34,236 bases of DNA, taken from the NCBI GenBank assembly GCA_014377625.1, contig JACMPG010000119.1, forward strand, positions 1 to 34,236, read 5' to 3'. Origin of the DNA: Spirosoma sp. (lineage in GTDB: Bacteria; Bacteroidota; Bacteroidia; Cytophagales; Spirosomataceae). The notes under the pieces are model-generated. The model ran no database searches. It was not told where the DNA came from and worked only from the letters and a program-made list of their open reading frames with translations. The number at the start of each line of letters is the position of its first letter. The first letter of the stretch is position 1. Of the stretch, positions 1-34,236 are shown piece after piece. Made by a program: the position numbers and the translations under genes.

Positions 1-614
1 AGCAGCGCGTGGGCTATTCGGGGGCTGAGGTCGCGGGCGGGACTCATGGCGTAGCCCGTAGTGCCACCCAGCGACAGGCCGATGCTCCAGATAAGAATAC
101 CGACCAGATACGGCCCCACGCCCACGGCCAGTTCGCCGAGGTGTTTGGACGAAATACCGGCCAGCCCAACAATCAGGACCAGCGTGGCCATCACTTCGCT
201 CACAAAATTGTCGCCCTTACTCCGAATGGCCGGGCCGGTACTGAAACAGGCCAGCTTATCGAACGGGTCGGGAGTGGCGGACCAGTGAGGACGGTAGGTA
301 ATCCAGACCAGCACCGCCCCCATAAAGCCGCCAAGCATCTGTGCCGGAATGTACGACATGATGTTGCTGAAATCGTTGGTCGCTACCGCGAAGGCAATCG
401 TTACGGCGGGGTTCAGGTGCGCATCTGTACTGCCGAATGCTTTGGCCACGAATACGCCCATCGTTACGGCAAAGGCCCAGCCCGCCGTAATCACAATCCA
501 GCCCGAGGAGTTGCCTTTCGTTTGTTTTAGTACTACGTTGGCCACAACGCCATTGCCCAGCAGCAGCAGCACCATCGTGCCAATCAATTCGCCCAGAAAA
601 GGAGAGGTTTGCAT
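1..614 (-). CDS. MIP-family channel (aquaporin / glycerol facilitator), partial, C-terminus beyond window
   Basis: Reverse-strand reading from ATG at 614: MQTSPFLGELIGTMVLLLLGNGVVANVVLKQTKGNSSGWIVITAGWAFAVTMGVFVAKAFGSTDAHLNPAVTIAFA...TGYAMSPARDLSPRIAHAL. First NPA box (LNPAVT) is intact; the second is SPARD. Open to the window edge, so absent from the ORF track. Confidence 0.92.
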   Translation of the reverse strand, partial: MQTSPFLGELIGTMVLLLLGNGVVANVVLKQTKGNSSGWIVITAGWAFAVTMGVFVAKAFGSTDAHLNPAVTIAFAVATNDFSNIMSYIPAQMLGGFMGAVLVWITYRPHWSATPDPFDKLACFSTGPAIRSKGDNFVSEVMATLVLIVGLAGISSKHLGELAVGVGPYLVGILIWSIGLSLGGTTGYAMSPARDLSPRIAHAL

Positions 615-705
615 AGAGAAGGAATAAAGGTAAAAGGAGTGAGGTGTACAGGTTTAGGAATAGTTTGTGCGAATTAAGTCATATTTTTGGAGCAGATACG
701 TAATT

Positions 706-797
706 GTTACGCAGAGATTCGCAGAGAAAAATAGAGATACGCGGAGTTTGGTATTTCCTGTGTGAATCCTTTTTAAACTTTGTGCATCTCTGCGTAA
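706..797. repeat. Degenerate inverted repeat of a CAGAGAT-CGCAGAG...GAGATACGCRGA family
   Basis: TTACGCAGAGAT (707-718) pairs with ATCTCTGCGTAA (786-797). The inner sequence CAGAGATTCGCAGAG-AAAAATA-GAGATACGCGGA resembles the left arm of the 20712-20832 palindrome. Confidence 0.75.
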
Positions 798-820
798 TAA
801 ATCTAACTAACTCAGCACCA

Positions 821-1795
821 ATGAAAAGTATCATTTTTGAACAGACTGGCACACCCGCCGACATCCTTAAAGCTACCGAAGTTGCCAAGCCCGAGCCCGG
901 GCTAAACGAAGTGCGTATTAAAGTCCGGGCCGCACCCATCAACCCGTCAGACATTATGTTCGTGCAGAACCTGTACGGCATTCGTCCGCAACTGCCGTCG
1001 GGCGCGGGGTTTGAGGGTATGGGTATTATTGACGCCGTGGGCGAGGGCGTTCAGATGGCCGTTGGCACGCGGGTCAGCTTTACGGGCCTCGGTACGTGGT
1101 CGGAATACGCCATTGCCAGCTACCGCAGCGTAATACCGGTGCCCGACGCTATTCCTGACGAAATGGCCGCGCAATTGTTTGTCAACCCCTTTACGGCCTA
1201 TGCAATGGTGCAGGAAGCCAACGTACCGGAAGGCGGCTGGCTGATGCTTACGGCGGCAGGGTCGGCGTACGGCAAGATGGTGATTCAGATTTGTAAAATG
1301 CGCGGTATCAATACCATTGGCACGGTCCGGCGCGACGACATTAACGACGAACTGAAAGAACTCGGCCTGACCGAAGTCATCAATACCGAAACCGAGGACA
1401 TGGCGGTCCGCGTGAAGCAGATTACCGACGGTAAGGGCGTAGCCTGCGTATTGGACGCGGTAGGTGGCCACACAGCATCGCAGGCACTTACCTGTTTAGC
1501 CAAAGGCGGTACGATGATGATCTTTGGTCTGCTCAGTATGCAGGACCCCGAAATCAACGCCGGGCTGCTGATTTTCCGTGAACTGACCATCAGAGGGTTC
1601 TGGCTTACCGACTGGATGCGTCAGGCCGATGCCGAAACGCGGCAGGACGTAGCCAAAAACGTAATTGGCCTGCTGGCATCCGGTAAATTCCAGCTACCCG
1701 TAGAAGCCACGTACTCCCTCGACCAAATCGCCGAAGCCGTCGAACACGCCGACCGTCCCGGGCGGTGGGGGAAGGTTCTGGTGAAACCTATTTAA
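821..1795 (+). CDS. MDR-superfamily zinc-independent oxidoreductase (quinone oxidoreductase / 2-enoyl thioester reductase-like)
   Basis: MKSIIFEQTGTPADILKATEVAKPEPGLNEVRIKVRAAPINPSDIMFVQNLYGIRPQLPSGAGFEGMG... with APINPSD, GFEG and a Rossmann-like LTAAGSAYGKMVIQICK. The ORF-track start at 704 lies in the upstream repeat; ATG 821 is preferred. Confidence 0.85.
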   Translation: MKSIIFEQTGTPADILKATEVAKPEPGLNEVRIKVRAAPINPSDIMFVQNLYGIRPQLPSGAGFEGMGIIDAVGEGVQMAVGTRVSFTGLGTWSEYAIASYRSVIPVPDAIPDEMAAQLFVNPFTAYAMVQEANVPEGGWLMLTAAGSAYGKMVIQICKMRGINTIGTVRRDDINDELKELGLTEVINTETEDMAVRVKQITDGKGVACVLDAVGGHTASQALTCLAKGGTMMIFGLLSMQDPEINAGLLIFRELTIRGFWLTDWMRQADAETRQDVAKNVIGLLASGKFQLPVEATYSLDQIAEAVEHADRPGRWGKVLVKPI

Positions 1796-1799
1796 GCCT

Positions 1800-2915
1800 A
1801 TGAACCCATTCAAGAAACTTGCGTTTTTGTGGTCGTATAGCCTGATTGCGGTCATTGTGGGTGCGTACTATCTGTTTGGTCCGGCGTGGGCGTTTGCCGG
1901 TATCATCTATACCTACGTGGTCATTCCGCTGCTGGATAAACTGTCGGGGAATGACCACGCCAACCTAAGTCTCGATGCCTATCAGGACGCGCTCGGCAAC
2001 CGCTATTTCGACGCGCTGGTGTATTCGTTTGTGTATCTGCACTACGCCCTTATTGGGTGGGGCTGTTACGTGCTGCTCACCGACCCGATGACCGTTTGGC
2101 AGCAATTGGGGTTGATGTACAGCATCGGTATTGTGGGGGGCAGCATCATCAACGTAGCGCATGAACTGGGCCACCGGAGTAGTAAAATCGCGCAGTTTCA
2201 TAGCAAAACAGCCCTGCTGTCGGTGAGCTATATGCACTTTATAATCGAACACAACCGGGGCCATCACGTCAACGTAGCCACCCCCGCCGACCCGGCTACG
2301 TCGAAACAGAATCAGACGCTCTATGCCTTTTGGGTGCAGACGCTGGTAGGTAGTTACCGCTCGGCCTGGGGTATTGAGAAACGACTGCTCGAAAAGGCCG
2401 GGCAACCCGTCTGGAGTCGCCACAACGACATGCTTTGGTTCGCCGTGCTACCGGTGGTGTTCATTACGCTGCTCACGGCGGGGTTCAGCTTATGGGCGGG
2501 GTACGTAACCTGGATTGTGCCGGTGTTTTTCTGCGCCCAAAGCCTGATTGCCATTCTACTGCTCGAATCGGTCAATTACATCGAGCATTATGGCATTGTC
2601 CGGCGCGAGATTTCGCCGGGTAAGTATGAGCGCGTTAACCCGCTGCATTCCTGGAACGGTAGTCAGTTGGTGAGTAATCTGGTGTTATTTCAGTTACAGC
2701 GGCATTCTGACCATCACGCCTATGCATCGCGCCCGTATCAGGTATTGCGGCATTTCGATGAAGCTCCGCAGTTACCGTTTGGGTATTCGGCCATGATTTT
2801 GATTAGCTACGTGCCGCCCCTGTGGTTTGCTCTGATGAACCCCCGGCTTGAACGCTGGAAAGCCCGCGCCTGCCAAACCAGCGAGATTCAGGCTGTTGTG
2901 AAGCAATTCGCGTAG
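1800..2915 (+). CDS. alkB: Alkane 1-monooxygenase (AlkB-type membrane di-iron hydroxylase)
   Basis: Multi-TM protein with HELGHRSSK, EHNRGHHVNVATPADPATS, NYIEHYGIVR and LQRHSDHHAYASRPYQ, the AlkB histidine boxes. Starts 4 nt after the MDR stop codon. Confidence 0.93.
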   Translation: MNPFKKLAFLWSYSLIAVIVGAYYLFGPAWAFAGIIYTYVVIPLLDKLSGNDHANLSLDAYQDALGNRYFDALVYSFVYLHYALIGWGCYVLLTDPMTVWQQLGLMYSIGIVGGSIINVAHELGHRSSKIAQFHSKTALLSVSYMHFIIEHNRGHHVNVATPADPATSKQNQTLYAFWVQTLVGSYRSAWGIEKRLLEKAGQPVWSRHNDMLWFAVLPVVFITLLTAGFSLWAGYVTWIVPVFFCAQSLIAILLLESVNYIEHYGIVRREISPGKYERVNPLHSWNGSQLVSNLVLFQLQRHSDHHAYASRPYQVLRHFDEAPQLPFGYSAMILISYVPPLWFALMNPRLERWKARACQTSEIQAVVKQFA

Positions 2916-2945
2916 CTCAGTTGAATCACATTTAACCACCTTCCG

Positions 2946-2953
2946 TATCTTTG
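2946..2953 (+). promoter_or_regulatory. Bacteroidota-type -7 box (TAnnTTTG) upstream of exbB
   Basis: TATCTTTG, with a TTG at 2921-2923 as a possible -33 element (22-nt spacer). Confidence 0.55.
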
Positions 2954-3035
2954 GCAACAATATCGGGCAAAACCGGCGCGTTTGTTCCTGAAACGGTTGC
3001 TGGTCAGTCCCGTTCACCCATCTTACAAAGCCCGT

Positions 3036-3746
3036 ATGCTTCTGCTTCAGGTTCCCGCTATCGATACTACAGCCGCATCGCTCTCCGCTACGGCGGGTTC
3101 TCAACAACAGAGTCTGCAATTATTCGATTTAGTCGCCAAAGGCGGCTGGGTCATGATTCCCATTGTATTTCTGTTCTTCGCCACGATTTACCTGCTGTTC
3201 GAGCGGCTGTTCATCATCCGGGCGCAGACCAAATCGGAAGCCAATTTCATCGACAATATCCGCGATATGGTAGCGCAGGGCAACATCAAATCGGCGGAGT
3301 CTTTTGCTAAAAACCAGCGCACGGCTATGGGGCGGGTGTTCGAGAAAGCTATTGGCCGCATCGGCTCGCCCATTCGCGATATCGAAAGTACCATCGAAAC
3401 CGTTGGGCAGATTGAACTCTCGAGGCTGGAGCGTAATATGGGGTATCTGGGTATTATTGCCGGTATTGCCCCCATGCTTGGCTTCATCGGTACCATTTCG
3501 GGTATCATCCGCATTTTCTACGACATCTCGCTGACCGACAACATCAGCATCGGTATCATTGCCGGGGGTCTGTACGAGAAAATGATTACGTCGGGCGCAG
3601 GTCTGATTGTGGGTATTATTGCCTACACCATCTATCACCTGCTGAATATGATGATTGAACGATTCACGCTGAAGCTCGAAATGAACGCCTTCGAATTCCT
3701 CGAAGTCCTGCAAAAACCAACCACCGAACCCGCCCGGATGAGGTAG
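3036..3746 (+). CDS. exbB: MotA/TolQ/ExbB proton channel family protein
   Basis: MLLLQVPAIDTT...LFDLVAKGGWVMIPIVFLFFATIYLLFERLFIIR...GYLGIIAGIAPMLGFIGTISGIIRIF...AGLIVGIIAYTIYHLLNMMIE. In-frame upstream start at 2982 is possible. Confidence 0.88.
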   Translation: MLLLQVPAIDTTAASLSATAGSQQQSLQLFDLVAKGGWVMIPIVFLFFATIYLLFERLFIIRAQTKSEANFIDNIRDMVAQGNIKSAESFAKNQRTAMGRVFEKAIGRIGSPIRDIESTIETVGQIELSRLERNMGYLGIIAGIAPMLGFIGTISGIIRIFYDISLTDNISIGIIAGGLYEKMITSGAGLIVGIIAYTIYHLLNMMIERFTLKLEMNAFEFLEVLQKPTTEPARMR

Positions 3747-3756
3747 AAGACAGTTT

Positions 3757-4149
3757 ATGAAACTCCGACGGAAAAGTAAATTTGCGGCTGAGGTAGCGAC
3801 ATCTTCGCTGAACGACATCATGTTTTTTCTGCTGTTGTTCTTCCTCATCATCTCGACGGTAGCCAACCCGAACGTGATTAAACTGATGTTGCCCAATGCG
3901 GCTTCGTCGCAACAGCTCAGTAAGAAACAGGTTACCCTCTCGGTGGATGCCAACAAGCAGTATTTCATCGACAAACGCTCCATTGACCCCGCCAATCTGG
4001 AGCGCGAGTTAATGACCGTTATGGCCGGTATCGACGAGCCAACCGTAGTAGTACGCTTTGACAAAACGCTGACGGTTCAGGATCTGGTAGACGTGCTGCA
4101 AACCGGTGCGAAGCTGAATATCAAGATGGTGATGGCTACGTCAAAATAG
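3757..4149 (+). CDS. exbD: ExbD/TolR biopolymer transport protein
   Basis: MKLRRKSKFAAEVATSSLNDIMFFLLLFFLIISTVANPNVIKLMLPNA: one TM helix with the ExbD-like SLNDIMFFLLLFFL segment; directly downstream of exbB. Confidence 0.88.
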   Translation: MKLRRKSKFAAEVATSSLNDIMFFLLLFFLIISTVANPNVIKLMLPNAASSQQLSKKQVTLSVDANKQYFIDKRSIDPANLERELMTVMAGIDEPTVVVRFDKTLTVQDLVDVLQTGAKLNIKMVMATSK

Positions 4150-4157
4150 GTGAGTTT

Positions 4158-4192
4158 AAACCTAAAAGGTCTCAAAAAAACCTTTTAAGTTT
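4158..4192. terminator. Short inverted repeat after exbD, possible terminator/attenuator
   Basis: AAACCTAAAAGGT (4158-4170) and ACCTTTTAAGTTT (4180-4192): 12 of 13 positions complementary, 9-nt loop. Confidence 0.5.
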
Positions 4193-4249
4193 GGTGGCTA
4201 CAAATCAATTTCGCTCCACACCGAGTTAATAAGCCAAACGCAACCCGTT

Positions 4250-5806
4250 ATGGCTACTCCCTCCGAAACTCCCGTTTGCCGCATTGATGACCTCGCCGAT
4301 GGCGAGATGAAACAGGTCAAAGTCGGTGAACACGACGTATTGCTGGCCCGCACCGACGGTCAGTTTTACGCCCTCCACCCGCAGTGTACGCACTACCATG
4401 CTCCACTGGTCAAAGGCATTTTATACGGCCACCGGCTCGTTTGCCCCTGGCATAATGCCTGCTTTGATATCCGCACGGGCCACCGGCTCGAAGCCCCCGC
4501 GCTTACTGCGCTTCCCACCTACAAAGTCCGCATTGATGGCGAACAGGTATTTGTTACCGTTACGACCGACGAAGACACCGTCGAAAATCCAATGGCCGCC
4601 CCTGACTCGAATAACGCCGAAACATTCGTGATTGTGGGCAGTGGCGGAGCAGGTGAATTTGCCGCCGAAGCCATGCGCGAAGGCGGATTTACGGGTAAAA
4701 TCGTGATGCTTACCGCCAGCACCGAAACACCTTACGATCGGCCCAACTGCTCGAAAGACTACTTACAAGGCGAAGCCCCCGACGAGTGGATGCCGCTCCG
4801 CGCTGCCGAATTTTATCAGGAATACGGTATCGAGATTCGGACCGGACAGCGGGTGGTTTCGCTCGATGCAGCTACCAAAACCATCGAACTCGAATCCGGC
4901 GAAACGCTGACCTATACCAAAGCCCTCGTGGCAACGGGTGGTAAACCCAACGAGTTGCCCACGCCCGGTGTTGATTTGCCCGGCGTTCACAGCCTGCGCA
5001 GTTTGCACGACAGCAAGAAACTGCGCGAGTTAGGCGAGCAGCACAAAAAAATCGTAATTATCGGCAGTTCATTCATTGGAATGGAAGGCGCGATGAGCCT
5101 GCGTAAACTGGGCAGTGAAATCGACGTAGTAGGTACTGAAACTGTACCCTTCGAGAAAATACTGGGCGGAAAAATCGGCAGAACCGTGCAGAGTTGGCAC
5201 GAAAAAGCAGGCATCCGGTTCCATTTGGGTCGTAAAATGAAAGCTATCGAAGGCGATGGAATCGTACAGCGCGTGGTGCTGGACAACGGCCACACTATCG
5301 ACGCCGATGTGGTACTACTGGGCGTAGGTGTAAAACCCCGGACTGATTTTCTGAAAGGCGTCCAAATCGCTGACGATGGAGGTGTCCTGACCGACGAGTA
5401 CCTGCAAATAGCCGATGGTCTCTACGCGGCTGGCGACATTGCCCGTTACCCAACGCCCGACGGCGCGCAGCGTATCGAACACTGGAAAGTAGCCGGACAG
5501 CAGGGCTACGTAGCCGGGTTAAACATGGCGAAAGAGGATAAACAAGCCTACCAGAACGTACCGTTTTTCTGGACCAATCAGCAGGGTACCCGTATCAATT
5601 ACATCGGTCACGCCGATAAATTTGATGATGTTATCTACGACGGCAATCCCGAAACCGATGAGTCATTTCTGGCTTTTTATGTCCAGAAAAACGCTATAAA
5701 AGCCATAGCGGGCGTGAAACGTGACCAGGACATTGCCAGGTTGAGAGAACTGATGCAGTCGGGCAAAACGCCATCGGTTGCCGAAGTACGGGCGGGGATG
5801 AAGTAG
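4250..5806 (+). CDS. Rieske [2Fe-2S] domain plus FAD-dependent pyridine nucleotide-disulphide oxidoreductase (AIF/ferredoxin-reductase-like)
   Basis: N-terminal CTHYHAPLVKGILYGHRLVCPWHNACFD is a Rieske C-x-H...C-x2-H pair; then FVIVGSGGAGEFAAEAMREGG (dinucleotide fold) and GLYAAGDIARYP. Confidence 0.9.
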   Translation: MATPSETPVCRIDDLADGEMKQVKVGEHDVLLARTDGQFYALHPQCTHYHAPLVKGILYGHRLVCPWHNACFDIRTGHRLEAPALTALPTYKVRIDGEQVFVTVTTDEDTVENPMAAPDSNNAETFVIVGSGGAGEFAAEAMREGGFTGKIVMLTASTETPYDRPNCSKDYLQGEAPDEWMPLRAAEFYQEYGIEIRTGQRVVSLDAATKTIELESGETLTYTKALVATGGKPNELPTPGVDLPGVHSLRSLHDSKKLRELGEQHKKIVIIGSSFIGMEGAMSLRKLGSEIDVVGTETVPFEKILGGKIGRTVQSWHEKAGIRFHLGRKMKAIEGDGIVQRVVLDNGHTIDADVVLLGVGVKPRTDFLKGVQIADDGGVLTDEYLQIADGLYAAGDIARYPTPDGAQRIEHWKVAGQQGYVAGLNMAKEDKQAYQNVPFFWTNQQGTRINYIGHADKFDDVIYDGNPETDESFLAFYVQKNAIKAIAGVKRDQDIARLRELMQSGKTPSVAEVRAGMK

Positions 5807-5836
5807 GTTGATGAATTGAAAAAGGCATAATCACCT

Positions 5837-5844
5837 TACCTTTG
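5837..5844 (+). promoter_or_regulatory. TAnnTTTG promoter box upstream of the DnaQ-like gene
   Basis: TACCTTTG, with TTG at 5816-5818 (18-nt spacer); 20 bp before the ORF start. Confidence 0.55.
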
Positions 5845-5863
5845 CCGCCATCCGTTTATCGGT

Positions 5864-6691
5864 TTGGCTATGACTCATCAACTTGTACTTCGTAAACCGC
5901 TGGCTTTTTTCGACCTCGAAACCACCGGTATCAATACCGCTAAAGACCGTATTATCGACATCTGCATCGCGAAAGCCATGCCGGGTGGCGAGGTAGTTAC
6001 CAAAAGTCAGCGGGTCAATCCCGGTGTTCCTATTCCACTCGAAACCAGCCTGATTCATGGCATTTATGACGATGACGTAAAAGATGCTCCGGCGTTCAAA
6101 GCGGTGGCCCGTAACCTCGCCCAGTTTATGGAAGGCTGCGATCTGGCTGGGTTCAACAGCAACCGATTCGATGTGCCGTTGCTGGTGGAAGAATTTCTCC
6201 GCGCCAACGTTGACTTCGACGTAAAGAACCGGCGGCTGCTCGATGCCCAGCGGATTTTTCACCTCATGGAGCCGCGTAACCTCACGGCGGCCTATAAATA
6301 TTACTGCGACAAAGACTTGGTGGGTGCCCACGGGGCCGAAGCTGACACCTTGGCCACGCTGGAGGTGCTGAACGCGCAGGTGCAGCGATATGCGGGCCGG
6401 GTTGCCAAAGCCGACAGCGGGCAGGAAATTGTTATCGACAACGACATGGACGTCCTGCACAGCCTGACTGCTAACCGCAACATTGATCTGGCGGGCCGTA
6501 TGATGATCAATAGCGAGGGTGTGGAGGTTTTTAATTTCGGTAAACACAAAGACCGGCCTGTGCTGGAAGTACTGGAAAAGGAACCCGCTTTCTACGACTG
6601 GTTGCAGAAAGGTGACTTCCCGCTCGACACCAAACGACGGCTGACCGAAATCCGGCTTCGCGCCCTCACTACCGCCAACGGACGGAAATGA
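5864..6691 (+). CDS. DnaQ-like (DEDDh) 3'-5' exonuclease
   Basis: LAFFDLETTGINTAKDRIIDICIA (ExoI), DLAGFNSNRFDVPLLVEE (ExoII), GAHGAEADTLATLEVL (ExoIII H..D), and a C-terminal VFNFGKHKDRPVLEVLEKEPAFYDWLQKGDFPLDTKRRL segment like that of other Bacteroidota exonucleases. Confidence 0.88.
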   Translation: MAMTHQLVLRKPLAFFDLETTGINTAKDRIIDICIAKAMPGGEVVTKSQRVNPGVPIPLETSLIHGIYDDDVKDAPAFKAVARNLAQFMEGCDLAGFNSNRFDVPLLVEEFLRANVDFDVKNRRLLDAQRIFHLMEPRNLTAAYKYYCDKDLVGAHGAEADTLATLEVLNAQVQRYAGRVAKADSGQEIVIDNDMDVLHSLTANRNIDLAGRMMINSEGVEVFNFGKHKDRPVLEVLEKEPAFYDWLQKGDFPLDTKRRLTEIRLRALTTANGRK

Positions 6692-6705
6692 TGTCGAATA
6701 ATTTT

Positions 6706-6713
6706 TACCTTTG
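6706..6713 (+). promoter_or_regulatory. TAnnTTTG promoter box upstream of nuoK
   Basis: TACCTTTG in the 51-bp gap between the exonuclease stop and the nuoK start. Confidence 0.5.
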
Positions 6714-6742
6714 CGGACTTTCTCTTAACCACCGGTTTTTTC

Positions 6743-7087
6743 ATGCAACCCACGCAGGACGTCATCATCCCGGAAGTAATACAGCAAATACCGCTTACGT
6801 ACTACCTGATTCTCAGCACGGCCCTCTTTGTTATCGGCATCATTGGTGTGCTGACCCGGCGCAACGCCATCATCATCTTTATGTCGGTTGAGTTGATGCT
6901 TAACGCCGTTAATTTGCTCCTGATTGCTTTCTCGTCGTACCGCTCCGACCCCGCCGGTCAGGTATTCGTCTTTTTTATTATGGCCGTTGCTGCCGCCGAA
7001 GTATCGGTTGGCCTGGCCATTATTGTGATGATTTATCGCAATACCCGCTCCATCGACGTGGGGCTGCTCAATAAATTGAAATGGTAA
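6743..7087 (+). CDS. nuoK: NADH-quinone oxidoreductase subunit K
   Basis: Three-TM protein: LTYYLILSTALFVIGIIGVLTRRNAIIIFMSVELMLNAVNLLLIAFSSY...VAAAEVSVGLAIIVMIYR. Confidence 0.95.
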   Translation: MQPTQDVIIPEVIQQIPLTYYLILSTALFVIGIIGVLTRRNAIIIFMSVELMLNAVNLLLIAFSSYRSDPAGQVFVFFIMAVAAAEVSVGLAIIVMIYRNTRSIDVGLLNKLKW

Positions 7088-7118
7088 TCTTTAGTTTGTT
7101 CAGGGTTTAAAATGTGCT

Positions 7119-7196
7119 GTTCAACGTATAGTGTTTCCGATACGAAACGTTGAACGTCGAACTTTAAACTTTGAACGAAGAGGATTGAACATCGAA
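7119..7196. repeat. Inverted/short direct repeat cluster with TTGAAC/TCGAAC units
   Basis: GTTCAACG (7119-7126) faces CGTTGAAC (7148-7155), followed by several YGAAC units. Conceptual translation gives the low-complexity NVERRTLNFERRGLNIEQ at the start of ORF 7131. Confidence 0.65.
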
Positions 7197-7205
7197 CAAA
7201 AAAGA

Positions 7206-9146
7206 ATGAAACCTGAACTACTCTGCGCGTTAATTCCGCTGTTTCCACTGATTGGCTTCATTATCAATGGCGTTGGATTTAGGCGTATTCCGAAAGGGGC
7301 TGCCGGTGCCATTGCACTAATCGCCGTTCTGGCGTCGTTCCTCACGTCGGCTTTTCTGTTCGGTGCGTTTGTCGGGCAGGAATCGTTGCCTAACAGTACC
7401 GACCCGCTGATTGCCACGCTCTTCAACTGGATTAGCGTCGGCGATTTGCAGATTAACTTCTCGTTCCAGATTGACCAGTTGAGTTTGCTTATGCTGCTGA
7501 TTGTGACGGGGGTTGGCTCGCTGATTCATCTGTACAGTATTGGGTACATGAAGCACGACGAAGGTTTTGGCAAGTTCATGGCCTTCATGAACCTGTTTAT
7601 TTTCTTTATGCTGTTGCTGGTGATGGGGTCTAACTTCGTCATTATGTTCATTGGCTGGGAGGGCGTCGGGCTGTGTTCGTACCTGCTTATCGGCTTCTGG
7701 AATACCAATACCAGCTACAACAATGCCGCCCGCAAAGCCTTCGTAATGAACCGCATTGGCGACCTCGGCTTTCTGCTCGGCATCTTCACCATCATCAATA
7801 CCTTCGGCACGGTCGAGTACGTCGACGTGTTCAGGCAGGCCGCGAGTCTACCCATTGGCGACAGTACAATTCTGCTCATCACGCTGTTGTTGTTCGTCGG
7901 TGCGATGGGTAAATCGGCGCAGATTCCGCTGTTTACGTGGCTGCCCGATGCTATGGCCGGACCAACGCCGGTATCGGCACTGATCCACGCGGCCACGATG
8001 GTGACGGCGGGGATTTATATGGTTGTCCGCTCGAACGTCCTGTACACGCTGGCACCGCTCACGCTGGAAATCATCGGTGGGATCGCCATTGCCACGGCCC
8101 TGCTGGCGGCTCTGGTTGGCCTCCTGCAAAACGACATCAAGAAAGTCCTGGCCTACTCTACGGTATCTCAGCTGGGTTATATGTTCCTCGGTCTGAGTGT
8201 TACTGCCTACACCGCCGGGATGTTCCACGTTATCACCCACGCGTTTTTTAAGGCCCTGCTGTTCCTCGCTGCGGGTAGCGTCATTCACGCCATGAGCGAC
8301 GAACAGGACATTCGGAAAATGGGTGGTCTGCGCAAAGCATTGCCCATTACGTTTGTTACGTTCCTGCTCGGTACGTGGGCAATTTCGGGGATTCCACCCC
8401 TGTCCGGCTTTTTCTCGAAAGACGAAATTCTGGCCCACGTTTTCGTCCAGAACAAGGTGCTTTGGGTGTTGGGCGTTATCGGTTCCGGGCTAACGTCGTT
8501 CTATATGTTCCGGCTGCTGTTCCTGACGTTCTTTGGCGAGTTTCGCGGTACGGACGAGCAGCGGCATCACCTGCACGAGTCGCCGGGCAGCATGACCGCC
8601 CCGCTGATTGTTCTGGCCATTCTGTCGGTCATTGGCGGGTTGCTTAACCTGCCGGGCGAATCCACGCCGGGTGGTGGGTGGCTGCATCACTTTCTGGAGC
8701 CGATTTTTGCCGGTTCTGCGCAGATAAATCCCACCGCTCTGACGCTTAACTTCGACCATACGACCGAGTATACGCTCATGGCGGTGTCGGCGGGCGTTGC
8801 GGTACTGTCGCTGGTTATTGCTTACTTCATGTACATCAGCCGTAAAGCTGTCCCCGCGCCCGACATTGCCGACCGGTCGCTACCCGAACAGGTGGTGTAC
8901 GGCAAATTTTACATCGATGAACTTTATGACGCTATCATTGTCCGGCCCATTCGCGGCATGGGCGACGCGCTGTACAGTTTTGGCGAGGGTCTGGTCGATG
9001 GCGTTGTGAACGGCACGGCCTGGCTGGTGCGGCAAGGTGCCGGGCAGTTGCGTCGGCTGCAAAGCGGTTCCATCGGTTTCTACGTCCTGGCGATGGTTGT
9101 CAGCATCGTGCTGATTTTCGCCCTGCGGTTCTTTATTCGATTCTAA
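7206..9146 (+). CDS. nuoL: NADH-quinone oxidoreductase subunit L
   Basis: LLIVTGVGSLIHLYSIGYMKHDE, NLFIFFMLLLVMGSNFVIMFIGWEGVGLCSYLLIGFW, LPDAMAGPTPVSALIHAATMVTAGIYMV. ATG 7206 preferred over 7131, which reads through the repeat. Confidence 0.96.
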   Translation: MKPELLCALIPLFPLIGFIINGVGFRRIPKGAAGAIALIAVLASFLTSAFLFGAFVGQESLPNSTDPLIATLFNWISVGDLQINFSFQIDQLSLLMLLIVTGVGSLIHLYSIGYMKHDEGFGKFMAFMNLFIFFMLLLVMGSNFVIMFIGWEGVGLCSYLLIGFWNTNTSYNNAARKAFVMNRIGDLGFLLGIFTIINTFGTVEYVDVFRQAASLPIGDSTILLITLLLFVGAMGKSAQIPLFTWLPDAMAGPTPVSALIHAATMVTAGIYMVVRSNVLYTLAPLTLEIIGGIAIATALLAALVGLLQNDIKKVLAYSTVSQLGYMFLGLSVTAYTAGMFHVITHAFFKALLFLAAGSVIHAMSDEQDIRKMGGLRKALPITFVTFLLGTWAISGIPPLSGFFSKDEILAHVFVQNKVLWVLGVIGSGLTSFYMFRLLFLTFFGEFRGTDEQRHHLHESPGSMTAPLIVLAILSVIGGLLNLPGESTPGGGWLHHFLEPIFAGSAQINPTALTLNFDHTTEYTLMAVSAGVAVLSLVIAYFMYISRKAVPAPDIADRSLPEQVVYGKFYIDELYDAIIVRPIRGMGDALYSFGEGLVDGVVNGTAWLVRQGAGQLRRLQSGSIGFYVLAMVVSIVLIFALRFFIRF

Positions 9147-9149
9147 GAA

Positions 9150-10625
9150 ATGAACACACTTATTCTTATATTCTTCCCGGTGGTTGCCGCCCTGCTTATT
9201 GCACTGGCCAAAGGGCAGCGTAGTCGGGAAGCCGCGCTGATTGCTGCGCTGATTGAACTGGCATTTGTGGTAGTTATCTGCGTGCAGTTCCGGCCCGATG
9301 CCAGCTCGCAGTTCGATTTTGACTACGCCTGGATTGGTTCGCTGGGTATCCGGTTCAGCGGTGGTATCGACGGAATCAGTATTCTCCTCGTGTTGCTATC
9401 CGGAATTGCCGTGCCGCTGATTATCCTATCGACATTCAATCGGACATACAGCCGTGCCTCACAGTTTTACGCCCTGATTCTGTTTATGCAGGCCGCGATG
9501 ATAGGCGCATTTACAGCCCGCGACGGGTTCCTGTTCTACTTCAGTTTTGAGGTCGCGCTGATTCCGATTTACTTCCTCGCTGCGATGTGGGGGGGTGAAA
9601 ACCGGGTGGCCGTAACGTTGAAGTTTTTTGTCTATACCATCTTTGGCAGTTTGTTCATGCTGCTGGCATTCGTATATCTGTATTACCAGACGCCGTTGGT
9701 AGACGGGCATCACACCTCGGCCATCGCTGATTTCTATCAGCTGAATCTTACACCCGAAGCGCAAACGTGGCTGTTTTGGGCGTTTTTCGTGGCCTTCGCC
9801 ATCAAAATGCCGGTATTCCCGTTTCACACCTGGCAACCCGATACCTACGTCGAATCGCCAACGCCCGCTACGATGTTGCTGGCTGGTGTGATGCTCAAAA
9901 TGGGCGTTTACGGCCTGATTCGGTTTATTCTGCCTATCGTACCGCTGGGGGTGGAAACCTGGGGTAAAACGGCCATTATTCTGGCGGTGATCGGCATCAT
10001 CTGGGGTAGCATCATTGCTATCCGGCAACGTGACATGAAGCGTCTGATTGCGTATTCGTCGTTTTCGCACGTAGGTCTGATGGCGGCTGGCGTGTTCTCA
10101 CAAACCGAAACCGGGATGCAGGGCGCGTTGATTCAAATGCTGGCTCACGGCGTCAACGTTATCGGGATGTTCTTCGTAGCCGATATCATTTTCTCGCGCA
10201 CCCAAACCCGGCAACTCGATCAGCTCGGCGGTATTACCCGCAACACGCCCAAACTGACGGTTTACTTCATGATTATACTGTTGGGTAGTGTGGCCCTGCC
10301 GCTCACCAACGGCTTTATTGGTGAATTTCTGTTGCTGCACGGCGTCTATACGTATAACAATTACATTGGGCTGGCGGCTGGCTTTACCATCATCTTTGGC
10401 GCGGTGTATATGCTCCGTATGTTCCAGAAAAGCATGTTTGGTCCTGCTACCGCCCGTACAAAGAACTTTACTGACCTGACGCTTTCTGAGAGTCTGGTCT
10501 TTGTGCCGCTGGTCATCATGGTTTTCTGGATGGGCATCTACCCACAAACGTTTCTGAAACTCACTGAACCCGCTGTGGTCAATCTGATGAAATACATCGG
10601 CACTACGGTGGTATCACTCAAATAA
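9150..10625 (+). CDS. nuoM: NADH-quinone oxidoreductase subunit M
   Basis: GGIDGISILLVLLSGIAVPLIILS, FEVALIPIYFLAAMWGG, FPFHTWQPDTYVESPTPATMLLAGVMLKMGVYGLIRF. Confidence 0.96.
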   Translation: MNTLILIFFPVVAALLIALAKGQRSREAALIAALIELAFVVVICVQFRPDASSQFDFDYAWIGSLGIRFSGGIDGISILLVLLSGIAVPLIILSTFNRTYSRASQFYALILFMQAAMIGAFTARDGFLFYFSFEVALIPIYFLAAMWGGENRVAVTLKFFVYTIFGSLFMLLAFVYLYYQTPLVDGHHTSAIADFYQLNLTPEAQTWLFWAFFVAFAIKMPVFPFHTWQPDTYVESPTPATMLLAGVMLKMGVYGLIRFILPIVPLGVETWGKTAIILAVIGIIWGSIIAIRQRDMKRLIAYSSFSHVGLMAAGVFSQTETGMQGALIQMLAHGVNVIGMFFVADIIFSRTQTRQLDQLGGITRNTPKLTVYFMIILLGSVALPLTNGFIGEFLLLHGVYTYNNYIGLAAGFTIIFGAVYMLRMFQKSMFGPATARTKNFTDLTLSESLVFVPLVIMVFWMGIYPQTFLKLTEPAVVNLMKYIGTTVVSLK

Positions 10626-10630
10626 AAATC

Positions 10631-12037
10631 ATGCTTCCCATCGTTGCTCTGTCTGTTTCTGGTATTGCGTTGCTGTTTCTGGGTTTTCAGAAGTCACGGG
10701 TGCTGCTGCTGCCTGCCGCTTTGCTGTTGCTGGTGATTGCGCTGGCCGCTAATTTTTACGACTGGAACAAGACGTACCTGTATTTCAACAACATGCTGCG
10801 CACCGATAACCTGTCGATGGTCTTTACCGCTATCGTACTGGGTTCGGCCTTTATGGTCATTGCCCTGAGCAGCCAGTTCATTGAAGACGAAGAATCCCAG
10901 CCTGCTGAATACTACGGTATCATCATGTTCTCGCTGGTGGGGGCCGTGATGATGATTGGCTTCGAAAACCTGATTATGCTCTTTGTGGGCGTCGAAGCCC
11001 TATCCATTGCCATGTACGTACTGACCGGCAGCGACAAGCGCAACCTGCGATCGAACGAAGCCGCGCTGAAATACTTTTTGATGGGCGCGTTCACTACCGG
11101 AATTCTCTTGTTCGGTATGGCTCTAATTTATGGGGCCACGGGCTCGTTCACGCTGGCCGGTATCGCGGCTTATACCGCCAACCCACAGGCGGGTTTGTCA
11201 TTACTGCTGTACGCTGGTTTGCTGATGCTCCTGATTGGTTTGCTCTTTAAAGTATCGGCGGCACCGTTCCACTTCTGGACACCGGACGTGTACGACGGCG
11301 CCCCCACTATTTTCACGGCCTTCATGTCGACGGTGGTGAAAACGGCGGGTTTCGCGGCTCTGTTCAAACTGCTGTCGGTCTCGTTCAATGGCGTATATAG
11401 TTTCTGGTGGGTTATGCTGGCTGTCATGGCGGCCCTTACGCTGGTCATCGGCAACGTCACGGCCGTATACCAGAATAGCTTTAAGCGCATGATGGCCTAT
11501 TCAAGTATCTCGCACGCGGGCTATCTGCTCATTGGTCTGGCCGCACTGGGTGCGCAGTCGGAGCAGGCTATTGTGTTTTACTCGCTGGCGTATTCGGTGG
11601 CTACGATCTCGGCCTTTGGCGTCCTGATTCTGGTAGCGCAGCAACGCCCGGCTCAGACGCTGACGAGTGGGGGCGTACTGGGCAATAACTTCGATGATTT
11701 CAATGGACTGGCGCGGCAGAATCCGTTGCTGGGTCTGGCCATGACCGTATCCATGCTGTCGCTGGCGGGTATTCCGCTCACAGCGGGGTTCTGGGGTAAG
11801 TTTTATATCTTCTCAACGGCCGTTGAGCGGGGTCAAATCTGGCTGTTGGTAGTAGCGGTACTGATGTCGGCGGTAGGTATTTACTATTATTTCCGGGTTA
11901 TTATTGCCATGTACTTCCGTGACGGAGCTACCGAATCTATCCGGGTATCGCCAGTTTACCAGTACGTGCTGGTAGCGGCTATTGCTATTACGATTGGGCT
12001 GGGCGTAGCACCGGGCCTGTTGCAGGGGTTGTTTTAG
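10631..12037 (+). CDS. nuoN: NADH-quinone oxidoreductase subunit N
   Basis: IMLFVGVEALSIAMYVLTGSDKRNLRSNEAALKYFLMGAF, FKVSAAPFHFWTPDVYDGAPTIFTAFMSTVVKTAGFAAL, SSISHAGYLLIGL. Confidence 0.96.
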   Translation: MLPIVALSVSGIALLFLGFQKSRVLLLPAALLLLVIALAANFYDWNKTYLYFNNMLRTDNLSMVFTAIVLGSAFMVIALSSQFIEDEESQPAEYYGIIMFSLVGAVMMIGFENLIMLFVGVEALSIAMYVLTGSDKRNLRSNEAALKYFLMGAFTTGILLFGMALIYGATGSFTLAGIAAYTANPQAGLSLLLYAGLLMLLIGLLFKVSAAPFHFWTPDVYDGAPTIFTAFMSTVVKTAGFAALFKLLSVSFNGVYSFWWVMLAVMAALTLVIGNVTAVYQNSFKRMMAYSSISHAGYLLIGLAALGAQSEQAIVFYSLAYSVATISAFGVLILVAQQRPAQTLTSGGVLGNNFDDFNGLARQNPLLGLAMTVSMLSLAGIPLTAGFWGKFYIFSTAVERGQIWLLVVAVLMSAVGIYYYFRVIIAMYFRDGATESIRVSPVYQYVLVAAIAITIGLGVAPGLLQGLF

Positions 12038-12143
12038 AGGTACCCATTAATCACTAATCGGTGGGAGACGCATCGAATCTGTCCTGATTTACCTATTTTT
12101 GAACGAAATTTCCGATTTTAAACAGCTATAAGCCGATTCTATA

Positions 12144-12692
12144 ATGCAGCACTGGCCTGGCAGAATCAGTGAATTAATAACAGCGGTTTCTACCGGTAAG
12201 CCCGTGAACGTGAGCAGCATTCAACAGCCCAAATTCAAAGTTTCCAAAAGCTTTTATTCGTTCTTCCTGACGGCTCTTTTGGGCGCGTCCGTCAACTTTC
12301 TCTCGCAGATTTTTTATCGGGAGTTTTTTCCATTTGGCACCAGCGTATTGCTGGGTTACCTGACCGCTACAATTGTTAGTTTCGCGCCAACTAAGCGGTT
12401 TGCTTTTTCGGCGGGTGGCACGGGAAATACGGGTCGCGAAGTGGTCAAGTTTTTTATCATCGCCTTTGTGGCTCTGGCTGTGCAGGTGGGCGTATCCAAG
12501 CTAACGTTGCACTACGTAGCCGATCCGTTCTTTCCGAATTTAGACCAGTTCTGGCAGGAAAAAGGCTCTCACGTGGTGGGTATGGGTGTCAGCTTTCTGG
12601 CCAACTACTTTGGTCATAAACTGCTTACTTTCCGTAGCACCGGCGTGTATGACTGGATAAGACCTTCTAAGGAAGATGAAGACGAATTGTAA
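12144..12692 (+). CDS. GtrA-like family membrane protein
   Basis: About four TM helices: FFLTALLGASVNFLSQIFYREFF...TATIVSFAPTKRFAFS...VVKFFIIAFVALAVQVGVSKL...GMGVSFLANYFGHKLLTFR, GtrA-like with terminal NYxxxKxxTFR. Confidence 0.7.
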   Translation: MQHWPGRISELITAVSTGKPVNVSSIQQPKFKVSKSFYSFFLTALLGASVNFLSQIFYREFFPFGTSVLLGYLTATIVSFAPTKRFAFSAGGTGNTGREVVKFFIIAFVALAVQVGVSKLTLHYVADPFFPNLDQFWQEKGSHVVGMGVSFLANYFGHKLLTFRSTGVYDWIRPSKEDEDEL

Positions 12693-12810
12693 ATAGTACT
12701 TTTCGGATACAATACTTTTATTTTGAGCAGGTAAGATGTATTTAGTTGCATTATCCCAAAAAAGTGCCATTTTTACGCCGGTAAAAAAATAACCACCGCA
12801 AAAGAACACA

Positions 12811-13011
12811 ATGAAAAAACTTAGCACCCTCCTGTTTGTCGGCACCATGCTGACGTTTGCCGCCTGCCAAAGCAAGCCTAAGACGGAAGAAGCCGCCGTT
12901 GATTCGACCGCCGTAACCATGACCGACACCGCAGTTGTCATCACGGATTCGACCACGACGATGACAACGGATTCGACTACGATGATGGTACCTGACACTA
13001 CGAAGAAATAA
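12811..13011 (+). CDS. Small Thr/Asp/Ser-rich putative lipoprotein (66 aa)
   Basis: MKKLSTLLFVGTMLTFAACQSKPKTEEAAVDSTAVTMTDTAVVITDSTTTMTTDSTTMMVPDTTKK: signal peptide and FAAC lipobox, then DST/TTDST repeats. Confidence 0.75.
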   Translation: MKKLSTLLFVGTMLTFAACQSKPKTEEAAVDSTAVTMTDTAVVITDSTTTMTTDSTTMMVPDTTKK

Positions 13012-13034
13012 GTCAGTACCGCGTCACGATCTTC

Positions 13035-13064
13035 GAAAAAGCCCTATTTTTATAGGGCTTTTTC
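13035..13064 (+). terminator. Intrinsic terminator after the small lipoprotein
   Basis: GAAAAAGCCCTATTTTTATAGGGCTTTTTC: perfect stem followed by ATTTTTCC. Confidence 0.85.
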
Positions 13065-13078
13065 ATTTTTCCTCGTAC

Positions 13079-13108
13079 CAACTTATGTTGTGTCAACTTA
13101 CGTTGTGC
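13079..13108. repeat. 15-nt tandem duplication around the sprT-like start
   Basis: CAACTTATGTTGTGT / CAACTTACGTTGTGC in tandem, two mismatches. The GTG candidate start at 13090 lies within the first unit. Confidence 0.65.
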
Positions 13109-13722
13109 CAAATCAATTTACTCAGTTTGTTCCCCTATCAGCTGCTGCGTACTGTCAGCAACTTTATCAGGAGTACGGCTTTGTATATCAAGTCGTCAGG
13201 CCCCGCCGAACGCGCTTTGGTGATTTTCGACGGTGGCCCGACGGGCAAACGCGCATTACGGTCAACGCCAATCTGAATCCTTACGCATTTCTGATTACGT
13301 ATATTCACGAAGTGGCCCATGCTGATGTGTGCCGAACCCATAAGCGGAGGGTGCCGCCCCACGGAACGGCCTGGCAGCGGTCGTTTCAGCGGCTCATGCA
13401 GCCCTGCCTGACCGACACCGTTTTCCCGCCCGAAGTCCTGCAACCACTTTGTCAGTACATGACCCGGCCAGCCGCTACAACCTCGTCCCATCTGGCTCTG
13501 GTAGCGGCTCTGCGTCAGTTCGATACGATTCCGGATGATTTAGCGAATACGGTCTGTCTGCGCGAGGTGTCAGAAGGAAGTTTGTTTGCGTTTGCGAAAA
13601 AGACGTGGCAGCGTGGCACCATGCGCCGGACCCGCATCGTTTGTAAAGAACTATCGTCCGGTAAATCCTACGCAATCCTGGCCCATGCCTTAGTTGAACG
13701 TGTAATGAAGAATAGGGAGTGA
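13090..13722 (+). CDS. SprT-like domain protein (putative zinc metalloprotease)
   Basis: ITYIHEVAHADVCRTHKRRVPPHGTAWQRSFQRLMQPCL: HExxH followed by the SprT-like downstream HG..W pattern. GTG start; exact N-terminus uncertain. Confidence 0.75.
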   Translation: MSTYVVPNQFTQFVPLSAAAYCQQLYQEYGFVYQVVRPRRTRFGDFRRWPDGQTRITVNANLNPYAFLITYIHEVAHADVCRTHKRRVPPHGTAWQRSFQRLMQPCLTDTVFPPEVLQPLCQYMTRPAATTSSHLALVAALRQFDTIPDDLANTVCLREVSEGSLFAFAKKTWQRGTMRRTRIVCKELSSGKSYAILAHALVERVMKNRE

Positions 13723-16700
13723 AAAATAAAGAACGAAATATCAGGATAACCAACTACGGGCTGAACCATCGCCTGTGGATGGCCTTGTTTTTTGTTCTTC
13801 ATTCCTCGCTCTTCGTTCTTCACTCCTTACAAGCTCAATCCGTTCTGCGCGAGGGTGTCTGGCTTAAGATTAGCGTGACTCAAACGGGTGTGTACCGGCT
13901 TGACCGCGATGCGCTGGTACGCCAGAATCCCGCCTTTGCCAGTGCCGACCCGCGCCGGTTTCGGCTCTATGGTAACGGGGGCGCACCACTGCCCCAGCCC
14001 AACGCCATACCCCGCCCCGCCGACCTCTCCGAAAATGCCGTGCTGGTAACGGGCGAAGCCGACGGACGTTTTGATGCCGGAGACGCACTGCTGTTCTTTG
14101 GCCAGAGCCCACACACTGTTCAATACGATTCGGCGAGTCGGCGATTCTCGCATCGGGTTAATCCGTACTCCGATACGACGTTCTACTTCCTGACCATCGG
14201 TTCGGCAACAGGTTTGCGGATGGCCGAACGCCTGTCTGGAAACACGACTGCTGCGCCCACGGTTACCACCTTTACCGACTACCAGTTTTATGAACCTGAC
14301 CGGCTGAAATTACCGGGTCTGCACTCGGGACGCGACTGGCTGGCTGATTACCTGACCACCGATACCAGCAAAACCGTCCCCTTCGAGATGCCGGGGTTGC
14401 TGTCCAACACGCCCGTGCGGGTGCGTGCGGGTGTGGTAGCCGGCGCAATCACACCGACCGAGTTTCGGCTCAGTGTCAACGGCGCTCGGGTGGGTACGAT
14501 GCCGATGCTAAATATCTCGGGCTATCAATATGATTATCAGGGGTATGCCCGCACCGATACGTTTGTGGCCCGCCCCGCTGCTACCGATGCTCCCCTGCAA
14601 CTGCGACTATCATTCATGAAAAACGGGCAGTTTTCGGCGCAGGGGTATCTGGACTTTTTATCGGTAGAAGCTCAGCGCGAGTTGCGGCAGTACAGCCAGC
14701 CAACCTGGACCCGCCGATTACCGGCAGGACTGGTAGTGGTTAAGCAGGCCACGGCAAATCTGCGCGTCTGGGACGTAACGAATCCGATGTTGCCGCTGGT
14801 GCAAACCTACGTACTCGTGCCCGCCACAGAAGCCCGCTGGCAGAGCAGCCGTCAGCGCGATTATTTTTTGTTTACCGATGCCCAGCTACTCACGCCCGCA
14901 TCGGTTTTGTCAATTGCCAACCAGAATCTGCGCGGTCAGCCGGTGCCGAATCTGCTAATTCTGACGCCCGCAGCCTGGCAGGAGCAGGCCGAACGACTTG
15001 CCAAATTCCGGCGTGAGAACGACGGGCTGTCGGTGCTGGTGGCCACAACGCAACAGGTTTATAACGAATTTGGCTCTGGCCAGCCCGATCCAACGGCCAT
15101 CCGTGATGCGGTGCGCCATTTTTATCAGCAACAGCCCGACCAGATGCGGTACCTACTTTTGTTCGGCGATGCAACCTACGACTACCGGAACATTAACAGC
15201 GGAGTCAGCCTGGCGCAACTGGCCAACATGGTGCCGGTGTATGAAAGTCGGCAGTCGCTTCATCCCGTACTGAGCTATTCGTCCGACGATTATGTCGGGT
15301 TTATGGACGAAGCCGCCGGGCAATGGTCCGAAGATTACGAATCCGGTACGAATATCAGCAACCGTGGCGACCATCTGCTCCGGGTGGGCGTGGGTCGATT
15401 GCCAGTTAAATCAACGTCCGAAGCGCAGACGGTTGTCGATAAACTGATTCGCTACGCAACCGACCGAAAGCTGACGGGCGACTGGCAAACGCGCGTCATG
15501 CTCGTGGCCGACGATGGTGACTTCAACATTCACCAGCGCGACGCCGAGCAACTGGCTGAACAGATTGAAACTGTTGCCCCCACATACCGACCGGAACGTA
15601 TTTTTCTGGATAATTTTCCACAACAGGTTTCAACCACTGGTACGGTAAAGTTACCCGCCGTAAACCAGCTTATTAACCGCGCCATGATAGACGGGCGGCT
15701 TATTATTAACTACAGTGGCCACGGCGGAACGCTCACGCTGGCTGACGAGCAAATTGTTACCCTATCCGATATTCTGTCGTGGCGCAACCGTCGTTTGCCG
15801 CTAATTGTAACCGCCACCTGCCAGTTTGGCCGCTACGACGACCCTGCCGAGCAGTCGGGGGCGGAGTTGGCCTTGCTGAGCCGCGCGGGCGGGGCGGTGG
15901 GGCTACTCACAACCACCCGACCCGTGTATGCCAATACCAATCTACTGCTGAATGAAGCGTTTTACGGCTCAGTTTTCACGCCCATCAATGGGCAGATGCC
16001 GCGTTTGGGTGATGTAATGCGGGATACCAAAAACAACAGCCTGAGCGGCTCCGTAAACCGAAACTTCGCGCTCCTCGGTGACCCGTCCATGCGACTGGCC
16101 TATCCGCAGGCACAAATCGCGCTGACCACCGTGAATGGCCGTCCGCTAACTACTAACCGTACCGATACCCTCCGCGCTGGTCAAGCGGTTGAGCTAACCG
16201 GCGATATCCGACAGAACGGTCAGCGACTCACCGATTTTACCGGAATGGCCCGGCTCACGCTCTTTGATAAAGCGGTTACGCAGACTACACTGGGGCAGAA
16301 AGGCAACGAAAAAATGGCGTATCAGACCTTTGCCAATACTATTTTTTCGGGCCAAGTACCCGTGCAGCAGGGCCGGTTTACGATGCGATTCACGATGCCC
16401 CGGGATATCGACTATGCTGTTGGACCCGCTAAACTTTCTGCCTACGCCATTCGCAACGATAGCCTGTTCGATGCCGCCGGTAGTTCTGAACAATTGCGTG
16501 TAGGCGGTAGCGTACTATCGGATAGTATTGATACCCAACCACCTGTGTTGAGTATGTCGGTGGTGAGTGGTCAACAAACGGGCGAGTTCTGGCGGGTAAC
16601 TGGGCCGGACGTAGTGGTGCGCATTGGCCTGTCTGACAACCGGGGTATCAACGTGGCACGGTCGGGGCTGGGACACGAACTAACGGTGCAGTTAAACAAC

Positions 16701-17195
16701 CAATTGCCTGTTGTTTTGAATGATGAATACGTGGCCAGTGGTCCCAACGGGCGGCAGGGCGAGGTGTTGCATACGTTTCGGGGGCTGCTGTCTGGAACCT
16801 ATACGCTACGGTCCAAAGCCTGGGATATCAACAATAATTCAACGGAGGGCGCGTTGACTTTAGTGGTTTCTGAACGACCGGGGTTAACGCTCCGAGCAGT
16901 GCGGGTTAGCCCAAATCCGGTGTCGGAGCAGGCCATTTTTCTGGCTGAACACGACCGGCCGGGCGAACCTCTCGACTGGACATTAACCATTTTTGACCTG
17001 AATGGATACCAACTATTCGAACAAACCGGACAATGTACCGACTGTCCCGGTACGGTAGAAGTGGGTATATGGCCAAGACAAAGCAGCCCCATAAATACGT
17101 TATCAAACGGGCTGTACGTGGTCAGGCTTCAGATGCGGGCCGCCACCGATCAGACCACCGCAACGGGCAGCAGCCGGATTGTTTTGAGCAAATGA
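13719..17195 (+). CDS. porU: Type IX secretion system sortase PorU (C25 peptidase-like)
   Basis: 1158 aa with LIINYSGHGGTLTLADEQ (His) and PLIVTATCQFGRYDDPAEQSGAELALL (Cys) of C25/gingipain-like fold, C-terminal VSPNPV...NGLYVVRLQ...SSRIVLSK (T9SS CTD-like), followed by porV. Start GTG 13719 or ATG 13779. Confidence 0.9.
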   Translation: MKNKERNIRITNYGLNHRLWMALFFVLHSSLFVLHSLQAQSVLREGVWLKISVTQTGVYRLDRDALVRQNPAFASADPRRFRLYGNGGAPLPQPNAIPRPADLSENAVLVTGEADGRFDAGDALLFFGQSPHTVQYDSASRRFSHRVNPYSDTTFYFLTIGSATGLRMAERLSGNTTAAPTVTTFTDYQFYEPDRLKLPGLHSGRDWLADYLTTDTSKTVPFEMPGLLSNTPVRVRAGVVAGAITPTEFRLSVNGARVGTMPMLNISGYQYDYQGYARTDTFVARPAATDAPLQLRLSFMKNGQFSAQGYLDFLSVEAQRELRQYSQPTWTRRLPAGLVVVKQATANLRVWDVTNPMLPLVQTYVLVPATEARWQSSRQRDYFLFTDAQLLTPASVLSIANQNLRGQPVPNLLILTPAAWQEQAERLAKFRRENDGLSVLVATTQQVYNEFGSGQPDPTAIRDAVRHFYQQQPDQMRYLLLFGDATYDYRNINSGVSLAQLANMVPVYESRQSLHPVLSYSSDDYVGFMDEAAGQWSEDYESGTNISNRGDHLLRVGVGRLPVKSTSEAQTVVDKLIRYATDRKLTGDWQTRVMLVADDGDFNIHQRDAEQLAEQIETVAPTYRPERIFLDNFPQQVSTTGTVKLPAVNQLINRAMIDGRLIINYSGHGGTLTLADEQIVTLSDILSWRNRRLPLIVTATCQFGRYDDPAEQSGAELALLSRAGGAVGLLTTTRPVYANTNLLLNEAFYGSVFTPINGQMPRLGDVMRDTKNNSLSGSVNRNFALLGDPSMRLAYPQAQIALTTVNGRPLTTNRTDTLRAGQAVELTGDIRQNGQRLTDFTGMARLTLFDKAVTQTTLGQKGNEKMAYQTFANTIFSGQVPVQQGRFTMRFTMPRDIDYAVGPAKLSAYAIRNDSLFDAAGSSEQLRVGGSVLSDSIDTQPPVLSMSVVSGQQTGEFWRVTGPDVVVRIGLSDNRGINVARSGLGHELTVQLNNQLPVVLNDEYVASGPNGRQGEVLHTFRGLLSGTYTLRSKAWDINNNSTEGALTLVVSERPGLTLRAVRVSPNPVSEQAIFLAEHDRPGEPLDWTLTIFDLNGYQLFEQTGQCTDCPGTVEVGIWPRQSSPINTLSNGLYVVRLQMRAATDQTTATGSSRIVLSK
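13791..13826 (+). repeat. Duplicated 15-nt unit inside the PorU signal peptide
   Basis: TTTGTTCTTCATTCC-TCGCTC-TTCGTTCTTCACTCC, encoding FVLHS-SL-FVLHS; differences between units are synonymous. Confidence 0.75.
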
Positions 17196-17308
17196 TTGGT
17201 CTGGTTGTTGCAGGCCCTTTTTTCTATATCCAACGAATCCTTGTAATTTTGACCGCGCAGTACGGCCACATACCCCACCCGCTGCTGTAGCAGACCAACC
17301 ATCATAGC

Positions 17309-18499
17309 ATGAAGCTCAAATTTTCGCGCGTAGTACTCGGCGTTTGCAGTGTTACCCTCTTTGCCGGTTCGGCGCACAGCCAAACGACAGGCCAGCCAAC
17401 AATTCCTACGCTGAACGGTCAGCGACTCCAAGTGCCAACCTCCTCCGTACCCTTCCTGAACTTCACGCCCGACGCCCGGTCTGGTGCGCTGGGCGATGCG
17501 GGTGTAGCCCTCGGCGATGCCGATGCCACGGCTATTTTCTGGAATCCGGCCAAATTGGTTTTCGCCAAACAGGACAAAGGAGCTGTTGTATCCTACACGC
17601 CCTGGCTTCGTGACCTCATCGGCGATATGTATTATACGAACTTGAGTGGCTATTCTAAAGTCGGTAAAAACTCGGTGATCGGTGCGTCGTTGCTGTATTT
17701 TGATCTCGGCACGGTCGATTTCACTACGGCCCAGGGCGTAGCCGCCGGTACGTTCAACTCCCGCGAATATGCCGCTACGGTTTCGTTTGGGCAGCGACTG
17801 TCCGAGAATCTGTCGCTGGCGGTCAACCTCAAATACCTGAACTCCAATTTAGCCGCCGGATCGAGCGTGCAGGGCCTGAAACCCGGTGCTACCGCAGCCG
17901 CCGACATCGGTATCTATTACCAGAACGAAACCCGCGATCCATCAACGGGGCAGGGATTGGGCTGGGCCTTTGGCGGTATGATCTCCAACCTCGGCGGTCG
18001 GCTCAATTACGGCGGACAGGAGCGGTATTTCATTCCTACCAACCTGCGCGTTGGTACGGCCATCACGTATCATACCGATCAGTACAATAAGTTCAATTTC
18101 CTGCTCGACTTCAACAAGTTGATGGTGCCCACGCCAAACGTAGTGAATGGGGTCAACCTGAATGCCAATAAAAACTATTTCTCGTCAGTGTTCGGCTCCT
18201 TTGCCGACGCACCGGGCGGGTTCAGCGAAGAGTTGAAAGAAATTACACTCTCGACGGGTCTCGAATACTGGTATAACGAACAGTTTGCGGTGCGGGCGGG
18301 CTATTTTGGTGAATCGAACGACAAAGGTGGGCGTAAGTACATCACGACCGGCCTTGGGCTGCGGTTGCAGGATCGTTTCGGTGTCGATTTCTCGTATGTG
18401 CTGCCTGTGAGTCAGCAGGTCAGTCCACTCTCCAACACGTTCCGGATCTCGCTGTTGTTTAACTTCAAAAGTGCCGATAGCTCATTTGACAACGAATAA
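17309..18499 (+). CDS. porV: Type IX secretion system outer membrane protein PorV
   Basis: VPFLNFTPDARSGALGDAGVALGDADATAIFWNPAKLVFAKQDKGAVVSYTPWLRDL is the PorV N-terminal signature; signal peptide and barrel-like C-terminus; follows porU. Confidence 0.93.
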   Translation: MKLKFSRVVLGVCSVTLFAGSAHSQTTGQPTIPTLNGQRLQVPTSSVPFLNFTPDARSGALGDAGVALGDADATAIFWNPAKLVFAKQDKGAVVSYTPWLRDLIGDMYYTNLSGYSKVGKNSVIGASLLYFDLGTVDFTTAQGVAAGTFNSREYAATVSFGQRLSENLSLAVNLKYLNSNLAAGSSVQGLKPGATAAADIGIYYQNETRDPSTGQGLGWAFGGMISNLGGRLNYGGQERYFIPTNLRVGTAITYHTDQYNKFNFLLDFNKLMVPTPNVVNGVNLNANKNYFSSVFGSFADAPGGFSEELKEITLSTGLEYWYNEQFAVRAGYFGESNDKGGRKYITTGLGLRLQDRFGVDFSYVLPVSQQVSPLSNTFRISLLFNFKSADSSFDNE

Positions 18500-18510
18500 A
18501 GTGTTTTAGT

Positions 18511-18587
18511 GAAGAGTGATGAGTGAAGAACGGGCTGACGCATTAGTAACATTCATGCGTCAGCCCATTCTTTACTCATCACTCTTC
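18511..18587. repeat. 77-nt long hairpin (33-nt arms, 11-nt loop) between porV and the M16 gene
   Basis: GAAGAGTGATGAGTGAAGAACGGGCTGACGCAT (18511-18543) versus ATGCGTCAGCCCATTCTTTACTCATCACTCTTC (18555-18587): 31/33 complementary. Confidence 0.93.
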
Positions 18588-18598
18588 GTTTATAATTT

Positions 18599-19876
18599 AT
18601 GCTCGATAGAACCCAGACACCGGCTTTTCAGGCCATTCAGGAAGTACAATTACCTACGCCCGATACGCATACGCTGACCAACGGCATTCCGCTGCATCTA
18701 ATCCGGGTTGATCACCAGCCTGTTTTGCGCATCGAGTGCATTTTTGATGCCGGTAGCTGGCACGAGCAAACGCCCTCGTCGGGGTTCTTTGCGGTTAAAA
18801 TGCTGGCCGAGGGATTGCCTAACCGTACATCGGCGCAGATCAGCGAGTATTTCGACGGCTTTGGCGCATTTCTCGAACTGAACAGCGGACCCGACCGCTC
18901 CAGTGTGGTTGTTTACTGCCTCACTAAGTTCCTGCCAAACATCCTGCCGGTATTGCGTCAACTGCTTACCGAGCCAACGTTTCCCGATAAGGAGCTGACC
19001 GATCTGCGCAACATTACACTGCAAAACCTGCGGGTCAACTACGAGAAAAATGCCTACCTGGCCGGGGTGCTGTTTCGGCAGAAACTCTTCGGAGCCAATC
19101 ACCCCTACGGTCGTAGTCAGCAGCCCGAGCAGATTGCCAGCCTGACCCAGTCTGACGTAGTTAGCTTTTATGAACGTGTGCTCCAGAATCGACCCTTTCA
19201 GATCCTGCTGGCGGGGCAGGCCACTGAGCAGGATGTAGCTTTGATTGACCGCGAACTGGGTCAGATTCCCCTCCGCACGGACGATTTACCCGTAATAGTC
19301 CACAACCCTGACCCTGCCAACGACCTGCTGACGTTGACCGAGAAGCCCGACAGCACTCAGTCGTCTATACGGATGGGCAGGCGGTTGTTTACGCGGGCGC
19401 ACCCCGATTTCTTCAAGATGGTCGTTACCAACGAGATTCTGGGCGGTTATTTCGGCTCGCGACTGATGAAAAATATTCGCGAAGAAAAGGGCTTCACGTA
19501 TGGCATTTCGTCCAACATACCCTCGTTCCGGCGCGACGGGTACTTTTTAATCGGTACCGACGTAAACCGTGAGAATACGCAACAGACGCTGGACGAAATC
19601 AGGAAGGAAATCAGGACGCTGCAAACCGAACCCGTGCCGGAACACGAACTCGAAACGGTCAAGAATTTTATGGCCGGTGAGTTTGTCGGTTCGCTTAATA
19701 CGCCGTTCGAGATTGCAGACCGCTATAAGGTGGTATTGCTCGATAATCTGCCCGCTGACTTCCTGAATACCTATATTCAGCATCTTCGGGCGGTCTCGTC
19801 TGCTGATATTCTGGCAATGGCGAACCGGTACCTGGCGGATGGCGACCTGAACGAGATTGTTGTGGGTGGAAAATGA
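18599..19876 (+). CDS. M16-family (pitrilysin/insulinase-like) peptidase homologue lacking HXXEH
   Basis: HTLTNGIPLHLIRVDHQPVLRIECIFDAGSWHEQTPSSGFFAVKMLAEGLPNRTSAQISEYFDGFGAFLELNSG has M16 organisation but no HXXEH. C-terminal half keeps SRLMKNIREEKGFTYGISS. Confidence 0.88.
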   Translation: MLDRTQTPAFQAIQEVQLPTPDTHTLTNGIPLHLIRVDHQPVLRIECIFDAGSWHEQTPSSGFFAVKMLAEGLPNRTSAQISEYFDGFGAFLELNSGPDRSSVVVYCLTKFLPNILPVLRQLLTEPTFPDKELTDLRNITLQNLRVNYEKNAYLAGVLFRQKLFGANHPYGRSQQPEQIASLTQSDVVSFYERVLQNRPFQILLAGQATEQDVALIDRELGQIPLRTDDLPVIVHNPDPANDLLTLTEKPDSTQSSIRMGRRLFTRAHPDFFKMVVTNEILGGYFGSRLMKNIREEKGFTYGISSNIPSFRRDGYFLIGTDVNRENTQQTLDEIRKEIRTLQTEPVPEHELETVKNFMAGEFVGSLNTPFEIADRYKVVLLDNLPADFLNTYIQHLRAVSSADILAMANRYLADGDLNEIVVGGK

Positions 19877-19887
19877 GTTTTGCTACG

Positions 19888-19913
19888 CTGGACAGGACAA
19901 AATTCCTGTCCAG
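19888..19913. terminator. Hairpin immediately 3' of the M16 gene
   Basis: CTGGACAGGA-CAAAAT-TCCTGTCCAG: perfect 10-bp stem, 12 nt after the stop codon; no clear T-tract. Confidence 0.55.
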
Positions 19914-19972
19914 TCGTTCCTGCCCGAGTTGGTTCCTGCCCCAAATTGGTTGCTTCATTGGCTCTAAATGGC

Positions 19973-19980
19973 TATTTTTG
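19973..19980 (+). promoter_or_regulatory. TAnnTTTG promoter upstream of plsY
   Basis: TATTTTTG, with TTG at 19950-19952 (20-nt spacer). Confidence 0.55.
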
Positions 19981-20055
19981 TGGCTTTGTACTCAAACTGA
20001 TGGCAATGGGGCAGGGCAACAGCCTTCCCTCAAAATGTTAAATTTAATTTTATAC

Positions 20056-20706
20056 ATGAATATTTTCCTGATCTGTCTGACAACGGTTGCGGCTTATCTT
20101 ATTGGTTCTATTCCAACGGCTGTCTGGTACGGACAAGGATATTTTGGCGTTGATGTTCGGGAACACGGCAGCGGTAATGCGGGAGCAACCAACACGTTTA
20201 GAGTACTGGGCAAACGAGCCGGTACCATTGTACTGCTCATTGACGTACTAAAAGGCTACACCGCGGCTGCAATGGCCCCGTTACTCTGGTATCTTGACAT
20301 CATCACGATCAATGAAATACCGACCTTCAAAATTGTTTTTGGCTTAGTTGCGGTCATTGGACACCTCTATCCCGTTTTTGCGGGGTTCAAAGGTGGCAAA
20401 GGTGTTGCCTCGCTGCTGGGGCTGATTTTAGCCATTCACCCAGAAATGGCGGCTGTCTGCATCGGCGTTTTTCTGCTGGTTGTCATTGCCTCTCAGTATG
20501 TGTCGCTCGGTTCCATTCTGGCCGCGCTGGCATTTCCGGTGCTGTTATTGCTCCGTATTTTCGGTCAGCCTGAGCGGCCCATCTTCATTGTATTCGGTTT
20601 CGTAATTTTCCTGCTGGTTGTGTTCACGCACCAAAAAAACATTGCCCGCCTGTTCCGTGGCGAAGAGAGCCGCACTATCCTGTTCTGGTTTCAGAAGAAG
20701 AAGTAA
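20056..20706 (+). CDS. plsY: Glycerol-3-phosphate acyltransferase PlsY
   Basis: AYLIGSIPTAVWYGQGYFGVDVREHGSGNAGATNTFRVLGKRAGTIVLLIDVLKG, HLYPVFAGFKGGKGVAS. ATG 20056 preferred over the ORF-track start at 19873. Confidence 0.95.
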   Translation: MNIFLICLTTVAAYLIGSIPTAVWYGQGYFGVDVREHGSGNAGATNTFRVLGKRAGTIVLLIDVLKGYTAAAMAPLLWYLDIITINEIPTFKIVFGLVAVIGHLYPVFAGFKGGKGVASLLGLILAIHPEMAAVCIGVFLLVVIASQYVSLGSILAALAFPVLLLLRIFGQPERPIFIVFGFVIFLLVVFTHQKNIARLFRGEESRTILFWFQKKK

Positions 20707-20711
20707 TTATT

Positions 20712-20832
20712 GTTACGGCACCGGCGGACCGGCAGAGATGCGCAGAGGAAAAGGAGATACGCAGAAATTTAATTATCCTCTACGTATCTCCTCTTTCTCT
20801 GCGCATCTCTGCCGGTCCGCCGGTGCCGTAAC
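20712..20832. repeat. 121-bp near-perfect intergenic palindrome
   Basis: Left arm 20712-20765 GTTACGGCACCGGCGGACCGGCAGAGATGCGCAGAGGAAAAGGAGATACGCAGA versus right arm 20779-20832: 51/54 complementary, 13-nt AT-rich loop AATTTAATTATCC. Confidence 0.97.
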
Positions 20833-20907
20833 AACCCTTCAAACTTTTCACTACCCTCGTAACAACCTCCCAAACTCCGTAACTTGGGGCGTTTTTACTG
20901 ACGACTT

Positions 20908-22272
20908 ATGCTAATCGACTACCTCGACCAAAACAGGCAGCGGTTTCTTGACGAACTGCTCGACCTCCTTCGCATTCCATCGGTTTCTGCCGATTCCAAA
21001 TTTAAAGACGACGTCCGTCACGCGGCAGAGTTCGTGCGCGAGAAACTCGATGCGGCTGGTCTGGATGATGCCCAACTGTTTGAAACGGCGGGCCATCCCA
21101 TTGTGTTTGCGCAGAAGATGGTCGACCCCGCCCTGCCTACGGTACTGGTCTATGGCCACTACGATGTGCAGCCCGCCGATCCCTACGAACTCTGGAAAAC
21201 CCCACCTTTTGAGCCGACCATCCGCAACGAGCGCATCTACGCACGCGGTGCCTGCGACGACAAAGGGCAGTTTTACATGCACATCAAAGCCCTTGAAGCC
21301 ATGCTGGCTACCGACGGTCTGCCCTGCAACGTAAAAGTGATGATCGAGGGCGAAGAAGAAGTCGGTTCTGATCACCTCGGTACGTTTGTAGCACAAAACC
21401 GCGAACTGCTGAAGGCCGACGTGATTCTGATATCTGATACGAGCATTATCTCCAATGAAACACCCTCGCTCGAAGCAGGATTGCGCGGGCTGTCGTACGT
21501 GGAGGTAGAAGTGAACGGACCCAACCGCGACCTGCATTCGGGGGTGTATGGCGGGGGCGTGGCCAACCCAATCAACGTATTGACCCAAATGATTGCCAGT
21601 CTGCACGATGAGCAGGGCCGCATCACCATCCCGGGGTTTTATGATCAGGTTGTTGACCTAACTGATGCTGAACGCGCCGAATTGGCCAAAGCCCCGTTTG
21701 ACCTGACCGAGTACGAGCGCGACCTCGGCATCGACGCCGTAATGGGCGAAGCGGGATACTCCACTAACGAGCGTACCAGTATTCGACCTACACTCGACGT
21801 AAACGGTATCTGGGGTGGCTACACAGGCGAGGGTGCCAAAACTGTATTGCCCGCTAAGGCATCGGCTAAAATCAGTATGCGTTTGGTACCCAATCAAACG
21901 CCCGACGAAATCACTGAGCTGTTCACGAAACATTTTGGGTCTATTGCGCCGGCGGGTGTGACGGTTGAGGTACGCCCGCATCACGGTGGTTTACCCTACG
22001 TAACGCCTACGGATTCGGTGGAATTTGAAGCAGCCAGCCGGGCGTTTGAAGATGCCTGGGGTAAGAAGCCCATTCCAACGCGGGGGGGCGGCAGTATTCC
22101 TATTGTGGCGTTGTTTGAGCAGGAACTGGGTGTAAAATCAATCCTGATGGGGTTTGGCCTGGACATCGACGCGCTACACTCGCCTAACGAAAGCTACGGT
22201 CTGTTCAATTTTTATAAGGGCATCGAAACGATTCCGTACTTCTACAAAAACTACGCGGAACTGAAGAAATAA
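20908..22272 (+). CDS. M20-family dipeptidase
   Basis: LLRIPSVSADSKFKDDVRHAAEFV, TVLVYGHYDVQPADPYELWKTPPFEPTIRNERIYARGACDDKGQFYMHIKALE, IEGEEEVGSDHL, ARGG-like TRGGGSIPIV, FGLDIDALHSPNE. Confidence 0.95.
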   Translation: MLIDYLDQNRQRFLDELLDLLRIPSVSADSKFKDDVRHAAEFVREKLDAAGLDDAQLFETAGHPIVFAQKMVDPALPTVLVYGHYDVQPADPYELWKTPPFEPTIRNERIYARGACDDKGQFYMHIKALEAMLATDGLPCNVKVMIEGEEEVGSDHLGTFVAQNRELLKADVILISDTSIISNETPSLEAGLRGLSYVEVEVNGPNRDLHSGVYGGGVANPINVLTQMIASLHDEQGRITIPGFYDQVVDLTDAERAELAKAPFDLTEYERDLGIDAVMGEAGYSTNERTSIRPTLDVNGIWGGYTGEGAKTVLPAKASAKISMRLVPNQTPDEITELFTKHFGSIAPAGVTVEVRPHHGGLPYVTPTDSVEFEAASRAFEDAWGKKPIPTRGGGSIPIVALFEQELGVKSILMGFGLDIDALHSPNESYGLFNFYKGIETIPYFYKNYAELKK

Positions 22273-22273
22273 G

Positions 22274-23650
22274 ATGAAACAGACCGTATTAATCCTGTTG
22301 CTGATTTGCCTGACTGGCTCGCTCACGCTGGCGCAACAAACCAGCCGAGCGCTGACCCCAGCCGAACAAAAACAGAAAGAGCGGGTAGAGCGAGAACTAC
22401 AGCTTCAGCGAGAAATCAGGGAAGAAGCTGCCCGCAAACAGCAGGAATACGAAGCAAAACAAGCCGAGAAAGAACGGAAGAAAGCCGCCCGACAGGCTGC
22501 GAAAGACAACCCGGCTTCGGTAGTCGACACGAAGCCTGCTGTCCAGCCAGCTGCCGTAACAAAACCGCAGTCGGACCAGGTCGTTACCGAAACGCCAAAA
22601 GCTGAACCTGTCGTAGCCCAGCCGCGCCAGAAACGTGTGAAAAAGGAGAAGGTACGCCCGGAGCCCGTTGTTACCACCCCCACCCCGGTTGTCAGTGAAC
22701 CCGCCAGCGACCGCGTTGGGCAGCCAGATGCCGTTACTGAACCCGAAGCAAAACCGGCCCGGCCTGTGCGGGTGCGGAAAGAACGGGCAGTTCGGGTAAA
22801 ACCGCAAAAGGTAAGCCCGCAGCCCACACCAGACGTAGTCATAACGGAGCCGCGGGTAGTGTCTCGCCCCAAGCACGAGTTTTTGCCCAAAGACCACCTG
22901 TTTGACCCCATCCTGCTCGACCCGCTCGAAGCTCAGACCTACGGCAGTGTTCTGCCCGCCTACTATACCGAGGGTAGCAAGTATAAAGGTAGCATTGTGC
23001 CGTTTGCCTTCGGCTTCGCCAAGCCCTTTTACCGTCGGACAACCGCCCCTGGCCGGGCCGAAGAACTGGTACTGGATCTGGCATCGTTCACGCAGTTCGA
23101 GGTGTTTTTCGATCAGGATAAAGGAAAGCAACTCAGGCGGATCGTGAATAACGACTACAAGGTCAGCATCAGCTACAACCTTAGGCGGGGGGAGAACAAC
23201 TACCGCATTCGGGTGTACCATATCTCCTCACACCTCGGCGATGACTACATCTTTCGGAACAGTATTCGGGCACCAACGCCCAATTCGGTTAACTACGAGC
23301 AACTGGACGTAACGTATAGCCGTACCGTCGATAACTGGCGGCTCTATGGTGGCCTGAGTGCTGTGCTGCGCAAGAAAGACGAACGTAAACTGCTGAGCGC
23401 ACAACTGGGGGCATTCTATAAAAAACCATCCGAACACCTGGCCCGGCTGGTGGGTGGCCTGGATGTAAAGTTCTGGCAGCAGACTGACTTCCGGCCTGGT
23501 ATTCACGGGGGTATCGGCGTTGAAGTAGGACGTACCCAGAATAACCTTACGTTTTTGCTCGAAGGCTATTCGGGTTTTCGTCCGTACAGCCAATTTGAGC
23601 AGCAACAAACGTCCTGGATCGGCGTAGGCGTCTATCTGAATCCGTTTTGA
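22274..23650 (+). CDS. Secreted/outer-membrane DUF1207-like protein with a charged and Pro/Val-rich N-terminal extension
   Basis: Signal peptide; Lys/Glu/Arg-rich helix (about aa 30-75); Pro/Val/Lys-rich linker; C-terminal HEFLPKDHLFDPILLDPLEAQ...YHISSHLGDDYIFRN...LLEGYSGFRPYSQFEQQQTSWIGVGVYLNPF resembling DUF1207 and ending in Phe. Confidence 0.65.
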   Translation: MKQTVLILLLICLTGSLTLAQQTSRALTPAEQKQKERVERELQLQREIREEAARKQQEYEAKQAEKERKKAARQAAKDNPASVVDTKPAVQPAAVTKPQSDQVVTETPKAEPVVAQPRQKRVKKEKVRPEPVVTTPTPVVSEPASDRVGQPDAVTEPEAKPARPVRVRKERAVRVKPQKVSPQPTPDVVITEPRVVSRPKHEFLPKDHLFDPILLDPLEAQTYGSVLPAYYTEGSKYKGSIVPFAFGFAKPFYRRTTAPGRAEELVLDLASFTQFEVFFDQDKGKQLRRIVNNDYKVSISYNLRRGENNYRIRVYHISSHLGDDYIFRNSIRAPTPNSVNYEQLDVTYSRTVDNWRLYGGLSAVLRKKDERKLLSAQLGAFYKKPSEHLARLVGGLDVKFWQQTDFRPGIHGGIGVEVGRTQNNLTFLLEGYSGFRPYSQFEQQQTSWIGVGVYLNPF

Positions 23651-23671
23651 TCCGTAGTGAATGACAAAATT

Positions 23672-24454
23672 ATGTGGTTAGAAAATAAGCGAATTGTGGT
23701 CATCGGCGGTACAACGGGCATGGGTCTGTCGGCGGCCATGGCGTTTGTGCGCGAGGGCGCACAGGTGGTGGTGGTAGGACGTAATCCAGAGAGTTGTACT
23801 GCCGCAGAAGAACAACTGGACGGCAACGGACTGGCTATGTCGGGCGATGCATCTGACCCACAAACGGCTCCGCAGGCTATTACACTCTGCCAGCAGATCT
23901 TCGGCGGATTCGACGGCCTGTACCATGTAGCAGGTGGTTCTGGCAGGCGGTTTGGCGACGGACCTCTGCACGACATCACACTGGCTGGCTGGGACTACAC
24001 GATTAACCTGAATCTAACCTCGCTCATGCTGTCCAATCAGGCTGCGGTGCGGGCGTTTCGGGCGCAGAACAGCGGAGGTACAATCCTGAACATGGGGTCG
24101 GTGCTGGGGTCGAGGCCTTCGCCAATATACTTCGCCACCCATGCTTACGCAGCCATGAAATCGGCGGTAATTGGCTTTACCAAGTCTGTAGCGGCTTATT
24201 ACGCCACCGAAAACATCCGGGTCAACGTACTGGCTCCGGCCTTAGTCGAGACACCAATGGCGAAGCGGGCCACCGAAGACGATGTGATTATGGCCTTCAC
24301 CAAAACCAAGCAGCCCCTCGACGGCGGGCGCATCGGAAAACCTGATGACCTTGATGGAGCCGCCGTGTACTTTATGTCCGATCAAAGCCGTTTCACCACC
24401 GGGCAGGTCCTGACCATCGACGGCGGCTGGAGCGTTTCGGAAGGGCAGGTTTAG
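23672..24454 (+). CDS. SDR-family NAD(P)-dependent oxidoreductase
   Basis: IVVIGGTTGMGLSAAMAFVREGAQVVVVGR (TGxxxGxG-like), YAAMKSAV (YxxxK), C-terminal FTTGQVLTIDGGWSVSEGQV. ORF-track start 23657 is also possible. Confidence 0.92.
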   Translation: MWLENKRIVVIGGTTGMGLSAAMAFVREGAQVVVVGRNPESCTAAEEQLDGNGLAMSGDASDPQTAPQAITLCQQIFGGFDGLYHVAGGSGRRFGDGPLHDITLAGWDYTINLNLTSLMLSNQAAVRAFRAQNSGGTILNMGSVLGSRPSPIYFATHAYAAMKSAVIGFTKSVAAYYATENIRVNVLAPALVETPMAKRATEDDVIMAFTKTKQPLDGGRIGKPDDLDGAAVYFMSDQSRFTTGQVLTIDGGWSVSEGQV

Positions 24455-24547
24455 CTGAACATGATCCGATGATAGCGAAAACCGAATTAAAGAGAATTGC
24501 TGCTGCCTATCAATGGTTAGTGCTGTCAAAATAATTCTTGGAATATT

Positions 24548-24928
24548 ATGAGAACACTTGCTGCTAAACTTGGTCATCTACGCAAAAAGATAGAGGAAGA
24601 ACGCGGAGAGTTTACGCTGTTTACATTCGTCTTACCTGAAGATACTATTGCCTGGGACTTACTGGTTGCCGCCAAATGGATAGACGACGACCGGACAGTA
24701 GCACTACGCTATTTGGTTGAGGAAGTACAGAAAGTAGTTACCAAAGAAGAACTGTTAGCTATATCCGGCATTTTGCTCTTGGACAGTAATGAACTTTACA
24801 GCCCAGGTGCAATAGGTTCTGAGACTGGATGGGAAGAAAATAATATCGAATTTTATGGACGTCATGTCCCCAAAGTTTACGTCTTCAAAGCACCGATTGA
24901 AGATTTCCAGATCGCTGCGAGCCGATAG
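24548..24928 (+). CDS. Hypothetical protein (126 aa)
   Basis: Uninterrupted ORF on the main coding strand, MRTLAAKLGHLRKKIEEERGEFTLFTFVLPEDTIAWDLLVAAKWIDDDRT...; no family recognised. Confidence 0.6.
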   Translation: MRTLAAKLGHLRKKIEEERGEFTLFTFVLPEDTIAWDLLVAAKWIDDDRTVALRYLVEEVQKVVTKEELLAISGILLLDSNELYSPGAIGSETGWEENNIEFYGRHVPKVYVFKAPIEDFQIAASR

Positions 24929-24935
24929 TTGATTG

Positions 24936-25478
24936 ATGATCGAGACCCCACGTCTGACGCTGTTACCCCTGTCGCTCGATCAGCTCCGGCTACATATCGC
25001 CGACAACGTCCAACTGGAAGCGTCGCTGGGGTTGATACCCGGCCACCGGCAGGTAGACGCCTTCCTGCTGAGTGTCATCACCCATTTTACGGTGCCACGC
25101 CTGAAAGATCCCACCAACAACCCGCTCTATCACACCATCTGGATCGCCATCGACCGCGCCACCCGGCAGATTGTGGCCGATGCTAAATTCAAGGGTGAAC
25201 CCGACGAAGACGACGCAACCGTTGAAATCGGCTACGGTACGTACCCCGCGTTTCAGGGGCGTGGCTACATGACCGAAATGGTAGGTGGTCTACTGAATTG
25301 GGCCAGCCAGCAGCCGGAAATAGGGCGGGTGGTGGCTGATACGGAAACGGGCAACGCAGCGTCTCAACGGGTGCTGGAAAAGAACGGTTTCGAGCGGTTC
25401 GATCAGATTGACGACATGGTATGGTGGGCGTATTCATTTGCTGATGAAGAACCGGAAGTTTCTGTGCTATACATCTGA
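24936..25478 (+). CDS. GNAT-family N-acetyltransferase (RimJ/RimL-like)
   Basis: MIETPRLTLLPLSLDQLRLHI...VEIGYGTYPAFQGRGYMTEMVGGLLNWA...VVADTETGNAASQRVLEKNGFERF. Confidence 0.9.
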   Translation: MIETPRLTLLPLSLDQLRLHIADNVQLEASLGLIPGHRQVDAFLLSVITHFTVPRLKDPTNNPLYHTIWIAIDRATRQIVADAKFKGEPDEDDATVEIGYGTYPAFQGRGYMTEMVGGLLNWASQQPEIGRVVADTETGNAASQRVLEKNGFERFDQIDDMVWWAYSFADEEPEVSVLYI

Positions 25479-25542
25479 ATTTCTGGTAGTTTTAGGCGAA
25501 AATACTCTTACTCACTCAGCTTAATTCCTAAAACAATTACCA

Positions 25543-26958
25543 ATGAATTCACGTCGCAAATTTCTTCGTCAGTTGGGCGGCTCGTCAGCCTTGCTGGCGG
25601 GTGGAGCCTCGCTGCTCATTCCCGAACACGTCAACGCCCGTGAATACCGCGAAAGCCTGATTGAAAGCGTTAAACCGCGTTCGGTTGCCGACACTATCAA
25701 CATCGGACTGATCGGCTCCGGTATTATCGGCCACTATGACCTCGACTGCGCCCTCAAGGTACCCGGCACCAAAGTCGTGGCCGTAGCTGATCTCTACCAG
25801 CCCCGGCTTGAACGCGCTAAGGAAGTGTGGGGCAGTGATCTGTTTACTACCCGTGATTACCGCGAGGTATTAGCCCGCAAAGACGTTGATGCCGTCCTGA
25901 TCTGCGTACCTGATCACTGGCACGACCACATCAGTATCGACGCCCTCAAAGCCGGGAAGCACGTTTATTGCGAAAAGCCGATGGTCCATCACATTGAGGA
26001 AGGGCAGGCCGTTATCGACGCGCAGAAGAAATACGGCAAGGTTTTTCAGGTGGGTAGCCAGCGGGCGAGTGCATCGGCAGTGCTGGAAGCCAAAAAACGG
26101 TACGAAGCCGGAGATATTGGCGAAATTACCTCTGCCGAAGCCTTCCTGGACCGAACTGACGCTCTCGGCGCGTGGCAATATACCCTGCCGCCCGTTGTCA
26201 ATCCTAAAGACCTCGACTGGGATTCGTTTCTTGGCGACGCGCCTAAAAAGCCGTTTGAGCCAGTGCGCTTTTTCCGGTGGCGTAACTATAAAGACTACGG
26301 CACGGGCGTGGCAGGCGATTTGTTCGTACACCTGCTCACCGGCCTGCACACCGTTACGGGTAGTCTGGGGCCATCCAGTATCTACGCTCTTGGCGACCTG
26401 AACTACTGGAAAGACGGGCGCGATGCGTATGACCTCGTTACGGCCCTGCTCGATTACCCGAAAACAAAAACCAATGCTTCGTTTCCGCTGGCTATGCGCG
26501 TAAATCTGGCTACCGGCGCGGGGGGCGATATTCATACACGTCTTGTGGGTACCGAAGGCGTAATTGACATTGGCTGGAACTCATTTACGCTGAACCGGCT
26601 CAAACGGCCCAACGCGCCCATGTACAGCAAGGGCTACGATGCCCTCTTTACCTATCCGCAGGCTATGCAGGATCAGTTTGTGCGCCAGTACGATGAGAAA
26701 TACCCGGAAGGTAAGTTCGTGCGCACTATCCAGAACGATCCCGTCGTGAAATTCGACGTGCCCGAAGGCTACGATGACCGCCTCGACCATATGATCGTGT
26801 TTTTCAATGCCATCCGCGAAAACAAGCCGTCGCTCATCAAAGAAGACGCTGTGTTTGGGATGCGGGCTGCCGCCCCTTCACTGGCTGCTAACCTGAGCGT
26901 AGAGCAAAAACGCGCCATTAACTGGGATCCTGTTGCCATGAAAATAAAGCAGACCTAA
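25543..26958 (+). CDS. Gfo/Idh/MocA-family oxidoreductase with Tat-type signal
   Basis: MNSRRKFLRQLGGSSALLAGGASLLIPEHVNA, then INIGLIGSGIIGHYDLDCALKVPGTKVVAVADLY, AVLICVPDHWHDHISIDALKAGKHVYCEKPMVH. Confidence 0.92.
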   Translation: MNSRRKFLRQLGGSSALLAGGASLLIPEHVNAREYRESLIESVKPRSVADTINIGLIGSGIIGHYDLDCALKVPGTKVVAVADLYQPRLERAKEVWGSDLFTTRDYREVLARKDVDAVLICVPDHWHDHISIDALKAGKHVYCEKPMVHHIEEGQAVIDAQKKYGKVFQVGSQRASASAVLEAKKRYEAGDIGEITSAEAFLDRTDALGAWQYTLPPVVNPKDLDWDSFLGDAPKKPFEPVRFFRWRNYKDYGTGVAGDLFVHLLTGLHTVTGSLGPSSIYALGDLNYWKDGRDAYDLVTALLDYPKTKTNASFPLAMRVNLATGAGGDIHTRLVGTEGVIDIGWNSFTLNRLKRPNAPMYSKGYDALFTYPQAMQDQFVRQYDEKYPEGKFVRTIQNDPVVKFDVPEGYDDRLDHMIVFFNAIRENKPSLIKEDAVFGMRAAAPSLAANLSVEQKRAINWDPVAMKIKQT

Positions 26959-27043
26959 TGAGCGATTGGTAATTAACGCTGTACGCAACTCACCACTTGC
27001 TACTTATCTTGCGTCCATTCTTTTCTCCTGAATAACCTCAAAA

Positions 27044-28006
27044 ATGAAAAATGTTTCTGTTGCGCAGAAAATGAATTTACCCTGGGTCGAGTCGCCTTTT
27101 TTTGCGGATTTACTAGCCCAGAAAAACCTCACGCCCGAACAGGGTGAGATGGCTCAGCATTACAACCAGGAAGGCTATTTGCTGTTGCGGCAACAGGTTA
27201 GTCACGAGTTGATCGACCGCGCTTTGCAGGCAATTGAGCAGGAATACCCGGCGCGGGTGGGTGAACTGCCCAGTCGCCATCAGGATCTCTGGAAAAAATA
27301 TGCAACAGTGCGCGAAGTGGCTAGTCAGCCCCAAATTTTCGACGTGTTGCGAATGTTGTACGACCGCGAACCGATTCCGTTCCAGACCCTGAATTTTAAG
27401 TTTGGCACCCAGCAACGGGCACACTCCGACACGATTCACTTCAGCAGCACACCCGCCCGGTTTATGTGTGGCGTATGGGTGGCAATGGAAGAAACCGATA
27501 CCAACAACGGCCCGCTTTTCTACTACCCGCGTTCGCATCGGCAAAAGGAGTTCAACTACTTCGACATCGGTATCGAAGCTGAAGCCAACTATGCGGAGTA
27601 CCACCACTACGAAGATTTCGTGGAGGAGTTTATGGAAGCTAACGGCTACGAACGGCAGGAAATACATATGCAGAAAGGCGACGTACTGATCTGGTCGTCT
27701 AATCTGGTGCATGGTGGTATGCCTATCAAAAGCGATAATGTAACGCGCTGGTCGCAGGTAACGCACTATTACTTTGACGGTTGCATGTACTATTCGCCCC
27801 GTTTTTCCGATATGTTTGCCAATAACCTTAACCTGCGGCACGTGGTCAATATTTCTACCGGAGAGACCGTTCAGCATAGCGAAAATGGCAAACCCATCGA
27901 GACCATCAATACCGGAAACTTCAGGTATGCCGTAAGTCATCATTTCACGCTGCCGGTACTGATGCGGGAGGTATTCAAAAAAGTAATTGGTAAAAAGCCA
28001 TTTTAG
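27044..28006 (+). CDS. Phytanoyl-CoA dioxygenase (PhyH)-like Fe(II)/2OG oxygenase
   Basis: YNQEGYLLLRQQVSHELIDRA, HSDTIHFSSTPARFMCGVWVAMEETDTNNGPLFYYPRSHR (HxD), DVLIWSSNLVHGGMPI (distal His). Confidence 0.87.
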   Translation: MKNVSVAQKMNLPWVESPFFADLLAQKNLTPEQGEMAQHYNQEGYLLLRQQVSHELIDRALQAIEQEYPARVGELPSRHQDLWKKYATVREVASQPQIFDVLRMLYDREPIPFQTLNFKFGTQQRAHSDTIHFSSTPARFMCGVWVAMEETDTNNGPLFYYPRSHRQKEFNYFDIGIEAEANYAEYHHYEDFVEEFMEANGYERQEIHMQKGDVLIWSSNLVHGGMPIKSDNVTRWSQVTHYYFDGCMYYSPRFSDMFANNLNLRHVVNISTGETVQHSENGKPIETINTGNFRYAVSHHFTLPVLMREVFKKVIGKKPF

Positions 28007-28059
28007 CCGGGTCGTGTTTCCTGCGCATTTGACCAGACAAATTCAATAAAAATGAGCTG

Positions 28060-28428
28060 ATGGAAGCATTGATCCGACAATATATAGCAGCCTATAACGC
28101 CATGGACGTACCGGGTATGCTAACCCTGCTGCACGATGTAGTCGTGTTTGAAAACGTCTCCACTGCCAGTGGTACGACCACCATAAGCGGCAAAGTCGAT
28201 TTTGAAAAGCTGGCCCGGCAGTCGCTGGGTGTGTTCATCAGTCGGGAGCAGCATATTCGTTCGCTTACTCTGGGCGATCGTACTGCCGCTGTTGAGATCG
28301 AGTTTAGCGCGATACTGGCCGTTGATTTGCCAAGCGGTCCCAAAGCGGGCGAGGCTATGATGCTCAGGGGGGTAACCGTTTTCGCTTTCTCCGATCAGAA
28401 AATCAGCCGTATCAGCGATTACAGTTAA
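28060..28428 (+). CDS. NTF2/SnoaL-like polyketide-cyclase-fold protein
   Basis: MEALIRQYIAAYNAMDVPGMLTLLHDVVVFENVSTASGTTTISGKVDFEKLARQS...ISRISDYS: typical SnoaL-like size and pattern. Confidence 0.75.
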   Translation: MEALIRQYIAAYNAMDVPGMLTLLHDVVVFENVSTASGTTTISGKVDFEKLARQSLGVFISREQHIRSLTLGDRTAAVEIEFSAILAVDLPSGPKAGEAMMLRGVTVFAFSDQKISRISDYS

Positions 28429-28478
28429 TACGCCCATAGTTGCTCCTGTTTACTACTCACCGATAACCATTCACTGAT

Positions 28479-29507
28479 TTGCAACCCGTACCTATTAAAA
28501 CGACCGTGGTCGGATCGATGCCGTTTCCGGGCTGGTTAGAATTTGCCAGCCAAAACCTGAATCAACTTGGACCCGCCGATATCAGCGAGATGATTGACGA
28601 CGCCGTGATCGCTTCTGTTCATGATCAGGTAGCCGCCGGTCTTGATGTCATTACCGACGGCGAACAAACCCGGTTTGACTTCAACCTGTCGTTTTACGGC
28701 TATATCAACGGCATTGAGAACAATGATGCCGAACTACGCCGGTTTGGGCCGCCCGCTCACGATCAGCGGGGTAAGCATACTATTGTGGCTCCGCTGACGG
28801 CCCCGCGTGGCCTTGGTGTAGTGGAAGAATACCACCGGCTGAAACGACTGGCACCGGAAAGCCAGGGACTGAAAATGTCGATTCCCGGTCCGTATACGCT
28901 CAGCGGGCGGCTGTTGCCGGGCGGTCTGTACAAAGACCGGTGGGAAGTAGCCGAAGCGCTGCTGCCACTGGTCAGTAAAGAAATTGCGGATCTGGTGGCC
29001 CTTGGCGTACCTGAAATCTGCGTTGATGAACCGTCCATGTCGTGCTATGCCTACCGCGAAGACACAAAGCGGTTTGTGGATATGTTTAACCGGACGGTGG
29101 CACCGGGCGTGGGCAAAACCCGGCTTTCCATGCACCTGTGTTTCGGTAACTACAAAGGCCGGTCGGTGGGTAAGAAAAGCCTTGCGCCCATGCTGCCCGA
29201 TTTTATGGATATGCACGTCGATGAGCTGCATTCCGAAATGACCATCCTGAACTTCGCCGAGGTGCATCTGCTGGAACGCTTCGCCGAGAAATTCGACGTG
29301 GCCGTGGGCGTCATCGACGTGAAGAGCTACTACATCGAAACACCCGACGATGTGGCGGAACGTATTCGAAAATGTTTGCCCTACGTACCTGCCGAAAAAC
29401 TTGCCGTAGCTCCCGACTGTGGACTGAGTCAGACGGCCCGCTGGGCGGCCAAGCAAAAGCTGACTAACATGGTAGCGGGTGCTAAATTGGTTCGGGCTGG
29501 TTTATAG
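28479..29507 (+). CDS. Cobalamin-independent methionine-synthase-like (MetE C-terminal core) protein
   Basis: IKTTVVGSMPFPGW, DVITDGEQTRFDF, ICVDEPSMS, MHLCFGNYKGRS (HxC) and VAPDCGLSQTARWAA (Cys): MetE-type zinc ligands; about 342 aa. TTG start. Confidence 0.85.
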   Translation: MQPVPIKTTVVGSMPFPGWLEFASQNLNQLGPADISEMIDDAVIASVHDQVAAGLDVITDGEQTRFDFNLSFYGYINGIENNDAELRRFGPPAHDQRGKHTIVAPLTAPRGLGVVEEYHRLKRLAPESQGLKMSIPGPYTLSGRLLPGGLYKDRWEVAEALLPLVSKEIADLVALGVPEICVDEPSMSCYAYREDTKRFVDMFNRTVAPGVGKTRLSMHLCFGNYKGRSVGKKSLAPMLPDFMDMHVDELHSEMTILNFAEVHLLERFAEKFDVAVGVIDVKSYYIETPDDVAERIRKCLPYVPAEKLAVAPDCGLSQTARWAAKQKLTNMVAGAKLVRAGL

Positions 29508-29618
29508 CTGACAGTCAGCGGGGCGTAAACTACACTTGCCGCTCACTCAAAAACAGCCTTTTCGGGATGATAGTTGATTGCTATTCAGCATCTTTGCCGC
29601 AAAGGCAGCTATACCCCC

Positions 29619-30431
29619 ATGTACTCTGGTTTCGTAATCGCGGTGGGAACGGCCGTACTACTGACAATGGCAATTTTCATTGTCATGTTTGTGGCCTATT
29701 ACCAGCAGAAGCAGGCAAAACAGCAACTGGCTCTCAAGGAGATGCAGGAACGGCACCGGCGTGAACTGATGGCCGCTACGTTTCTGGGGCAGGAAGAAGA
29801 ACGCAAACGACTGGCTGCCGACCTGCACGATGGTATCGGTACGATGCTTTCGGTTACGAAAATGAGCCTCAACCAGGTAGAGCGACACCTGAACGGAAAT
29901 AATCAACGATCCAGTTTGCAGGTGCAGAAGACCCGCTCCATGATTGACGAGACAATGACCAACGTCCGGCGTATCAGCCGCGATCTGGTACCTACTACGC
30001 TCGACCGGTTTGGACTGTTGCCTGCCCTCGAAGAATTGGCCGACCGGGCCTCGGAAGGTGGTATGGACGTGCAGATCGACAGCCCGAGCGATTTGCGTGA
30101 TTTATCGCAGAACATTAGTCTCACTCTGTACCGGATTAGTCAGGAACTCATCAATAACGTAATCCGGCACGCCCGAGCTACCGCCGTAACTATACAGGTG
30201 TACTGTCTTCACCCCGACTCCGCAGATGGTGAGGTGCGGCTGTCCGTGCAGGATAACGGCGTTGGCTTTGATTTTGATGTAATTATGGAAAACAAGCTGG
30301 GGGGGCTGGGACTTCGTAATATAGAAAGCCGGCTGAGTGTACTCAATGGCCATGTAACGTTTGACGTGGCACCGGGACGGGGGTCTAACGTTCATGTACA
30401 AATAAGGCTTCGGGATGCCGAGATCGTTTGA
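29619..30431 (+). CDS. Sensor histidine kinase, NarL/HisKA_3 class
   Basis: One N-terminal TM helix, EEERKRLAADLHDGIGTMLSVTKMSLN (H box), LYRISQELINNVIRHARATAVTIQV (N box), VQDNGVGFD, GLGLRNIESRL. Confidence 0.92.
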   Translation: MYSGFVIAVGTAVLLTMAIFIVMFVAYYQQKQAKQQLALKEMQERHRRELMAATFLGQEEERKRLAADLHDGIGTMLSVTKMSLNQVERHLNGNNQRSSLQVQKTRSMIDETMTNVRRISRDLVPTTLDRFGLLPALEELADRASEGGMDVQIDSPSDLRDLSQNISLTLYRISQELINNVIRHARATAVTIQVYCLHPDSADGEVRLSVQDNGVGFDFDVIMENKLGGLGLRNIESRLSVLNGHVTFDVAPGRGSNVHVQIRLRDAEIV

Positions 30432-30507
30432 TTTTTGCGTTAATTTGTTTGCCGTCAGTGCGTTGATTACGACTCATGGCAACAGACCTCTTTATCGACT
30501 CCCTTCT

Positions 30508-31182
30508 ATGAGAAAGATTAAAATTGCTCTCTGCGATGACCACACGCTCTTTCGGGTTGGTATGGCCACTATTCTCGGTCAGGTACACGGTGTTGACCTG
30601 ATTCTCGAAGCTGCTAACGGACAGGAACTCATCGACAAAATACCCGGCAAGATGCCTGACGTTGTTCTGCTCGACCTGCAAATGCCCATTCTGGACGGTG
30701 CTGCTACAACCGATTACATTCGGGAACACTGGCCGCTCGTCAAAATCATCATTCTGACTATGCATGATGAAGACCGGATGGTTCTGCACCTGCTGGAAAA
30801 AGGCGTTAGTGGCTATCTGCTCAAAGATGCCGAAGCTGGCGAGGTAGAAACCGCCATCCGCAAGGTGATGGACGAAGGCGTATATCTTACTGAGTTCGTA
30901 TCGAAGGCTATGCTCCGGAAGATGACCAACAAAACCCGGATCGATAAGCCAACCAACGCCTTTTATAACAGTAAGATACTGCTTTCGGAGCGCGAAAAAG
31001 AAGTATTGACACTCATCTGCGAAGGGATGTCGACCAATGAAATCAGTGAGAAAATATTCCTGAGTCCCCGCACCGTAGAGGGGCATCGGCTGCGGATTCT
31101 CGAAAAAACCGGCACCAAAAACACGGCAGGCATGGTGGCCTATGCCTTTAAAAACGACCTTGTCACAACCAGCTTCGTGTAG
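30508..31182 (+). CDS. LuxR/NarL-family response regulator
   Basis: MRKIKIALCDDHTLFRVGMATILG, DVVLLDLQMPILDG, LSEREKEVLTLICEGMSTNEISEKIFLSPRTVEGHRLRILEKTGTKN. Confidence 0.95.
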   Translation: MRKIKIALCDDHTLFRVGMATILGQVHGVDLILEAANGQELIDKIPGKMPDVVLLDLQMPILDGAATTDYIREHWPLVKIIILTMHDEDRMVLHLLEKGVSGYLLKDAEAGEVETAIRKVMDEGVYLTEFVSKAMLRKMTNKTRIDKPTNAFYNSKILLSEREKEVLTLICEGMSTNEISEKIFLSPRTVEGHRLRILEKTGTKNTAGMVAYAFKNDLVTTSFV

Positions 31183-31251
31183 GGTTACCCCTTATTCCAA
31201 ACTTTTTGGTCTGGCCGGGCGTATGTATTTTTACATTACTTGCAAATACGT

Positions 31252-32067
31252 ATGAATCACTACACGAAAAAAGGAATTGTTCTCACGCTGACCGGAGGTG
31301 TTTTATTTATTTTACTGGCTTTTTGTGCGCCACAGGCCGGCAATAACGTCTCGATTGCAGAAATAGAAGCCGCCAGCAGTGTCGATAAGGTCAGCCATGA
31401 CATCTGGGATGGTCTCGCCAAAAAGTACATCAACGATAAGGGGCTTGTTGACTACAAAGGTCTCAAGAAAGATGTAAAAACGCTGGATAGTTACCTGGCG
31501 ATGCTGGGTAAAAACCCGCCGAAAAATTCCTGGAGCCAGGATGAGAAGATTGCGTACTGGATCAACGCCTACAACGCCAATACCGTTAAGCTGGTTCTGG
31601 ATTACTATCCAATCAAAAGCATCAAGGATATTGGTAGTTCTATTCAGATTCCGTTCGTTACCACCCCCTGGGCCAAGAAGTTTATTAAGATTGGCAATGA
31701 AACTATGAGTCTCGACAACATTGAGCATGGTACGTTGCGGAAAGATTTTAATGAGAAGCGTATTCACTTCGCGCTCGTATGTGCGGCCATGTCCTGCCCA
31801 CGTTTGCGCAATGAAGCCTACACGCCTGAGAAACTCGATGCGCAGTTGAACGATCAGGGCAACGACTTCCTGAACAACCCGGCCAAAAATAAGATTGACC
31901 CCAAAAAATCGCAACTATCCAAATACTTCGACTGGTATAAAGGCGACTGGAAGGATGACGACAAATCGGTGGTATCCTGGGTAAACAGGTACTCAAAAAC
32001 CAAGATTAGTAAAGATACAGATATCTCGTTTTTGGGATATAACTGGGCTTTAAACGAACAGAAGTAG
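31252..32067 (+). CDS. DUF547 domain-containing protein
   Basis: N-terminal hydrophobic segment ending LLAFCAPQ (possible lipobox), VDYKGLKKDVKTLDSYLAML, WINAYNANTVKLVLDYYPIKSIKDIG, HFALVCAAMSCPRLRNEAYTPEKLDAQL. Confidence 0.9.
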   Translation: MNHYTKKGIVLTLTGGVLFILLAFCAPQAGNNVSIAEIEAASSVDKVSHDIWDGLAKKYINDKGLVDYKGLKKDVKTLDSYLAMLGKNPPKNSWSQDEKIAYWINAYNANTVKLVLDYYPIKSIKDIGSSIQIPFVTTPWAKKFIKIGNETMSLDNIEHGTLRKDFNEKRIHFALVCAAMSCPRLRNEAYTPEKLDAQLNDQGNDFLNNPAKNKIDPKKSQLSKYFDWYKGDWKDDDKSVVSWVNRYSKTKISKDTDISFLGYNWALNEQK

Positions 32068-32085
32068 TTCTATTCAGTGTTAGTG

Positions 32086-32134
32086 AGCAGTTATCACCAG
32101 ACCTCAACGTAGCTTGGATCTGGTGATAACTGCT
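32086..32134. terminator. Hairpin between the DUF547 gene and the photolyase
   Basis: AGCAGTTATCACCAGA (32086-32101) and TCTGGTGATAACTGCT (32119-32134): perfect 16-bp arms, 17-nt loop. Confidence 0.75.
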
Positions 32135-32155
32135 TTCTGTTTACTATGATAACCG

Positions 32156-33616
32156 ATGAAACGTATCCTATACTGGTTCCGTAATGATTTGAGGCTGCAT
32201 GATAACGAGGGTTTTTTTCGGGCCTGTGTCGACGCTGACGAGGTCCTGCCCGTCTTTGTATTTGACCCTGCCGCATTTGCCGAACTACCCGATCTGGGCT
32301 TTCGAAAAACGGACATTTACCGGGCTAATTTCCTGATTGAGTCCGTAGCTGATTTACGGGAGTCGCTTCGGGCTAAGGGAGCTGACCTTATTGTCCGCAC
32401 CGGTCCGCCCGCTCAAATACTGGCCGAACTGGCCGAAACTATTGGTGCCGATGCCGTCTATACCAGCAAGGAGGTAACGCAGGAAGAAACCAATCTGGAA
32501 TCGGATCTGAGCAAACGACTCAAACCCCTTAATATAGACCTAAGTCTGTTCTGGCAAAGTACGCTGTATCATGTTCGGGATTTGCCGTTCTCTGTGGCTA
32601 AAATGCCCGATGTGTTTACACAGTTTCGTAATAAAGTGGAGAAATACGCTCAGATCCGGGAGGTAATACCAATGCCTGATCTGATTCAGTTGTCTATTAA
32701 CGTAAATGGCGAATCCGTTGATCCCGGATCAATGCCGACGCTGGCTACGCTGGGGTTTTCGGCGCAGCATACCGTCGACGTACGGGCGGCTGTTGCTTTC
32801 AAAGGGGGCGAAACGGTGGCACTGGACCGGCTTCAACGCTACATTTGGGAATACGAACACATTAAAACGTACAAAGAAACCCGCAATGGGATGCTGGGCG
32901 AAGCGTATTCGAGCAAGTTTTCGGCATGGCTAGCCCTGGGCTGTTTGTCGCCCCGACTGGTCAATCAGGAGGTGAGACGATACGAAGCCGAACGCCACAA
33001 AAACGACTCGACCTACTGGCTGATTTTTGAACTGATCTGGCGCGACTTTTTCCGGTTTGTAGCCCTGCGTTACGGCGGACGACTGTTCAAGCCGAGCGGT
33101 ATCAAACACGATCTTAGCAAACGCTGGCGTCGTGACCGGGTTCTGTTCTGGCAATGGGCAAACGGCAAAACCGGTATTCCCTTCATTGACGCCAACATGC
33201 GCGAGTTGAATGCTACCGGGTTTATGAGCAATCGGGGGCGGCAGAACGTAGGCAGCTTTCTGGTCAAAGACCTCGGTATTGACTGGACCTGGGGCGCGGC
33301 TTACTTTGAAAGTCTGCTCGTCGATTACGACCCGTGCAGCAACTGGGGCAACTGGAATTACGTAGCGGGCGTAGGCAACGACCCGCGCGAAGACAGATAC
33401 TTCAATATCTACACTCAGGCTACGCGCTACGATGAACGGGGTGATTATGTAAAGCACTGGCTGCCCGAACTGGCCAACGTACCTGCTCCAACCGTTCATA
33501 TCGTTTCGAACTTATCGGCAGATGAGCAGCGGAAATACGGCGTGGTACTGGGCGACGATTACCCCATGCCGATTATCAATCCAAACCAGTGGCTAAAGGC
33601 CCAAAAAGACCGTTAG
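32156..33616 (+). CDS. DASH-type cryptochrome / deoxyribodipyrimidine photolyase
   Basis: RILYWFRNDLRLHDNEGFFRAC, KTYKETRNGMLGEAYSSKFSAWLALGCLSPR, CSNWGNWNYVAGVGNDPREDRYFNIYTQATRYDERGDYVKHWLPEL. Confidence 0.92.
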   Translation: MKRILYWFRNDLRLHDNEGFFRACVDADEVLPVFVFDPAAFAELPDLGFRKTDIYRANFLIESVADLRESLRAKGADLIVRTGPPAQILAELAETIGADAVYTSKEVTQEETNLESDLSKRLKPLNIDLSLFWQSTLYHVRDLPFSVAKMPDVFTQFRNKVEKYAQIREVIPMPDLIQLSINVNGESVDPGSMPTLATLGFSAQHTVDVRAAVAFKGGETVALDRLQRYIWEYEHIKTYKETRNGMLGEAYSSKFSAWLALGCLSPRLVNQEVRRYEAERHKNDSTYWLIFELIWRDFFRFVALRYGGRLFKPSGIKHDLSKRWRRDRVLFWQWANGKTGIPFIDANMRELNATGFMSNRGRQNVGSFLVKDLGIDWTWGAAYFESLLVDYDPCSNWGNWNYVAGVGNDPREDRYFNIYTQATRYDERGDYVKHWLPELANVPAPTVHIVSNLSADEQRKYGVVLGDDYPMPIINPNQWLKAQKDR

Positions 33617-33690
33617 CCCAAAAAGTTGAAACAAATCCATAGTTTTGACGAGTTTTGAACCCGTCAACCACCTTATCTGGTCAACCAATT

Positions 33691-34236
33691 ATGTCAAAAG
33701 TAACCATCATCGTCCTCGTTGTTTTGGCCCTGTTCGGCTTTTACGGCTGCAGTTCTTACAACGGCTTAGTGCAGAAAGATACGCAGGTAGAAAATGCCTG
33801 GGCTAACGTGCAAACGCAATATCAACGCCGGGCTGACCTGATTCCGAACCTCGTCAGAACGGTACAGGGTGCCGCCAATTTCGAGAAAAGTACGCTCACC
33901 GAGGTCATTCAGGCCCGCGCCAATGCCACAAGCATGAAAATTGACCCCAGCAACCTGACTCCCGAAAACATCCAGAAATTTCAGGCGGCACAGGATAAAT
34001 TGAGCGGCTCACTGTCTCGTCTGCTGGCCGTGGCCGAAAGCTACCCACAACTCAAAGCCACGCAGAATTTCTCGGAGTTGCAGGCGCAGCTCGAAGGAAC
34101 CGAAAACCGCATTACCGTAGCCCGCAACGATTTCAACGGCGTGGCTACGAGCTATAACGCTTCAGTGCGGTCATTCCCGAATAACATCTTCGCGGGTATC
34201 TTTGGCTTCTCGCGTAAAGGGCTTTTCGAAGCATCG
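33691..34236 (+). CDS. lemA: LemA family protein, partial (truncated by window end)
   Basis: MSKVTIIVLVVLALFGFYGCSSYNGLVQKDTQVENAWANVQTQYQRRADLIPNLVRTVQGAANFEKSTLTEVIQARA...; open to the window edge. Confidence 0.93.
   Translation, partial: MSKVTIIVLVVLALFGFYGCSSYNGLVQKDTQVENAWANVQTQYQRRADLIPNLVRTVQGAANFEKSTLTEVIQARANATSMKIDPSNLTPENIQKFQAAQDKLSGSLSRLLAVAESYPQLKATQNFSELQAQLEGTENRITVARNDFNGVATSYNASVRSFPNNIFAGIFGFSRKGLFEAS

Follow-up and report, generated by a model that had tools for sequence, protein, structure and literature searches.

What lies between plsY and the M20-family dipeptidase gene of this Spirosoma genome, and how did the two arms of the palindrome found there come to be so alike? 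The window, that is the whole stretch of 34,236 nucleotides that was analysed, contains at positions 20710-20834 a composite palindrome, for which the repeat search gave 56-nt arms (20710-20765 and 20779-20834), 95% complementary, around a 13-nt loop; the near-perfect palindrome of the original prediction (20712-20832, 54-nt arms) is the same object. Its RNA fold reaches -108.5 kcal/mol, against a mean of -35.3 for shuffled sequences (z = -18.6; 0 of 200 shuffles equalled it), a stability that far exceeds chance. The identities proposed for the flanking genes, both on the forward strand, are supported: plsY (19873-20706) by TIGR00023 and the dipeptidase (20908-22272) by NF006053/PRK08201; since the PlsY match covers the protein only from residue 66 onwards, the ORF start at 19873 is probably too early. 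The palindrome begins 3 nt downstream of the plsY stop codon (20704-20706), and no T-tract stands directly behind it, in agreement with the lack of a strong one reported before; the terminator-like hairpin with a TTTTT tail found further downstream on the forward strand (20875-20894, also delimited as about 20855-20895) is a separate feature. The window contains another near-perfect palindrome, at 18511-18587 (33-nt arms, 94%, 11-nt loop), which has a different sequence (GAAGAGTGATGAGTGAAGAACGGGCTGACGCAT) and sits 12 bp behind an ORF ending at 18499.

The palindrome behind plsY is a nested structure, composed of a dispersed palindromic repeat of about 95 bp, here called the host palindrome, and of a separate 15-bp micro-insert in each arm. 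Alignment of the family copies assigns to the host palindrome the left outer end TTGTTAC (20710-20716) and the right outer end GTAACAA (20828-20834), both on the forward strand, while BLASTN and covariance-model matches throughout the genome identify its inner part, GCAGAGATGCGCAGAG...CTCTGCGCATCTCTGC (20732-20812). The left-arm micro-insert, GGCACCGGCGGACCG, occupies 20717-20731 on the forward strand, between C20716 and G20732; it is a variant of the consensus CGCACCGGCGGACCG, recognised as a dispersed 17-mer and by comparison with insert-free family copies, which read GTTACGCAGAG. Arm comparison places the mirrored micro-insert at 20813-20827 on the reverse strand, as a private variant identical to the left-arm one, and both arms read GTTA-CGGCACCGGCGGACCGG-CAGAGATG.

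When the element is compared by BLASTN with its own genome (G000; 5.33 Mb in 378 contigs, 85% complete), the inner part recurs often and the GC-rich outer part seldom alongside it. An ordinary family member without micro-insert reads GTTGTTACGCAGAGATGCGCAGAG...CTCTGCGCATCTCTGCGTAACAAC, the ends being conserved as GTTAC...GTAAC or related sequences; the repeat search and the family matches place one such copy in the window itself, at 703-801. A covariance model built from 13 copies yields 113 matches in this genome, both strands counted, and the host palindrome occupies at least 51 distinct sites, 46 of which are intergenic by calls that rest on ORF length and are approximate; for 33 of the 46, a neighbouring ORF has its stop codon no more than 40 bp away. 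In other genomes of the genus the model finds from 0 to 143 matches, and in other families few or none. The host palindrome thus has the terminal inverted repeats, the dispersal (51 sites) and the lack of an ORF that characterize MITEs; inspection by eye of the flanks of the listed copies revealed no consistent target-site duplication, and in this respect it departs from MITEs. A suspected linkage of CGCAGAG repeats to GxxExxY genes (PF13366) was rejected, as the only such gene lies on C136, a contig with no host-palindrome copy among those listed.

In seven relatives the host palindrome is missing from the orthologous gap between plsY and the dipeptidase gene. There plsY is followed by a conserved terminator-like hairpin, GCCCCGwCGTTGCG...GCGTAACTTCGGGGC, in full GCCCCGwCGTTGCGyGAAAAgtGCGTAACTTCGGGGC (L226-L229, L234, L235 and L237), whose loop sequence is also conserved and which has no match in Rfam; the T-tailed hairpin downstream in the window is a degenerate version of it. 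The empty gap and the conserved hairpin of the relatives, together with the remnant in the window, suggest that the host palindrome most likely arrived between plsY and its terminator. The dispersed REP/MITE-like element that had been postulated for this site, with the intergenic bias expected of it, is therefore recognisable in the inner palindrome; the GC-rich outer part is instead a second, independent repeat, the micro-insert, which had been overlooked.

A structured RNA, the alternative offered at first, or a plsY terminator, with selection for the transcript fold, would agree with the very stable fold and with the position directly after stop codons. The arms of the host family do covary, with 421 double changes (0 of 500 shuffles), although the alignment, which includes both strands of most sites, was made to follow the structure, so that this is only a lean estimate of significance. 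However, mismatches on the transcribed strand are A-C (42) about as often as G-U (47; p = 0.67), which suggests that the pairing of the arms is maintained by DNA-level processes and not by an RNA function. Rfam returned for the focal palindrome microRNA-precursor look-alikes alone, below the gathering cut-off; with no Rfam family, no T-tract, and relatives that lack the palindrome and own a separate conserved hairpin at the orthologous site, selection on the transcript is a very improbable explanation.

The micro-insert measures 15 bp and converts a CG step into CCGCACCGGCGGACCGG (CGGCACC... in the focal copy), a motif also given as GGTCCGCCGGTGCGG; a few copies differ at the last base, so that the length of 15 bp may not hold for every copy. 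CCGCACCGGCGGACCGG is present in the genome in 12 exact copies and in 77 when up to two mismatches are admitted, versus 2 for a reversed-pattern control. All 25 genomes of the genus that were searched contain the micro-insert, while the 14 from other families contain none; a wider sample added four genomes of the same family (22 exact copies in G068, one each in the other three) and G041, a fragmented genome from a different family, whose 7 exact copies (L300-L306) occupy modules of their own (GCGAAGCAA-insert-CTGCGCAGCAG) and may derive from transfer or contamination. An assembly artefact was rejected, as genomes whose assemblies consist of a single contig or a few show these inserts and pairs as well. 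Motif positions 6 and 17 are C-G in 114 copies, T-A in 11 and A-T in 4, against A-G in 8, T-G in 5 and few others; this pairing tendency hints at a small hairpin, and single-unit folds are no better than those of shuffles.

Related sequences were also observed. A sister motif, CCGGTCCGGCGTTCCGG, is found at least 5 times in the same genome (L253, L255, L258, L259 and C239:15694), and locus L196 has a related motif twice (CCGCTTCGGCGGTCCGA and TCGCTTCGGCGGTCCGA), with similar palindromic flanks, CTCTTTGTGCCT...TGTGGTT. Variants of the micro-insert accompany a Y1/TnpB element of the IS605 type: CCGCATCGGCGGACCGA lies behind tnpA in L155 (G000:C176) and L157 (G000:C42), and a further variant, CCGCGACGGCGGACCGT, lies between tnpA and tnpB in L155.

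The dispersal of the micro-insert suggests that it may be mobile in its own right, as the SDR elements of cyanobacteria are. Six palindromes carry the block in one arm, the mirrored arm reading exactly CG (L003, L091, L102, L116, L117 and L143); relative to the empty arm, the occupied one shows a net gain of 15 bp and no duplication. In L003, on contig C161, the block is in the right arm alone and the left arm reads GTTACGCAGAG. Within coding sequences, even those of essential genes, the same unit amounts to five added codons: in a sulfatase RTGGP follows the GDLGCY motif and is missing from 23 of 25 homologues, while RNGGP in the AccA of G022 is missing from both PDB sequences aligned. Comparable inserts were identified in ORFs, checked against Pfam, for a NUC1-type nuclease, a group II intron reverse transcriptase, DPP IV and an IS110 transposase, as well as in those for RlmN and RfbB, the last two providing weaker evidence than sulfatase and AccA because they are located in loops of variable length among homologues; the five-residue inserts seen are RTGGP, RNGGP, RSAGA and AGPPV. 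A single sequence so strongly over-represented genus-wide might also be expected if the 17-bp motif were a protein-binding site, arisen repeatedly by mutation and selection and not by insertion. The exact 15-bp gain with respect to both empty arms and homologous proteins, and the five-codon inserts in unrelated genes, make this extremely improbable, and the empty sites already contradict it.

In 28 palindromes the micro-insert is present in both arms, at mirrored positions. The hosts of these pairs are clearly different (GTAGAGA...CAATCCC; ATCCCGA...CAGGAGG; CACAGAG...CACAAAG; CGAAAGA...TGAATGA; ATTGTTA...CAGAGAT in the focal case; and others), and the named genomes with mirrored pairs are Spirosoma fluviale, S. 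validum, S. endophyticum, Fibrisoma limi, Larkinella soli and Fibrella aquatilis. The distribution of the micro-insert by itself points to Spirosoma as the probable genus of the host. These counts come partly from loci picked for holding pairs, and the ratio of paired to solitary copies is valid only from unchosen samples, where solitary copies form the majority, pairs a minority, and a few copies are of the one-arm kind. The two members of a pair differ at 0.25 positions on average, versus 0.98 when arms are shuffled, and the arm pairs have 11 non-consensus positions in common, a value reached in 0 of 10,000 permutations; the focal pair has in both arms a C-to-G change that appears in no other sampled locus. 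One host palindrome has the micro-insert in opposite orientations at its corresponding target (L130; L310), implying more than one insertion there. Micro-insert pairs at larger distances, 0.5-3 kb, occur in G023, and would be candidates for the two boundaries of a larger parent element.

The reading that we prefer, with a probability of about 0.6, is that of a nested repeat in which the palindrome of about 95 bp came first, a 15-bp insertion in one arm followed, and arm-to-arm copying completed the structure. At the focal locus, a dispersed REP/MITE-like palindrome would have entered the gap that separates the plsY stop codon from its terminator; the micro-insertion element would then have entered a C^G step of one arm, with no target-site duplication; and template switching would have copied the insert to the mirrored site of the other arm, as in quasipalindrome correction, restoring a near-perfect palindrome. 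Template switching is a process known in inverted repeats (PMC7202029), and the homogenisation of their arms by this route is established (PMC8604942).

The main competing explanation dispenses with the second step: the 15-bp unit would enter, in duplex form, the stem of an extruded cruciform or lagging-strand hairpin and so reach both arms in one event, which would account for pairs that are always exactly mirrored and have their variants in common. Against it stand one-arm copies of perfect consensus with an intact empty partner (L091, L116, L117 and L143) and the many solitary copies outside palindromes, which show that insertion into ordinary sequence occurs; we consider it unlikely. The one-arm copies favour the two-step route, with insertion probably preceding copying. 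One palindrome, on C239, carries CCGGTCCGGCGTTCCGG in one arm and CCGCACCGGCGAACCGG in the opposite one, that is two different subfamilies, a combination that simple copying does not explain.

Inverted pairs spaced about 50-165 bp apart recall instead a REPIN, and RAYT-like genes are present in the genome; the micro-inserts would then be two inverted REPs that a RAYT transposase moves together with their spacer. However, the palindrome extends outside the pair, where it matches insert-free copies, the spacers are unrelated from palindrome to palindrome, and copies exist in single arms and in coding sequences. No GTAG or CGTC tag is found at the foot, either in the consensus CCGCACCGGCGGACCGG or in its flank composition, and the RAYT-like genes L156 and L158 adjoin other repeats; a search of the 1.5 kb around them that allowed up to 3 mismatches found no micro-insert in this 85% complete genome. 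This explanation is quite improbable, being already largely contradicted. The linked Y1/HUH transposase looked for on the basis of the original prediction was likewise not found: the four PF01797 matches of the genome adjoin other repeats, and RAYT linkage was found neither for the host palindrome nor for the micro-insert.

A broader form of the two-step reading, in which a 15-bp mobile element spreads via bare CG steps in Spirosoma and neighbouring genera, adds five codons to the genes of housekeeping proteins and, with one palindrome arm serving as template for the other, duplicates itself between them, is advanced more tentatively, and one may well doubt it. In size the micro-insert would rank among the smallest known mobile DNA elements, and we know of none smaller than 15 bp. 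If true, mobile DNA this short would exist in a phylum other than Cyanobacteria, raising the question of which enzyme recognises and moves so little sequence; it would also account for the odd five-residue inserts of Spirosoma-type proteins, AccA included, which annotators and structure predictors will encounter. The series of one-arm and both-arm palindromes with exact empty sites would represent a natural record of arm-to-arm copying, countable across the genus.

The open-licence papers searched contain no description of the micro-insert for Spirosoma. The nearest known kind is represented by the SDR elements of heterocystous, Nostoc-type cyanobacteria, which, as Elhai et al. reportedly described in 2008, are hairpins of 21-27 nt with compensatory changes, as compared with the 15 bp of the micro-insert. 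Like SDRs, the micro-insert is a very short, dispersed, non-coding and lineage-restricted unit in many copies (12 exact and 77 near ones here; 25 of 25 genus members), and it is nested in other repeats; the tendency of its positions 6 and 17 to pair may be a further resemblance. Its target position is also exact, as indicated by the six CG partner arms and by homologous proteins without the five residues, and SDR5 similarly inserts at an exact target, between nucleotides 3 and 4 of HIP1 (PMC4390886). Unlike SDRs, it resides in Bacteroidota, its target is a bare CG, and it forms five-codon inserts in conserved proteins and mirrored pairs in palindromes.

REP and REPIN sequences, which are RAYT-associated and include GTAG- and CGTC-tagged ones, are also short, GC-rich dispersed units, reported to occur as dimers within longer palindromes and also within ORFs (PMC3733652, PMC3116915); the micro-insert has neither tag nor linked RAYT, is half the unit size, and sits in the arms, not as a central dimer. 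The RAYT-like genes L158 (G000:C22) and L156 (G000:C367) are themselves flanked by other palindromic repeats (GTAGGTTGGAC... and CTAAAGCAGACGG...), in a REPtron-like arrangement. Rickettsia palindromic elements are encoded in-frame in ORFs (PMC3733652) and likewise add residues to unrelated conserved proteins, but their insertions are longer and palindromic, while the micro-insert contributes 15 bp and five residues. The palindromic GC clusters of yeast mitochondria are short, GC-rich, hairpin-forming dispersed elements, some of only 18 nt; they belong to an organelle genome, and the part of the source consulted describes no mirrored pairs (PMC4478555). In quasipalindrome correction and arm homogenisation, finally, one arm templates the other and erases the differences between them (PMC8604942, PMC7202029), as proposed here; such events usually involve few bases, whereas in these palindromes a foreign insert of 15 bp would be duplicated from one arm to the other.
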